Positions 1 through 53,465 of a stretch of DNA of 53,465 nt are shown piece after piece (position 1 is the first letter of the stretch; every line of letters starts with the position of its first letter). The stretch is from a virus, in IMG/VR virus record IMGVR_UViG_3300025083_000042, positions 1 to 53,465 of that record; one strand, 5' to 3'. A model generated the notes under the pieces. That model was given only the letters and a program-made list of their open reading frames with translations. It did no database searches and was not told the DNA's origin. Made by a program: the position numbers and the translations under genes.

Positions 1-15
1 TGGTTACTAACCCGT

Positions 16-363
16 TTAGTTATTTATTCTGAAACTTTGATAAGGAATTGCACGAAGTGTTTTAAGTTCCATAGGATCAACTACACGAAGAGTATCTGAT
101 TCTTCCCAAGTATAATTCCTAAAATCACCCCAATGATAATTAAGTCCTCTAAAACCCCATTCAAAGACACCAACACAAGCAATTAATGGAAACTGATCAT
201 ATTCAACTCTCGGTGTTTTTGCCCGATAGATGAATGTGTAATACTTACCAACATCAGGAATGACTTCTACATCGGTTAGAATTTCCATAATTTCTAACAT
301 CATATCATCAGGATCTGTCATACTTGAGATCCTATTTTCATCCTCTTCTTTAAATCTATTCAT
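16..363 (-). CDS. Conserved cyanophage-type protein downstream of gp4, function unknown
   Basis: A 115-residue acidic protein rich in aromatic residues (a run of Trp/Tyr/Phe around residues 68-88, including EWGFRG and YHWGDFRNYTW). Its start overlaps the stop of gp4 in an ATGA arrangement on the minus strand, so the two are translationally coupled. In T4 the gene after gp4 is gp53, a baseplate wedge protein, but this sequence does not look like gp53, so I do not transfer that name. A structural or assembly role is inferred only from the company it keeps. No signal peptide, membrane segment or known catalytic motif is visible. The frame is intact with a stop just inside the window edge. Confidence 0.75.
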   Translation of the reverse strand: MNRFKEEDENRISSMTDPDDMMLEIMEILTDVEVIPDVGKYYTFIYRAKTPRVEYDQFPLIACVGVFEWGFRGLNYHWGDFRNYTWEESDTLRVVDPMELKTLRAIPYQSFRINN

Positions 364-809
364 TTTTTCCAGTGGTAGAGTTCATCTTCAGTAATAATCT
401 TAAACTCAATTAAATTATCCTTACAAAAATCAACTGCTGCCTTCCATTTTGCTTGATTTACAGCATAAGTCTTTGCTTCTGTAATAAACCCTTTAGTTAC
501 TCTTTTCTTTTTGATCGGTGGTAGAGTTTGTTTCTTAGGTTTGATTTCAATTACATACTTTTTTAATTTACCACTCTTTTCTTTCACTTCAATCAGAAAG
601 TCTGGATAGTATCTATGTGGTCTTCCGTCAACTGGTGAGATATAAGGTATTGAGAACTCTTCTGATGCCCATTTCACGATATTTGGATTCACATCACAGT
701 ATCGACAAAACTGTCTTTCCCAAGAACTTCTACAAATAATATTGTTTGAATTGCCAAGGTATTTTTCAGGATGTGATGGTTTATAAATTGACTTTATACT
801 TTGACCCAT
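360..809 (-). CDS. gp4: Head completion protein gp4 (PD-(D/E)XK nuclease fold)
   Basis: A 149-residue protein matching T4 gp4 in length and pattern: an MGQS start, a SSWE segment near residue 29, an IPYISPVDGR-HRYYPDF block and a VIEIKPK block. D70 and the E88-x-K90 pair form a PD-(D/E)XK nuclease signature. T4 gp4 acts in head completion after DNA packaging, and gp4-family proteins have been reported to have nuclease activity. It probably acts on packaged DNA ends or at the portal before tail joining. It is the first gene of a minus-strand pair, divergent from the tail-tube-like gene at 846. A CTAAATA element at 839-845 on the minus strand is a candidate degenerate late promoter. Confidence 0.92.
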   Translation of the reverse strand: MGQSIKSIYKPSHPEKYLGNSNNIICRSSWERQFCRYCDVNPNIVKWASEEFSIPYISPVDGRPHRYYPDFLIEVKEKSGKLKKYVIEIKPKKQTLPPIKKKRVTKGFITEAKTYAVNQAKWKAAVDFCKDNLIEFKIITEDELYHWKK

Positions 810-838
810 CTAATATACATAGTATTATAATGTAGAAA

Positions 839-845
839 TATTTAG
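839..845 (-). promoter_or_regulatory. Candidate degenerate late promoter for gp4
   Basis: Reading the minus strand gives CTAAATA about 30 bases upstream of the gp4 start. That is the same distance as the NATAAATA motifs upstream of plus-strand late genes here. It lacks the second base of the consensus, so the call is weak. Confidence 0.3.
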
Positions 846-1487
846 ATGCCTGGACCATATCCAAATTCAGTCAAAACATCGGCACTAAAGAGTAAAATTC
901 TTCATGTTGCCCAGACATCTGTATATCAAGTTAAAGTTCAACCACCAATTAGTGTACTAACTTTCTTGAATGCAAGAAATTTCAATTATTATGCAGATGG
1001 TGAAAATGTTGAATTGATGTGTTCTGCCGCATCACTTCCTGGTGTAAATCTTTTCACTCATGAAGCAACAAATGACTTCGCAGGTATGTCAGAAAAAATG
1101 GCATACCGAAAGGATTTTGGAAATACTCTTGATTTGACATTCATGGTCAATAATAGATATGATGTGATTGAATTGTTTGATGGTTGGGTCGATTTTATTG
1201 CAGGACAAACTACGAATAATAGAGGATACGAAAATTCCGCAGTATCTTATCGGATGAATTATCCTAATAGCTATAGAAGTCCGATTCATGTAACTAAATT
1301 TGAGAAGAATGCCAGAGCAGAAAGAAAAAGAAATATTAATGATAGTTATCAATTACGATATACTTTTATCGATGCATTCCCGATTAGCATTGCACCAACA
1401 CAAGTCAGTTATGAAGCAAGTGATGTGTTGAAATATAATATCTCCATGTCGTACACTAGATACATTAGAGAGCGTAGTTTTGCCTAA
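846..1487 (+). CDS. Tail-tube-fold baseplate protein (gp48/gp54/gp19 family)
   Basis: A 213-residue protein with the pattern of T4-like tail tube and tube-initiator proteins: SVLTFLNARNFNYYADGENVELMCSA is followed by a SLPG segment, a central DLTFMVNNRYDVIELFDGW and a basic C-terminus. The T4 family uses this fold for the tube (gp19), the initiator gp54 and the tube cap gp48. Its position directly before gp26 and the hub genes, rather than next to a sheath gene, favours a baseplate tube cap (gp48-like) over the main tube. I cannot separate these options from sequence alone. Its stop codon is embedded in the late promoter of gp26 (1486-1493). No clear Shine-Dalgarno precedes its ATG. Confidence 0.72.
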   Translation: MPGPYPNSVKTSALKSKILHVAQTSVYQVKVQPPISVLTFLNARNFNYYADGENVELMCSAASLPGVNLFTHEATNDFAGMSEKMAYRKDFGNTLDLTFMVNNRYDVIELFDGWVDFIAGQTTNNRGYENSAVSYRMNYPNSYRSPIHVTKFEKNARAERKRNINDSYQLRYTFIDAFPISIAPTQVSYEASDVLKYNISMSYTRYIRERSFA

Positions 1488-1493
1488 TAAATA
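1486..1493 (+). promoter_or_regulatory. T4-type late promoter, gp26 operon
   Basis: AATAAATA lies 26 bases upstream of the gp26 start and overlaps the preceding TAA stop codon. It matches the T4 late consensus TATAAATA in seven of eight positions. Confidence 0.7.
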
Positions 1494-1518
1494 GTTTCAC
1501 TTATTATTGTAGTTTATT

Positions 1519-2238
1519 ATGCCTTTGCCAAAGATTGTAACTCCTGAGTATGACTTGGTATTACCATCAACACAGAAGAAAATTACTTATAGGCCCTTTT
1601 TAGTTAAAGAAGAAAAACTTCTAGTTCTTGCCCTCGAAAGTGAGAATACAAAACAGATTACAACCGCAATCAAATCTGTTTTAAAAAGTTGCATTCTTAC
1701 GAGAGGTATTAAAGTAGAGAAACTTCCGACTTTTGATATTGAATATTTGTTCTTAAATATCAGAGCAAGGTCGGTTGGTGAAGAAGTTGAGGTAAACATT
1801 GTGGCACCTGACGATGGTGAAACAAATGTAACAGTTACTATTGACCTTGAGGACATTCAAGTTCAAACTAATGAAAACCACTCTAATAAGATTAAACTTG
1901 ATGAGACTTTGGTAATGGAGATGAAGTATCCTTCATTGGAACAATTCATTTCAAACAACTTTGATTTTGAAGGTGAAACTGATATTAATCAATCATTTGA
2001 ATTAATTGCATCATGTATTGATAAGATTTATAATGAAGACGAGGTTTGGTCTACTGATGACTGTACTAAAAAGGAAGTCGTTGACTTCTTGGAACAGATG
2101 AGTTCAACACAATTTAAAGAAATTGAACAATTCTTTGAGACTATGCCAAAACTATCTCACACAATTGAGATTACTAACCCAAGCACTAAAGTAAAAAGTA
2201 CTATCGTTTTGGAGGGTTTATCCAGTTTTTTCGCATAG
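1519..2238 (+). CDS. gp26: Baseplate hub subunit gp26
   Basis: A 239-residue protein opening with the gp26-family pattern: a proline-rich start (PLPKI..PEYDL), then IPSTQ-like and YRPFLVKEEKLLVLALES, and a YLFLNIRARSVGE segment. T4 gp26 (208 residues) is a baseplate hub assembly component. The neighbouring gp51-like gene immediately downstream repeats the T4 26-51 pairing. The C-terminal half is acidic and contains an EQFISNNF segment. It is transcribed from the late promoter at 1486-1493. The frame is intact and the length is slightly greater than in T4. Confidence 0.85.
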   Translation: MPLPKIVTPEYDLVLPSTQKKITYRPFLVKEEKLLVLALESENTKQITTAIKSVLKSCILTRGIKVEKLPTFDIEYLFLNIRARSVGEEVEVNIVAPDDGETNVTVTIDLEDIQVQTNENHSNKIKLDETLVMEMKYPSLEQFISNNFDFEGETDINQSFELIASCIDKIYNEDEVWSTDDCTKKEVVDFLEQMSSTQFKEIEQFFETMPKLSHTIEITNPSTKVKSTIVLEGLSSFFA

Positions 2239-2240
2239 GC

Positions 2241-2420
2241 ATGATCCATATGGATCTAGAGAGTTATTTTAAATTAAACTTTGCGATGATGCAATACCAC
2301 AAATACTCTCTCACTGAAATTGAAAATATGATGCCCTTTGAAAGAGACATTTACGTTGCTCTCTTACAACAACATTTAGAGGAAGAAGAACAAAAGCAAA
2401 AGGCAAGACAGAATGGCTAG
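2241..2420 (+). CDS. gp51: Small gp51-like baseplate hub assembly protein
   Basis: A 59-residue ORF begins at ATG 2241 two bases after the gp26 stop; an in-frame ATG at 2250 would give 56 residues (MDLESYF...). It reads KLNFAMMQYHKYSLTEIENMMPFERDIY followed by an acidic, Gln-rich helix. Short proteins of this type follow gp26 in cyanophages and are usually labelled gp51 (hub assembly catalyst), although T4 gp51 is much longer, so the equivalence is positional. The pattern (aromatic start, TEIENMMPFER, helical tail) also resembles small tail-assembly chaperone fragments. Its 3' end overlaps the next gene by 8 bases, indicating coupled translation. Confidence 0.7.
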   Translation: MIHMDLESYFKLNFAMMQYHKYSLTEIENMMPFERDIYVALLQQHLEEEEQKQKARQNG

Positions 2421-5394
2421 AGATCCTAAAGTAACAAGAAAGGCTTATGAATATAAGTTAGGGAAGGATCTTGCCTCAAAATTAGACGATAAACAGATAT
2501 ATTTACTTTCACAATATTATAATTCTCTGAGTGATAAAGAAACTAGTAATATTGATAGTCAGATTGTTCAAGGAAGGAACAATACTGAACTTCATGAAAT
2601 GGCCATAGGTATGGTCGAAGAAAATGAAAGCAAAAAGACTCCACCTAAACCAAAGGCGAAGCCAAAACCAAAAGTAACTCCAAAACCAAAGGCAAAACCA
2701 AAAAAGGTCTACGATGAGAATAGATCTGTTGCATATAAGTTACCAAATCATATTCTCAAAGATCTTGATGAGGATCAAATAAGAGATTTATCAAGTTATT
2801 ATAATTCACTACCACCTGATCAAAAACGTAAGGTTGATAGTGAAATGGCGAAAGGTTCTGGTGATTTGATGGATCTTGCCCGTCAGATGTCCGATCCGTT
2901 ACAAGAAAAATATAATACTGGAGGGTTAGATACCTGGACCGGTAAACCCAAAGATAATAGTAATGCAAAGCAGGGCCCAATGCCAATGCCCTCTGCTAAG
3001 AAAAAACCAGACAAAAAGGCTGTAACCGCCCTTGTTAAGAAGTTTAGTACCGATAAAAAAGATACTAAACAACCTACTAATGAGACTATTGACCCAGAAG
3101 TATTGAATATGCTGGGTCTAGATGATATATCTGACTTTGATTATGATGATTATAAAACTCTTCTGAAAGAGAAGATGTTGGCCAATCAAATGGTTGGTGG
3201 TAGGGGTGATAATGATTTACTAAAAAATGAATTTAAGAGAGTAAAGAGTAAGACCGGTAGGTTCAAACCTAAGAAGAAAACAGTCAATGTATCTAAGGTA
3301 GTTCAAAGTGGTAAAAAATATAACAAATCTGCGGTCAATACACAAAAACTTTTAAGTGGTTCTAAAGAAGCAGAATCGACTAAAGCTCAAGTAAAGGGTA
3401 ACGCAGTTGCAGATTCTTTTGCAAATATCGGTCTAACTCTACTTGGTATTGATAGTCTTCTTAAGGGGTTGTTGGGTGAAGAGAAGAAAGAATCGGAACA
3501 AGACGCAAAAGCTGCAAGAAAATCTGCACAGAAGGCAGAGGAGGCCAAGTCTGAAAAGAGTGCAAAGACGAAAGCAACTAATGCACTAAAGGGGTTCAAA
3601 GCTCCGAAGATGGGTTTCCTTGATATGATCAAGAGATTTTTTAAGAATATCTTACTTGGTGGTTTTATACTGAAGGCACTTGATTGGTTTCAAGATGAAG
3701 AAAATCAAAAGAAAATTCAGAATGTAATTACATTTATTACAGATAATCTAGATAAAATTCTCGTGGGTATTGCTGCCCTGGTTGGTATTGGTATTGGTGC
3801 AAAGATACTTGGTTTCTTAACCTTGTTTACTCCTTTGGTAACCGGTTTATTTGGCCTACTTTCTGCAATGGCGCCCATATTAGCACCTATTGTCGCTGCA
3901 CTTTTACTTTGGAAAGGTGGCATGGAAGGAGGAAAGGCACTTCAAGATCTTATCAATAGACAAAGGGGTGGTGGTCAAAAGGAGACAGAAGAAGGATTGC
4001 GGTATAGTGACAAATCAGTAGAAGAACTTCGTCAAAGTTTAAATTTGTTGTTACAACAAACAGACAAAAAAACAAATCGTATTCCTCTACTCTTGGGTCT
4101 CTTTCCTGATTGGGCAAAACCATACAGTGAAGGTGAGAAAAGAGAATTTTTAGAAGATCAACTCAAAAAACTTGATGAGTTACAAAAAAGAATACGAATT
4201 ACTAAGTCTGTTAATGACGATTTGTATAGACTCCAATTACAATTAAAAAAGGGGAATACAGAACTTGAACGATTGAGATCTTCTGGCGCATCTACAGACA
4301 AAATTGAGAAACAGGAGAAATTTGTCAAGGACTTGGAAAAACAAGTACAAACTTTTACTACCAATAAAGAACAAAGTGTCAAAATAGAGCAAAGGTTAAT
4401 TGGTGATATTGATTTTAATGAGTTACTTAAAGACCCCAAACTTGCAAGCTCTATTCCAGATGAGATAAGGGACACACTCAAGAAGAGTTCTGCCAATGTA
4501 GAAGTACAAACAACAACTCCACAAACACCAATGCTTTCTTCTAGTGGTACACCAGATGTAATTATTCCTTTGGATCATGCAAGAGGTCGTATACCTGATA
4601 AAACTGGTGGTAACACATTTACAGCGGCAGGTCAGACCGGTGCTTATAACCCAATAACTGGAAGTACAGAAAGAGATTATCAGGATCCAGCTGCAGCAAT
4701 GTTACAGGCTGAGTTAGCAAAAAGTGGTGTTAAAGCAAAAATTGTAAGACCTGAAGATTTTGCAAGTTATGAAGAATATGACAAATTCTTGAAAAAAATG
4801 GATAACGCGGGAGTGGTTAGTGTCCCACTTCACTTTGACGCTATTAGATCCGCATCAGGAATTGGATATCTTACAAGAACAAGGTCAGGTGATGCTGGAG
4901 ATGCTAAATTGGCTGCCCCAATTAATGAAGTTTTAAAACAGTTTCAAGGTGAAAATTCAGACACTGGTACCTTTGCACCAGACACTAAACAAAATACAAC
5001 AGTAGACTTGAGTCGTAAGTCTCCAGCTGCTCTTGTAGAATTGGGTATCATGGCAGAGTTAGAAGCAAAGTTTGGGAAAAATTACACCAAACATCCTAAA
5101 TTTATAAAATTAATCCAAGGGCTTTCGGGGGCAATTATAGAGGGTGGTGGATTTCCGACTCCTCCCGGAATGCAGGAAGTCAAACCAGGTCATAGTAGAC
5201 CAGAACCACCAGCACCACCCAATACTGATCCGGCGCCTACAGTAATACCGATAGGTGGAGCAGGTTCTAGTGATCCCGAACTTTCAAGTGCTAGTGGTGG
5301 TCGAGCTGCTGCAGCATCATTCTCCTCAATAGATATGAGTAATATAAGCCTAGAACCAATTGGTGCAATGTATAACCTTCCAAAAGTAAGATAA
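2413..5394 (+). CDS. Large tail/hub protein with membrane-like segments and C-terminal amidase-like domain
   Basis: A 993-residue protein. Residues about 14-66 and 107-159 are a tandem repeat (each with a Q-I-Y/R..LS.YYNSL core) separated by a Lys/Pro-rich linker. Residues about 365-395 are a charged Ala/Lys/Glu helix. Residues 409-428 (FFKNILLGGF) and 449-500 are strongly hydrophobic. A coiled coil spans roughly 585-680. The C-terminal part shows the zinc-ligand pattern of N-acetylmuramoyl-L-alanine amidases of the Amidase_3 family: LDHARG (H722), E753, PLHFDA (H807) and LVELGI (E876). That enzyme class cuts stem peptides from glycan. Size, hydrophobic core and position before the gp27-like gene suggest a tape-measure or hub protein that reaches the host wall. 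Which of the two large proteins is the T4 gp29 counterpart is not clear. Its stop overlaps the next start (TAATG). Confidence 0.75.
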   Translation: MARDPKVTRKAYEYKLGKDLASKLDDKQIYLLSQYYNSLSDKETSNIDSQIVQGRNNTELHEMAIGMVEENESKKTPPKPKAKPKPKVTPKPKAKPKKVYDENRSVAYKLPNHILKDLDEDQIRDLSSYYNSLPPDQKRKVDSEMAKGSGDLMDLARQMSDPLQEKYNTGGLDTWTGKPKDNSNAKQGPMPMPSAKKKPDKKAVTALVKKFSTDKKDTKQPTNETIDPEVLNMLGLDDISDFDYDDYKTLLKEKMLANQMVGGRGDNDLLKNEFKRVKSKTGRFKPKKKTVNVSKVVQSGKKYNKSAVNTQKLLSGSKEAESTKAQVKGNAVADSFANIGLTLLGIDSLLKGLLGEEKKESEQDAKAARKSAQKAEEAKSEKSAKTKATNALKGFKAPKMGFLDMIKRFFKNILLGGFILKALDWFQDEENQKKIQNVITFITDNLDKILVGIAALVGIGIGAKILGFLTLFTPLVTGLFGLLSAMAPILAPIVAALLLWKGGMEGGKALQDLINRQRGGGQKETEEGLRYSDKSVEELRQSLNLLLQQTDKKTNRIPLLLGLFPDWAKPYSEGEKREFLEDQLKKLDELQKRIRITKSVNDDLYRLQLQLKKGNTELERLRSSGASTDKIEKQEKFVKDLEKQVQTFTTNKEQSVKIEQRLIGDIDFNELLKDPKLASSIPDEIRDTLKKSSANVEVQTTTPQTPMLSSSGTPDVIIPLDHARGRIPDKTGGNTFTAAGQTGAYNPITGSTERDYQDPAAAMLQAELAKSGVKAKIVRPEDFASYEEYDKFLKKMDNAGVVSVPLHFDAIRSASGIGYLTRTRSGDAGDAKLAAPINEVLKQFQGENSDTGTFAPDTKQNTTVDLSRKSPAALVELGIMAELEAKFGKNYTKHPKFIKLIQGLSGAIIEGGGFPTPPGMQEVKPGHSRPEPPAPPNTDPAPTVIPIGGAGSSDPELSSASGGRAAAASFSSIDMSNISLEPIGAMYNLPKVR

Positions 5395-7427
5395 TGGCAT
5401 TACCACTATTACTCGGCGGAGCAGCAAAAGGTTTAATTGGTTCTGGCAAAAAGAAACCAAAGTCTGGCAAAGAAGTCGCAGGAAAACTTGTCAAACGTAA
5501 AGAAGAACAAGATACTAAAAAGCCTTCGGTACAAAAGAAACTCGCACCTACTCAGGTGTCAGGTAAAAAGTTTTTTGGTAGTAAATCATCAACTCCTAAA
5601 GTAAAGAAACTAAAACCAAATACAGGTAATAGTCAATTAGATGATGTACTTCAGTCGATTCAATCATCAGTATCTAAATTGGCAGGTACTATTGGGAATT
5701 TTGTGAGATTTAAAAGAAAGGATGGTGCAGAGAAGACTAAAAGAAAAAATAAAATGTTGGCCCGTCTGAGAGAAGTTGGGTTTGGAATGGTAGGTGGTGC
5801 TTTACTTTTAGGTAAACAGTTACTCAAAAAAATTCCATTTTTTGATAGGATTAAAAACTTCTTTGTGAATATCCTACTCGGTGGTCTTGTATTGATGATA
5901 CTTGACAATATTAAACCGATCATTGAAACTATAAAAGATGTTGTAAAAAAAATTAAAAATATATTCAAATTAATCAATAAGTATCTCTTTCAACCAATGA
6001 TAGAAGCTGGTAAGTTTCTTATTGGTACGGTATTACCTATTATAAATGATATACTCAAATCTCCACCTGTTGATTTTGTAATAACTCAAATTGAAAATCT
6101 AATCAAGACTCTTGAGGATACTTTTCCTGGTCTTGAAACTATTAGTAATACCGTTGGGGATCTTTTTAAAAAGATACAAGGTGTAGTATTGCCTGGTGGT
6201 GGTACTGACAATTCTTCTGATAGTTCTCAATATGACACATCTTCAGGTGGATTACTTGCACCGGGTGGTGTAGAACAAGGTGAAAAGGCAAAGGGTCAAG
6301 TATCTCAGGCTGGATTTGGTGAATCTGAATTTCTTCTTTATAGAGATACTGTTGCACAGATTGAATCCGGTGGAAAATACGATATTCAGGGTGGATCGAA
6401 GGATGAGTTTGGCGTTGGTAAGTATGCCGGTAGATATCAGATGGGTGCAATGGCCAGAAAAGATGCTGCAAGACTACTAGGTGAAACATATCAAGGAGAT
6501 GATGAAGCAGCAAGAAAAACATTTAGGGAAGATAAACAAATGCAGGAAAGATATTTTGCTGCATATACTCGTGCTAATCATCAGTTACTGATGAATAGTA
6601 GTTCTGAATATAGAGAGCTACCTAAAGAAGAAAAACTTCAAGTTCTTGGTTATGCACATAATCTTGGATGGTCTAACGCAGCTGAGTGGTTAGCTCGTGG
6701 AAGAACTAATAGTGGTGCTGATGGTGCAGGAACAAAAGCGGACACATTTGCAAAAAATATTAAAAAGGCACAAGAGGAAAGAAGACAACCAGTACCACCT
6801 GCACTAAGGTCTCCAGCTCAGGCAGGTAAAAGTAGAGTTCAGACTGATATTGAAGAATTTAGACAGTTTAGAACACAATTTGGGTATACTTCACAAAGAA
6901 AACCAACTCTTAATGCAGAGAACTTACAAATTCGTGAAATGGGTACCTATGGTAGTGGTAACTATGACATCAGTCCTTTGGCTGATGATACCAACTATGA
7001 GATTGAGGTACATAAAGGTGCAGGACATCATGAAAACCGTGCGTTTGATATTCCAGTTCCTAGTAAAGCAGTTGGTGACAAAGTTAGTCAATTCTGGAAA
7101 TCAAAAGGTTACACTACTATTTGGCAATCAAAGGGACATTATAATCATGTTCATGTAGAAGTTCCTAAAAATAAAGCTGCAGAGTTTTTCAATATTGCAC
7201 CAGAACAACCACAAGTGGCACCACCTGCTGAAAGAAGAGAAGCAGAAGAGATTAGTAGACAGGCAGAATATGAAAAGCAGGGAGGAACTGTAATTATTGC
7301 TGCGTCTACTCCCACTGGAGAGAGTGGTGGTGATTCTGGTTCTGGTGGTGGAAGTCCTACTATTATTGATGGCGGTTCAAATAAATACCTAGAGATTGCA
7401 ATGCAAAATAATTTATTCAGTCGATAA
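5394..7427 (+). CDS. Large tail/hub protein with lysozyme-like and M15-peptidase-like domains
   Basis: A 677-residue protein with a basic N-terminus (about 1-130). Residues 156-170 form a hydrophobic segment, FFVNILLGGLVL, resembling residues 409-428 of the preceding protein, and hydrophobic helices follow to about 215. Residues about 312-460 look like a lysozyme/lytic transglycosylase: IESGGKY with candidate catalytic E324, GRYQMG at 346-351 and YAHNLGW near 420. Residues about 510-600 carry an M15-type (D,D-/L,D-peptidase) pattern: H545-x6-D552 (GHHENRAFDI) and NHVHVE with H585/H587. A Gly/Ser-rich tail follows. I infer a virion-associated wall-degrading protein working with the upstream amidase-like protein. 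This may compensate for the missing lysozyme domain in the gp5-like protein downstream. The domain calls are by motif only. Confidence 0.75.
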   Translation: MALPLLLGGAAKGLIGSGKKKPKSGKEVAGKLVKRKEEQDTKKPSVQKKLAPTQVSGKKFFGSKSSTPKVKKLKPNTGNSQLDDVLQSIQSSVSKLAGTIGNFVRFKRKDGAEKTKRKNKMLARLREVGFGMVGGALLLGKQLLKKIPFFDRIKNFFVNILLGGLVLMILDNIKPIIETIKDVVKKIKNIFKLINKYLFQPMIEAGKFLIGTVLPIINDILKSPPVDFVITQIENLIKTLEDTFPGLETISNTVGDLFKKIQGVVLPGGGTDNSSDSSQYDTSSGGLLAPGGVEQGEKAKGQVSQAGFGESEFLLYRDTVAQIESGGKYDIQGGSKDEFGVGKYAGRYQMGAMARKDAARLLGETYQGDDEAARKTFREDKQMQERYFAAYTRANHQLLMNSSSEYRELPKEEKLQVLGYAHNLGWSNAAEWLARGRTNSGADGAGTKADTFAKNIKKAQEERRQPVPPALRSPAQAGKSRVQTDIEEFRQFRTQFGYTSQRKPTLNAENLQIREMGTYGSGNYDISPLADDTNYEIEVHKGAGHHENRAFDIPVPSKAVGDKVSQFWKSKGYTTIWQSKGHYNHVHVEVPKNKAAEFFNIAPEQPQVAPPAERREAEEISRQAEYEKQGGTVIIAASTPTGESGGDSGSGGGSPTIIDGGSNKYLEIAMQNNLFSR

Positions 7428-7428
7428 T

Positions 7429-8742
7429 ATGGTATTAAATAATCCTCAAACAGGTCCAGGTAATATAAAGAAATTTACTATTACTTCGAATAAAGGTGGT
7501 AGACAGATTGATTTGTCTAATGGGGTTGTAGAATATCGTTATTATGAAAATGTATTGTCAAATCATATTACATCGAGTGCAATTATAGTAGAGACTGGTG
7601 AACAACTCGAAGGTTCTGCACCAGGTACCTTAGATTCTCTACCAATCAGGGGTGGTGAAAAGACCGATATTATTGTTGAAGATGTTGTTGGGAATGAGTT
7701 GAAGATTGGTAACGGTATGTACGTCAATCGAGTGCAAAATGGAATACCTGGTACAGCTAAAGATATATACCAACTTAATTTTGTATCTGAAGAATATTTC
7801 TTAAATGAACAGACAAGAGTTACTAAAAGATACGAGGGTAATATTGGAACAAATATTGGAGTAATCTTAGCAGATATATTGGGTACAAAAGAATTAATTG
7901 ATATTGATGATACTTCAAATACCTATAATTTTATGGGTAATACTAAAAAACCTTTTTATATTTGTACATGGTTGGCATCTAAATCAATTCCAACATCTTC
8001 TGGAGAAAATTCTGGACCTGCTGGATACTTATTCTTTCAGACGAGAGATGGTTTGTGTTTTAAATCAATTGACGGTCTGTTCTCAAAAGACCCGATAAAG
8101 AAATTTTTATTCAATGATACTGGTAAATTAGTTGCTGGTTATGATGCTAATATATTATCATATAATATTGAAAGTGATATTGATATGACTCGAAATATAA
8201 GTATTGGTGCTTATAATAATAAGACAACTTATTTTGATTTTGTCGGGATGATTTATAAACAGATAGATTTTAATACCGATGTTGCAAAGGATAGTGTAAA
8301 GACTGCTGGTAGAGATTATGACAATGTAAATAAAAAATATACTAAAGACCCACATCGATTTTTTTCTTATATCAAAGATATTGGTGTCAATCCAAATGGG
8401 ACAGGAAATGAGCAATTAGATAATTGGAAAAGCGATAACACAAAACAAAATTTTGATTCTGAACAGGCTCTTGTTCAAGCATTCATGAGATACAATCAAA
8501 TGTTTACAGTTCAAACAAATATTATTATTGCTGGTGATTTCTCGATCAAGGCGGGCGATATGATTGAGTGTGATTTTCCGCAGTTAGAAACTAAATTAAA
8601 TAAAGAAACGAACCAACAAAGTGGGGGTAAATATATGGTAGCAAGTGTATGTCATAAAGTGACTCCAAGAGAAACATATACAAGTTTGGGTTTGGTAAGA
8701 GACTCTTTCGGTAAAACTACAGGTTTTGGTGGTGTAAACTAA
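7429..8742 (+). CDS. gp27: Baseplate hub protein, gp27-like
   Basis: A 437-residue protein. I start it at ATG 7429, one base after the upstream stop; an in-frame TTG at 7396 would overlap the previous gene and is unlikely. The N-terminal half has hub/late-control-D-like beta segments (GGRQIDLSNGVVEYRYYENVL, GNELKIGNGMYV). The C-terminus has the family ending: FSIKAGDMIECDFP, then GGKYMVASVCHKVTPRETYTSLGLVRDSFG. In T4, gp27 is the trimeric hub that binds the gp5 spike. The gene immediately downstream is gp5-like, matching this pairing, and the two overlap by one base (TAATG). Confidence 0.75.
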   Translation: MVLNNPQTGPGNIKKFTITSNKGGRQIDLSNGVVEYRYYENVLSNHITSSAIIVETGEQLEGSAPGTLDSLPIRGGEKTDIIVEDVVGNELKIGNGMYVNRVQNGIPGTAKDIYQLNFVSEEYFLNEQTRVTKRYEGNIGTNIGVILADILGTKELIDIDDTSNTYNFMGNTKKPFYICTWLASKSIPTSSGENSGPAGYLFFQTRDGLCFKSIDGLFSKDPIKKFLFNDTGKLVAGYDANILSYNIESDIDMTRNISIGAYNNKTTYFDFVGMIYKQIDFNTDVAKDSVKTAGRDYDNVNKKYTKDPHRFFSYIKDIGVNPNGTGNEQLDNWKSDNTKQNFDSEQALVQAFMRYNQMFTVQTNIIIAGDFSIKAGDMIECDFPQLETKLNKETNQQSGGKYMVASVCHKVTPRETYTSLGLVRDSFGKTTGFGGVN

Positions 8743-11246
8743 TGTTTGATTTAGGTATCAAGACACATTCGATAGGAAGAGATGGGTATGTTTGGTGGGT
8801 AGGCCAGATTGCTAGTGAAGACTCCTGGAAAGAAAATAAACCAGAGAACCCTAAAGATTCCAATGAAGACATAAAAGGTTTTGGCGAAAGATATCGAGTT
8901 GCAATTGTGGGGTATACCCCTTTTAATACTCAAGAAGTTAGTGATGCTGAATTACAGTGGGCATCTGTTGAATATCCAGTAACTGCCGGTAGTGGAGGTA
9001 GAGGATCATCATGCTCTGCAAACCTTGTACAAGGTGATTTTGTTCGTGGGTATTTTCTCGATGGAGAAGAAGGACAGATACCGATTATTTGTGCAGTAAT
9101 TGGAAAAAATGAATATCAAGCTATTACAAAGAATATATCAGCTGAAGAAAGATTTGGTAATTCTAGTGGCCTTGTACCAACTGATTATGCGCCTTGGTAT
9201 ACTCAAAGAATCGAAACGATTGGGGAGATAATCACTCCCGACCAGACTGAAGGGAATGGCGGGAACATGTTTGTTGTTGGAGAAGGTACATCACAATACG
9301 TTAATTCTTTTTTATTAGTAAGTTCTAGTGGTGGCAATGCACAAAAAGAAGCTGCATCAAAAGCTGCATCAGAGGAACCAACTGTTCCACTTGCCCTACC
9401 ATCCGACTGTGAACCTATACCACTAGGTAAGATACAAAAAGAAATTCAGAATCTTATTGTAGAAATTCAGAAAATTAATAAAGCAGTTTATGATAAGGCT
9501 AATTCAATAAATGCTGATATTGCAGAAGTTCAGGAAGAAATTAATAAGAAAATTGCTAAAGCAACAGAATTTGTTGCAAGTGGAATAAAATGGATTTTTA
9601 CAGAAATTCAAAAATTTGTCATTAAGACTACTAACGACACTCTCAAAAAAACATATTTTTTACTCTTCCCAAACGAAAGACCCGGACTTAAAACCGCAGT
9701 CGAAAATATTAACGATTTGATTGCGTGTCTTTTCAGAAAGTTGATTAAACAGTTATTGTCAATGATTGGCAATTTTCTTGTAGACGCCGCAAGTAAAGTT
9801 GTTAATGGTGTGCAGTGTCTAGTAGAAAATGTAATCGGTCATATTCTTGGAAAACTTATCGGTGCAATATCAGATATTATAAATGGTGCATTATCAGCAG
9901 TCAGTTCTTTGGTTGGTCAGGCTGCAGGTATTGTTGGAGAAATTGTTGGTATTATTAAAGATATACTTTCGTTCTTATCTTGTGAGGAAAAACCACAGTG
10001 TTCTTCTGTTGATGAATGGAATATTTTAAGTGGGGCTAGTAAAGGATTTTCTGGAGATATTAACTCTATTATTAATAAGGCAAAGAACGTTGCCGGATCA
10101 GTTCAAAACATTGCTGGATCAGTTACAAATTCTGTAGAAAGTGTGGGAAGCAGTATCGACGATGCACTTAATATGGATTTTAGTGATGTATTCAATCAAA
10201 CTGGTTGTAATATAGGTCCAGTATTTTGTGGACCACCTACTGCACAATTTTTTGGACTAGGTGGTGGTGCTGCAGGTAATCTTGTGGTTGGTTCCTTGGG
10301 TGAGGTCATTGGAATTGATATGATAAATTTTGGATCTGGATATAATAATGATTCTTATGGAAAGGTATACGATAACTGTGGTAAAGGTAAAGGTGCATAC
10401 ATTAGACCCATTGTAAGTGACTATACCGACGAAGAAGGTAATTTACAGACTGGGGGTATTACTGATATTGAAATTATAGAACCAGGAACTGGCTATCTTC
10501 CTGCACCGGATGGAAGTAGAGGTGGTAATGAATACACTTGGTCAGATCCAGATGATACAGTTATAAGAACTCCTGATGGATCATGGTTACCTATTCCTCC
10601 AGGAGAAGTAGTTACTGTCGATCCCGGCACTACCATCACTCTTCCACCGGGTACAGTTGTTATAACAAATCCACAACCCGGTGGAGACCCCACAATACCA
10701 CCATTTGACCCTATACTTGACCCAGGAACTGGTGGAGATGGTACCGGTGGAGGAGGTAATGGTGACGGCAATAATGGTTCTACTGATGGTGGTCAAGGTG
10801 GTGGTGAAACTATTCAAGGTGGTAATCCGGTGCTTATTGAATTGCCTGGTGTTTTTACTACACCTAAACCCGAATATAAAAGATCGTCAGGTGACTATCC
10901 AACATCATCTAATGGTTCTTATCCGGTCATTCTTTATCTTTGCGAAATCTTTATCGATGAAAGTGGCATCAATTATTCTCCAGGAGACAAAGTTATTATT
11001 GAACCAGACATTGGTGCAGTTGTAGAACCTAAATTTAATGCCCGTGGTAGATTGACTTCCATCAAGGTTACTGAAAGTGGAGAAGGTTTCACTAAATATC
11101 CAACACTTTACATTCAATCTGAAACCGGTTATAATGCTGTATTGCGACCAAAACTTTGTATAGATAGAGTTGGTAATGATAAGCTCAAAGAGCCAACATT
11201 CCAAGACAAAGTTATAACCGTGATTGATTGTGTAGGTAAAGTTTAA
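8742..11246 (+). CDS. gp5: gp5-like baseplate hub/spike protein with OB-fold N-terminus, no lysozyme domain
   Basis: An 834-residue protein. The first ~150 residues resemble the gp5/VgrG OB-fold: YVWWVGQI, YRVAIVGY, LQWASVEYPVTAG, GDFVRGYFLDGEEGQIPIICAVIG. T4 gp5 follows this with a lysozyme domain, but I see none here. Instead there is a long helical region (about 225-430) with an amphipathic/hydrophobic stretch near 375-415, a Pro/Gly-rich linker (about 615-695) and two beta-rich repeats (near 525-600 and 735-810) of the GSGY...ITDIEIIEPGTGY type. Similar repeats occur in the giant protein at 22677. It probably sits between the gp27-like hub and the separate spike tip encoded next. The TAATG overlap at its end suggests coupled translation. 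Confidence 0.75.
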   Translation: MFDLGIKTHSIGRDGYVWWVGQIASEDSWKENKPENPKDSNEDIKGFGERYRVAIVGYTPFNTQEVSDAELQWASVEYPVTAGSGGRGSSCSANLVQGDFVRGYFLDGEEGQIPIICAVIGKNEYQAITKNISAEERFGNSSGLVPTDYAPWYTQRIETIGEIITPDQTEGNGGNMFVVGEGTSQYVNSFLLVSSSGGNAQKEAASKAASEEPTVPLALPSDCEPIPLGKIQKEIQNLIVEIQKINKAVYDKANSINADIAEVQEEINKKIAKATEFVASGIKWIFTEIQKFVIKTTNDTLKKTYFLLFPNERPGLKTAVENINDLIACLFRKLIKQLLSMIGNFLVDAASKVVNGVQCLVENVIGHILGKLIGAISDIINGALSAVSSLVGQAAGIVGEIVGIIKDILSFLSCEEKPQCSSVDEWNILSGASKGFSGDINSIINKAKNVAGSVQNIAGSVTNSVESVGSSIDDALNMDFSDVFNQTGCNIGPVFCGPPTAQFFGLGGGAAGNLVVGSLGEVIGIDMINFGSGYNNDSYGKVYDNCGKGKGAYIRPIVSDYTDEEGNLQTGGITDIEIIEPGTGYLPAPDGSRGGNEYTWSDPDDTVIRTPDGSWLPIPPGEVVTVDPGTTITLPPGTVVITNPQPGGDPTIPPFDPILDPGTGGDGTGGGGNGDGNNGSTDGGQGGGETIQGGNPVLIELPGVFTTPKPEYKRSSGDYPTSSNGSYPVILYLCEIFIDESGINYSPGDKVIIEPDIGAVVEPKFNARGRLTSIKVTESGEGFTKYPTLYIQSETGYNAVLRPKLCIDRVGNDKLKEPTFQDKVITVIDCVGKV

Positions 11247-11827
11247 TGGCGGAAGTAAAAAATTATCATACAATTAGGTATGGTCAAGCAGACGGTGAAA
11301 TAAAGTTTGGCCATCTTACTCAAGACAATGTTCTTTCATCAGTCTTGTTGAGAAGTGGAAAATCGAAGAACCATTATATTACGATGGACTCCTCTGGGGC
11401 TCCTCATCGTAAATATGGAACTATTTGTCGATCACCCGGCTCATTTCAGGTAAGGGCAGGTGATAATGTAGATAAAGATGTGCCTGGGGTATATGTTGAA
11501 GCAGTTAGTGGTGATTTAGTTCTACGAGCTCCCAGTGGAAGAGTTAGAATAGAGGGAGTTAACATCGATTTAATTGCATCTGGTGCTGACGGTCAAAATG
11601 GTGTTATTACCATTGATGCTAACGAAAAAATACTTATGAGGGCACAAACTATTGACGTTTCATCTAAAGTATCGACTAGACTATTCTCAGAGAAAACAGT
11701 TGAACTTATCGGAAATGCAATCTTAAATATGTATGGTGGATTCGTTGATATTGCAGATGGTGCCACAGCAATCAAGGGTTCAATTCTTCCATCACAAAAT
11801 GAAATACAAAATCTACCAATAGGCTAA
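11246..11827 (+). CDS. Beta-helical spike tip protein (gp5 C-terminal-like)
   Basis: A 193-residue protein that directly follows the gp5-like gene with a one-base overlap. Residues about 85-165 show short repeating beta-strand units (YVEAVSGDLVLRAPSGRVRIEGVNIDLIASG..., ITIDANEKILMRAQTIDVSSK) typical of the triple-stranded beta-helix of T4 gp5C and VgrG spikes. I infer that the membrane-piercing spike, which is fused to gp5 in T4, is a separate polypeptide here. No PAAR-type metal-binding tip motif is obvious within it. The stop overlaps the next start. Confidence 0.65.
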   Translation: MAEVKNYHTIRYGQADGEIKFGHLTQDNVLSSVLLRSGKSKNHYITMDSSGAPHRKYGTICRSPGSFQVRAGDNVDKDVPGVYVEAVSGDLVLRAPSGRVRIEGVNIDLIASGADGQNGVITIDANEKILMRAQTIDVSSKVSTRLFSEKTVELIGNAILNMYGGFVDIADGATAIKGSILPSQNEIQNLPIG

Positions 11828-12162
11828 TGACTTTAAATATTCCGCATCCACAGAAGAAAGGAAAAAGACTTGAATACTCCTCTTTACATGGTCCTGAGCA
11901 TGGTGTATACTATAGAGGTAGATTGAGAGGTCACGATAGAATTGAACTGCCTGAGGTGTGGAGAGACCTTGTAGAAGAACTTTCTATTACGGTATCAATT
12001 ACACCTATCGGTATGGCACAAAGTATTATTGTGAAGGGTATTCAGAATAATCAGGTCATACTAGATTCAAATCCAGGTGTTCCTATTGATTGTTATTATC
12101 ATGTATATGGTGAACGAAAGGATGTTCCAAGACTTAAGACAGAGGGTAAGGTTAAATCATGA
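11827..12162 (+). CDS. Small structural protein, first of three tandem paralogues
   Basis: A 111-residue protein consisting almost entirely of a domain that also forms the C-terminal half of the next two proteins. Shared landmarks are H-P at the start, RLEYSSLHGPEHGVYYRGR, a LP..WRDLV segment, SITVSITPIG and CYYHVYGERKD. The two larger copies add an N-terminal region and a C-terminal EYPGETPADYPG extension that this one lacks. Proteins with this domain are common virion proteins of cyanophages; their exact position is unknown to me. Overlaps on both sides (TAATG and a four-base ATGA) indicate one tightly coupled unit with the spike genes. Confidence 0.75.
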   Translation: MTLNIPHPQKKGKRLEYSSLHGPEHGVYYRGRLRGHDRIELPEVWRDLVEELSITVSITPIGMAQSIIVKGIQNNQVILDSNPGVPIDCYYHVYGERKDVPRLKTEGKVKS

Positions 12163-12935
12163 AGGTACCTGACATCAATGTAGGTAAGAGATTATTTGTT
12201 GGATTAGGAAATCCAGAATGTCTGGGTAGAGGACTAGCAGAAATTCGCGGGTCTGGTTATATGCAGGGCCCTACTATTACAGGGACTCCAACTTTCCCTA
12301 ATGTATGGGCATCATCAATGATTGGTCCTCTGATCAATCCAGAATCAACACCCCCTTTAATTCCTGGTGGGTTCTGTTATGGTCCTCCTGCTAATCCATT
12401 TTCTTTAGCTGTTGTTGGTTCAACCGCTTTAATGGGTATGGTTAACACCAATGCTGATGTAATTGTTGGAAGACATCTTGCAGTACAGGGTGAAATAGTT
12501 TCTAATTGTGGAGTTCATGTTCTATCTGTTAAAAAGAACTTTGATATTGTCCACCCTTCAAAAACCGGTTGGAGGTTGAGGCATACTTGTCCAGAAGGGC
12601 CTACTAATGACGTATACTTTAGAGGAACACTGAAGGATAAAGATTATATTGACCTTCCTACATATTGGAAGGATTTTGTTCATAGAGAATCTATCACTGT
12701 TAGTTTGACACCGATAGGAGCTCATCAAGATATCATCGTGAAGAAAATTGACAAAGATAAGATTTATCTTCAATCACGATCTGATACACCAATCCATTGT
12801 TTCTATCATGCATATGCAGAAAGAAAGGATGGTGAAAGTTTGATTCCTGAGTATCCAGGTGAAACACCTGCAGATTATCCAGGGAATAACGATCAATACT
12901 CAATTGTAGGATACCATTACGATATTAAATCATGA
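12159..12935 (+). CDS. Structural protein, second of three tandem paralogues
   Basis: A 258-residue protein. Residues 1-125 are Gly/Pro-rich with turn-like segments (GLGNPECLGRGLAEIRGSGY, PLINPESTPPLIPGG, SLAVVGSTALMG), suggesting a beta-structured attachment or spike-capping region. From FDIVHPSKTGWRLRHTCPEGP (about 129) onwards it carries the domain shared with the flanking genes, including ITVSLTPIGAHQDIIV and CFYHAYAERKDGE, and ends in IPEYPGETPADYPGNNDQYSIVGYHYD. It overlaps both neighbours by four bases. Function is inferred as virion structural (baseplate or spike-adjacent) from context. Confidence 0.78.
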   Translation: MKVPDINVGKRLFVGLGNPECLGRGLAEIRGSGYMQGPTITGTPTFPNVWASSMIGPLINPESTPPLIPGGFCYGPPANPFSLAVVGSTALMGMVNTNADVIVGRHLAVQGEIVSNCGVHVLSVKKNFDIVHPSKTGWRLRHTCPEGPTNDVYFRGTLKDKDYIDLPTYWKDFVHRESITVSLTPIGAHQDIIVKKIDKDKIYLQSRSDTPIHCFYHAYAERKDGESLIPEYPGETPADYPGNNDQYSIVGYHYDIKS

Positions 12936-13645
12936 CAGACTCATTATTTGGTCCATTTAAACCAGGCTCACCAGGAAATCAAGATTGCTCAGACGGTCAA
13001 GCCAGAGGGTTACCATCAGGCAATTTTTCATATATTCAAAAAAATAATAATAATGATGCCACGGCCCCTACGCCCAATCCATATTCAAAACCTCAGTGTG
13101 AACCCTATTATCATTCCACTGCCACGATTGATCAACTTGATATTACTACCAATCTGACTGGTGCTACTGCAACTTTCTCTGGTACAGTTACTGCTCCTAC
13201 ATTTTCGGGGCAAATTAATGTGCAATCTTGGAAAGGGTTTGATATTAAACACCCCAACAAAGATGGCCATCGATTGAGACACATCTGTATGGAGGGTCCA
13301 GAGGCTGGTGTTTATATTAGAGGAAGGTGTAAAGGAACTACGATTACATGTCCTGCATACTGGCAAGGATTAGTTGATCCTGAGTCAATCAGTGTCAATC
13401 TGACTCCAATTGGTTGTTATCAAGAACTCTTTGTTGAGTCAATTGAATGGGGTAAGAGAATTCAGATTAGAAACAATCTGGGTGGTCATATTGAGTGTTT
13501 CTATACGATTACTGCACAAAGAATTGATGGAGAGCCATTGATTGTTGAGTATGAGGGAGAGACACCTGCCAAGTACCCAGGAAGTTCTGATCAGTTCTCT
13601 ATCTCGGGGTATGACTATGATGTCAGAAGCCAGAAGACGAAGTAG
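12932..13645 (+). CDS. Structural protein, third of three tandem paralogues
   Basis: A 237-residue protein. The N-terminus is low-complexity (Asn/Pro-rich, about 25-60) and is followed by a short fibre-like beta stretch (LDITTNLTGATATFSGTVTAPTFSG). From FDIKHPNKDGHRLRHICMEGP (about 106) the shared domain begins, with SVNLTPIGCYQELFV, HIECFYTITAQRIDGE and a terminal EYEGETPAKYPGSSDQFSISGYDYD. This is the last gene of the hub/spike block. A sigma70-type promoter for a different gene set starts 12 bases after its stop, so transcription probably changes hands here. Confidence 0.78.
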   Translation: MTDSLFGPFKPGSPGNQDCSDGQARGLPSGNFSYIQKNNNNDATAPTPNPYSKPQCEPYYHSTATIDQLDITTNLTGATATFSGTVTAPTFSGQINVQSWKGFDIKHPNKDGHRLRHICMEGPEAGVYIRGRCKGTTITCPAYWQGLVDPESISVNLTPIGCYQELFVESIEWGKRIQIRNNLGGHIECFYTITAQRIDGEPLIVEYEGETPAKYPGSSDQFSISGYDYDVRSQKTK

Positions 13646-13656
13646 CACACACTCCC

Positions 13657-13685
13657 TTGACTTGGGCACTTAAAACCGTTATACT
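13657..13685 (+). promoter_or_regulatory. Sigma70-type (early) promoter
   Basis: TTGACT at 13657-13662 and TATACT at 13680-13685 are separated by exactly 17 bases. This is a near-consensus host sigma70 promoter about 21 bases before the start of the gene at 13707. It differs in kind from the NATAAATA late promoters of the surrounding modules. Confidence 0.8.
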
Positions 13686-13706
13686 ACTAGAGTAGACAGG
13701 AGTTCA

Positions 13707-13925
13707 ATGACCTACAAACCACAAGAAGAAGACCAAGACTTTCTGACCCGTGTTGTGGTTGACACAAGTCTTCGTAAGTTTTATCTTTACTCAAGTGAAG
13801 GTAACAGTAGAGATGTTGAATGTGAGACTGTAGACCAGTTTATGAATGTTCTTGAGTTGGTACGTGCATTGATTAAGGAAGACGACATTGTTTATGCAGA
13901 ACCTTTGGTTACTTCTGCAGAATGA
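13707..13925 (+). CDS. Small acidic protein of the early island, function unknown
   Basis: A 72-residue protein with no recognised family. It is acidic (Asp/Glu-rich ends) and contains a predicted beta segment VVVDTSLRKFYLYSS and a helical FMNVLELVRALIK. A good Shine-Dalgarno (AGGAG, 13698-13702) lies four bases before the ATG. It is the first gene after the strong sigma70-type promoter at 13657-13685, so early, host-polymerase expression is likely. Small proteins of this kind in cyanophages are commonly of unknown function; none can be assigned here. Confidence 0.75.
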   Translation: MTYKPQEEDQDFLTRVVVDTSLRKFYLYSSEGNSRDVECETVDQFMNVLELVRALIKEDDIVYAEPLVTSAE

Positions 13926-14083
13926 ACTGTTCAGACCTTTACGAAGAAATTCTAAACTGTTACGAATATGAGACCAGAAACCCGTCAGTCTATGGAAATG
14001 TTGTTCTCTGCCAAATGGAATCTTCCAAAGGCAGCAAAGAATTGCAACTTAACTCAAAAAGAGATGAAAATTACCTTCAATGA
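13922..14083 (+). CDS. Possible small overlapping ORF
   Basis: ATG 13922 overlaps the preceding stop (ATGA), as real coupled genes here do, and opens a 53-residue frame starting MNCSDLYEEILNCYEYE. From 13968 it runs in a different frame over the better-supported small gene MRPETRQ.... The first ~16 codons look protein-like; the rest reads less well. It could be a genuine overlapping gene, a short leader peptide for coupling, or the remnant of a longer gene cut by a frameshift. Confidence 0.3.
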   Translation: MNCSDLYEEILNCYEYETRNPSVYGNVVLCQMESSKGSKELQLNSKRDENYLQ

Positions 14084-14123
14084 GTATTGTGTGCTTCATC
14101 CTCCTACTTGGACGGAGGAATGA
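13968..14123 (+). CDS. Small conserved cyanophage-type protein, unknown function
   Basis: A 51-residue ORF, MRPETRQSMEMLFSAKWNLP followed by a Cys-containing KNCNLTQKEMKITF and a HPPTW end. The NLPKAAKNCNLTQKEMK part resembles a helix-turn-helix (two helices around a short turn), so DNA binding is possible but unproven. I recall small proteins of this form from cyanophages without an assigned function. Its 3' end contains GGAGG, the ribosome site of the next gene, and its stop overlaps that gene's ATG. Confidence 0.6.
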   Translation: MRPETRQSMEMLFSAKWNLPKAAKNCNLTQKEMKITFNEYCVLHPPTWTEE

Positions 14124-14413
14124 AACAATTATTTGTGGTTGACATTGGTAATGGTAGATGTGTTACTCATGATGGGTATATTCAGATTGGTATTTTCAAC
14201 CATTCTGTAGAAAAACATCTAGAGTTAAACTCATCAATTAATTGGCAAGTAACATACTGGATGCCCGATCCATTCTGTATTAGATACAAGAGAATCAACT
14301 ACCAGCATACAATGAAGGCAAACGAAGGTTCACCCAGAACTGATAATGCAACTGATAGTCGCCCGAGAGACTTTCCTGACCAGGCAACAAATAGATTAGA
14401 GAGAACCTTATAA
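14120..14413 (+). CDS. Hypothetical protein of the early island
   Basis: A 97-residue protein starting at ATG 14120, preceded by a strong GGAGG at 14114-14118. An upstream in-frame TTG at 14087 lacks a ribosome site and is not preferred. The first ~60 residues look folded (MKQLFVVDIGNGRCVTHDGY, YWMPDPFCIRYKR). The C-terminal ~35 are polar and probably disordered. There is no family recognition. It is coupled to the upstream small gene by an ATGA overlap. Confidence 0.65.
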   Translation: MKQLFVVDIGNGRCVTHDGYIQIGIFNHSVEKHLELNSSINWQVTYWMPDPFCIRYKRINYQHTMKANEGSPRTDNATDSRPRDFPDQATNRLERTL

Positions 14414-14441
14414 AGATTCCTATATAAAATAAAGGGGTAGA

Positions 14442-14612
14442 ATGAATATTCAACTTTGGTACTCCGAACCTATGAGAGAATGGAGATGGTCTCTTGTCTC
14501 TGACATAGATTCGAATGACCAACATTCAGGTGGTCAGGAAGACTTAAGAGATGCTATGAATGATGTGGCAAATACAGTAGAATATTTACTTGACACAGAT
14601 ATTAATCCATGA
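14442..14612 (+). CDS. Small conserved cyanophage-type protein, unknown function
   Basis: A 56-residue ORF, MNIQLWYSEPMREWRWSLVS then an acidic helix EDLRDAMNDVANTVEYLL. A GGGG-containing ribosome site is seven bases upstream. The pattern (aromatic beta start, C-terminal helix with DAM.D.ANTVEY) is one I recall from short cyanophage proteins of unknown role. Its last codons overlap the strong promoter at 14590-14618, so that promoter drives something downstream of it. Confidence 0.65.
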   Translation: MNIQLWYSEPMREWRWSLVSDIDSNDQHSGGQEDLRDAMNDVANTVEYLLDTDINP

Positions 14613-14618
14613 TATAAT
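14590..14618 (+). promoter_or_regulatory. Near-perfect sigma70 promoter
   Basis: TTGACA (14590-14595), a 17-base spacer and TATAAT (14613-14618): both hexamers are exact consensus. Transcription would start near 14625, only ~33 bases before the terminator stem at 14658. Confidence 0.85.
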
Positions 14619-14624
14619 ATAAAG

Positions 14625-14686
14625 ACCGTGTGAAGGAAGCACTCTATTGTGTTAATCAACCATCCAGTATTCTGGGTGGTTTTTTT
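14625..14686 (+). ncRNA. Candidate small RNA of about 60 nt
   Basis: A consensus promoter and a strong intrinsic terminator enclose roughly 62 bases with no convincing ORF (the only open stretch is GTG-started, lacks a ribosome site and runs through the terminator). The predicted RNA has a single-stranded 5' part containing GUGUGAAGGAAGCAC, then the terminator hairpin. The alternative is a leader/attenuator for read-through into the giant structural gene, although that gene has its own late promoter at 14691-14698. The start is estimated from the -10 position. Confidence 0.5.
14658..14686 (+). terminator. Intrinsic terminator
   Basis: A 10-bp stem (AACCATCCAG with CTGGGTGGTT, one G-U pair), a TATT loop and an uninterrupted run of T immediately after. 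It separates the early island from the late structural gene downstream. Confidence 0.88.
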
Positions 14687-14690
14687 ATGT

Positions 14691-14698
14691 AATAAATA
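14691..14698 (+). promoter_or_regulatory. T4-type late promoter
   Basis: AATAAATA directly after the terminator and 29 bases before the ATG of the giant protein at 14728. Confidence 0.7.
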
Positions 14699-14727
14699 TC
14701 TAATAATAGATATGTCGTGCGAGAAAG

Positions 14728-17700
14728 ATGCCTCTCTCAAGATTAGATAACTTTCTAAAGAACGTAAAAGGAAATATTTTATATGTTGATCCAAGTAATC
14801 TGGATGCAACAGATGGTATTGAGAACCAAGGGAACTCATTTGCTCGACCATTTAGAACTCTACAAAGGGCATTAATTGAAGCCTCTAGATTTTCATATCA
14901 AGTAGGTCTTGATAATGATAGATTTGAAAAAACCTCAATCTATCTGTTTCCTGGCACACATTACATTGATAACAGACCAGGTTGGATTCCATCTGGGTCA
15001 GGTACTTATTTGTTGAGAAGTGGCGTTAACTCAAATGATTTTCAATCATTCAGTAATACATCAAACTTCGATATTGCAGATGGTAACAATATTCTTTATA
15101 AACTCAATAGTATTCATGGTGGAGTTATTATCCCCAGAGGTGTGTCTATTATTGGTCAGGACTTAAGAAAGACTGTCATCAGACCAATCTATGTTCCTAA
15201 TCCAGAAAACAATTTAATCGAAAGATCTGCAATCTTTAGATTGACTGGCGGATGTTATATGTTCCAGTTTACTTTGAAGGATGCTGATACACAGAGACCT
15301 GCATATAAAGATTACAGTTCTTCTACATTCAAACCAACATTCTCTCACCATAAACTTACATGCTTTGAGTATGCTGATGGTAAGAATAATGTAAACATTA
15401 ATGATGATTTTATCAACTATGTTACAGATCGTAGTGATCTAGACATGTATTATGAGAAGGTTGGTATTGCATATGGTTCTGCAAGTGGAAGAGAAATTGA
15501 ACCTGATTATCCAAATGCAAGTGTAGATATTCAACCCAAGATTGATGAATACCGTATTGTTGGACCAGTATCTGGCTCAGTTGGTATCAATAGTATCAAG
15601 TCTGGTGATGGTATAACAGCTTCTACAGGAATTAATGTTAAACTTTCTAGTGGTATTTTTGGTTTAAATGTCGATACTAATGTTATTGTCAATAATGTAA
15701 CCGATACAAGATATAATGGTACATATCTTGTGACTCAAGTATTAGACACTGATGCAAATGGAGTTACTGAATTCGCGTATGAAGTTCCAGTTCCTCCAAG
15801 TAATGCACTACCAAATCCACTAGGTTCTTCTATAGAACTTTCCACCGATACTGTAACTAGTGCATCACCATACATTTTCAACGTTTCGCAGAGATCTGTT
15901 TATGGTATGTGTGGAATGCATGCCGATGGCAGTAAGGCTGATGGATTTAAATCAATGGTTGTTGCACAATTCACTGGAATTGGACTTCAAGTCGATGATA
16001 AAGCTTTTGTAAGATATAATACCACAAGTGGTTCATTTGATGACTCTAATGTAGTCGCTAATTTGCATACAGATATCAATGCAGTATATAAACCACAATA
16101 TGTAAATTATCACATCAAGGCATCAAATAACTCTTTGATTCAGTTAGTTTCTATTTTTGCTATTGGTTATGCAGAACAATTCTTAACAGAATCTGGTGGT
16201 GATTTCTCTGTTACCAACTCCAACTCAAACTTTGGTCAATCTGCACTTATCTCTAGAGGTTATAGAGATTTGGCATTTGCTCAAGATGATGTTGGATATA
16301 TTACACAAATTATTCCACCACAATCACTTAAACCACAATTTACTACGATTGAATATCCTTCAATTGATATCACAAAAACTGTAGGTGTTGCAGATACAAG
16401 TAGAATGTATCTCTATAATTATACTAATGAGGATGTACTGCCACCAAGTACAGTTAATGGCTATAGATTTGGTGCAAATAATGACGAGACATTGAATGTA
16501 GTTATTCCTGTAGGAGGACAGACGGAAGTCTTTAGAGCAAGAGTCGTCATGGACGATACTGCATATGCAACAAAGAAAATAACTGGAAGAAAACTTGCAA
16601 GACTCGGTAGAAACGTTTCTACTGGTAATAGCATTACAAATTCTACGTTGATGTTTACTGAAGACCATCAGTTTAAACAGGGTGAGACTGTAAGAGCCAT
16701 TTCAAATGATGGAAGACTTCCTGACGGTCTTGAGAGTAATAGAGTTTATTTTGCTGTTGTTGATGGCCTACCATCGAATCAACTACAACTAGCACAATCA
16801 TTCAATGATTCTTTGACTGGTAATAAGGTTGGCATTAATAATCTTGGTGACACCATTATTGTAGAGAGTAGAGTTAGTGATAAAGACCCTGGTGACGTAG
16901 GACATCCTGTTCAATATGATGTTGATGAATCACAATGGTATGTAAACGTATCATCCGCATCAACAGAGAATAATTTGTTCTCTAAGCTAAATGGTGGTGG
17001 ACTTGGAAATATTACTTCTAGAACATATATCGTTAGACAGAAAGATTCTAGACAATCTGATGATAGAATTCATCAGTTGAGATTTGTTATCCCTGCAAAT
17101 ACTGGAGTCTCTTCTGCAAGACAACCACTGGATGGTTTTATTCTTCAAGATTCGAGTGATGTTACTGGAGCAACTAATACCGAAGTTGCATTGGAATTTA
17201 ATCCAGGTTCTGTGACGATGAGTAATGACTCTCAAATGAGAAACTTTAGTTTCATCTCTGATGTTGACTATAAAGCTGGAATTACATATTATTCAACAGA
17301 AAAACCTCATAGACTTTCTATTGGTTCAACTGTTATTATTAATAATGTAAGAAGTACTTTGTTCCCAACAGTTGGCACAGGTAACTCTGGTTATAATGGT
17401 ACATATGAAGTTACTGGAATTACAAGTGCAAAGACATTTACTGTAAATTCTATTTCTCTTTCTGCTGGTACATTTATCAATGATACCTCGCAGAGAACTA
17501 CTACTCTTCCGACGGTTTCTAGAAGAAACTTTGCAAAAGACTTTTATGTCTACGACGTACAAACTATTAATGAATATATCAATGGAGAACAGGATGGTGT
17601 CTATCATCTGTCAATAATTAATTCTGCAAATGAACCAAAGGTTTTCCCATTCAACAATAATGGTTATGCGTTCTCACAACCAGTCACTAATTATTATCCA

Positions 17701-19617
17701 CAGTTAGATAGAGATAACCCTGTAACTAAGGCACCATCAGCTGCATGTTATGCACTGTCCGATAATATCGGTGAGGTTGCAATCAATGATCCTAAAAATA
17801 GTATTACTGGAGAAACATTGGAGGAGATGTTCCAACAAGTTGGTGTTGCAATTACAGGAATTATATCGAATAATGTAGGAACTGCGTATACTATCTTTAC
17901 ACAGTATGACCATGGATTGAATAGAATTACTGTTCCGACTATCAATAATCCTGGCGCAGGGTATGGTAATGGTACAAATTCAATTCAATACTACTATAAT
18001 GCAAAACTTCAAAACATCACAAGTGGATCGATTGGTGATTTTGGCACTGGATTAGTCACGATTGATGGTACATCTGCTGGTGAGATTATTGATATTCAAA
18101 TCATGGATGGTGGTTCAGCATTTGCAGCTGGTGATGACTTCCGAGTTGTTGGTATTGCAACAACAACTGGATTTAGTGCAGCCACTGGTAGTGTCAATAA
18201 AGTTTATGACAATAGAGGAGACACTCTCACGTTAACCGGTATCAATGATTATGATGGCAGAAGTTACAATCAATTCTATAGAATTTCTGCCATTTCAGAC
18301 ACTAAACAGATTGAGGTAACTCCAGTTTTAGGTTCTCCTGGTATTACAACATTGGGTTTTGGTCCTGACAAAGTACTCGGTGGTGGTTTCTCTATCATTG
18401 GACCGTCGTTCGATAGTGAAAGTTTTGTTTATAATAAAGATGTCGGTATTGCAACAATAACTACAAAACTGAATAATAACTTTAGAGTTAATAATTCTGT
18501 GATCGTAAGTGGTGCAGGTCAAACATTCTATAATGGATCGTTTGTTTGTATTGATAAAATTGGATTGACCACGGTGGTTATTGATGTAGGTATTAGCACA
18601 GTTACTCCAACAATTGATGGTAATATTCGACTATTCCCATCTGGTTCTTCAGGAAACTTTGGTGACTTAGTTGCAAGAAATGGAAGATTGTCTGGTAGAG
18701 AAAGTCAAGTCTATGCTGGTATTTCGACTACACTTAATTCTGCAATTACTAGTAAAACAACTGATACTATCAATGTCAACAACATGACAGATTACAATTT
18801 CAGAATTGGTGATTTTGTTAGAGTTAATGATGAGTTGATGAGAATTAAAACTACAGTAAGTAGAGTAGCTGGAACTACGCAACTTAAAGTGTTTAGAGGT
18901 GTATATGGTTCTATTGCAAATACCCATGTGATAGGTTCAGTTATTACTCGGGTTAAGTTCTTCCCAGTTGAATTCAGAAGAAACTCAATCATTAGGGCAT
19001 CCGGTCATACTTTTGAGTATATTGGTTACGGTCCTGGCAACTACTCAACTGCATTCCCCGATAAACAGACGAAGAGACTTACACTATCTCAGCAGATTAA
19101 TGCACAGTCACAAACAATTGCCGGCGGTGTTGTCAACTATACTGGTATGAATGATAGAGGTGATTTCTTTATTGGTAACAAGAGAATTGCTTCTAATACA
19201 GGTAGAGAACAAGTATTTGATACTCCAGTTCAAACCTATACTGGCGAAGATCCATATTCAAGTGGTATTTCTGATGATGTATCTGACTTCAACTATATTG
19301 AAGCTTCTATTGTTAAAATTGAAAGAAACATAATGGTTGATGGCGGTGACAAAGGTAATATTCTTTCTCAGTTCAATGGACCTGTAGAATTTACCAAAAA
19401 AGTTATCAGTACATCAGACGAAGGTTTTGAAACTAATAGTGTCTTTATTCAAGGTAATGCTCAAGTTTCAAGAAAGTTGACTGTGGGTATAGCCACACCA
19501 ACAGAGGCTGGTACTCCTGGTGATGTCGTCTTCAACGCAAATCCAGAGAATAGTGGAACAGTTGGTTGGGTTTACACAACAAACAATCAGTGGAGAACCT
19601 TCGGGGTTATCAGTTGA
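14728..19617 (+). CDS. Giant beta-helix virion structural protein
   Basis: A 1629-residue protein. The first ~200 residues look like a pectate-lyase-type right-handed beta-helix (ILYVDPSNLDATDG, PFRTLQRALIEASR, VIIPRGVSIIGQDL). Near residues 450-510 is LVSIFAIGYAEQF followed by SVTNSNSNFGQSAL. The middle is long and beta-rich, with repeated GYNGTYEVTGI / DVRYNGTYLVTQV-type units and GSAF/GYGNG turns. Near 1420-1490 a HTFEYIGYGPGNYSTAFP block and NDRGDFFIGNKRI follow. The helix start, TNSNS block and FEYIG block recur in order in the protein at 22677, so the two are paralogues. It is probably a baseplate or side-fibre scaffold replacing T4 proteins absent from cyanophages. I cannot name a T4 counterpart. 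The ATG is chosen because the late promoter lies 29 bases upstream. Confidence 0.8.
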   Translation: MPLSRLDNFLKNVKGNILYVDPSNLDATDGIENQGNSFARPFRTLQRALIEASRFSYQVGLDNDRFEKTSIYLFPGTHYIDNRPGWIPSGSGTYLLRSGVNSNDFQSFSNTSNFDIADGNNILYKLNSIHGGVIIPRGVSIIGQDLRKTVIRPIYVPNPENNLIERSAIFRLTGGCYMFQFTLKDADTQRPAYKDYSSSTFKPTFSHHKLTCFEYADGKNNVNINDDFINYVTDRSDLDMYYEKVGIAYGSASGREIEPDYPNASVDIQPKIDEYRIVGPVSGSVGINSIKSGDGITASTGINVKLSSGIFGLNVDTNVIVNNVTDTRYNGTYLVTQVLDTDANGVTEFAYEVPVPPSNALPNPLGSSIELSTDTVTSASPYIFNVSQRSVYGMCGMHADGSKADGFKSMVVAQFTGIGLQVDDKAFVRYNTTSGSFDDSNVVANLHTDINAVYKPQYVNYHIKASNNSLIQLVSIFAIGYAEQFLTESGGDFSVTNSNSNFGQSALISRGYRDLAFAQDDVGYITQIIPPQSLKPQFTTIEYPSIDITKTVGVADTSRMYLYNYTNEDVLPPSTVNGYRFGANNDETLNVVIPVGGQTEVFRARVVMDDTAYATKKITGRKLARLGRNVSTGNSITNSTLMFTEDHQFKQGETVRAISNDGRLPDGLESNRVYFAVVDGLPSNQLQLAQSFNDSLTGNKVGINNLGDTIIVESRVSDKDPGDVGHPVQYDVDESQWYVNVSSASTENNLFSKLNGGGLGNITSRTYIVRQKDSRQSDDRIHQLRFVIPANTGVSSARQPLDGFILQDSSDVTGATNTEVALEFNPGSVTMSNDSQMRNFSFISDVDYKAGITYYSTEKPHRLSIGSTVIINNVRSTLFPTVGTGNSGYNGTYEVTGITSAKTFTVNSISLSAGTFINDTSQRTTTLPTVSRRNFAKDFYVYDVQTINEYINGEQDGVYHLSIINSANEPKVFPFNNNGYAFSQPVTNYYPQLDRDNPVTKAPSAACYALSDNIGEVAINDPKNSITGETLEEMFQQVGVAITGIISNNVGTAYTIFTQYDHGLNRITVPTINNPGAGYGNGTNSIQYYYNAKLQNITSGSIGDFGTGLVTIDGTSAGEIIDIQIMDGGSAFAAGDDFRVVGIATTTGFSAATGSVNKVYDNRGDTLTLTGINDYDGRSYNQFYRISAISDTKQIEVTPVLGSPGITTLGFGPDKVLGGGFSIIGPSFDSESFVYNKDVGIATITTKLNNNFRVNNSVIVSGAGQTFYNGSFVCIDKIGLTTVVIDVGISTVTPTIDGNIRLFPSGSSGNFGDLVARNGRLSGRESQVYAGISTTLNSAITSKTTDTINVNNMTDYNFRIGDFVRVNDELMRIKTTVSRVAGTTQLKVFRGVYGSIANTHVIGSVITRVKFFPVEFRRNSIIRASGHTFEYIGYGPGNYSTAFPDKQTKRLTLSQQINAQSQTIAGGVVNYTGMNDRGDFFIGNKRIASNTGREQVFDTPVQTYTGEDPYSSGISDDVSDFNYIEASIVKIERNIMVDGGDKGNILSQFNGPVEFTKKVISTSDEGFETNSVFIQGNAQVSRKLTVGIATPTEAGTPGDVVFNANPENSGTVGWVYTTNNQWRTFGVIS

Positions 19618-19623
19618 TAAATA
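19616..19623 (+). promoter_or_regulatory. T4-type late promoter
   Basis: GATAAATA overlapping the TGA stop of the giant upstream gene, 29 bases before the fibre gene at 19653. Confidence 0.7.
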
Positions 19624-19652
19624 AAAATAATAATTCCTGATTATCAAGATAA

Positions 19653-22274
19653 ATGGCAGTAGATAAGGATTTTGTCATAAGAAATGGCATTCAAGTCAAT
19701 GAGAATTTAATCTATGCTGATGCCGATAGTGACAAGATTGGTATTGGAACTACAACCCCAGACAAAAAACTTGTAATTATTGGTGATAGTGAGGTTAGTA
19801 AACGTCTGGCAGTTGGTACTACAATTACTGCACAAAGACTTGTAACCACGGGTGTTACTACTTCTAATATTGGTCTTGATGTAGGTGTTGGTGGAACGGT
19901 ATTTACTAGTTCTACTCTTACCAAAAAAATTGGTATCAATTCTGCCACTCCTGCATATACTCTGGATGTTATCGGACCAGTTTCGATTGGCCAAACCGCA
20001 GAGTATGTTTTTGGTGACCTGACAGTTACTGGTAATATCAAAGGAACATCTTTGTCAGGTCAAATTTCTGCTGGTGGAACAGTTGGGTTTACGAATGTAA
20101 CTGTAGAAAATAATTTAGTCTCAAATGATGCAGAATTATTCACCAAATTTACATTAGAAGAAGTTAATAGTGATACATTTAGATTTCTAGTTGCAGGTGA
20201 CCCTCCAGGTATTGGGTTTACACAAAACACCGATGATCCAGAACTTTATCTGTTGCGCGGTAAGAAATATGAATTTCATGTGGATTCTGGTGGTTTCCCA
20301 TTCTATATTAAGACTGCACCAACAGCAGACTTGGATAATATTTACAATAATGGTGTAGATGGTAATGGTACCCAGGTTGGTATTCTGACCATTAGAGTTC
20401 CATTTGATGCACCAAATAGACTTTTCTACCAAGCATCTAACGTTGCTGGTATGGGAGCAACAATATATCTACAAAATAATGGTAAACAAATTGATGTTGG
20501 TGTTGCAACAGTTAGAAACAGATTAGATAGTAATGGTTATGCAGACTTTGAGAACATCTATGTATCGGGTATCGGTACAATTAATAACATCAAGAGCAAT
20601 GACTTCAGTGTAAGTGCTGGTATTGTTACCGTAAGACAAGATCAAACGGCCTTTATTGGTGTTTCTACTGGTGCAGATAGAGTTAGTGTTCAGACTACAA
20701 GTAGCAGTGACACACATCAGGTTTCATTTGTAAACAATGTAGGTTTGGGTTCAAACTACCCACTTCACTTAATTGACTCTGATACCAATCAATTAACGTA
20801 TGTTCCTTCCACAAATGTACTGTCTTGTACTAGATTTGTGGGTAATGTATCTGGTATTGCCACTGGTGCGGATAATATTAATATAGACCCTCAAAATGGT
20901 AATACTGATTATCAAGTCATTTTCAGTAATCCTGGTGAATATGACTATAAGAGGATGTATATTGATAGTGAGAGTTCTAGATTAACATATAATCCATCAC
21001 TTAATAGACTGTCAGTAACAAATATCATTGCAACCTCAATCACAGGTGGTTTGATCGGTACTGCAACAAGAGCAGACTTGATTAATGTAGACGAGAAAAA
21101 TAATAATACAAACTATCAAATCTTGTTTAGTGATAATCAAGGTGCTGATTATCAAAGACCTTATATTGATAGTGATTCTAACAAATTACTTTATAATCCT
21201 TCTACAAATACTCTTCAGTCTACCAATATTACTGCAACGACAGTAACTGCTGGTTTGGCAGGTACTGCAACAAGAGCAGACTTTATTAATGTAGATGAAA
21301 CTGGTTCTAATACAAATTATCAAGTTCTTTTCAGTACAAATCAGGCTGCTGGGTATCAAAGACCTTATATCGATAGTGGTTCTGGTCAATTTATCTATAA
21401 TCCATCAACAAATACACTAACTGCCGGTAATTTGGCGGGTAAAGGTGATAATCTTACAAATCTCGATGGTAGTAATATTTCACAGGGTCTTATTAATGAG
21501 GCAAGACTACCTAACGCAACAACATCTGCACAGGGTGTAGTTCAACTTGATAACACATATCCTCCTACAAGTACCTCTACAACAAAAACTGCGACCACAA
21601 ATGTCTCTAGACAACTTTATAATGGTATAAAAAATCTTATTTCTTCCGGGTCTCAGATGCTGTTCTACCAGGCATCTGCACCAACCGGTTGGACAAAAGT
21701 GACTACACATAATAACAAAACATTACGTGTTGTTTCTGGTTCTGGTGGTGGTTCTGGTGGTACTAATAGTTTCACCAGTGCATTTTCTGAGAGGTCTGTT
21801 CCAGTACCTACTCATAATCATACTGCAAGTGCCGGAGATCAATCAGCCAATCATACTCATGGTGGAGAAGCAGTAACTGCTGCTGCAAATCACTCTCATA
21901 GCGGAAGTGCAGGTTTCCAAAATGTACCTCATAACCACGGTATTAATGCCGGTGGTGTGAACGGCAGCTTTATTACAGGTCTTAACTACAATAGAAGTGA
22001 TTTTGACTCTGACGGCAGAAAAGAAGCAGTAACTGATATCAGTTTTAACAAAGGTGGCGTTGGTTATTCAAACCAAAATGTGCGACAAGGTAATGCTGGG
22101 CATAGTCATAGCATTAGTACGAATGCTGCAAACGCAGATCACGGTCACAATCTTAGTATTAATGCACAAAATGCAGACCATCAACACACAATTACTGTTG
22201 GTAATACCGGAACTGTAAACAACATGGACTTCCGTGTCCAATACATTGATGTAATTATTTGTAAGAAGAACTAA
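19653..22274 (+). CDS. Tail fibre with His-rich collar-type C-terminal domain
   Basis: An 873-residue fibre. The N-terminus MAVDKDFVIRNGIQVNENLIYADADSDKIGIGT is typical of cyanophage fibre proteins. The shaft has repeated beta units, including three near-copies of a ~60-residue motif at about 407-585 (NTDYQVIFS / ..YKRMYIDSESSRLTYNPSLN and relatives). The C-terminus (about 665-873) begins GSQMLFYQASAPTGWTK, the phage tail-collar motif. It continues with many H-x-H or HNH pairs (THNHT, NHTHGG, NHSHSG, PHNHG, GHSHS, DHGHN, DHQHT) and ends YIDVIICKKN. In T4 gp12 and gp37, such histidines bind metal ions in the receptor-binding tip. A receptor-binding fibre is therefore likely. Confidence 0.85.
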   Translation: MAVDKDFVIRNGIQVNENLIYADADSDKIGIGTTTPDKKLVIIGDSEVSKRLAVGTTITAQRLVTTGVTTSNIGLDVGVGGTVFTSSTLTKKIGINSATPAYTLDVIGPVSIGQTAEYVFGDLTVTGNIKGTSLSGQISAGGTVGFTNVTVENNLVSNDAELFTKFTLEEVNSDTFRFLVAGDPPGIGFTQNTDDPELYLLRGKKYEFHVDSGGFPFYIKTAPTADLDNIYNNGVDGNGTQVGILTIRVPFDAPNRLFYQASNVAGMGATIYLQNNGKQIDVGVATVRNRLDSNGYADFENIYVSGIGTINNIKSNDFSVSAGIVTVRQDQTAFIGVSTGADRVSVQTTSSSDTHQVSFVNNVGLGSNYPLHLIDSDTNQLTYVPSTNVLSCTRFVGNVSGIATGADNINIDPQNGNTDYQVIFSNPGEYDYKRMYIDSESSRLTYNPSLNRLSVTNIIATSITGGLIGTATRADLINVDEKNNNTNYQILFSDNQGADYQRPYIDSDSNKLLYNPSTNTLQSTNITATTVTAGLAGTATRADFINVDETGSNTNYQVLFSTNQAAGYQRPYIDSGSGQFIYNPSTNTLTAGNLAGKGDNLTNLDGSNISQGLINEARLPNATTSAQGVVQLDNTYPPTSTSTTKTATTNVSRQLYNGIKNLISSGSQMLFYQASAPTGWTKVTTHNNKTLRVVSGSGGGSGGTNSFTSAFSERSVPVPTHNHTASAGDQSANHTHGGEAVTAAANHSHSGSAGFQNVPHNHGINAGGVNGSFITGLNYNRSDFDSDGRKEAVTDISFNKGGVGYSNQNVRQGNAGHSHSISTNAANADHGHNLSINAQNADHQHTITVGNTGTVNNMDFRVQYIDVIICKKN

Positions 22275-22280
22275 ATACCC

Positions 22281-22601
22281 TTATTCACCCCCTATCATAG
22301 GGGGATTAAGTGGAGTTATTTGAGCAACATTTATTCCCTGTTGAAGGGCATGTGCATAAAGTTGTTGGTTCTGATGATTTGCTTCTACTACTTCATTTCT
22401 GAAACTTTCTACAGCAGCTCCAGTTTGATTTGACTTTTGTGCAATTTCTACTGTCATCATAGGCATCCATGATACCGCACAACGCCAATCATCAATCTCT
22501 TCCCCAGTATTAGGATTTGTTCCTCTTACACATGTATACCAGGCACATTTATGTTCAACACATTTCTTTTGAATTAACGGACAAAATTCGCCTTTTTTCA
22601 T
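22281..22601 (-). CDS. Cys-rich conserved protein on the opposite strand
   Basis: A 106-residue protein, the only minus-strand gene in the fibre region. The first 45 residues hold five Cys (CPLIQKKC, EHKCAWYTC, DWRCAVSW) in a pattern suggesting a metal or Fe-S site. The rest is a helical, Gln/Asn-rich segment with TGAAVESFRNEV. Similar Cys-rich proteins occur in phages and bacteria as uncharacterised families. It has its own late promoter on the minus strand (22625-22632). Its 3' codons lie inside a 17-base palindromic hairpin (22288-22304), and it converges on the fibre gene ending at 22274. Its role is unknown; co-expression with the structural genes suggests assembly or virion function. 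Confidence 0.8.
   Translation of the reverse strand: MKKGEFCPLIQKKCVEHKCAWYTCVRGTNPNTGEEIDDWRCAVSWMPMMTVEIAQKSNQTGAAVESFRNEVVEANHQNQQLYAHALQQGINVAQITPLNPPMIGGE
22288..22304. terminator. Palindromic hairpin between convergent genes
   Basis: CCCCCTAT C ATAGGGGG is a perfect palindrome around one base, 14 bases after the stop of the plus-strand fibre gene and inside the last codons of the minus-strand gene. There is no T-run on either side, so termination is plausible for both directions but weakly supported. Confidence 0.45.
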
Positions 22602-22624
22602 GATATATCATCATACCTGAAAAA

Positions 22625-22632
22625 TATTTATA
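22625..22632 (-). promoter_or_regulatory. T4-type late promoter (minus strand)
   Basis: Read on the minus strand, this is an exact TATAAATA, 24 bases before the start of the Cys-rich gene. It is back-to-back with the plus-strand promoter at 22642-22649. Confidence 0.75.
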
Positions 22633-22641
22633 TATACTGGT

Positions 22642-22649
22642 TATAAATA
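22642..22649 (+). promoter_or_regulatory. T4-type late promoter, exact consensus
   Basis: TATAAATA lies 28 bases before the ATG of the giant protein at 22677, and nine bases separate it from the divergent minus-strand promoter. Confidence 0.8.
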
Positions 22650-22676
22650 AAAACAACGGATAAAACATTATAGATA

Positions 22677-25600
22677 ATGTCTTTACTTAGGGCCGACAAG
22701 ATAGCCAATAGGTTCAATAACAGTGGTCCTATTATCGTAGGTCCTTCTACTGTAAGTGGAAATTTTACTGTTACTGGAATACTTACCGCACTGGGTATTG
22801 GGGTAACGAACAATGTTCTGGTTGGTGGAGCACTAACCGCCAAGTTCATCAATGCAACCAATAGTGCATCATTATTCAATTCATCTCTTACTGGTATCAC
22901 CACTGCCGGTATTATCACCGGTGCAACGTATTTTGGTGATGGTGTCAATCTAACAGGTATTGTAACTGAAATTCAACCTGGTCCTGGTATCCAGATTTCA
23001 CCAATATCCGGTAAAGGAAAACTTACAATCTCGGCAAATGGAGTTGTAGTTTCTGGGTATTCAACTAATTCTGGTCTTGCAACTGATGTAAAAGGTGGTG
23101 CGGCTGGTGCTATCTTGTATCAGGCTGGTCCAAATGATACAGCATTCACTGCATCAGGTACAGCTGGAGAAATTCTTCAATCACAAGGAACAGGAACTCC
23201 TGTTTGGACATCACTTGCAGCAATTAATGTCTCCTATGCAGACAGTGCAGGTATTTCTACTAACCTAAAAGGTGGTTCTTCTGGTAGGATTCCTTATCAA
23301 ACAGGACAAAATGCAACTGGATTCTTACCGATTGGTCCCACAGGTAATCTTCTTCTAGGCCAAGGTACAGCTGCACCAACTTGGATTGACCCTAAAGCAA
23401 ATTTAGATGTCAGATATGCAAGACTATCTGGTATCTCTACGAGTGCAATTGGTGGTATTGCTTCTGTTACTTCATTAAGTGTTACTGGTATCACCACACT
23501 GAGTGGTGGCAATGTAGTTATAGATAAAGACCTTCGTGTTACTGGGGTTACAACTGCAGCTAATGTGGTTGTCACTGGTGTTTCTACCATTGCAACTCTG
23601 AAGGTAGGTACAGGAGCTGGTGCAACAGTTGGTGTTACTACCATTCTAGATGAAGATACCTTTGGCTCAAATAGTAACGAGGCACTTGCAACTCAACAAT
23701 CAATTAAGGCATATGTTGACAATGCCGCAGGTAATGTATCACTAGAATATGGTGGTAATATTGGTACCAGTAGTATTGACCTTGATGGTGAAAGGTTTGA
23801 TATTCTGGGTAGAACTAGTGAAATCTATACCATAGGTACAGGTCTTACAATTACTGTAGGTCTTAATACTGATGTTACTATTCCACGAGACTTCACAGTC
23901 ACGAGAAATTCAACACTTGGTCTTTCTACTATATCGACACTTGGTGTTACTGGTGTTGCGACTGCACAATATCTTGATGTTACTGGTGTAGCTACAGCTG
24001 CAACACTTGGTGTTACTGGACTCACAACTACCCAGTTCTTAGAAGTCACTGGCGTCTCTACGATTGCAACACTAGGTGTTACTGGAGTTACAACTACAAG
24101 AGAACTGATCGTAACTGGTGTTTCTTCACTGACTGGTTCATTAGTTGTCTCTGGCATCACAACACTTGCATCTGATGGTGGTATTACGACGACTGGTGGT
24201 GACCTTTATGTTGCTGGCAATCTAAATGTTGTTGGTGACCTTGTATATGATGAGGTTACTGGTAGAAACCTGAATATTACTGGTGTTGCAACAATTGCAA
24301 ACCTTGGTATCACCGGTCTTACCACTACAAAAGACCTATTAGTAACTGGTATTTCTACTCTCACTGGGTTCTCAACCTTCCTGAGTGATGTTTATATCTC
24401 TGGTATTACATCAGTAGGTGCAGCTGTTACAATGTACCCCACAACGGGTATTGTAAGTGCTACAGCCTTCTATGGTGATGGTTCAAACCTGACTGGTGTT
24501 GTTGGTCTGGTATCTGTTACTAACCAAATCTATGTTACACCTGATGGTAATGATGAAAATGATGGTTACCTAATTTCTACTGCAAAGAGAACTGTTGGTT
24601 CTGCTCTTACGATTGCAGAAGCATCATCGGTTATTAGAATTTCTGCTGGTAATTATTCAGAAAACAATCCAATCATTATTCCAGAACAGGTCACACTTCT
24701 TGGTGACAGTTTGAGAGAAGTCTCAATTATTCCACAAAACCCTGACGAAGATCTCATTTATGTTGCAAATGGTAGTTATGTTGAGAATATGTCATTTACG
24801 GGTTCATTGAATGAAGGTAAGGCAATTATCGCATTCAATCCCAACAAACCATCTTATGTAACACAGGGCCCTTACATTAGGAACTGTACAAACTTCATCT
24901 CTAATAGTATTGGTATGAAGATTGACGGTAGACATGTCATTGGTGACACCAGAGCAATGAACGTTGACTCATATACTCAACTCAATCAGGGTGGTATTGG
25001 TGTTTCAGTCTCTAATGAAGGTTATGCCCAGTTAGTTTCAATCTTTACTATCTACAACGACCAAAGTATTGTTTGTATCAACGGTGGTCAATGTGACCTG
25101 ACAAACTCCAACTCTTCCTTTGGTAGGTTGGGTCTTGTTGCTGATGGTATTGGTCCAACAAACTTTATTGGAACTGTTACTGAATTTACATCTGCTGGGT
25201 CGAATGCATTCCCAATTGATATTAGTACCGACAGCATTAACATCACAAATGCAACATACGATAATGTAACTGGTCTGACTACAATTACAACAGCAACCAA
25301 TCATGGTTATAATGTTGGTATGTCAGTCTCAATGAGAGATATGACATTTACATGTGACTCACAACTTGCTGTCACATCATTCGGTATCTCTACTGCAAAT
25401 TATAGTAATGTGACTGGTGTGATGACGGTATCAACCAGTATTGCAAATAACTTCTATGTTGGTGCAAGTGTCACATTCTCGCAGTTAGTATTCAGTTGTA
25501 ATTCTGGTGGGGGTATTTCTACTGCATACTTCCCGCCTGCACTTGGCGACAACAACGGTGTTGCAAATCATGTATTTGATGTTGTCGGTATTAACTCAGC

Positions 25601-26498
25601 AAGAGAGTTTGAGGTTAATGTAGGTCCTTCGACAATTGTTCATAACTATCAAACTGGTGGTAATGTAAGTATCAGTACATTTGCACCATTCCCAAGTGGT
25701 GCATTTGGTAGTATCTTTACTGTCGATTCTGTTCCAGCAACAAATCAGTTTAGAGCCTATGTTGGAGTATCAACCTTAGCACATACATATTCTTCTGGTG
25801 GTCAAGTAGAAACATTTACATCATTGCCTTATGATGGTCAGGTTGTATACCTTGACGAAATTTATAACACTATAAAAGGTGTTAATATTACAAGTGGTGG
25901 TTCTGGTTACACATCACCTCCGGTAGTTACTTTCTCTGATCCTTCAGAATCATGGGGTATCAAGGCAACTGGTGTTGCACGACTGACTGGTGGTTCTGTG
26001 ACATCTGTGGACATGATTTCTAATGGTAGAGGTTATACAGGAACACCTACGGTATCCTTTACTGGGTCTGCTACAGGTACTCCTGATGTCTTACCTACAT
26101 ACTATGTGGTCAGTAGTGCAACTCCAGTTGTTGGTGGTATCACTACAGTCACATTCACAGAAAATGTACCTTATGCGGTTGGTGTAGGAACTACCGTTCC
26201 ATTCTTCAAACAAAGTAGAGTACTTGCTTCATCTCAAGCATTTGAATATATCGGTTCTGGTAATACTGCTCTTACCGCTCTCCCACAAAGAGGTGGTATT
26301 GCAATCCCAGAGAATGAAATTGTAAATAAGAATGGTGGTTTGGTAATCTTTACTTCTACCGATCAAGCAGGCAACTTCAAGATTGGTGAAGGAGTTATTA
26401 TTAATCAACTTGAAGGATCTATTACTGGTGATGCTTACAACAGAAGCCTATTTGCCAATATCACACCTTATATTCTCGCATTAGGAGGAGATTCATAA
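22677..26498 (+). CDS. Giant repeat-rich beta-helix virion protein (fibre-like)
   Basis: A 1273-residue protein. The first ~600 residues are built from short repeats of the form LGVTGVATAQYLDVTGVAT / LTTTQFLEVTGVST and GRNLNITGVATIANLGITG, giving a triple beta-helix-like shaft. From about 620, IYVTPDGNDENDG, TAKRTVGSALTIAEAS and ISAGNYSENNPIIIPEQVTLLGD mark a pectate-lyase-type helix, followed by LVSIFTIYN, LTNSNSSFG and near 1180 QAFEYIGSGNTALTALP plus DQAGNFKIGEG. The order matches the giant protein at 14728. Two GGSGYTSPPVVTFS / NGRGYTGTPTVSFTG repeats near 1075-1140 resemble those in the gp5-like protein. It is a likely structural fibre or baseplate component. The frame is intact, and the next ATG follows one base after its stop. 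Confidence 0.8.
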   Translation: MSLLRADKIANRFNNSGPIIVGPSTVSGNFTVTGILTALGIGVTNNVLVGGALTAKFINATNSASLFNSSLTGITTAGIITGATYFGDGVNLTGIVTEIQPGPGIQISPISGKGKLTISANGVVVSGYSTNSGLATDVKGGAAGAILYQAGPNDTAFTASGTAGEILQSQGTGTPVWTSLAAINVSYADSAGISTNLKGGSSGRIPYQTGQNATGFLPIGPTGNLLLGQGTAAPTWIDPKANLDVRYARLSGISTSAIGGIASVTSLSVTGITTLSGGNVVIDKDLRVTGVTTAANVVVTGVSTIATLKVGTGAGATVGVTTILDEDTFGSNSNEALATQQSIKAYVDNAAGNVSLEYGGNIGTSSIDLDGERFDILGRTSEIYTIGTGLTITVGLNTDVTIPRDFTVTRNSTLGLSTISTLGVTGVATAQYLDVTGVATAATLGVTGLTTTQFLEVTGVSTIATLGVTGVTTTRELIVTGVSSLTGSLVVSGITTLASDGGITTTGGDLYVAGNLNVVGDLVYDEVTGRNLNITGVATIANLGITGLTTTKDLLVTGISTLTGFSTFLSDVYISGITSVGAAVTMYPTTGIVSATAFYGDGSNLTGVVGLVSVTNQIYVTPDGNDENDGYLISTAKRTVGSALTIAEASSVIRISAGNYSENNPIIIPEQVTLLGDSLREVSIIPQNPDEDLIYVANGSYVENMSFTGSLNEGKAIIAFNPNKPSYVTQGPYIRNCTNFISNSIGMKIDGRHVIGDTRAMNVDSYTQLNQGGIGVSVSNEGYAQLVSIFTIYNDQSIVCINGGQCDLTNSNSSFGRLGLVADGIGPTNFIGTVTEFTSAGSNAFPIDISTDSINITNATYDNVTGLTTITTATNHGYNVGMSVSMRDMTFTCDSQLAVTSFGISTANYSNVTGVMTVSTSIANNFYVGASVTFSQLVFSCNSGGGISTAYFPPALGDNNGVANHVFDVVGINSAREFEVNVGPSTIVHNYQTGGNVSISTFAPFPSGAFGSIFTVDSVPATNQFRAYVGVSTLAHTYSSGGQVETFTSLPYDGQVVYLDEIYNTIKGVNITSGGSGYTSPPVVTFSDPSESWGIKATGVARLTGGSVTSVDMISNGRGYTGTPTVSFTGSATGTPDVLPTYYVVSSATPVVGGITTVTFTENVPYAVGVGTTVPFFKQSRVLASSQAFEYIGSGNTALTALPQRGGIAIPENEIVNKNGGLVIFTSTDQAGNFKIGEGVIINQLEGSITGDAYNRSLFANITPYILALGGDS

Positions 26499-26499
26499 A

Positions 26500-26844
26500 A
26501 TGGCATTAGCCCTTAACAATTATCAGACAATCACAGGTGTTGTCGGACTCAATACGGTAGGTATCTATACAGCACCTACTGGATATAGTGCTATTGTCCT
26601 TTTAGCACAAACCACCAACGTTGGTAGTGACACACAAACTATCAGTTTCTCTCACGAGAGAACAACCGCAGGTATTGCAGTAACTACCGAAATTCTAAAA
26701 GGTTTCCCAGTACCAGCAAACGATGCTGCAAATCTTTTGGCAGGTAAACTTGTTCTTGAAACTGGAGATTCTCTTGTCATATCATCAAGTAGCAATACTG
26801 ACGTGAAATTCATCTCATCTATCTTAGAGACACTTAATCAGTAA
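26500..26844 (+). CDS. Small fibre-associated structural protein
   Basis: A 114-residue beta-rich protein starting MALALNNYQTITGVVGLNTVGIYTAP. Its second half (PVPANDAANLLAGKLVLETGDSLVISSSSNTDVKFISSILE) aligns by eye with the C-terminus of the protein at 28447 (PVPTGSSFVISDAGKTILRPNEEIRVY..ALDVSLSILE), so the two are paralogues. The fold suggests a small beta-sandwich cap or trimerisation module. It is co-transcribed with the giant gene upstream (GGAGG just before, one-base spacing). Its exact virion position is unknown. Confidence 0.7.
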   Translation: MALALNNYQTITGVVGLNTVGIYTAPTGYSAIVLLAQTTNVGSDTQTISFSHERTTAGIAVTTEILKGFPVPANDAANLLAGKLVLETGDSLVISSSSNTDVKFISSILETLNQ

Positions 26845-26849
26845 TAACG

Positions 26850-28421
26850 ATGGCAAAGTACGCTAGTAACGACCAAAAAAACTTTAAAATTGGTATAAGT
26901 TCTTTTAGTGACAACAAAACTTCGTTAGAAGTTATTGGTCGCGTTGGTATCAACAGTTCTAGTGCAAAATCAGCATTGGATGTAGCCGGTTCAGTGAATG
27001 TATCGGATAGTTTATCCGTAACTGGTCTCTCTACATTTACTGGTATTGGTACTTTTGTCGGTGATTTATATGTTGGTGGAGACTTAAATGTTGTTGGTGA
27101 CCTCGTATATGATGAGGTTACTGGTAGAAATCTTAATATAACTGGTGTTGCGACAGTCGGCACGGCATTTACTGTCAATGGACCTTCTAATTTAGTTGAT
27201 ACTTTTGTATCTGGTGCTCTTACTGCAACCACATTTACTGGTGCTGGTACTGGACTGACGGGTATTACTAGTGCAACGAATGCAACTAATATCTACGGTG
27301 GAGCGACAGGTCAGCTATTATATCAAGCCCAACCGGGTATAACATCTGCATTTGAAAATGGAACTACTGGTCAAGGCCTTTTCTCTAGAGGTACAGGTCA
27401 ACCTCCACAATGGTTAGCAGCTGCACCTTCAGGTGCTATTGAAGGTCTTCTCCTATTTGACGAAGGTGCAGTAGTTGGTGGAGGAATAACATATTCAGGT
27501 CTTGATTTTAGAGGACTTGATGTAACTGCAACTGGTGGTAATAATGGTGGTATCGCCACAATCACTGTCGCACAACAGTCATTTGTAACACTTGCAGGTA
27601 TTGCAACGAATGTTATTGGTGGTATTGCTTCAGTTACTCAACTGAATGTAAATGCTGGAGTATCTTCATTCGCAGACTTTAAGATTACGTCGTCTGGTGT
27701 AGGTGCAACAGTTGGAACATCTGCAGGTATTACGACATATTATGGTAGTGGTACTGAACTAACCGGTATTGTCACTTCTATTGTTGCTGGAGCTAATATT
27801 TCAGTTAGTAGCTCAACAGGCCAAGTAACAATTATTGGTCTTGCCAATACTGCAAATGTCTCGGCAGAAACATTAGTTGTTAGTGGTATTTCAACACTTG
27901 GTATCATTACTGGTGCTGAATCTCTGGGTGTTGGTACTGTATATGCGACTAATATTGTTGGTGGGACTGCAACATTCGGTGATGATGTGTCCGTTGGTGG
28001 CACTTTCAATGGTAGTAATGCTATTTTTTCTGGAAATGTCACCATTGGTGGTACTTTAACCTATGAGGATGTAGCTAGTATAGACGCTGTTGGTTTTGTA
28101 ACTGCCAGGACTGGGTTGAATGTTGGTTATACCACTGGACCATCTGGTATTGGTGTTACTGTTCTTCCTGACGGTAGTGGAGTCTTTGCTGGTATATTAA
28201 CAGCACAAAACCTTGATGTTGTTACCGAATTAAACGTTGGTTCTGCTACATCACAATTTACGGTTGTGTCATCTGGTTCCACCATTATGGTTGGAATTGG
28301 TACCACAAATCCACTCCATACTTTGGATGTTAGGGGTGATACCAACATTGAAGGTAACCTAACAGTCAACAATAACACTATCCCTTCATTAGCAATGGTA
28401 ATTGCTCTTGGTGGACTTTAA
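26850..28421 (+). CDS. Fibre-like structural protein
   Basis: A 523-residue protein made largely of fibre repeats (VGGDLNVVGDLVYDEVTGRNLNITGVAT, GVGTVYATNIVGGTATFGDDVSVGG, NVTIGGTLTYEDVASIDAVGFVTA). It shares a ~65-base near-identical DNA segment with the giant gene upstream (27087-27151 versus 24225-24290). The middle contains an ATNIYGGATGQLLYQ..PGIT segment also seen in the giant protein (GGAAGAILYQAGPNDTAFT). It ends VNNNTIPSLAMVIALGGL, with no discernible receptor-binding tip, so it may be a shaft or connector. The start is five bases after the preceding stop. Confidence 0.75.
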   Translation: MAKYASNDQKNFKIGISSFSDNKTSLEVIGRVGINSSSAKSALDVAGSVNVSDSLSVTGLSTFTGIGTFVGDLYVGGDLNVVGDLVYDEVTGRNLNITGVATVGTAFTVNGPSNLVDTFVSGALTATTFTGAGTGLTGITSATNATNIYGGATGQLLYQAQPGITSAFENGTTGQGLFSRGTGQPPQWLAAAPSGAIEGLLLFDEGAVVGGGITYSGLDFRGLDVTATGGNNGGIATITVAQQSFVTLAGIATNVIGGIASVTQLNVNAGVSSFADFKITSSGVGATVGTSAGITTYYGSGTELTGIVTSIVAGANISVSSSTGQVTIIGLANTANVSAETLVVSGISTLGIITGAESLGVGTVYATNIVGGTATFGDDVSVGGTFNGSNAIFSGNVTIGGTLTYEDVASIDAVGFVTARTGLNVGYTTGPSGIGVTVLPDGSGVFAGILTAQNLDVVTELNVGSATSQFTVVSSGSTIMVGIGTTNPLHTLDVRGDTNIEGNLTVNNNTIPSLAMVIALGGL

Positions 28422-28427
28422 TAAATA
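28420..28427 (+). promoter_or_regulatory. T4-type late promoter with cassette leader
   Basis: AATAAATA overlaps the TAA stop of the upstream gene and is followed by ACTAAAAAGTA, a leader repeated before several fibre genes. It is 20 bases before the next ATG (28447). Confidence 0.7.
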
Positions 28428-28446
28428 ACTAAAAAGTATTAATACA

Positions 28447-28974
28447 ATGGCGGAGTCATTTAACAATAAACTGACATCATCAGCTGGGATTGTGACAACA
28501 ACGACAGTTGCTAGTATTGGTGCTGCTGGAACTACTATTAGTGGTATATCTACTAATGGCATATCCGTTGGTGATATGGTTGATACCACGTTCTTTAGAG
28601 GTGCGACGAAAGTATATTCTATTGGTGCTGGTTCAGTTCTTGTGGATAAGGCCTCCACAAATAATTCAATCGCAGCTAATCAGAATATAACCTTTATGGG
28701 TCTTACAACTGCATATACTGCATCGGGGAAATCAATTCTTGTCGGTGGTACTTTTGCAAATCTTACAGGTAACTCTGTAAATCTATTTGTTGAGATTGGT
28801 ATTGGAAACACTTTTGCGAATATTGCAAATGACATTCCGGTTCCAACTGGAAGTTCTTTTGTTATTAGTGATGCCGGTAAGACAATTTTAAGACCTAATG
28901 AAGAAATTAGGGTCTATTGTGATACTGCAAACGCATTAGATGTAAGTCTTAGTATTTTAGAAGGAGTTGCCTGA
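28447..28974 (+). CDS. Fibre-associated structural protein
   Basis: A 175-residue protein of short beta units (AGTTISGISTNGISVGDMVD, GATKVYSIGAGSVLVDKAST). Its C-terminus is related to that of the small protein at 26500 (see there). Its stop overlaps the next start (TGATG), so it is coupled to the gene at 28974. It is likely a small fibre subunit or adaptor; there is no catalytic motif or recognised receptor-binding domain. Confidence 0.7.
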   Translation: MAESFNNKLTSSAGIVTTTTVASIGAAGTTISGISTNGISVGDMVDTTFFRGATKVYSIGAGSVLVDKASTNNSIAANQNITFMGLTTAYTASGKSILVGGTFANLTGNSVNLFVEIGIGNTFANIANDIPVPTGSSFVISDAGKTILRPNEEIRVYCDTANALDVSLSILEGVA

Positions 28975-29702
28975 TGTTAGGTAATAACGGGTATCTAGGT
29001 CGTAACCCAGGAGATTCATCAGTAATTGTTGCTCGTCAGGTATTCAACCCTACGGGTGTTCAAACTTCATTTGTTTTTGCGACAAAATATCAAATTGGAT
29101 ATCTTGAAGTATATCTAAACGGTGCGAAACTGATTTCAAGCCAAGATTATAATGGAACAGACGGAACAAATATCACATTTACAACTCCAGTTCAAGGTGG
29201 AGATGTAGTAGAAGCAATATCTTATAAAGCATTTAACGCAGTCATCCCAACAGATGCACCTGGCAATTTCACTGTTGGAGGTAATTTAATAGTAGAGGGT
29301 GATACTGAACTGGTTTCTGGTATATCTACTAGATTTATCTCTGCAGTTGGTATTCAGTCTGGTGGTAATCAGATTGGTACTGGTATCACAACCATAAACT
29401 TTATTGGTGTTGGTAATACTGTTACTGTCAATGGTACAACTGTTGATGTCAGTATTGAAAGTGGTGCGTCTGGTGTTGGTACTGCTATTAAGTATTCAGA
29501 TAATACTAAAAGTCCATTCAGTTATATCAATGCCACTACATATGTAACTGAAAACATCGTACTTGATACGACAAATGCGGGTAATGACCACTCCTATGTC
29601 GTCGTTCAAGAGCCAAGAATTATCGTTCAAACTGGTGTAGCTGTCACTGTGGGTCTTGGCAAAACCCTTGTAACTGACTTATATCAGTTGGGTGACCTCT
29701 GA
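28974..29702 (+). CDS. Fibre-associated structural protein, paralogue of 42314
   Basis: A 242-residue protein. Residues about 20-90 (FNPTGVQTSFVFATKYQIGYLEVYLNGAKL, QDYNGTDGTNITFTTPVQGGDVVEAISYKAF) have the phage-fibre LEVYLNG pattern. Residues about 125-165 (GIQSGGNQIGTGITTINFIGVGNTVTV) match the protein at 42314 (GIHSGGNLIGFTTTINFTGTGNTVT). The C-terminal ~70 residues differ (SYVVVQEPRIIVQTGVAVTVG), consistent with swapped tips on a shared base. The stop lies immediately before the next late promoter. Confidence 0.72.
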   Translation: MLGNNGYLGRNPGDSSVIVARQVFNPTGVQTSFVFATKYQIGYLEVYLNGAKLISSQDYNGTDGTNITFTTPVQGGDVVEAISYKAFNAVIPTDAPGNFTVGGNLIVEGDTELVSGISTRFISAVGIQSGGNQIGTGITTINFIGVGNTVTVNGTTVDVSIESGASGVGTAIKYSDNTKSPFSYINATTYVTENIVLDTTNAGNDHSYVVVQEPRIIVQTGVAVTVGLGKTLVTDLYQLGDL

Positions 29703-29708
29703 TAAATA
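29701..29708 (+). promoter_or_regulatory. T4-type late promoter
   Basis: GATAAATA overlapping the preceding TGA stop, 19 bases before the ATG at 29728. Confidence 0.7.
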
Positions 29709-29727
29709 CAATTAAAAGATATTAACA

Positions 29728-31092
29728 ATGTCAGCAATTAATGTAAATTCTATTACAGGTAGGACTGGTACTCACGGACCAGTGCTGACGGGTGTGACTA
29801 CCGCCACGAATGGGTTGCATGTTGGTTCTGGTGTTTCTGTATCTGGTATATCAACATTTAATAATACTGTTGTTGGGGGAGCCACAACTGAACTAGTTGT
29901 TGGTGGTGACGCAAGAATTACTGGCATCCTGACTGTTGGTCAGAGTTCGGTTACTATTAGTGGTGATGGTATTTCTGGTATTACAACTGCTGGTATTACA
30001 ACAGCTTATGTAACTTCAATTAATGACTTAAACTTCCCTACTGCTGGGGCGTTAAGTAACAGGAACCTCATAATTAATGGAGCGATGCAGATAGCGCAGA
30101 GAGAGACTAGCGTTGGTGGTAATACAGGTAACGGTTATACAACGCTAGACCGGATGGGCTTATTTCAGAATTTAGGTGGCTTAAATATTTCTCAATCATC
30201 AGAAGCGCCCAGTGGTTTCTATAACTCAATTAAATATGAAGTTGACTCGACTGGAAGTGCCGTCAACAGTACTATTGTCACTCCTCACCAAATAGTTGAA
30301 GGTTATTCAATTGCTCATTTAAATTGGGGTAGTTCTGATGCACAAAGTGTTACTTTTAGTTTTTGGGTACGTTCAAGCATAACTGGAACTTATGGTGCTT
30401 GGATTAGAAACGCTGCTGAAACTAGATATCAGCCGAAAGAGTTTACTGTTACTTCCGCCAATACTTGGGAAAAGAAAATACTAACATTTACTGGCGAAAC
30501 CTCCGGAACTTGGGATGTAACAAACGGACGAGGCCTAGCCATAGGTATTTGCCTTGATGCAGGGTCAAACCGCTACGGTACTGCCGACACTTGGAATACT
30601 TCTGGTGATGCGTTCACAACGTCTAATCAGACTAATTTTATGGCTAACTCTGGTGCAACTTTTTACCTTACCGGCGTCCAATTGGAAGTAGGAACTAGAG
30701 CCACGCCGTTTGAACATCGTAGTTATGGTGATGAGTTAGCTAAGTGTCAGAGATACTACTGGCAAATTCAAAATCCGAATGGGACTAATAATTCCTTCGG
30801 TTGGTTAGGCACGTCATACGGTAATGGTAATAGTGCCTACGTTCCTATTCATTTTGTAACTTCAATGAGGACTCGTCCATCACTTGCAATGGGCGGAAGT
30901 TGGAGAACACGGGCTACCAATATTAATAATTTTACTGGTGATTGGAATACTCATGGGAGTGGCTCACCTGAAAGCATGATAGTTGCTAAATCTGGAGCAG
31001 GTAATCTTCCGGCCAATACAGTTTATTGGTTGGAAGCCGCAAACCAGACTGGGGAGACCCGAGCATTTCTAAAACTCAATTCGGAACTTTAA
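29728..31092 (+). CDS. Tail fibre with NRNLIINGAM-type domain
   Basis: A 454-residue fibre. It starts MSAINVNSITGRTGTHGPVLTGVTTATNG, then short shaft repeats to about 110. From NRNLIINGAMQIAQRETS (about 111) it has the domain widely found in phage fibres, with a jelly-roll-like region (SVTFSFWVRSSITGTYGAWIRNAA) and the terminal marker VQLEVGTRATPFEHRSYGDELAKCQRYYWQ near 320-350. A C-terminal ~100-residue tip follows (SYGNGNSAYVPIHF, SGSPESMIVAKSG). This architecture is associated with receptor (sugar) binding. It shares 57-base and 56-base near-identical or identical DNA with the gene at 31291. Confidence 0.8.
   Translation: MSAINVNSITGRTGTHGPVLTGVTTATNGLHVGSGVSVSGISTFNNTVVGGATTELVVGGDARITGILTVGQSSVTISGDGISGITTAGITTAYVTSINDLNFPTAGALSNRNLIINGAMQIAQRETSVGGNTGNGYTTLDRMGLFQNLGGLNISQSSEAPSGFYNSIKYEVDSTGSAVNSTIVTPHQIVEGYSIAHLNWGSSDAQSVTFSFWVRSSITGTYGAWIRNAAETRYQPKEFTVTSANTWEKKILTFTGETSGTWDVTNGRGLAIGICLDAGSNRYGTADTWNTSGDAFTTSNQTNFMANSGATFYLTGVQLEVGTRATPFEHRSYGDELAKCQRYYWQIQNPNGTNNSFGWLGTSYGNGNSAYVPIHFVTSMRTRPSLAMGGSWRTRATNINNFTGDWNTHGSGSPESMIVAKSGAGNLPANTVYWLEAANQTGETRAFLKLNSEL
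30046..30102 (+). repeat. Direct repeat A, copy 1
   Basis: 57 bases encoding the start of the NRNLIINGAM domain; differs from copy 2 (31597-31653) at four positions by eye. Confidence 0.85.
30703..30758 (+). repeat. Direct repeat B, copy 1
   Basis: 56 bases encoding TPFEHRSYGDELAKCQRYY, identical by eye to 32167-32222. Confidence 0.85.
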
Positions 31093-31094
31093 TT

Positions 31095-31271
31095 ATGACA
31101 ACCACTTATAGACTTCTACGGCAACTTGATGGCGACATCATCAGCGTCATGAAAAACGTTGATGGTCAGCCATCATGGTGTATCCCGTTTGACCCAGACA
31201 ACACCGACTATCAAGAATATCTTGAGTGGGTAGCAGAAGGTAACGAACCACTACCTGCTGACTCTGAATAA
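31095..31271 (+). CDS. Small fibre-linked protein, candidate fibre assembly factor
   Basis: A 58-residue protein. I start it at ATG 31095, two bases after the fibre stop; an upstream in-frame start at 31026 would lie inside the fibre gene. It reads TYRLLRQLDGDIISVMKN then IPFDPDNTDYQEYLEWVAEGNEPLPADSE. The C-terminal half is identical to that of the gene at 32574 except for two residues, while the N-terminal halves differ. Small proteins ending DY.EYL.W...GN.P are common directly after phage fibre genes and are considered assembly helpers. The stop is embedded in the next late promoter. Confidence 0.7.
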   Translation: MTTTYRLLRQLDGDIISVMKNVDGQPSWCIPFDPDNTDYQEYLEWVAEGNEPLPADSE

Positions 31272-31285
31272 ATAACTAAAAAGTA
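31201..31285 (+). repeat. Direct repeat C, copy 1 (gene end plus late promoter)
   Basis: 85 bases covering the 3' end of the small gene, its stop, the late promoter AATAAATA and the ACTAAAAAGTA leader. Copy 2 is at 32674-32758 with only a few differences. Confidence 0.85.
31267..31274 (+). promoter_or_regulatory. T4-type late promoter with cassette leader
   Basis: AATAAATA overlapping the TAA stop of the small gene, followed by ACTAAAAAGTA; the next ATG is at 31291. Confidence 0.7.
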
Positions 31286-31290
31286 TTGAG

Positions 31291-32577
31291 ATGTCAAAAA
31301 TACAAGTTAATGAAATCGTCAATCACTTTGACAATGGTGCTCCAGACTGTCCTAGAGGACTAACAGTCACTGGTGTATCGACTTTCAGTGGTAGTGTATC
31401 CATTGGCGGTACTTTAACGTATGAAGATGTAACTAATATAGATTCCGTTGGTATTATCACTGCACAACAGGGTTTAGATGCTCCTACAGATCTAGTATTA
31501 AGAACTGGTGGTACAGAAAGACTTCGTGTAACTTCTGCCGGTATCACATCAATTACTGGTTCTCTTGAGGTTAATGGTAACAACTATCCTGCTACTGGGG
31601 CATTAAGTAATAGGAACCTCATAATTAATGGAGCGATGCAGGTGGCGCAGAGAGGCACTAGCCAAACAGCTGCTGCGTATGGAAGTATTGATCGCTGGTA
31701 TTCGGGTCTTTCTGGTGCCACAATAACTATGTCGCAAGAAAGTTTTACCTTAGGTCAAACAGATGTTCCGGGAGCTAATAAATATTTAAAATCAAGTGTA
31801 ACTACAGGTAATAATAATTCAGGCATCTATTACAAGATTGAGGCTCAAGATGCGTTTCCTGCTATCAACAATGACGTTACACTTTCTTATTACGCTAAAG
31901 GTGTTTCACCTACCAGTGGGCTACAGGTTGGCATTAAGTGGTTTGATGGTTCCAGTGCTTCTGCCATAGCAAGTGAATCAGTAACTCTCACTGCTAGCTG
32001 GGTTAAATACACTCATACATTTACTGTTCCTAGTATCAGCGGATTAACAATGACCAACGAGTCGGCATACTTAGAAGTGGCCTGGCAACAGAAAAATTCG
32101 GATACAGGCACAGCCGCGTATGAAGTAAATTTGGCGCAAGTCCAATTAGAAGTAGGCACTAAAGCTACGCCGTTTGAACATCGTAGTTATGGTGATGAGT
32201 TAGCTAAGTGTCAGAGATACTATGAAACATCTTATCCAACTGGGTATGGGGAAGGTCATGACTTTGACGAAGTATATCCGTTTGCAACATCCAAACCTCT
32301 GGCTTTTAATTTTATTGCAAGTGATGACACAATTAGTGCACAATCTTGCCGGTTTAAAGTTAATAAAAGAGCCAATGCTACAGTAAGGCTTTATAGCGCA
32401 AAAGATGGCACATTAAATAAAGCTTTTACCTATAAAGGAACTGGCGCCAATGCGAGCAATGTTAATATCGCAGTTGTCAATCCGTCTCAAGATCATACCC
32501 TGATATCTACATCCCTTGGGGCTGTTAATCAATGTAATGAATCTTACTTCCACGTTGTTGCCGAATCAGAACTATGA
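31291..32577 (+). CDS. Tail fibre with NRNLIINGAM-type domain
   Basis: A 428-residue fibre. The N-terminal anchor MSKIQVNEIVNHFDNGAPDCPRGLTVTG resembles those of the fibres at 44022 and 47198. The shaft SIGGTLTYEDVTNIDSVGIITAQQGL through GGTERLRVTSAG shares a 139-base DNA segment with the fibre at 42878. NRNLIINGAMQVAQRGTS starts at about 109, followed by a jelly-roll-like YYAKGVSPTSGLQVGIKWFDGSS region and LEVGTKATPFEHRSYGDELAKCQRYY. The last ~110 residues form a tip unlike that of the sister gene at 29728. This looks like a tip swap on a common base. Its stop overlaps the next ATG (ATGA). Confidence 0.8.
   Translation: MSKIQVNEIVNHFDNGAPDCPRGLTVTGVSTFSGSVSIGGTLTYEDVTNIDSVGIITAQQGLDAPTDLVLRTGGTERLRVTSAGITSITGSLEVNGNNYPATGALSNRNLIINGAMQVAQRGTSQTAAAYGSIDRWYSGLSGATITMSQESFTLGQTDVPGANKYLKSSVTTGNNNSGIYYKIEAQDAFPAINNDVTLSYYAKGVSPTSGLQVGIKWFDGSSASAIASESVTLTASWVKYTHTFTVPSISGLTMTNESAYLEVAWQQKNSDTGTAAYEVNLAQVQLEVGTKATPFEHRSYGDELAKCQRYYETSYPTGYGEGHDFDEVYPFATSKPLAFNFIASDDTISAQSCRFKVNKRANATVRLYSAKDGTLNKAFTYKGTGANASNVNIAVVNPSQDHTLISTSLGAVNQCNESYFHVVAESEL
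31405..31543 (+). repeat. Direct repeat D, copy 1
   Basis: 139 bases encoding GGTLTYEDVTNIDSVG to ERLRVTSAG, highly similar to 42956-43094 in another fibre gene. Confidence 0.8.
31597..31653 (+). repeat. Direct repeat A, copy 2
   Basis: Second copy of the NRNLIINGAM-encoding segment at 30046-30102. Confidence 0.85.
32167..32222 (+). repeat. Direct repeat B, copy 2
   Basis: 56 bases identical by eye to 30703-30758. Confidence 0.85.
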
Positions 32578-32744
32578 ATTATCAACTTGTTTACGATCAA
32601 CGCTCACAAGCCATCAATCCAGCTGTTGTCTTAAGAACTACAGATGGTTCTTGGATTCCTTGTTCTCCAAAGAACACCGACTATCAAGAATATCTTGCCT
32701 GGCTAGCAGAAGGTAACGAACCACTACCTGCTGACTCTGAATAA
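32574..32744 (+). CDS. Small fibre-linked protein, candidate fibre assembly factor
   Basis: A 56-residue protein, MNYQLVYDQRSQAINPAVVL followed by RTTDGSWIPCSPKNTDYQEYLAWLAEGNEPLPADSE. It overlaps the stop of the preceding fibre (ATGA). The last ~24 residues nearly match the small protein at 31095, while the N-terminal part is unrelated. This suggests recombination inside the gene, with the N-terminus matched to its own fibre. Its stop lies inside the next late promoter. It is probably an assembly helper for the fibre at 31291. Confidence 0.68.
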   Translation: MNYQLVYDQRSQAINPAVVLRTTDGSWIPCSPKNTDYQEYLAWLAEGNEPLPADSE

Positions 32745-32758
32745 ATAACTAAAAAGTA
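32674..32758 (+). repeat. Direct repeat C, copy 2 (gene end plus late promoter)
   Basis: Second copy of the 85-base unit at 31201-31285. Confidence 0.85.
32740..32747 (+). promoter_or_regulatory. T4-type late promoter with cassette leader
   Basis: AATAAATA overlapping the TAA stop at 32742-32744, followed by ACTAAAAAGTA; the next ATG is at 32765. Confidence 0.7.
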
Positions 32759-32764
32759 GATAAA

Positions 32765-34099
32765 ATGTCAAGAGCTCGTAATCTAGCCGGTTTTGGTTCA
32801 GCTATTACCAGTGCAGAAAATGCAGTCAATATCCGAGTAGGGTTTTTGACTGCTAGTTCATACTTTGGTGACGGTTCCGAGTTAACTGGAACTCCGGGTG
32901 GTCTTGGCACTTCCCTATTGGCTACGGACCTTACCAGTCCATTGAATAAGATATATTATACGAATGCAAATCTTTCGATTGCATCTACGATTACTGTAGA
33001 CCCACCAGAATCTGCATCAGCTGCATATACACAATACACTGATATTGTAATGCAAGGTGACGCTGATTTGATTATTGGTGATGGTGATGAGTTTATTCCT
33101 GATATTTTAGGTATTGGTACATTTGTTGATATGCCCGGTGTTCTTTCGGGTGGTAATAGTAAAGTCAGAGCAGACAATTATACAAATAAGAAAGGAACTG
33201 GTGCTGCATATGTTCCTTATGGTCTCGCAGTACCTGTTGGTACAGCAGTATCAGTTGGTTATGGAACTGAAGCAACTCCAGGTATAGTTGGTGTTGATAC
33301 AACGACTGGAATATTCTTCCCTTCTGCTGGTGAGATTGCAGTTACTAATAGTGGGTCTGAAAAATTAAGAGTTACAAGCACTGGTTTAGGTATTGGTACT
33401 GATAATCCTGCTAATAAATTGTCTCTTAGAGAATCTGGGTTTTGTGGAATTGACATTCAAACAGAACGACAAGGTTCTGGTGATACTATTGGTGGACTAA
33501 GATTCCTTAATTCTGCAGGAACCAGTCAGGCAAATATTTATGGAAAAATTGGTAATATATTACTTTTTGAAACAGCTGGAGAGGAAAGACTTCGCATCAC
33601 TGGTGGTCAGGTTCAAGTAAGTACTGGCAGTACGTTACAATTAGGTGATACAACTGCTAGTAATAATGTTGTTTATAACTATGAGAATGTTGGTGGTGGT
33701 CTTATCCAAAAATACTATGTAATTGACAGCTTAAATTCTGGTCAATTGACAAGATTTACATTTACTGGAACTAATAGAAAATGTTGTATGATTACAATTA
33801 ATGCTGTTGGATCTTGGGCAGCATCTAATACTGCAAGTAATCATGTTGCAGCACAGTTTGTATCTAGAGTCTTTACCGATAGTTCTGGTAATTCATCTGA
33901 TAATTCAACAGTGACTACACCATTTGCATATACTTACAGTACCGGTAGTTATGCATTCAATAATGCTGGTAGTTTTGGATATAGTATTGATATTACAAAT
34001 CCAACTGGTGATGATGGAGTTAAATTCTCTTATGAAATTATTTTACAGAATGCTAGAATTGATTCACAACATAGATTAACGGCTTCATCTACTGCCTGA
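32765..34099 (+). CDS. Fibre-like structural protein
   Basis: A 444-residue protein with an N-terminus of the form MSRARNLAGFGSAI, shared with the gene at 37524 (MSRASNLAGFTTAV). Shaft repeats include SEKLRVTSTGLGIGTDNPANKLSL and EERLRITGGQVQVSTG, the ERLRITSAG-type unit used throughout the array. An early region (SIASTITVDPPESASAAYTQYTDIVMQGDADLIIGDGDEFI) looks like a separate beta domain. The C-terminal ~150 residues (YVIDSLNSGQLTRFTFTGTNRKCCMITINAVG) form a beta-rich tip of unrecognised type. It is preceded by its own late promoter. Confidence 0.75.
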   Translation: MSRARNLAGFGSAITSAENAVNIRVGFLTASSYFGDGSELTGTPGGLGTSLLATDLTSPLNKIYYTNANLSIASTITVDPPESASAAYTQYTDIVMQGDADLIIGDGDEFIPDILGIGTFVDMPGVLSGGNSKVRADNYTNKKGTGAAYVPYGLAVPVGTAVSVGYGTEATPGIVGVDTTTGIFFPSAGEIAVTNSGSEKLRVTSTGLGIGTDNPANKLSLRESGFCGIDIQTERQGSGDTIGGLRFLNSAGTSQANIYGKIGNILLFETAGEERLRITGGQVQVSTGSTLQLGDTTASNNVVYNYENVGGGLIQKYYVIDSLNSGQLTRFTFTGTNRKCCMITINAVGSWAASNTASNHVAAQFVSRVFTDSSGNSSDNSTVTTPFAYTYSTGSYAFNNAGSFGYSIDITNPTGDDGVKFSYEIILQNARIDSQHRLTASSTA

Positions 34100-34105
34100 T
34101 AAATA
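34098..34105 (+). promoter_or_regulatory. T4-type late promoter with cassette leader
   Basis: GATAAATA overlapping the preceding TGA stop, followed by ACTAAAAAGTA; the next ATG is at 34124. Confidence 0.7.
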
Positions 34106-34123
34106 ACTAAAAAGTATAAAACC

Positions 34124-35683
34124 ATGGGTCTGAGTTTAAGAGGAACTACATCTGGTGCGGTTGATATCAATGCACCAGCAGTCGCAGGTGATAATACTAT
34201 CACATTGCCAGGTACCAATGGTGCTGCTAATCAGTTCTATAAGAACAGTGGAACCGCTGGGATTGTAACTTATTCTTCAATGGTTGAAGATAGTAGTGGT
34301 AACGTAGGGATCGGAACTGATAATCCAACAACGGAGCTCCAAGTTAATCATGCGACTAATGAATGCACAATCTCATTGTTCAATGCTGGAACGAAAAAGG
34401 CAGCACTTCAGGCACAAAATAGTTTTGGAACAATATTGTATTCATATGATGATGAACCAATTATCTTTAGTGTTGCTTCTGGAACATCTTATTCAGAAAA
34501 ACTTCGTATAACTTCTGATGGATATGCTCGTTTAACAACAGCAAACGCTAGATTAGAATGGACAGCATCATCTGGTAGTAATCCTTTTATTAGATCTATT
34601 GGTTCTGGTCAACAAGAATTAGAATTCAATACTGGTAGTAATGAAAGACTTCGTATAACTTCTGCTGGTAAAATTCAAGTTACTGGTACTCGTGGTGGAT
34701 CTTTGCAAGCAAGTGATAATGATTCACTTGAACTTTATACTGCAAGTGCATCTAGTAGTGTTAATAGAGGATCAGGAATAACTTTCTACAATCACGATGG
34801 CAGTGGTTATGAAATGGGTGGAACCATTCAGGTTGCGAAAGAAAATGGGACTGCCGACAATACATCTTCGTATATGCGTTTTGCGACTCGATCAAATGGT
34901 TCAGACGCTACGGAACGGATGAGGATTACATCTGCTGGTTTTGTTGGTATAAATGAGACAAGTCCTGATACACAACTTCATATTAAAGCTGCATTCTCTC
35001 AAAATGATGCCAATGGTCATCTAAAAATTGAAAATACTCAAGCAGTTACTAACTCGGGATCTAATGCTAGTCTTGTTATAAGAAGTCATAATGCTACTTC
35101 ACAGTTTATGAATTGGCAAGCCAATGGGATGAGAATTGGTCAAAGAATTATTCACAACAGCAGTACCGGCAATTTATACTTTACCGCTGGCAATGATACT
35201 GTTCGCTTGACCATTGATGCTTCTAATGGAAACTTCACTGGTAGTTCTAGTGCTGATATTTCTGATGGTAGATTAAAAGAAAATATACAAGATATTGGTG
35301 CAAGTGATGCAGTAACTATTATTAAGGGACTTCAGGGAAGGACTTTTACCTGGAAAGAAGAAGCAAAAATGGGGACTGATACAAAGTATGGATTTATTGC
35401 TCAAGAGGTAGAAACTGTAATACCAAATCTTGTTCATCAAAATATGGGCATTAATCGAGTTTCGACTGCAGCAACTACACAAGGTTATGGGCAAGGCGAA
35501 ATTATTGATGATTATAGTGATGCATATAGAGATGATACACAATCTGAGTGGTCTAAATCTGTAGAGAAGACGGGGATTATTCCCGTTTTGGTTGAGGCAT
35601 TGAAGGATGCGCTTTCAAAGATCGAAACCCTTGAAACACAAAACGCTGACCTATTGACGAGAGTTACTGCACTTGAAGGTTGA
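34124..35683 (+). CDS. Tail fibre with C-terminal S74 self-cleaving chaperone
   Basis: A 519-residue fibre. The N-terminus MGLSLRGTTSGAVDINAPAVAGDNTITLPGTNG is a common fibre opening. The shaft is built of ERLRITSAG-type units. From S380 (SDGRLKEN, with K385) the C-terminal 140 residues match the S74 intramolecular chaperone: IIKGLQGRTFTWKEEAK, YGFIAQEVETVIPNLV and a terminal coiled coil with VLVEALKDALSKIETLETQ. In this family the chaperone drives trimer folding and then cleaves itself off in front of the catalytic Ser, using a Ser/Lys dyad. Both residues are present here, so the mature fibre should end near residue 379. A receptor-binding role is inferred. Confidence 0.88.
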   Translation: MGLSLRGTTSGAVDINAPAVAGDNTITLPGTNGAANQFYKNSGTAGIVTYSSMVEDSSGNVGIGTDNPTTELQVNHATNECTISLFNAGTKKAALQAQNSFGTILYSYDDEPIIFSVASGTSYSEKLRITSDGYARLTTANARLEWTASSGSNPFIRSIGSGQQELEFNTGSNERLRITSAGKIQVTGTRGGSLQASDNDSLELYTASASSSVNRGSGITFYNHDGSGYEMGGTIQVAKENGTADNTSSYMRFATRSNGSDATERMRITSAGFVGINETSPDTQLHIKAAFSQNDANGHLKIENTQAVTNSGSNASLVIRSHNATSQFMNWQANGMRIGQRIIHNSSTGNLYFTAGNDTVRLTIDASNGNFTGSSSADISDGRLKENIQDIGASDAVTIIKGLQGRTFTWKEEAKMGTDTKYGFIAQEVETVIPNLVHQNMGINRVSTAATTQGYGQGEIIDDYSDAYRDDTQSEWSKSVEKTGIIPVLVEALKDALSKIETLETQNADLLTRVTALEG

Positions 35684-35684
35684 T

Positions 35685-35692
35685 AATAAATA
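35685..35692 (+). promoter_or_regulatory. T4-type late promoter
   Basis: AATAAATA just after the S74 fibre stop, followed by a different leader (see 35696-35738). Confidence 0.65.
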
Positions 35693-35695
35693 CTT

Positions 35696-35738
35696 ACGCC
35701 TAAACCTGTTTAATTCGGAGGATTTTCCTAATGGCACT
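35696..35738 (+). repeat. Leader repeat E, copy 1
   Basis: 43 bases including a small CTAAA/TTTAG-like hairpin, the GGAGG ribosome site and the first codons MAL. It is almost identical to 37443-37485, where the gene behind it is truncated. Confidence 0.85.
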
Positions 35739-36018
35739 TACTGAAAGATTTGAAAACGACAAGATTGAAGTCGTTGGTACATATAAAGCAGTACAAGTAC
35801 GTAGAGCAGAAATTATTGAGAAGGATGGTGTAGAAGTTGCACGTTCTTTCCATCGTCATGCACTGTCATGTGGTTCACTTGATGAAAGTGATAACTTTGT
35901 TGACACAGATATCAGTGGTGAAGATGCTGATGTACAAGCAATTTGTAATGCTGCATGGACACAAACAGTGAAAGATGCATACAAGGCATTCTTGATTGCA
36001 AACAAACCAGCCGAATAA
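35731..36018 (+). CDS. Small fibre-array accessory protein
   Basis: A 95-residue protein, MALTERFENDKIEVVGTYKAVQVRRAEIIEKDGVEVARSFHRHAL, with an acidic middle (DISGEDADVQAICNAAWTQ) and a helical end. Proteins with this start and with GEDADVQ..CN..WT recur near fibre genes in cyanophages; I know of no assigned function. It has a strong ribosome site (GGAGG at 35717-35721) in a repeated leader. It is not beta-repetitive, so it is more likely an assembly or adaptor protein than a fibre. Confidence 0.75.
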   Translation: MALTERFENDKIEVVGTYKAVQVRRAEIIEKDGVEVARSFHRHALSCGSLDESDNFVDTDISGEDADVQAICNAAWTQTVKDAYKAFLIANKPAE

Positions 36019-36022
36019 GTTC

Positions 36023-36030
36023 AATAAATA
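36023..36030 (+). promoter_or_regulatory. T4-type late promoter with cassette leader
   Basis: AATAAATA followed by CCTAAAAAGTA, 18 bases before ATG 36049. Confidence 0.7.
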
Positions 36031-36048
36031 CCTAAAAAGTAGATAGAC

Positions 36049-37341
36049 ATGAGTACCCTCAAGACTAATAATATTGAGCATTTAGATGCTTCTACTCCGT
36101 CAATTCAGACGACTATTGGTGGGGGTACCATTCTAGCAGGTGTGAGTACTGTATCTGGTGCATTAAATGTTGGTACTGGTACTTCTGTTAGTAGTCCAGC
36201 AACTAATACGTTAGCATTAGGTACTAATAATACAGAAAGACTTCGTATAACTTCTGCTGGTCTGGTTGGCATCGGACTGACTAATCCAGAAAAAAACCTT
36301 GTAGTAAGTAGTAGTTCTTCACCAACTATAAGAATTAATAATAGTGATAGTTCTATAACTGCTGATCAAACAATTGGTGTAATTGAATTTAAAGCTAATG
36401 ATGGTAGTAACGATGGAGATCAAGTTACTGGATCTATTGAGTCAATAGCACAAGCAGCATTTACTGGTCAAGGGTCACCTTCACATCTTATTTTCAAAAC
36501 TAATGGAGTATCTGGTGCAAATGCATTAACAGAAAGACTTCGTGTAGATTCTGGTGGCAGATTAATTACAGGAAATTATTCAACTGCTTTAGATACCATT
36601 GCTGGATCAATTATAGTAAATGGTGAAACAAGTGGAGGAAGAATCGCAATAAGAGGTTCTGGGTCAAGTGCTAATACCACTTTGAGTGAAATATTTGGTT
36701 TTTGGGATACAAATAAAGTTGCTGGATTCCAATTCGCTGGAGGGAGTGATACCACTAATAAAGATGACGGACAGATTAAGTTCTACACCAGCGCCTCTGG
36801 TCCCAGTCTTAGTGAAAGACTTCGTATAACTTCTGCTGGTGATGTTCAAGTTAAAACTGGAAATTTGGTTATAGGAACTTCTGGTAAAGGTATTGACTTC
36901 TCTGCCACTGCTGATGGTTCAGGAACATCTACATCTGAACTTCTAGATGATTATGAAGAAGGTACTTGGACTCCATCAGTTACATTTGGTGGGACATTAG
37001 CCAGTCAAACCAATCAAGGTAAATACACCAGAATTGGTAATACTGTATTTATTTCGTATCAACTAAATATCTCCGGTTTATCGGGAGGAACCGGAAACAT
37101 TAATGTTTCGGGTTTGCCGTATGCAGCTGATCAAGTACCTACATATAGTCATGGAAATTGTCAAGGTAATGCTTCCATGTCTTTGCCTTCAGGGGCAGGA
37201 AGTATCATGCCGTATATTGAAAATGGTAGTAATTATATGAGGCTTTTATATATGACTAATAGCGGTCATGCCGATGTAACTAATACTGTTTATTCTTCTG
37301 GGCTTACATTTTATGGAAACGGAATTTATTATACTAGCTAG
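36049..37341 (+). CDS. Tail fibre with EGTWTP-type C-terminal domain
   Basis: A 430-residue fibre, starting MSTLKTNNIEHLDASTPSIQ, with a shaft of TERLRITSAGLVGIGLTNPEKNL and similar units. The segment NVGTGTSVSSPATNTLALGTNNTERLRITSAG is nearly the same as in the fibre at 47198, at DNA level too (36169-36261 versus 47309-47401). The C-terminus starts LLDDYEEGTWTPSVTFGG and contains QGKYTRIGNTVFISYQLNISGL, a widespread phage fibre C-terminal domain. A receptor-recognition role is inferred. About 180 bases of partly degraded sequence follow it. Confidence 0.8.
   Translation: MSTLKTNNIEHLDASTPSIQTTIGGGTILAGVSTVSGALNVGTGTSVSSPATNTLALGTNNTERLRITSAGLVGIGLTNPEKNLVVSSSSSPTIRINNSDSSITADQTIGVIEFKANDGSNDGDQVTGSIESIAQAAFTGQGSPSHLIFKTNGVSGANALTERLRVDSGGRLITGNYSTALDTIAGSIIVNGETSGGRIAIRGSGSSANTTLSEIFGFWDTNKVAGFQFAGGSDTTNKDDGQIKFYTSASGPSLSERLRITSAGDVQVKTGNLVIGTSGKGIDFSATADGSGTSTSELLDDYEEGTWTPSVTFGGTLASQTNQGKYTRIGNTVFISYQLNISGLSGGTGNINVSGLPYAADQVPTYSHGNCQGNASMSLPSGAGSIMPYIENGSNYMRLLYMTNSGHADVTNTVYSSGLTFYGNGIYYTS
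36169..36261 (+). repeat. Direct repeat F, copy 1
   Basis: 93 bases encoding GTGTS.SSPATN.LALGTN..ERLRITS, closely similar to 47309-47401. Confidence 0.8.
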
Positions 37342-37432
37342 TTAAATAGTCCGTAACCGGATTAAAACTAAATCCATTAAATCTGTCTCTGGTGTATATC
37401 GTACCGCATAACAACCACTTGACAAACTAACG

Positions 37433-37440
37433 AATAAATA
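37433..37440 (+). promoter_or_regulatory. Late promoter motif in front of a cassette remnant
   Basis: AATAAATA in the 37342-37523 interval, before a leader whose gene has been lost. Confidence 0.6.
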
Positions 37441-37442
37441 AT

Positions 37443-37507
37443 ACGCCTAAACCTGTTTAGTTCGGAGGATTTTCCTAATGGCACTTTCCCCAAGAACTCA
37501 TAAATAA
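37443..37507 (+). pseudogene. Remnant of a cassette like 35685-36018
   Basis: Bases 37443-37485 repeat the leader of the accessory gene at 35731, including GGAGG and the start MAL, with one difference by eye. The reading frame then changes and ends after nine codons (MALSPRTHK, 37478-37507), its stop lying inside the next late promoter. The surrounding interval 37342-37523 also contains ACCACTTGACAAACT, which recurs at 48450 just beyond the last fibre cassette. I read this as a deletion scar left by loss of a small gene. A functional nonapeptide is less likely. Confidence 0.65.
37499..37506 (+). promoter_or_regulatory. T4-type late promoter
   Basis: CATAAATA followed by ACTAAAAA, 17 bases before ATG 37524. 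Confidence 0.65.
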
Positions 37508-37523
37508 CTAAAAATACACCGAT

Positions 37524-38198
37524 ATGTCAAGGGCAAGTAATTTAGCTGGTTTTACTACCGCAGTTGGGCCACCAACAGACTTGAATGTTGGTGTGGTTTC
37601 TGCTACAAGTATCACCGCAGAAACTGTAATTTCAACCAACACTTATTCATTCACTAATCTAGATATTAGTGAAACTATTAGTATTGGTTCTTCTATTGTT
37701 GGTGTCACCACCATCAACTCTAGTGGTATCAATAGCCCTCTTGGTATTGGTACTTTTAATAGTGTTGCAATTGGAACCGCATCAAATCTTCCATTAGAAG
37801 TATATCATCCAACCATCAATTCAGTAGCAAAATTTCAATCTGGTGATACTGGAGTAAATATAAGATTTCAGGATGGTAATACCACCAATCAAATGGAAAT
37901 TGGTGCAGATAATAATGATTTTATTGTCTCTGCAGCATCTGGTGGTGAGAGATTAAGAGTTGAAAGTGGTGGTAATGTTGGATTGGGTTCAACATCACCC
38001 ACAGTATCAGTAGATATATCAGAGAAGACTGATGCAGTTGCTCTACCTGTTGGTACTACTGCTCAGAGACCATCAACAGCATATGGTGGATACATTAGGT
38101 GGAACTCAACCAACACTGCGTTAGAGGTCTACAATGGCACAAATTGGGTGGAGATAATCTCTGATTATTTCCCATCAGGTTCTACTACTTTAGGTTGA
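37524..38198 (+). CDS. Fibre-like structural protein
   Basis: A 224-residue protein starting MSRASNLAGFTTAVGPPTDLNVGVVSATS, the same N-terminal type as the gene at 32765. The shaft has SIGSSIVGVTTINSSGINSPLGIGT and GGERLRVESGGNVGLGS units. It ends GTTAQRPSTAYGGYIRWNSTNTALEVYNGTNWVEI, a short motif widespread at fibre C-termini. It is much shorter than its relatives and has no large tip, so it may be an adaptor for the 1197-residue protein encoded 11 bases downstream. Confidence 0.75.
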   Translation: MSRASNLAGFTTAVGPPTDLNVGVVSATSITAETVISTNTYSFTNLDISETISIGSSIVGVTTINSSGINSPLGIGTFNSVAIGTASNLPLEVYHPTINSVAKFQSGDTGVNIRFQDGNTTNQMEIGADNNDFIVSAASGGERLRVESGGNVGLGSTSPTVSVDISEKTDAVALPVGTTAQRPSTAYGGYIRWNSTNTALEVYNGTNWVEIISDYFPSGSTTLG

Positions 38199-38209
38199 GG
38201 TAAAATATA

Positions 38210-41200
38210 ATGGCAAACGAACATTTAAAGAGAATTCCTACCAGTAGTGGCAATCGTAAGGTTCATACAGTATCTGTTTGGGCAAAAATTAACGATTCAA
38301 ATACTTCAAGTTACAGAACATTTTTTGCTGCCGGAGACGGTACAAGTGGTGCACCACGAACTGAATATGGTCTTGATACTAATAATAAATTTAATATGGG
38401 AATCAATGACGATGGTTCCACATGGCATCAGGCAGTTTCCACTGGAGTGGGTAGAGATAGTGGAAACTGGTTACATTTTTGTATAGCAGTTAATTCTACT
38501 CTAGAAGTTCAACAAAATAGAATTAGATTTTGGATAAATGGTAGTATATATCAATATACGGTTTCTAATACATTAAGTGGAAATTCCGATGGTCCAATAA
38601 ATGATGTTGTTGCTCAGACCATTGGTAGGTATGTAAATGTTGGATCACAACCTTGGGATGGACAATTATCAGATTTTTTCCTTGTAGATGGTCAAGCACT
38701 CACACCTGATGTGTTTGGTTTTTATAAAGATGGAGATGGTTATCAGTCTTCTGGCACTTCAGAAGCAACTGATTTTAGACCAGGACAATGGGTTCCTAAA
38801 TCACCATCAGTCATCAAGAATGTAATCAATAATGGTGGTGGATTTGGAGTCAATGGATTCTATCTGCCTATGAATGATAGTTCTAATCCTGGTGCTGACT
38901 TCCACTGTGCTCCTAATAGTATTATCAAACTGAAAGGAGAAGACTTACCACAACCACGTAATGGTGCTCCTACAACTTCTGATGCATTTGTCAGTCAGTT
39001 GAGAACAGACCCTTATGCTGCTAACTTAGTTCTTGCTGTTCCTGGTATTGGTACATTAAGAGGAACCGAAACTGTTAGTAATGGTAATTTCAGTGATGGA
39101 ACTACTACTGGTTGGACATCTAATAGAAGTGCAACCATCACCAATAATGATGGAGTAATGAGAGTTACAAATGGAGCATCTACTACTAGTGGGGCACATT
39201 ATCCAATAACTACTGAAATTGGCAAGTATTATAATCTTACTTTTGATGTATTGACTGGAGCAAATAATGGTTATATTGGAGTAACAGATTCTAATTTATA
39301 TAATAGTGGAACTTTTGTCTTAGCATATGCACAATATGTTAATGGTTCGTATTCAGTAGTTTTCAAAGCAACATCAACAACAGAAATTTTACATTTCCAT
39401 GTATTTGGAGGATCATCAGGTAGTTTCAAAGAATTTGATAATATTTCTGTAAGAGAAGTAAACGCACCAACAGATTACTCTGCTGATATCAAAGGTAGTG
39501 GAACCAATAAGACACTTACAGCAACTGGTAATGCTGGTGTGGGTTATGAACTTGGTGGATATTATGGAAGTGCTATGACCTTTGATGGGACTGGTGATTT
39601 CTTATCAATTCCCAACAACTCAGATTTTAATTATAGTGGTGGTGAAGATTTTACGATTGAACTCTGGTTGTATAGAAAAGATACTGGTGGTAATGACTCC
39701 ATAATAGGTATTTTTGAAAATACTGCTGGTACTAGAAGGACATGGCAATTAGAACAGAGAGGAAATCAAGCTATAAGATTTGAATGGTGGACCGATGGTT
39801 CATCTGGAACAGATATAACGACGGCTAATAATACAGTTCCAATTGATCAGTGGAGTCATATTTGTGTTGAAAGATCTGGTAATGTAATTACTGTTTATGT
39901 GAATGGTATTGCCGTAGGTATTAATGTATCTGCAGGAAGTATCTACAACAACACCACAGATCCATTAAGAATTGGTTCACAAAATGCTGTTCCAAACGCG
40001 GAGTTAAATGCTAACATTCAAGACGTTCGTGTCTACAAAGGTGTAGCAAAATACAAAGGTGGTTTTGATGTTCCCAAACCTTACACACCAGTAGGTATTG
40101 AGGCATTTAGAACAACTGTTGATACTTGTAAGAATAACTTCTGTACTTGGAATCCAGTTTATCCTGGATTTAGTCAAAATGCAGTATTTACTAATGGAAA
40201 TCTGACTGTTTCCGAACCAACTTCAAATACAGCTCAAGGCACTGGAACAATTGGTCCATCATCAGGTAAGTGGTATTATGAAGCAAGAGCAGGAAGTGTG
40301 ACGGGTGCTTCTCATATGATTGGGATACGAGCAGCAGAATGGAATAATGCTAATAGTCAGAATAGTTTAAACTACAGATCTAATGGTTCTGTATACAATT
40401 ACAGTAGTGCTGCTACTAGTCAAGCAACATATACTGATGGTGATGTGATAGGTGTTGCGTTTGATCCTACTAATGGAAGATTATGGTTCTCTAAAAATGG
40501 AGTTTGGACTGATGGTGCACCCAGCACAGGGTCTGGACAAAATGTTAATTACACACCTTCTGCAACCACTCCATTTTTTGCCTTTGATAATGTAGGAGGA
40601 ACTCAAAGATGGCATACAAATTTCGGTCAGAACCCATCATTCTCTGGAACTACAACAGCAGGAACTAACACAGATAGTAATGGTAAGGGACTGTTTAAGT
40701 ATGCTCCTCCAAGTGGTTTCCTAGCATTATGTGAGGATAACTTACCTACTCCTGCAATTGCTGACCCTGGTGAGCACTTTAAGACTGTGCTTTATACTGG
40801 TAGTGGTGGTAGTAAGGCAATTACTGGCGTCGGGCTCCAACCAGATTTTGTGTGGTTAAAGAGCAGAACTAATCCATCTACTGGCATTTATCATACTTTG
40901 GTTGATTCGGTGAGGGGCGCGCCTCATGCGTTATTCAGCAACTCAACTGATGTAGAAGATTCGCCTGGTGGAGTTTCTTCTCCTGCAAGTGTGCATGGAG
41001 GTATTTCTTCTTTTGATAATAATGGATTTAGCATTATGTCAGGAAGTTCTGATGATTTTTTGAATAACAATGGAACTCCTTATGTTGCCTGGTGTTGGAA
41101 AGCAGGTGGTGCCGCAGTGTCAAACACTGATGGAACTCTCACATCACAGGTGAGTGTTAATCAAACTGCTGGATTTAGTATTGTTAAATTTACTGGACAG

Positions 41201-41803
41201 GGTGGTAGTAGTTCGGCTACAGTTGGACATGGACTTGGTAAGAAACCTGCTTTCTGGATGTATAAACCATATACTAATACAACAAATTGGTATATGTATC
41301 ATCAAAGTTTAGGTGCGTCTGCTTGGTTAAATTTTACAACGTCAGCAGCAACTACTAGTAATCCAGCAGCATGGGGTGGAGTTGAACCAACATCAACAGT
41401 ATTAACACATGGAGCTGGTCTAGTCAATCAAGGTTCATGTATCTTATATGCCTGGACAGAAATAGAAGGGTTCAGTAAGTTTGGAAGTTATGTTGGAAAT
41501 AATAGTGCTGATGGTCCTTTTGTATATTGTGGATTTAAACCTGCTTGGGTATTAATTAAAAAGACAAATGGGTCCGGTAATGAAAACTGGAGATTATTGG
41601 ATTCTTCAAGATGCCCAGGTAACCAAAACAATAAGCAACTTCTCCCAAGTAGTTCTTCTTCAGAAACAACTGAAACTGGAATGGATTTTCTATCTAATGG
41701 ATTTAAATTGAGAGATAGTGATGCGCACCAAAACCAAGATGGATCAACATACATCTTCGCTGCTTTTGCTGAGTCTCCATTCCAGACTGCCAATGCTAAG
41801 TGA
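38210..41803 (+). CDS. Large multidomain adhesin-like protein (LamG/SPRY-like domains)
   Basis: A 1197-residue protein without the fibre shaft repeats. By motif it contains a LamG-type lectin fold at about 1-165 (VHTVSVWAKINDS, RIRFWINGS), a CBM-like segment at about 290-415 (ETVSNGNFSDGTTTGWTS), and a second LamG-type domain at about 455-625 (MTFDGTGDFLSIPNN, FTIELWLYRK, ITVYVNGIAVG). A SPRY-like domain spans about 685-800 (GKWYYEARAG, DVIGVAFDPTNGRLWFSKNGVW). Three related C-terminal units follow from about 855 (QPDFVWLKSR..VDSVRGAPHALFSN; KKPAFWMYK; KPAWVLIKKT). These folds usually bind carbohydrate or protein ligands, so host-surface recognition is inferred. It is probably co-expressed with the gene at 37524. 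The frame is intact. Confidence 0.8.
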   Translation: MANEHLKRIPTSSGNRKVHTVSVWAKINDSNTSSYRTFFAAGDGTSGAPRTEYGLDTNNKFNMGINDDGSTWHQAVSTGVGRDSGNWLHFCIAVNSTLEVQQNRIRFWINGSIYQYTVSNTLSGNSDGPINDVVAQTIGRYVNVGSQPWDGQLSDFFLVDGQALTPDVFGFYKDGDGYQSSGTSEATDFRPGQWVPKSPSVIKNVINNGGGFGVNGFYLPMNDSSNPGADFHCAPNSIIKLKGEDLPQPRNGAPTTSDAFVSQLRTDPYAANLVLAVPGIGTLRGTETVSNGNFSDGTTTGWTSNRSATITNNDGVMRVTNGASTTSGAHYPITTEIGKYYNLTFDVLTGANNGYIGVTDSNLYNSGTFVLAYAQYVNGSYSVVFKATSTTEILHFHVFGGSSGSFKEFDNISVREVNAPTDYSADIKGSGTNKTLTATGNAGVGYELGGYYGSAMTFDGTGDFLSIPNNSDFNYSGGEDFTIELWLYRKDTGGNDSIIGIFENTAGTRRTWQLEQRGNQAIRFEWWTDGSSGTDITTANNTVPIDQWSHICVERSGNVITVYVNGIAVGINVSAGSIYNNTTDPLRIGSQNAVPNAELNANIQDVRVYKGVAKYKGGFDVPKPYTPVGIEAFRTTVDTCKNNFCTWNPVYPGFSQNAVFTNGNLTVSEPTSNTAQGTGTIGPSSGKWYYEARAGSVTGASHMIGIRAAEWNNANSQNSLNYRSNGSVYNYSSAATSQATYTDGDVIGVAFDPTNGRLWFSKNGVWTDGAPSTGSGQNVNYTPSATTPFFAFDNVGGTQRWHTNFGQNPSFSGTTTAGTNTDSNGKGLFKYAPPSGFLALCEDNLPTPAIADPGEHFKTVLYTGSGGSKAITGVGLQPDFVWLKSRTNPSTGIYHTLVDSVRGAPHALFSNSTDVEDSPGGVSSPASVHGGISSFDNNGFSIMSGSSDDFLNNNGTPYVAWCWKAGGAAVSNTDGTLTSQVSVNQTAGFSIVKFTGQGGSSSATVGHGLGKKPAFWMYKPYTNTTNWYMYHQSLGASAWLNFTTSAATTSNPAAWGGVEPTSTVLTHGAGLVNQGSCILYAWTEIEGFSKFGSYVGNNSADGPFVYCGFKPAWVLIKKTNGSGNENWRLLDSSRCPGNQNNKQLLPSSSSSETTETGMDFLSNGFKLRDSDAHQNQDGSTYIFAAFAESPFQTANAK

Positions 41804-41809
41804 TAAATA
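41802..41809 (+). promoter_or_regulatory. T4-type late promoter with cassette leader
   Basis: GATAAATA overlapping the preceding TGA, followed by ACTAAAAA; the next ATG is at 41826. Confidence 0.7.
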
Positions 41810-41825
41810 ACTAAAAACTACGAAG

Positions 41826-42290
41826 ATGATAGTCACATCAAACACGGTTGAACATAACTTTAGTATTCCTGGTCTCATTACTGTTGGTCAGGTTGATTCC
41901 AATCTTGATGTTATTGAGCAAGTCACGATTTATATTAACTCATCAACTACATTTGACCATACTTTTTCCACAGTTGTTTATGATGACCCTGGTTCAGGTA
42001 TTACTACTACAGTCACTGAAAGTAAGACTGTAAATGAGTTTTGTCAATATAATGTAAGTCTTGCTACAGCAGGCATTACAACATTCTCTGCGTTTGATGA
42101 CTTAACTGAAGATGAAGTTCTTCAGTGGGCATTTGCTGCTGATGCATCAACGAAGGCAACAAATCAGTCTGCCAATGAGACTTCAGTTCTTGAGAAGAAA
42201 GACAGAATTCTCAACCCACTACTTTATGCTAAAAATTCACCAGCCACTCCTTGGCAAAGGAGAGCTGATAAAGCATCTGTTTCTGAATAA
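41826..42290 (+). CDS. Small fibre-array accessory protein
   Basis: A 154-residue protein. The N-terminal ~70 residues are beta-rich (NFSIPGLITVGQVDSNLDVIEQVTIYINSST). The rest is helical and acidic with DDLTEDEVLQWAFAADA..., ending in NPLLYAKNSPATPWQRRADK. The TEDEVLQW segment recurs in small cyanophage proteins placed beside fibre genes. No function is established to my knowledge; an assembly or chaperone role is inferred from position after a large adhesin. Confidence 0.7.
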   Translation: MIVTSNTVEHNFSIPGLITVGQVDSNLDVIEQVTIYINSSTTFDHTFSTVVYDDPGSGITTTVTESKTVNEFCQYNVSLATAGITTFSAFDDLTEDEVLQWAFAADASTKATNQSANETSVLEKKDRILNPLLYAKNSPATPWQRRADKASVSE

Positions 42291-42296
42291 TAAATA
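42289..42296 (+). promoter_or_regulatory. T4-type late promoter with cassette leader
   Basis: AATAAATA just after the preceding stop, followed by ACTAGAAAGGT, a variant of the usual leader; the next ATG is at 42314. Confidence 0.7.
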
Positions 42297-42313
42297 ACTA
42301 GAAAGGTCTTACA

Positions 42314-42865
42314 ATGGCATTTGGACGCCCTATAACAAATCAGAATGATTATAAAGCTTCGACTGTAATTGCAACTGCAGGACAGACTTTATTTACTGTT
42401 GTAGGTGGATACAAGTTAAATAAACTTAGCGTTTTTAGAAACGGTGTACGGCTTAGTGCTGCTTATGACTTTGTTGCAGGTGATGGTTCAACTGTCACCT
42501 TAAATAATGCTTGTCAAGCAAGTGATGAAGTTACATTTGAAGCACTTGATACTTTTGTAGCATCTGAAGTTCAGAGTATAATTGGTATTCATTCAGGTGG
42601 AAACCTAATTGGGTTTACTACTACAATAAACTTCACTGGGACTGGTAACACTGTTACTGCACAACCTAGTGGTGTTATTGATGTATCAATTTCTGGTGGT
42701 GCTAGAGGTGGTGGAGGAGATAAGGTCTTTCAAGAGAATCAGAGAATAGTAAATTTTGGATATACATTAACACCGGGATACAGTGCTGTAAGTGTCGGTC
42801 CTGTATCAGTATCAGCAGGGGCAACCGTCACTATCCCTGGAACAGAAAGATGGGTCATTCTTTAA
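42314..42865 (+). CDS. Fibre-associated structural protein, paralogue of 28974
   Basis: A 183-residue protein. Residues about 15-75 (STVIATAGQTLFTVVGGYKLNKLSVFRNGVRLSAAYDFVAGDGSTVTLNNA) have the LxVFxNGxxL fibre pattern. GIHSGGNLIGFTTTINFTGTGNTVT at about 93-117 matches the gene at 28974. The last ~45 residues (FGYTLTPGYSAVSVGPVSVSAGATVTIPG) form a short end domain that differs from its paralogue. An AAGGAG site lies between it and the next gene, so the two are probably co-transcribed. Confidence 0.72.
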   Translation: MAFGRPITNQNDYKASTVIATAGQTLFTVVGGYKLNKLSVFRNGVRLSAAYDFVAGDGSTVTLNNACQASDEVTFEALDTFVASEVQSIIGIHSGGNLIGFTTTINFTGTGNTVTAQPSGVIDVSISGGARGGGGDKVFQENQRIVNFGYTLTPGYSAVSVGPVSVSAGATVTIPGTERWVIL

Positions 42866-42877
42866 GGAGCTAATTAA

Positions 42878-44002
42878 ATGTCTATTTCTATTTCAGGAAA
42901 TGGTGGTATTACAGGTACCACAACAAACTATTCATTTGACCAAAGTGTATCTATTGGTGGTACATTAACCTACGAGGATGTAACTAATATTGATTCTGTT
43001 GGTGTTATTACTGCCCGACAAGGTTTAGATACTCCTACGAACCTAGTATTAAGAACTGGTGGAACAGAAAGACTTCGTATAACTTCTGCTGGTAAAATTG
43101 GAATCGGAACTGATAATCCATCCGATAAACTTTCAGTCGTTTCATCACTAACAACTGACTCTGTTTTAAGGTTACAAGGTGGTAATAGTGCCGGAAAAGG
43201 TTCTGGTATTCGGTTAATGAAAGGAGCGAGTGCCGTAGGATATATTGGTCCAGAAAGTTGGTTATTTGGAAGTGCCAATACAAGTGATACTCTTGTTATA
43301 TCTCAAAACGCACAAGCAAACTTATCAATTACTTCTGCTGGTTTGGTTGGTATTGGACTGACTAATCCCACTAACTCTCACGGAAAAGGTCTGCATATTG
43401 CTGATACTAATGCTGGTATTAGAATTCAAAATACTGCTGACACTGGATGGGCATATATGGAATATGCTGATGAATCCAATACAGTAAAGTATGTTCAGGG
43501 ATATCGTGATGTAAGTGGATTATATGGAATTAGACCAGGAAATAGTTTAAGTGCTTCCACTGGACTGACTATTGATTCCAGCGGTTATGTAACAAAACCT
43601 AATCACCCTGCATTTTATGCTTATAGAAACGACGGATCGGGTCAGACTAGTAGCGGTGATCAAGTCTTTAATGAAACAAGAACAAATAATGGAAGTCATT
43701 ACGACACAACCAATGGTAGATTTACTGCACCTGTTTCTGGTATGTATTTCTTCTCTTGTTCTGTACAGCTATATGGATCATCTGCATCTCCTGGAACAGC
43801 ATTGAGTTTTAGAATTAATGGAACTGATTTCCATGGAAGTTACAGTAGTTCTAATCCAATTTATGATGAAAAGGCTGGTGATCATACTATGTTATATTTT
43901 TCGGCAGTAATTTCTCTTACCAAAGATCAATACGTAACTGTTTGGACAAGTACGACTGTCAGAGGAATGCAATCATATTTTACTGGTTACCTTATCGGAT
44001 AA
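42878..44002 (+). CDS. Tail fibre with C1q-like tip
   Basis: A 374-residue fibre. It starts MSISISGNGGITGTTTNYSF, then a shaft nearly the same as in the gene at 31291 (SIGGTLTYEDVTNIDSVGVITARQGL..GGTERLRITSAG), plus two further ERLRITSAG-type units. From about residue 245 it has a C1q/TNF-type jelly roll: FYAYRNDGSGQT, FTAPVSGMYFFSCSVQLYG, LSFRINGTDF and a terminal YFTGYLIG. C1q-like trimeric heads occur on phage fibres and bind surface ligands. It is preceded by AAGGAG. Confidence 0.82.
   Translation: MSISISGNGGITGTTTNYSFDQSVSIGGTLTYEDVTNIDSVGVITARQGLDTPTNLVLRTGGTERLRITSAGKIGIGTDNPSDKLSVVSSLTTDSVLRLQGGNSAGKGSGIRLMKGASAVGYIGPESWLFGSANTSDTLVISQNAQANLSITSAGLVGIGLTNPTNSHGKGLHIADTNAGIRIQNTADTGWAYMEYADESNTVKYVQGYRDVSGLYGIRPGNSLSASTGLTIDSSGYVTKPNHPAFYAYRNDGSGQTSSGDQVFNETRTNNGSHYDTTNGRFTAPVSGMYFFSCSVQLYGSSASPGTALSFRINGTDFHGSYSSSNPIYDEKAGDHTMLYFSAVISLTKDQYVTVWTSTTVRGMQSYFTGYLIG
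42956..43094 (+). repeat. Direct repeat D, copy 2
   Basis: 139 bases highly similar to 31405-31543. Confidence 0.8.
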
Positions 44003-44005
44003 ATA
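43998..44005 (+). promoter_or_regulatory. T4-type late promoter with cassette leader
   Basis: GATAAATA overlapping the preceding TAA stop, followed by ACTAAAAAGTA; the next ATG is at 44022. Confidence 0.7.
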
Positions 44006-44021
44006 ACTAAAAAGTATAAAG

Positions 44022-46034
44022 ATGTCTAGAATTAGAGCTGACAGATATACCAATAGGGAAGGCACTGGAGCTCCAACATTCTCTGATGGTGTGAATGTTG
44101 TAGGAGTTACCAGTATGTCTGGTGACCTTGCAGTAACTAACGGTACTATTACAGGACCATCTCAACTAACTATTTCAGGCATTACTTCATCTATCAGTGA
44201 TACTGCCGCTGATGTCTTTGTTTATGATACCCGTAAGGACTCTGATGGTGGTGCCTGGAGAAAGAGAACCCAGAATACTTCTTGGTATAATGAGACCTTA
44301 AATACATCAACCAGAGGTAGTAGGAAAGAGTTTCCTGCTGTTGCTGTAATTGTTGCAGAGACAACTAAGGTAACCATTTATGATGGTGATGACCCAGACC
44401 TTCCAATGTGGATGGTATTTAATGTTGCTAATGATACCTGGTTAAAATTATATTCTTCAGCGCCTCAATGTAGTTGTATAACAGCATTAAATGGCATTCT
44501 ATGTGCTGGTGGTAATGGCACTGGTATAAGATTAGCAGTTGTTGACTTTATTAAAGATGATCAATATCTAACTGAAGCAGGACATACTTATTATCAAACC
44601 ACCAAGGGGATTATTACAAGAAATGATGTTACATCTCACAGTAGTGATGGCGGGTCTAAGAGTATAGTTAACAATGTTGTAAACGACGTAGCAATGACCG
44701 TGCTACCAAATGCACCGATTGATAGTGCTACTGGACTTCCTGTTCCTACCATTGCCGTTGCGACTGCTGGTGGTGTGAGTGTAATTAAGGATGATGGAAC
44801 TGTTGTTGATATTACTGCATCTGCGGGGAGTTCTTATAATTCCGCAAAATTCATTTCCATATCAAGCGATGGATTTTTAGTATTTCCTCAACATGGATCT
44901 TCTGCAACAACCGGCGAATATTCTTTGATGACTATACCGATTCCAAGTTCTGATAGAACTACTCAAACAAATTCTAGTAATGCAACTGATAAGTACATTT
45001 TTAATGACACAAACGCAGCACTAACAGCTCTTCCTCATGGACTTGGGACCAGTCAAAATGGAGCATTAAGAATCCCAGGAACTCAATTTTTAAATTACCC
45101 AAATGGTTTAGCAATCTTAGATGAAAATCCTTCATCAGTGTCAAACGCGATGGTCGCCTACATAAAATCTAACTACAACACTGGATGGATGCACGGAAAC
45201 ATCAAAGGTGCTTTCCTGTCTGATACTGATGATACTAATAAGACAAATGGACAGACGGACCCAGACCGTTCAGTAAATAACAACGCATTGAATGTAATTG
45301 GAACAATCACCAAGACTCCTGTTGCGACTGGTGCAGACTTGGTTGCTTATAGTGGATGGAGTACAAGTAATTATCTAGAACAACCAATTAATACTGATAT
45401 GAATGTTGGAACTGGTGATTTTTATGTGATGGGTTGGATATATCCAACCAGTAATACAACAGGATATGTGTGGGAATATGCTGCTCCATCTAATAATAGT
45501 GGATATACTGAAATGTTTTACCATGATAGTGGTGAATTAAGATTTTATATTGAGGGTGGTTCAGGTGCAGTAAAATCAGTATCTTTGAATGTATGGCAAC
45601 ATTTTGTTTGTCTTAGAAGAAGTGGTCAAATATATGTTTATGTAAATGGTGATTCTGGTAGTCCAGTTAGTGATACAGCGTCACTTGATAATACTAGTGC
45701 TAAATTGAGAATAGGAATCAGGGCATATACTGTCGCAGGACCATTTTATGGAAAAATTGCATTAGTTAGAATGGGAGCATCAGCACCATCCCCAGAACAA
45801 ATCAAAAAAATCTATGAGGATGAAAGGTGGTTGTTCCAAGAGAATGCTAAGGCAACCTTATATGGTTCTTCTGATGCTGTGACTGCTCTTGCTTATGATG
45901 ATACTACTGAACTTCTACACGTTGGAACTTCTGATGGTCGTTCCGATTTCCAAGGACTGAGACGAATAAATAATACAACAGTTGGCATTACTAGTGCCAT
46001 ATCGGCATCTAATGAGTTAGTAGCGGAGCAGTAA
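44022..46034 (+). CDS. Fibre/adhesin with LamG-like domain
   Basis: A 670-residue protein. The N-terminal anchor MSRIRADRYTNREGTGAPTFSDGVNVVGVT resembles those at 31291 and 47198. After a very short shaft comes a beta-rich region (about 65-400) with propeller-like units: WMVFNVANDTWLKLYSS, LNGILCAGGNGTGIRLAVVDF, TGLPVPTIAVATAGGVSVIKDDGT, FISISSDGFLVFPQHGS. A LamG-type lectin fold follows at about 450-600 (FYVMGWIYPTSN, HFVCLRRSGQIYVYVNG, GKIALVRMG), then ALAYDDTTELLHVGTSDGRSDFQGLRRI, another propeller-like blade. It is probably a surface-binding protein. Its stop overlaps the next ATG. Confidence 0.78.
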   Translation: MSRIRADRYTNREGTGAPTFSDGVNVVGVTSMSGDLAVTNGTITGPSQLTISGITSSISDTAADVFVYDTRKDSDGGAWRKRTQNTSWYNETLNTSTRGSRKEFPAVAVIVAETTKVTIYDGDDPDLPMWMVFNVANDTWLKLYSSAPQCSCITALNGILCAGGNGTGIRLAVVDFIKDDQYLTEAGHTYYQTTKGIITRNDVTSHSSDGGSKSIVNNVVNDVAMTVLPNAPIDSATGLPVPTIAVATAGGVSVIKDDGTVVDITASAGSSYNSAKFISISSDGFLVFPQHGSSATTGEYSLMTIPIPSSDRTTQTNSSNATDKYIFNDTNAALTALPHGLGTSQNGALRIPGTQFLNYPNGLAILDENPSSVSNAMVAYIKSNYNTGWMHGNIKGAFLSDTDDTNKTNGQTDPDRSVNNNALNVIGTITKTPVATGADLVAYSGWSTSNYLEQPINTDMNVGTGDFYVMGWIYPTSNTTGYVWEYAAPSNNSGYTEMFYHDSGELRFYIEGGSGAVKSVSLNVWQHFVCLRRSGQIYVYVNGDSGSPVSDTASLDNTSAKLRIGIRAYTVAGPFYGKIALVRMGASAPSPEQIKKIYEDERWLFQENAKATLYGSSDAVTALAYDDTTELLHVGTSDGRSDFQGLRRINNTTVGITSAISASNELVAEQ

Positions 46035-46594
46035 TGACAGTTAGAGTTAACAAACCAGAATTTAATTTAAGAGAGAAACTCTCTGAACTTGACTATTTTC
46101 ATGTTCCTTATGAGAAGATGCCTGCGGGTAGTGTGATTCAAATGTCACACATATATCTTAATCAGGTAAATTATTCTACTGGAACTTTCGAAACAGGGTA
46201 TACTCATCAATTTAAACCAAAAAGAAATGATAGTGAATTAATACATCATTTTTGGACAAAAACTCGTATGAATAACACGTCCCTTTCAGCAGGTCAAGAA
46301 TATAGAGTTTTGGGAGGTTCGCCAAATCTTGATATAGGTTCTCATGATACGATTATTGAATCATCTTGGCAAAATTATTGGAATAGATCCGATTATACAT
46401 CTGATTATTACCCTCCATGCGATTTTATAATGTCTCATAAACCAGGAACTACAGACTTATATAACTATGCTTTTCAAGGTAGAGTATATGGAGGATCAAA
46501 TGCTTCTTGGGAGACTGGTAAGACAAATATGAACAGTGGGACTGGTCCTAGTAATAATAGAGGAAGTTGGGTTATTTACGAGGTAGCACAGTAA
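46034..46594 (+). CDS. Fibre-array protein with short anchor and unrecognised head
   Basis: A 186-residue protein starting MTVRVNKPEFNLREKLSELDYFHVPYEKMPAG. The REKLSELD opening is common in cyanophage fibre proteins and probably marks attachment to a partner. The remaining ~155 residues are aromatic-rich (SWQNYWNRSDYTSDYYPP, GRVYGGSNASWETG) and look like a compact beta-sandwich head, but I do not recognise the family. It is coupled to the adhesin upstream (TAATG). Confidence 0.72.
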   Translation: MTVRVNKPEFNLREKLSELDYFHVPYEKMPAGSVIQMSHIYLNQVNYSTGTFETGYTHQFKPKRNDSELIHHFWTKTRMNNTSLSAGQEYRVLGGSPNLDIGSHDTIIESSWQNYWNRSDYTSDYYPPCDFIMSHKPGTTDLYNYAFQGRVYGGSNASWETGKTNMNSGTGPSNNRGSWVIYEVAQ

Positions 46595-46595
46595 C

Positions 46596-47186
46596 ATGAA
46601 CGAAATCAAATACGATTTAGGAACAGTATTACATTCACTCAGACCAGGATCTGAGTGGGTCATCTATGGTGGAAAATATTCTGGAATTAAGTGGTTAGAT
46701 GAAAATCAAACTCAACCAACTGAAGAAGAATGTGCTCAGAAAGCAGCAGAACTAGAATACCAAGAAGAAGTTAATGAATATCAGAGACAACGTGCTGCTG
46801 AGTATCCTTCTTATCCAGATCAGTTTGACCAAATCTTCCATGAGGGTATTGATGCTTGGAAGGCAGACATCCAAGTAGTCAAAGATAAGTATCCAAAGGT
46901 AACAATGGATGCTGTAGTATTAAAAGACAAACAAGATAAAGCAATTTTTAATTTACAAACTGAAAAATATATTGCTGCAACTAAAAGATTAGAACTAGAT
47001 GCGGTTGTTGCCTCTGATGATATTCCAGCAACAATAGAAGTAACTACAACTAATCCTGAAACACTGGAAGTAACTACTGAAACTGTTGATAATCCAGTGA
47101 TTGTCAAAGATACTGAAGAAAGAGCAGCAGCACAAGTAGTGGTTGATGCAACACCTCAACCTGTCATTGATTCTCTAAATAACTAA
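46596..47186 (+). CDS. XkdW-like fibre accessory protein
   Basis: A 196-residue protein. Residues about 1-60 read EIKYDLGTVLHSLRPGSEWVIYGGKYSGIKWLD and then an acidic helix (PTEEECAQKAAELEYQEEVNEYQRQRAAEYP). The segment YPSYPDQFDQIFHEGIDAWKADIQVVKDKYPK is the pattern of small XkdW-type or fibre-assembly proteins found directly downstream of phage fibres. A helical region follows, then a Thr/Val-rich repetitive tail (IEVTTTNPETLEVTTETV). It is probably an assembly chaperone or adaptor for the fibre genes just upstream. Confidence 0.72.
   Translation: MNEIKYDLGTVLHSLRPGSEWVIYGGKYSGIKWLDENQTQPTEEECAQKAAELEYQEEVNEYQRQRAAEYPSYPDQFDQIFHEGIDAWKADIQVVKDKYPKVTMDAVVLKDKQDKAIFNLQTEKYIAATKRLELDAVVASDDIPATIEVTTTNPETLEVTTETVDNPVIVKDTEERAAAQVVVDATPQPVIDSLNN
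47175..47181 (+). promoter_or_regulatory. Degenerate late promoter with cassette leader
   Basis: CTAAATA followed by ACTAAAAAGTC. It lacks the usual second A of the motif but keeps the leader sequence and distance; the next ATG is at 47198. Confidence 0.5.
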
Positions 47187-47197
47187 AAAGTCTTCAG

Positions 47198-48127
47198 ATG
47201 TCTAGAATAAGAGCCAATACAATTGTCAACGGTGCTGGTACTGGAGCCCCTAACTTTCCTAGAGGTGCCATTATTAGTGGTATCTCTACGATTAATGCTG
47301 AGATTAGTGTAGGTACTGGTACTTCTATTAGTAGTCCAGCAACTAATGCATTAGCATTAGGTACTAATGATGTTGAGAGACTTCGTATAACTTCTGAAGG
47401 TACTGTTCATACTACTATGACTGGTACTGCGCCAATTTGGTTGAATGGCGCTATAGCTTGCAAAGAGAAGTTCTCAGTATTCCAAGGTGCTAATTTTGGA
47501 GAGGCATGTTTTAATATTGATGTAGATAATAATCAAAGTTTCTTATCCCACAATCTGTATTATTATAGTGGGTGGAAGACTAAGAAAGGTGGCCACCCTT
47601 CATTGCAACTTGAAATGGGTAGTAATGGATTTAAATTTCTTACTGGTAGTGATGGTGGTGATGATGGCGCTTCAGTATTATCAGAAAAACTTCGTGTAAG
47701 TTCTGGTGGTATTGTAACAATACCTAATCAACCAGCTTTCCATACGTCTGGAAACACAGCTACTTTAGTAGATAGTACTAATACTGTTATAGTAGGAAAT
47801 GTTGTTAATGTTAATATTGGAAATTGCTATGACAGTTCTAATGGAAGGTTCACTGCACCTGTAGACGGAATTTATCAATTCTCTTTCTGGGGTCTTGTAT
47901 ATCCACATGCTAGTGATGTTGTTAACACTTCTTATGCCAAAAATGGAACTCAATGGGCTGATTTAGTTCAAGGTGGGGCAGATACTAATAGCCATACTTC
48001 AAGAGCTGGTAGTGTTATTATGTCGATGAGTGAAAACGATTATGCAGAGTTGAGGATTAACAGAGGTACTGGCAGTGAGCAGGCATATAGTACCCAATGG
48101 AACATGTGTGGATTTCTTATAGGATAA
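47198..48127 (+). CDS. Tail fibre with C1q-like tip
   Basis: A 309-residue fibre. The anchor MSRIRANTIVNGAGTGAPNFPRGAIISG is close to those at 44022 and 31291. The shaft includes SVGTGTSISSPATNALALGTNDVERLRITSEG, shared with the gene at 36049. From about residue 176 a C1q/TNF-type head follows (NQPAFHTSGNT, GRFTAPVDGIYQFSFWGL, MNEDYAELRI-like SMSENDYAELRI, ending NMCGFLIG), similar in type to the tip at 42878. This is the last fibre-type gene of the array. Confidence 0.82.
   Translation: MSRIRANTIVNGAGTGAPNFPRGAIISGISTINAEISVGTGTSISSPATNALALGTNDVERLRITSEGTVHTTMTGTAPIWLNGAIACKEKFSVFQGANFGEACFNIDVDNNQSFLSHNLYYYSGWKTKKGGHPSLQLEMGSNGFKFLTGSDGGDDGASVLSEKLRVSSGGIVTIPNQPAFHTSGNTATLVDSTNTVIVGNVVNVNIGNCYDSSNGRFTAPVDGIYQFSFWGLVYPHASDVVNTSYAKNGTQWADLVQGGADTNSHTSRAGSVIMSMSENDYAELRINRGTGSEQAYSTQWNMCGFLIG
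47309..47401 (+). repeat. Direct repeat F, copy 2
   Basis: 93 bases closely similar to 36169-36261. Confidence 0.8.
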
Positions 48128-48135
48128 TATAAATA
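48128..48135 (+). promoter_or_regulatory. T4-type late promoter, exact consensus
   Basis: TATAAATA 23 bases before ATG 48159. Confidence 0.75.
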
Positions 48136-48158
48136 TAATTAAAGTCAATCAGAAAATT

Positions 48159-48419
48159 ATGGATTATACAATTACATTAACAGATACTGAAAAGACAGCG
48201 ATGGAATATATTGCTTTTGATGTTGATGAGTGGATTACTAGTGCCGCAACAAATCGTGCAAGAGTTGCAATTGAAGAAATTATTCAATTAAATACTGCTC
48301 ATTGTAATGCTAACTCGATTGCAATTGCAGTTGGTAGAGATGCACAGGTTGCACAGGCATTAAGTCTTGGTGTTATTGATAAGGCAGCAGACAGACCAGA
48401 ACCAGAACTAGCGGAATAA
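48159..48419 (+). CDS. Small protein ending the fibre array
   Basis: An 86-residue, mostly helical acidic protein: MDYTITLTDTEKTAMEYIAFDVDEWITSAATNRARVAIEEIIQ and an Ala-rich second half ending PEPELAE. Proteins opening with TITLT..E..A..Y.A.D...W are frequent next to phage fibre genes; no function is established to my knowledge. It is expressed from its own exact-consensus late promoter, so it is probably a late assembly or virion component. Confidence 0.72.
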   Translation: MDYTITLTDTEKTAMEYIAFDVDEWITSAATNRARVAIEEIIQLNTAHCNANSIAIAVGRDAQVAQALSLGVIDKAADRPEPELAE

Positions 48420-48473
48420 TTATAACGTAAGATAATACATAATAATTTGACCACTTGACAAACTGTCACAACT

Positions 48474-48499
48474 GACCTCCACTTTTACGAGTGGGGGTC
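48474..48499 (+). terminator. Terminator-like hairpin at the end of the late block
   Basis: A 9-bp stem GACCTCCAC / GTGGGGGTC (one G-U pair) with an 8-base loop, 55 bases after the last late gene. The sequence after the stem (TTATAG) is only weakly T-rich. Confidence 0.5.
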
Positions 48500-48527
48500 T
48501 TATAGTATGTGGAGTTATACCAAGGAG

Positions 48528-48629
48528 ATGACTACCACTCATAAACTAATCTTCATTATGTCATTCATGTGGATGATGCAATGGGGGACCAGAGTTGTGT
48601 ATCAAGGACTATCTCATGCACTGTATTAG
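48528..48629 (+). CDS. Possible 33-residue membrane peptide
   Basis: ATG 48528 is immediately preceded by AAGGAG, but with no spacing, which is unusual. The peptide MTTTHKLIFIMSFMWMMQWG then TRVVYQGLSHALY is one likely transmembrane helix. It overlaps the start of the HExxH gene. It may be a real small membrane protein or a leader peptide. Confidence 0.35.
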   Translation: MTTTHKLIFIMSFMWMMQWGTRVVYQGLSHALY

Positions 48630-48954
48630 TATCAACCTCCCAGACCACCCTATACCCGACTGTAAGCCACTTATAGACTGGTTCTTAATGGAATACTTAT
48701 CTGACTATAGTGTAGACCTAACAGTGGTTTATATGGACCTATCTGATGAAGGTGTTGATGGTTGGTGCATGAGAGAACATGACCATGAGTTTCTAATTCA
48801 AATTGATGAGAGACTTGATGGTGCAGAACACACCAAAACTATTCTGCATGAATTGTACCATGTATTTCAGCATTTGAAAAATATTCCTCGATGTGAGATG
48901 TGTGCAAACTTAAGTGAAGAACAGAACCTTGACAGATATACAAAAGGTCTATAG
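48616..48954 (+). CDS. Putative zinc metallopeptidase-like protein (HELYH)
   Basis: A 112-residue protein starting at ATG 48616; an in-frame TTG at 48595 is less likely. It contains H78-E-L-Y-H82 in the context TKTILHELYHVFQHL, followed by RCEMCANLSEEQNLD with possible third-ligand acidic residues. HExxH with a preceding hydrophobic helix is the zincin signature shared by SprT-like and ImmA/IrrE-like proteins. The protein is short, with no signal peptide, so it would act in the cytoplasm. It could cleave a host or phage protein, but the substrate is unknown. Alternatively it may be a non-catalytic metal-binding fold. Confidence 0.6.
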   Translation: MHCISINLPDHPIPDCKPLIDWFLMEYLSDYSVDLTVVYMDLSDEGVDGWCMREHDHEFLIQIDERLDGAEHTKTILHELYHVFQHLKNIPRCEMCANLSEEQNLDRYTKGL

Positions 48955-48961
48955 ACTAGGC

Positions 48962-48989
48962 TTGTCCAGGATGATGAACATACTATAAG
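48962..48989 (+). promoter_or_regulatory. Possible sigma70-type promoter
   Basis: TTGTCC and TATAAG separated by 16 bases, ~50 bases upstream of the gene at 49041. Only partial consensus. Confidence 0.3.
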
Positions 48990-49040
48990 TCATTATTACT
49001 CACCTTCAATTGACCACTGTATTGTAAGAGACACCATTCC

Positions 49041-49235
49041 ATGAAACCCAAATTCGTTTGTGTTGAACCAAAAAACAATAGATCGAAGAATCGGTTCTAC
49101 AATCTTATGCATGAACTTCATTCATGTAGAGTAGAACAAGAGACAGAAGATCAAATGTTTCTTTCTTCTATTACCGGTAAGTATCACTTCTGGATGCAAA
49201 AAACTAATGATGAGAACTGGAACGTAATCAAATGA
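49041..49235 (+). CDS. Small cyanophage-type protein, unknown function
   Basis: A 64-residue basic protein, MKPKFVCVEPKNNRSKNRFYNLM followed by HELHSCRVEQE and SSITGKYHFWMQ. The FV.VEPKN...KNRF and LHSCRVEQE patterns recur in small cyanophage proteins without known role. There is no clear ribosome site. Its stop overlaps the next ATG by four bases (ATGA), so the two genes form a pair. Confidence 0.68.
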   Translation: MKPKFVCVEPKNNRSKNRFYNLMHELHSCRVEQETEDQMFLSSITGKYHFWMQKTNDENWNVIK

Positions 49236-49504
49236 GTAACTACGATAGAACATGGGAATTAATGAATGACCTTGAACAGTCATTCAGTCGTGTCAGTACT
49301 ATTGAGTTTCTATCAGATAAACTGGTAGAAGCATCAGACAATGGTAGGTATAGTGATGTGGTTGACATTAGTCATGCATTACTTGCGTATATTCCTGTCT
49401 ATACTAAAGACTTTGATGAAAAGTTTAAGAAATGTTGGGAAGGGATAGTCACACCAGAGCTCAAAGGTTATAATCAACTAGATAAGGATATAACAGGGAA
49501 TTAA
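49232..49504 (+). CDS. Small helical acidic protein, unknown function
   Basis: A 90-residue protein predicted mostly helical (WELMNDLEQSFSRVSTIEFLSDKLVEASDNGRYSDVVDISHALLAYIPVYTKDFDEKFKKCWEG). There is no recognised catalytic motif. It is translationally coupled to the gene at 49041 and followed four bases later by another small gene. Similar helical small proteins occur in cyanophage accessory regions. Confidence 0.68.
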   Translation: MSNYDRTWELMNDLEQSFSRVSTIEFLSDKLVEASDNGRYSDVVDISHALLAYIPVYTKDFDEKFKKCWEGIVTPELKGYNQLDKDITGN

Positions 49505-49507
49505 CAC

Positions 49508-49663
49508 ATGAGCCTACCATCAAACAGTAAAAAACTTAGTAAAACTCAAATTGAAAGTATTGAAAATGCTGTAAAAGATGTAGGCATCAAAGCTATTCAT
49601 CCTGATAAGATGGAAGAATTTGCTGCATATCTTGTAGATAAGGTAAAAAACTCTGATGGATGA
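49508..49663 (+). CDS. Small basic/helical protein, unknown function
   Basis: A 51-residue ORF, MSLPSNSKKLSKTQIESIENAV then KDVGIKAIHPDKMEEFAAYLVDKVKNSDG. Even codon usage, tight spacing to the upstream gene and an eight-base overlap with the next gene (ATGGATGA) support it. There is no recognised family. Confidence 0.55.
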   Translation: MSLPSNSKKLSKTQIESIENAVKDVGIKAIHPDKMEEFAAYLVDKVKNSDG

Positions 49664-49805
49664 GAAAGAAACACTGACTCTTGCTATGCAACAAATTGAG
49701 ACCACACTTGACCTAATTAAAGGTAATGACTATGAATCTTACATGAATCTCAAACTAATTTCAGTCTATTATGAGTTACAACGTCAACTTGACAATCTTT
49801 CGTAA
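49656..49805 (+). CDS. Small acidic helical protein, unknown function
   Basis: A 49-residue ORF, MDEKETLTLAMQQIETTLDL followed by IKGNDYESYMNLKLISVYYELQRQLDNLS; probably two helices. It overlaps the upstream gene by eight bases. Its last codons overlap the sigma70-type promoter at 49789-49817. Confidence 0.55.
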   Translation: MDEKETLTLAMQQIETTLDLIKGNDYESYMNLKLISVYYELQRQLDNLS

Positions 49806-49817
49806 CTAATCTATACT
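49789..49817 (+). promoter_or_regulatory. Sigma70-type promoter
   Basis: TTGACA (49789-49794), a 17-base spacer and TATACT (49812-49817), 22 bases before ATG 49840. Same hexamer types and spacing as at 13657-13685. Confidence 0.8.
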
Positions 49818-49839
49818 ATTAAGGTAATTCTCAAGACTA

Positions 49840-50073
49840 ATGAAGTATCTGTTTATTGTTGATCATTATGTACCATTTCCCTCATCAGAATATGGTGGAG
49901 TGTGGAATGTTGTTGCAGAAAATGATGAGGAATGTTTTGATTTAATCACTGAAGATGATGGTGAGTTTAATTCTCAGTATTTCAGTGAATTAAGACAAAA
50001 TATCAACAAGGCCGATAAATATTCTTTGTTAGATGAACTACCATCTAAAGTTGTAACCTCTTTCCTAACGTAA
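49840..50073 (+). CDS. Small acidic protein, unknown function
   Basis: A 77-residue protein, MKYLFIVDHYVPFPSSEYGGVWNVVAENDEECFDLITED and a short helical C-terminus. It is the first gene after a strong sigma70-type promoter, so it is likely an early gene and heads the operon that includes the CP12-like gene two bases downstream. There is no recognised fold. Confidence 0.7.
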   Translation: MKYLFIVDHYVPFPSSEYGGVWNVVAENDEECFDLITEDDGEFNSQYFSELRQNINKADKYSLLDELPSKVVTSFLT

Positions 50074-50075
50074 TC

Positions 50076-50306
50076 ATGTCACAACCACGTCAAAGGGATG
50101 TTAATGATCCCCTCTATGACCCAAATGATAAGTACAATGCCTATAAGGTAGACTTACACACCAATGAAACACATTCGGAAGATGAATGGGATGCAGAGCA
50201 TGATGGTAAAATTGCCGATTGGCATAATCGACATCAAGACAAAGTTCTAGACAAGTTCTGTGATGATCACCCCGGTGCACCTCAATGTAAAGTATTCGAT
50301 GACTAA
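50076..50306 (+). CDS. cp12: CP12-like protein (C-terminal GAPDH-binding motif)
   Basis: A 76-residue, very polar, probably disordered protein. Its C-terminus LDKFCDDHPGAPQCKVFDD matches the CP12 C-terminal motif: two Cys spaced by eight residues (C62, C71), a central Pro and a final aromatic-Asp-Asp. In cyanobacteria, CP12 bridges GAPDH and phosphoribulokinase and shuts down the Calvin cycle. Cyanophage CP12 is thought to divert carbon toward the pentose phosphate pathway for nucleotide synthesis. The N-terminal part (NDPLYDPNDKYNAYKVDLHTNETH) is unlike standard CP12 and lacks an N-terminal Cys pair, as do some short picocyanobacterial forms. It may therefore bind GAPDH only. It is the second gene after the promoter at 49789. 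Confidence 0.68.
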   Translation: MSQPRQRDVNDPLYDPNDKYNAYKVDLHTNETHSEDEWDAEHDGKIADWHNRHQDKVLDKFCDDHPGAPQCKVFDD

Positions 50307-50490
50307 TTCACAAAAAGACGCACTCAATCTTATGATTGAAAGTGTAATCAAACCTGATAGTCGTCTCCGTGGTTGTGCATACAATCAGGGATGTTATGAT
50401 GAATTGATGGAATGGCGTCAAAAGATGCTTGACTTACTCTATAGTTATGAAACTGATGGAATTTCCACACAAAGCACCGCAAGGTTATGA
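50299..50490 (+). CDS. Small protein, unknown function
   Basis: A 63-residue protein. I start it at MTNSQKDALN (ATG 50299), which overlaps the CP12-like stop; the in-frame ATG at 50260 lies further inside that gene. It is helical, with RLRGCAYNQGCYDELMEWRQKMLDLLY containing two Cys. There is no recognised family. It overlaps the next gene by 35 bases. Confidence 0.6.
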   Translation: MTNSQKDALNLMIESVIKPDSRLRGCAYNQGCYDELMEWRQKMLDLLYSYETDGISTQSTARL

Positions 50491-50734
50491 ATACTGGACT
50501 GATGACTATTCAAAGACAATCAAACGTATTTGGATTCGCAACATCAGTCGTGAATTTATAGGATGTTCAGAAGTACATCCGAGTTCAGTATGGGGGTTCT
50601 TTTGTAGAAAGAAAGGAGTGTTTATCGCTCCAATCAATCACAAGAAGCCAGGTAAGGTAGTAAATATATTAGACACGAGTCCATATTCTGCAATGCAGAA
50701 AAAACTTAACCCACTCATGGCAGCATTCTCATGA
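50456..50734 (+). CDS. Small basic protein, unknown function
   Basis: A 92-residue protein starting MEFPHKAPQGYEYWTDDYSKTIKRIWIRN. The in-frame ATG at 50429 would deepen the overlap with the upstream gene and is less likely. It is aromatic-rich at the N-terminus with a basic middle (GFFCRKKGVFIAPINHKKPGK). No motif is recognised. Its stop overlaps the next ATG (ATGA). Confidence 0.62.
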   Translation: MEFPHKAPQGYEYWTDDYSKTIKRIWIRNISREFIGCSEVHPSSVWGFFCRKKGVFIAPINHKKPGKVVNILDTSPYSAMQKKLNPLMAAFS

Positions 50735-50916
50735 ACCCAGATACCATAACATTATCTACTCCATCAAGATCTTTTGCATACGAAAGATTGTCACGAGAGA
50801 TTGAGTCTTGTGAAAATCTAGGAGAAATCAAGGATATGTTACGGTGTTATGTTAAACTATATCTTAAGCAACAAGAAACATTAAACTCTATTGGTGTCCC
50901 ATCTTCTATTAATTAA
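50731..50916 (+). CDS. Small helical protein, unknown function
   Basis: A 61-residue protein, MNPDTITLSTPSRSFAYERL followed by helices SREIESCENLGEIKDMLRCYVKLYLKQQETL. It is coupled to the preceding gene. Nothing indicates a specific function. Confidence 0.6.
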   Translation: MNPDTITLSTPSRSFAYERLSREIESCENLGEIKDMLRCYVKLYLKQQETLNSIGVPSSIN

Positions 50917-50921
50917 TTATT

Positions 50922-51179
50922 ATGTCTAATTATGATCCACAGGTGAATGATTATGTTAAATGGGAGAAACCTGCAGGTATTCTTGAGGGATGGGTATACT
51001 ATAGAGATGAAGAAGATGAGTATATTACAATTGAACTTGGTACAAAACCAAAACCATACTGTACGGTAACTCGTACACACAAACACTGCAAATATCATAC
51101 ATTGTTGTTATGTTACCAACATCAGTGGAATGAATTAGAATATATAAAAAAGAGAAATTCAATTTACGATGAAGATTAA
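50922..51179 (+). CDS. Conserved cyanophage-type small protein, unknown function
   Basis: An 85-residue protein, MSNYDPQVNDYVKWEKPAGI, then LEGWVYYRDEEDEYITIELGTKPKPY and a CTVTRTHKHCKYHTLLLCYQHQWNELEY segment with Cys and His residues. The N-terminal part looks like a small beta-barrel (VNDYVKW...EGWVYY...YITIELG), and the C/H residues could bind a metal. I recall relatives in other T4-like cyanophages, always unassigned. It overlaps the exported-protein gene by 11 bases. Confidence 0.7.
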   Translation: MSNYDPQVNDYVKWEKPAGILEGWVYYRDEEDEYITIELGTKPKPYCTVTRTHKHCKYHTLLLCYQHQWNELEYIKKRNSIYDED

Positions 51180-51897
51180 AGCTTTGTTACTTGCCCTGTC
51201 ACTGACAGCAGTTCCTTCTGCCATGGCAGATCCACAATTTTATCCACATCAACATACTCATGAAGGTGTAGATACTACTACTACATTTGCACATCATGAA
51301 CCTGAGGTTGAACCATTTTCATATGATTCGATGGGTTGTATGTTACTGCAAGAATGTAGTGAAGGTGTAGATCCAGTTTGGGGTATTGATTATCTTGTAC
51401 AACAATATCCTGACTCTGATTGGGCCCCAGTTCAAGAAGAATTTAGTCGCATGTTGAATGCATTGACTCTTATTGATGTTCAGGTATATCTTGCGGACGA
51501 AAGTTATTTTCCTGTTGGACACCGTGGTGTATATCATACAGTAGGAAATAATTTCTTCCTGAACAGAGCATTCATGCATCGTCCTGGCGTATTGATGTCA
51601 GTTATGAGACATGAAGGGTGGCATGCAGCTCAGGATTGTATGGCTGGAACAATTGATAATACCATGATTGCTATTATTAAGCCCGAGGAAGATGTTCCTA
51701 TGTTGTGGCAAGAAATGGTAGAACGTACTTACCCAGTTTCTGCACAACCATGGGAGAAAGAAGCAACTTGGGCAGGTAAAACTGAAGGTATGACTCAACT
51801 AGCACTTGAATCTTGTGCTCGTGGTACAATGTGGACCGATTATGAGCCAACACCAATGACCCGTGAATGGTTGGTTAAAAATGGTTATATCAAATGA
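51169..51897 (+). CDS. Exported putative zinc metallopeptidase (HEGWH)
   Basis: A 242-residue protein with a clear Sec signal peptide (MKIKALLLALSL...PSAMA, cleavage about residue 20-21). The mature protein is His- and Cys-containing (HQHTHEGVD, GCMLLQEC). It has H148-E149-G-W-H152 in VMRHEGWHAAQDC, followed by WEKEATWAG (E196/E198), a possible third ligand as in gluzincins. It would act in the periplasm or cell envelope. I recall close relatives in cyanophages labelled hypothetical. It could process an envelope protein or modify the infected cell surface; the substrate is unknown. It overlaps its neighbours on both sides, including a small membrane protein downstream. Confidence 0.72.
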   Translation: MKIKALLLALSLTAVPSAMADPQFYPHQHTHEGVDTTTTFAHHEPEVEPFSYDSMGCMLLQECSEGVDPVWGIDYLVQQYPDSDWAPVQEEFSRMLNALTLIDVQVYLADESYFPVGHRGVYHTVGNNFFLNRAFMHRPGVLMSVMRHEGWHAAQDCMAGTIDNTMIAIIKPEEDVPMLWQEMVERTYPVSAQPWEKEATWAGKTEGMTQLALESCARGTMWTDYEPTPMTREWLVKNGYIK

Positions 51898-52028
51898 TAT
51901 TGGCTGATGTTTTAATATGGATGAGTGTTCCATTTGTATTAGTAACATTATACTTTGGAACACGCGGCGGATACTATGATACCGACAAATATGATGGAGA
52001 TGGTACTGCACATAAAGTATTGAAGTAA
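51894..52028 (+). CDS. Small membrane protein, coupled to the exported metallopeptidase
   Basis: A 44-residue ORF whose ATG overlaps the upstream stop (ATGA). Residues about 2-21 form one transmembrane helix (ILADVLIWMSVPFVLVTLYF). A short polar tail follows (RGGYYDTDKYDGDGTAHKVLK). Coupling to an exported protein suggests a joint function at the membrane, but this is inference. Confidence 0.6.
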   Translation: MILADVLIWMSVPFVLVTLYFGTRGGYYDTDKYDGDGTAHKVLK

Positions 52029-52228
52029 TGTGGAGAATATGGGCTTATGCTCTGGGTCGTAAAGACGGCAGAGACAAGAAAGATTCTGATAAAATTGCAT
52101 TCATAAGAACTGCAATAATGTTGCAATTAATTATTACTAATGGATTTATTATTGCAGGTAATATTAGACATTGGAATGATGGGCAATGTGTCAGTTCTAA
52201 CACTGTCCATGAGACCTTGACTTCTTGA
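52028..52228 (+). CDS. Small membrane protein
   Basis: A 66-residue protein. Its ATG overlaps the previous stop (TAATG). The basic N-terminus (WRIWAYALGRKDGRDKKDSDK) is followed by a transmembrane helix at about 27-45 (TAIMLQLIITNGFIIAGNI) and a polar end. It is the third member of the coupled set 51169-52228. Its 3' end overlaps the promoter at 52217-52245. Confidence 0.62.
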   Translation: MWRIWAYALGRKDGRDKKDSDKIAFIRTAIMLQLIITNGFIIAGNIRHWNDGQCVSSNTVHETLTS

Positions 52229-52245
52229 CCTAAATACCCTATATT
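52217..52245 (+). promoter_or_regulatory. Sigma70-type promoter with overlapping inverted repeat
   Basis: TTGACT (52217-52222), 17 bases, TATATT (52240-52245). The inverted repeat TACCCT...AGGGTA (52235-52254) spans the -10 element. The leader ending in CAGGAGTTC resembles that of the gene at 13707. Confidence 0.65.
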
Positions 52246-52271
52246 ATAAGGGTAGTCAATCAGGAGTTCTA

Positions 52272-52448
52272 ATGTCTGCCACCTATCTTCCACGCAAAAC
52301 CAAATATCGTGTAACTCTAGAGCTTGATGTCATGGATGATTTCAATGCTCATAATTTAGACTGGGAAAAGATCCTTGACCTTCAAGGTGATGAACGTGTT
52401 GACACATATGTGGAAGATTTGAGTGTACCCGACCACTTCTTCTCCTGA
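52272..52448 (+). CDS. Small acidic protein, unknown function
   Basis: A 58-residue ORF, MSATYLPRKTKYRVTLELDV then MDDFNAHNLDWEKILDLQGDERVDTYVEDLSVPDHFFS. AGGAG lies six bases before the ATG, and a sigma70-type promoter precedes it. The beta-start/acidic-helix pattern is typical of small phage proteins; no function can be assigned. Confidence 0.65.
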   Translation: MSATYLPRKTKYRVTLELDVMDDFNAHNLDWEKILDLQGDERVDTYVEDLSVPDHFFS

Positions 52449-52461
52449 TAATATCGGGGGT

Positions 52462-52469
52462 GATAAATA
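52462..52469 (+). promoter_or_regulatory. T4-type late promoter
   Basis: GATAAATA 22 bases before ATG 52492. It lies between the arms of a GGGGGTGA / TCACCTCC inverted repeat (52456-52488), which could also act as a terminator for the upstream gene. Confidence 0.65.
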
Positions 52470-52491
52470 TATTATATTGTCACCTCCACCG

Positions 52492-52683
52492 ATGGCTTAC
52501 TACCTCACTAAACCATGTCTGATCCAGTCTTCAAAGACACTATACTTTACTGGCGGTAATACGTGGTCTGATGACATTTCGGATAAAAAGAATTTTCCTA
52601 CTAGAGATCCATTGGACGCAAAAATTGCTAATGCTGATGGTAAGTCTGGCGGATTCAAAAATGCAACAGTGGTAGAAGCATGA
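52492..52683 (+). CDS. Small late protein, unknown function
   Basis: A 63-residue protein starting MAYYLTKPCLIQSSKTLYFTGGNTWSDD (ATG 52492, placed by the late promoter; an in-frame upstream start at 52423 would overlap the previous gene). There is no recognised motif. It is coupled to the basic protein downstream (ATGA). Late expression suggests a structural or assembly role, but nothing more specific can be said. Confidence 0.65.
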   Translation: MAYYLTKPCLIQSSKTLYFTGGNTWSDDISDKKNFPTRDPLDAKIANADGKSGGFKNATVVEA

Positions 52684-53465
52684 AGAACCTACAACTTTTT
52701 TTAGAACATGCATCTGAAAGGGCACAGGCTCTTAAAGATAGACAGGATAAGTTCCAAAAACCACAAAAATTTGAGGGTGGAGCTAAAACATTTGATACTA
52801 CAGATGTTCAACAGGGAGTTGATGCAGAAAAGGCAGCCAAAGCTGAAAGGGAACAACTAAAGAAAGAAATAAAGAGAGAACTTGCAACTGAGGTTTATGA
52901 TCCTGAAATGGGCACAGTTCGTGGTCCTCGCGCATCAAGAAGTACTGCAGAACGTAGAAAACCCGGTGTAAAACCAAGAGTTGCTGCAACTGGTGGTGGT
53001 AAAAGTAAACCCGTAGACTATAAACCTCAAGGTGAGAAACCGAATAGAAGTAAAACAATTTCACAAAGAACTCAACAACCAACAAAAGAACGTGGTTCTA
53101 CAGAAGTTAAACAATCATACGCAGAAAAGATTAAAGCAGATAGAAGAGCTGCAGCCAAGGCAAGAGCTGCTGCACGTGCGTCTGGTGGTAAAGTAAAGTC
53201 AACAACTACATCTTCTAAAGATGCTGAAAAGAAAGCAGATCAGTTATTGAAGACAAAAACTTCAGAACCAAAGAAAACGGAACCTGCAAAACCTCGTAAA
53301 AAATATGCTCATGCTGATGGTGGCGGTATGACAAGAAAGGAAAGAGATGCGACCAGAAATAAAGCAACTGGTCAAAGTAGGAAAGATGCAAAGTCACAAA
53401 TGCGTGCCGAGTTTGAAAAGACTCATGGTAGAAAACCAAATAAAAAAGAGGCAATTCAAATGACC
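52680..53465 (+). CDS. Basic Lys/Ala-rich protein, 3' end outside window
   Basis: An open frame of 262 codons without a stop, starting MKNLQLFLEHASERAQALKDRQDKFQKP. It is strongly basic and probably disordered or coiled: many Lys, Arg, Ala, Ser and Gln, with segments such as KEIKRELATEVYDPEMGTV, DRRAAAKARAAARASGGK and THGRKPNKKEAIQM. The composition suggests a DNA- or scaffold-interacting virion or prohead protein, but this rests on composition only. It is coupled to the small late gene upstream. Confidence 0.65.
   Translation, partial: MKNLQLFLEHASERAQALKDRQDKFQKPQKFEGGAKTFDTTDVQQGVDAEKAAKAEREQLKKEIKRELATEVYDPEMGTVRGPRASRSTAERRKPGVKPRVAATGGGKSKPVDYKPQGEKPNRSKTISQRTQQPTKERGSTEVKQSYAEKIKADRRAAAKARAAARASGGKVKSTTTSSKDAEKKADQLLKTKTSEPKKTEPAKPRKKYAHADGGGMTRKERDATRNKATGQSRKDAKSQMRAEFEKTHGRKPNKKEAIQMT

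Follow-up and report, generated by a model that had tools for sequence, protein, structure and literature searches.

Swappable wall-hydrolase cassettes predicted in two adjacent tape-measure/hub-like tail proteins of T4-like marine phages

The DNA analysed here, which we call the window, is a 53-kb stretch (53,465 nucleotides) of IMG/VR record IMGVR_UViG_3300025083_000042, and it is a fragment of a T4-like marine phage. Its tail module runs along the plus strand in the order gp26-like, short gp51-position ORF, P1, P2, gp27-like, and gp5-like. The gp26-like baseplate hub protein (1519..2238; T4_baseplate, Pfam PF12322, E 2.6e-73) acts as a syntenic anchor, and next to it lies a 59-aa ORF (2241..2420) that overlaps the start of P1 and is assigned to the gp51 position from its sequence and from the annotation of this ORF in some cyanophages (S-PM2, P-HM1, and Syn1). 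P1 (2413..5394, plus strand, 993 aa) is a tape-measure/hub-like protein whose ends are conserved and which has a single enzyme cassette; P2 (5394..7427, plus strand, 677 aa) is a second tape-measure/hub-like protein with two such cassettes; the ATG of P2 and the stop codon of P1 share one base (TAATG). Downstream are the gp27-like hub protein (7429..8742; phrog_350, T4-GC 15, PHROG E 7.5e-82), with its start set from relatives, and the gp5-like spike (8742..11246; phrog_1922, E 3e-100), which has an OB fold and no detected lysozyme domain.

The nearest named phages of the gp27-like protein are Synechococcus phages (49% to S-H68), and the gene order of the window is also found in S-WAM1, RN05-S, S-SCSM1, Sf-CH1b, S-CREM2, S-PM2, P-HM1, and Syn1. 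Comparison loci are given L-numbers below; most of the close relatives are IMG/VR metagenomic contigs, and one of them, L001, is nearly identical to the window. The spike gene is followed by three adjoining proteins (11827-12162, 12159-12935, and 12932-13645) that contain a repeated module (HPNKxGHRLRH...GVYxRGR...ESIxVxLTPIG) and are apparently paralogues.

The enzyme cassette of P1 is a predicted amidase at residues 712-905 (4546..5127, plus strand), recognised by Pfam, ligand conservation, and fold. Residues 742-882 match Amidase_3 with 31.9 bits (cut-off 27, E 1.7e-7), P1 scores 35.6 bits for this family in the genome scan, and a profile built from four P1 sequences reaches the solved LytH structure at E 0.0012. 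The zinc ligands and catalytic Glu (H722, E753, H807, and the catalytic E876) are invariant across 21 sequences. A structure model of residues 690-916 (mean pLDDT 88.7) matches LytH, CwlD, Nostoc AmiC2, and PlyPSA with a probability of 1.00 and E ~1e-7, as well as Ami1 (probability 1.00), and nearly all of its 28 PDB matches at E <=0.001 are Amidase_3 enzymes. From profile and model, this domain is predicted to cut the MurNAc-L-Ala bond.

The first cassette of P2, at residues 301-470 (6294..6803, plus strand; E324, GRYQ), is of the lysozyme/lytic-transglycosylase type. PHROG 5867 ('endolysin') matches residues 307-460 at E 7e-37, relatives of the domain are encoded by 233 viral-contig stretches, and E324 is invariant in a nine-sequence alignment. 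A Pfam search of P2 finds no lysozyme or SLT family, the P2 lysozyme profile retrieves chance matches alone among PDB sequences (ABL SH3 domains), and searching PDB sequences directly with P1 and P2 yields nothing useful. The model of P2 (residues 285-625) reaches a pLDDT of 90-98 in the lysozyme-like part; as submitted to the PDB fold search it contains disordered linkers, and it matches MltE, a lytic transglycosylase, best (probability 1.00, with a weak E of 0.013) and goose-type lysozyme next (probability 0.96). In BFVD, the matches at E <=1e-3 comprise SLT domains of phages as well as a 'baseplate hub + tail lysozyme' of an Agrobacterium phage. The predicted domain is placed in the lysozyme-like superfamily (GH23/SLT/goose type), an assignment made at the superfamily level only.

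The second P2 cassette is an M15/LAS-like candidate metallopeptidase at residues 500-612 (6891..7229, plus strand), assigned from its motif and by hhalign. Its zinc motif, H545-x6-D552 with H585-x-H587, is invariant in six near-identical sequences, and a wider scan of viral contigs with the segment finds just near-identical copies already in hand, so this conservation says little. For this part of P2 there is no Pfam match (M15 or VanY) and no PDB fold match, and the model is partial (pLDDT about 65-80). PF08291 (M15_3) returns nothing above the cut-off in L001 or in five cyanophage genomes, and the M15-like profile by itself gives chance matches only. Weak tblastn matches of the segment fall in tape-measure proteins of mycobacterial and Brevibacterium phages, and hhalign aligns it with actinophage tape-measure proteins at a probability of 96% over the H-x6-D...HxH region. 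With the actinophage tape-measure profile, a search reaches the solved chain 9flh at E 5e-4; hedgehog domains, members of the LAS superfamily, are found weakly. We assign residues 500-612 to a putative LAS-type metallopeptidase with moderate confidence.

The original prediction had proposed three wall-degrading activities over these two adjacent tail proteins and none in the gp5-like spike, and this layout is recovered here at the level of predicted domains. Both ORFs have the coordinates it gave, and every residue that it named in P1 and P2 is where it was placed. Its Amidase_3-like domain is borne out by the profile score, the invariant ligands, and the fold, and its lysozyme-like domain by the PHROG match, the related folds, and the invariant glutamate. 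For the M15-peptidase-like domain, the motif residues and a remote profile link agree with the claim, but matches to Pfam and to a PDB fold are lacking. The domain reading as a whole thus stands for the three domains, but it missed that these cassettes are exchangeable.

Alignments of P1 and P2 with close relatives have conserved ends and replaced middles. Taking identities of about 17-26% as the background of a forced alignment, P2 and its L005 counterpart are 87 and 82% identical in the scaffold and 95% in the M15 domain, with a replaced lysozyme (17%); P2 and its L006 counterpart are 85 and 71% identical in the scaffold and 90% in the lysozyme, with a replaced M15 domain (20%); and P1 is 96, 72, 79, and 87% identical to that of L003 in the scaffold with an amidase at 26%, and 96, 95, and 91% identical to that of L005 with an amidase at 18%. 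Cassettes are also shared between the two genes. For example, amidase-b is 85% identical between P1 of L003 and P2 of L011, the lysozyme of the window type 75% between P1 of L011 and P2 of L002, an M23 domain 74% between P1 of L057 and P2 of L003, and amidase-a, the window type, 58% between P1 of L002 and P2 of the isolate Sf-CH1b. With conservative profiles, ten cassette families are found at both P1 and P2 positions, and a cassette is recognised in 24 of 72 P1 proteins and 23 of 49 P2 proteins, counting complete ones, which leaves many relatives unassigned.

Pfam families across 62 P1 and 49 P2 relatives comprise Amidase_3, Amidase_2, Phage_lysozyme, Phage_lysozyme2, Peptidase_M23, Glucosaminidase, Hydrolase_2, SLT, SLT_3, DPBB_1, VanY, and C-type lysozyme. 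These sequence comparisons point to P1 and P2 as a putative modular set of tools by which the host wall would be opened in infection. Other parts of the two proteins also vary in position: the N-terminal MARDPK module of the window's P1 (69% over 70 aa) is carried by the second of the two proteins, not the first, in L117, L120, and L123, and at L089:7727-12709 one 113-aa stretch is present in both P1 and P2 with 78% identity, through internal exchange or duplication. The T4-GC numbers of P1 and P2 differ among S-PM2, P-HM1, and Syn1 (L246, L247, and L249), which share the numbers of gp26, gp51, gp27-like, and gp5; standard clustering thus hides the homology of P1 and P2.

Five cassette combinations are found in the seven phages of the window's clade (window/L001, L002, L003, L005, L006, L007, and L101/L103). 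Each has an amidase in P1 and a glycosidase followed by a metallopeptidase in P2, and the families differ within each slot. The combinations are amidase-a with lysozyme-1 + M15; amidase-b with lysozyme-1 + M23a; and amidase-c with SleB-like + M15, with lysozyme-1 + M23b, or with lysozyme-2 + M15, where the class labels of amidase-c, SleB-like, lysozyme-2, and M23b are based on motif and modest profile links. In the isolate RN05-S, P1 has amidase-b and P2 has lysozyme-1 + M23c. An unsupervised all-against-all hhalign comparison of 14 cassettes ranks seven same-class pairs first, with a sharp drop after them; the link between lysozyme-1 and lysozyme-2 is weak.

As judged from these alignments, P1 has a single enzyme slot and, within the window's clade, P2 has a pair, each slot keeping its predicted activity class. 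Conservation of an amidase, a glycosidase, and a peptidase in one clade suggests selection for cutting all three kinds of bond. Only two activities are recognised in L011, Sf-CH1b, L027, L057, and L113, and these loci together with S-CREM2 indicate that the triad is no universal rule. A general rule of complementary activities in P1 and P2 was considered and dropped, as it is valid in the window's clade but fails in S-CREM2, where two glycosidases (GH19 and Phage_lysozyme) are accompanied by a weak amidase match.

P1 is likely a tape measure, and P2 may be one, judging from position, the PHROG matches of relatives, hydrophobic segments, and, for P1, a sequence motif. A Kyte-Doolittle scan finds a hydrophobic stretch at residues 445-504 of P1 (3745..3924, plus strand), a possible membrane-inserting segment, and another at residues 152-178 of P2 (5847..5927, plus strand). 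No other tape-measure candidate appears among nine further large ORFs of the window that were searched. Instead, only one of the pair could be the tape measure, with its partner acting as separate cargo or as a plug of the hub, and the enzyme domains alone swapping between unrelated carriers. The tape-measure-like PGEFVM-type motif, present in 22 of 72 P1 proteins and in none of 49 P2 proteins, and the dissimilar ends of P1 and P2 speak for such a division, but some P2 relatives match 'tail length tape measure' PHROGs, and hydrophobic-region similarity links some P1 and P2 proteins as best matches (e.g. L085 P1 to L018 P2). We regard this division as a serious possibility, though not the probable one.

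S-CREM2, the longest-tailed cyanomyovirus isolate (418 nm), has a very large P1 and P2 (1565 and 1456 aa), and its virion protein table names no protein as tape measure. Gene length against tail length was considered as proof of a tape measure and rejected; the S-CREM2 genes are large, yet the ratio is not proportional.

The original prediction also held that the gp5-like protein, in contrast to T4 gp5, has no lysozyme, and that the muralytic function had moved out of the spike. The former is upheld: when 12 gp5-like proteins are combined into a profile, T4 gp5 is matched at residues 26-129, which form the OB fold, and not in its lysozyme part, Gp5_OB is matched by 18 of 31 gp5-like relatives, and a muralytic Pfam domain is found in none of these 31 or in the spike of the window. 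At the position of the T4 lysozyme, the middle of the gp5-like protein (~residues 230-490) resembles coiled/hydrophobic parts of tape-measure PHROGs (E 1e-9). The move itself is not supported, as the arrangement is common to 8/8 of the cyanophage isolates examined and no Phage_lysozyme match is found in gp5 of the Stenotrophomonas, Rhizobium, and Vibrio relatives. From these two observations, the spike lysozyme of T4 may be the derived state.

A spike that once bore a lysozyme, with its function moved into P1 and P2 in this lineage, would fit the presence of this domain in T4 gp5 against 0/31 gp5-like relatives here, as well as the match of an Agrobacterium-phage hub/spike protein to the P2 lysozyme model. 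It appears improbable, given the lysozyme-free gp5 of those three other relatives and given that the cassettes belong to many unrelated families, which makes repeated capture simpler than a single move.

A search for five hydrolase families covered 12 complete phage genomes, eight of them cyanophages. The eight cyanophage genomes contain 10 matches, 9 of which lie inside P1 or P2, and the tenth is a separate 169-aa lysozyme ORF of S-PM2. Proteomics of purified S-CREM2 virions detected the products of ORF208 and ORF209 by 73 and 71 unique peptides, respectively (PMC10665884). These two proteins occupy the P1 and P2 positions and have GH19 and Phage_lysozyme domains plus a weak amidase match. 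The authors of that study considered them endolysins, perhaps capsid-borne (PMC10665884); their place beside the hub genes suggests a location in the tail.

Public records label relatives of P1 and P2 as endolysin, lysozyme, or 'lysis', and PHROG 5867 and 12490 are classed as endolysin, all of which would suit ordinary cell-lysis endolysins that happen to sit in the tail operon. We reject this identity as very improbable because the proteins are large (677-1565 aa) and have extended non-enzymatic regions as well as hydrophobic stretches, because their genes are flanked by hub genes in an order that is conserved, and because both S-CREM2 proteins were detected in the virion; S-PM2 moreover has its distinct lysozyme ORF elsewhere. 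An artefact of metagenome assembly deserves almost no credence as the source of the mosaic pattern, even with close relatives being mostly IMG/VR contigs, since identical arrangements recur across samples (L001 and L009; L003 and L004; L101/L103 and L104) and isolates show exchange too (amidase-a in P2 of Sf-CH1b; amidase-b in P1 and lysozyme + M23 in P2 of RN05-S).

The reading we prefer, at a probability of roughly 0.76, is that P1 and P2, encoded in tandem, are tape-measure/hub-type tail proteins and carry swappable, predicted virion-associated wall hydrolases. Under this proposal, P1 and P2 would ride in the tail tube or hub, as may be expected from the one relative with measured virion presence, S-CREM2. 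By analogy with T4, the sheath would contract, the enzyme-free spike would breach the outer membrane, and P1 and P2 would enter the periplasm. There, the amidase is predicted to cut the MurNAc-L-Ala bond, the lysozyme/transglycosylase-like domain the glycan strands, and the M15-like domain peptide stems or cross-links. The hydrophobic stretches of P1 and P2 might then, more speculatively, line the path of the DNA through the inner membrane.

Over evolutionary time, the predicted activity class of a slot is kept in the window's clade as its enzyme gives way to one of a different family, and the comparisons show that cassettes cross between the P1 and P2 genes over larger distances. More tentatively, and on balance doubtfully, P1 and P2 together could be a two-piece tape measure and at once a dedicated exchange platform, in which each class of wall bond has its own slot, three in all, refilled by recombination with unrelated enzymes of the same class, probably selected by host wall chemistry or by inhibitors from the host or competing phages.

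Marine cyanobacterial T4-like phages are very abundant, and their route of wall penetration is largely unannotated. The cyanophage spike is routinely labelled 'tail lysozyme', an annotation corrected by the finding of no lysozyme in the gp5-like proteins here. Most annotations of the P1 and P2 genes read hypothetical or endolysin, and the gene clusters to which they belong differ from phage to phage, a hypervariability that one cassette-swapping locus would explain. Treating them as a single homologous locus also allows a test of whether the swaps are driven by wall chemistry or by host range.

Several known systems resemble parts of this arrangement. The tail lysozyme of T4 gp5 (1k28, 1pdl) is likewise a virion-borne wall hydrolase of the central tail, encoded in the corresponding operon region and with the OB fold kept; by contrast, the enzymes of the window lie in two upstream genes and belong to other families, and its gp5-like protein is lysozyme-free. 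Tape measures of the TM4 type also have a wall-cutting domain on a tape-measure-type tail protein. Motif 3 of the TM4 Tmp has demonstrated wall-cutting activity, is non-essential, and aids infection of stationary cells (PMC1796659), and further tape measures with peptidoglycan hydrolase motifs are the T5 straight fibre and that of phiIPLA35 (PMC6116005). The TM4-type protein is, however, a single long siphovirus protein, whereas the window, from a contractile phage of the T4 type, has up to three domains spread over a pair of tandem proteins, and the cassettes are exchanged both within each gene and from one gene to the other.

Among cyanophages, enzymes at this locus have been annotated as 'peptidase M15B and M15C' in P-HM1 (PHM1_019, P1 position), 'endolysin' and 'peptidase family M23' in RN05-S, and 'endolysin' and 'tail length tape measure protein' in S-SCSM1, and ORF208/209 of S-CREM2 belong here too. 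Sullivan et al. 2010 (PMC3037559) reported that the syntenic peptidases of P-HM1 and P-HM2 have diverged to the point of falling in different gene clusters. In the literature we searched, mostly openly accessible papers, no description was found that treats P1 and P2 together as one exchange locus of two genes whose slots are conserved.

Reconfigurable Sle1 effectors of actinobacterial contractile systems (PMC13277306) also combine a tape-measure-type carrier with an exchangeable functional domain, but they belong to a cellular injection system and have other functional domains, with no phage wall hydrolases. Tail-associated lysins surveyed in enterococcal phages (PMC10194240) include transglycosylase domains in the tape measures of many phages; they differ in their Gram-positive hosts, in that a single lysin class is reported in tape measures, and in having no two-gene exchange. 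Enzyme domains in tape measures and peptidases annotated at this locus are thus already known, and what is new here is their slot-wise exchange.
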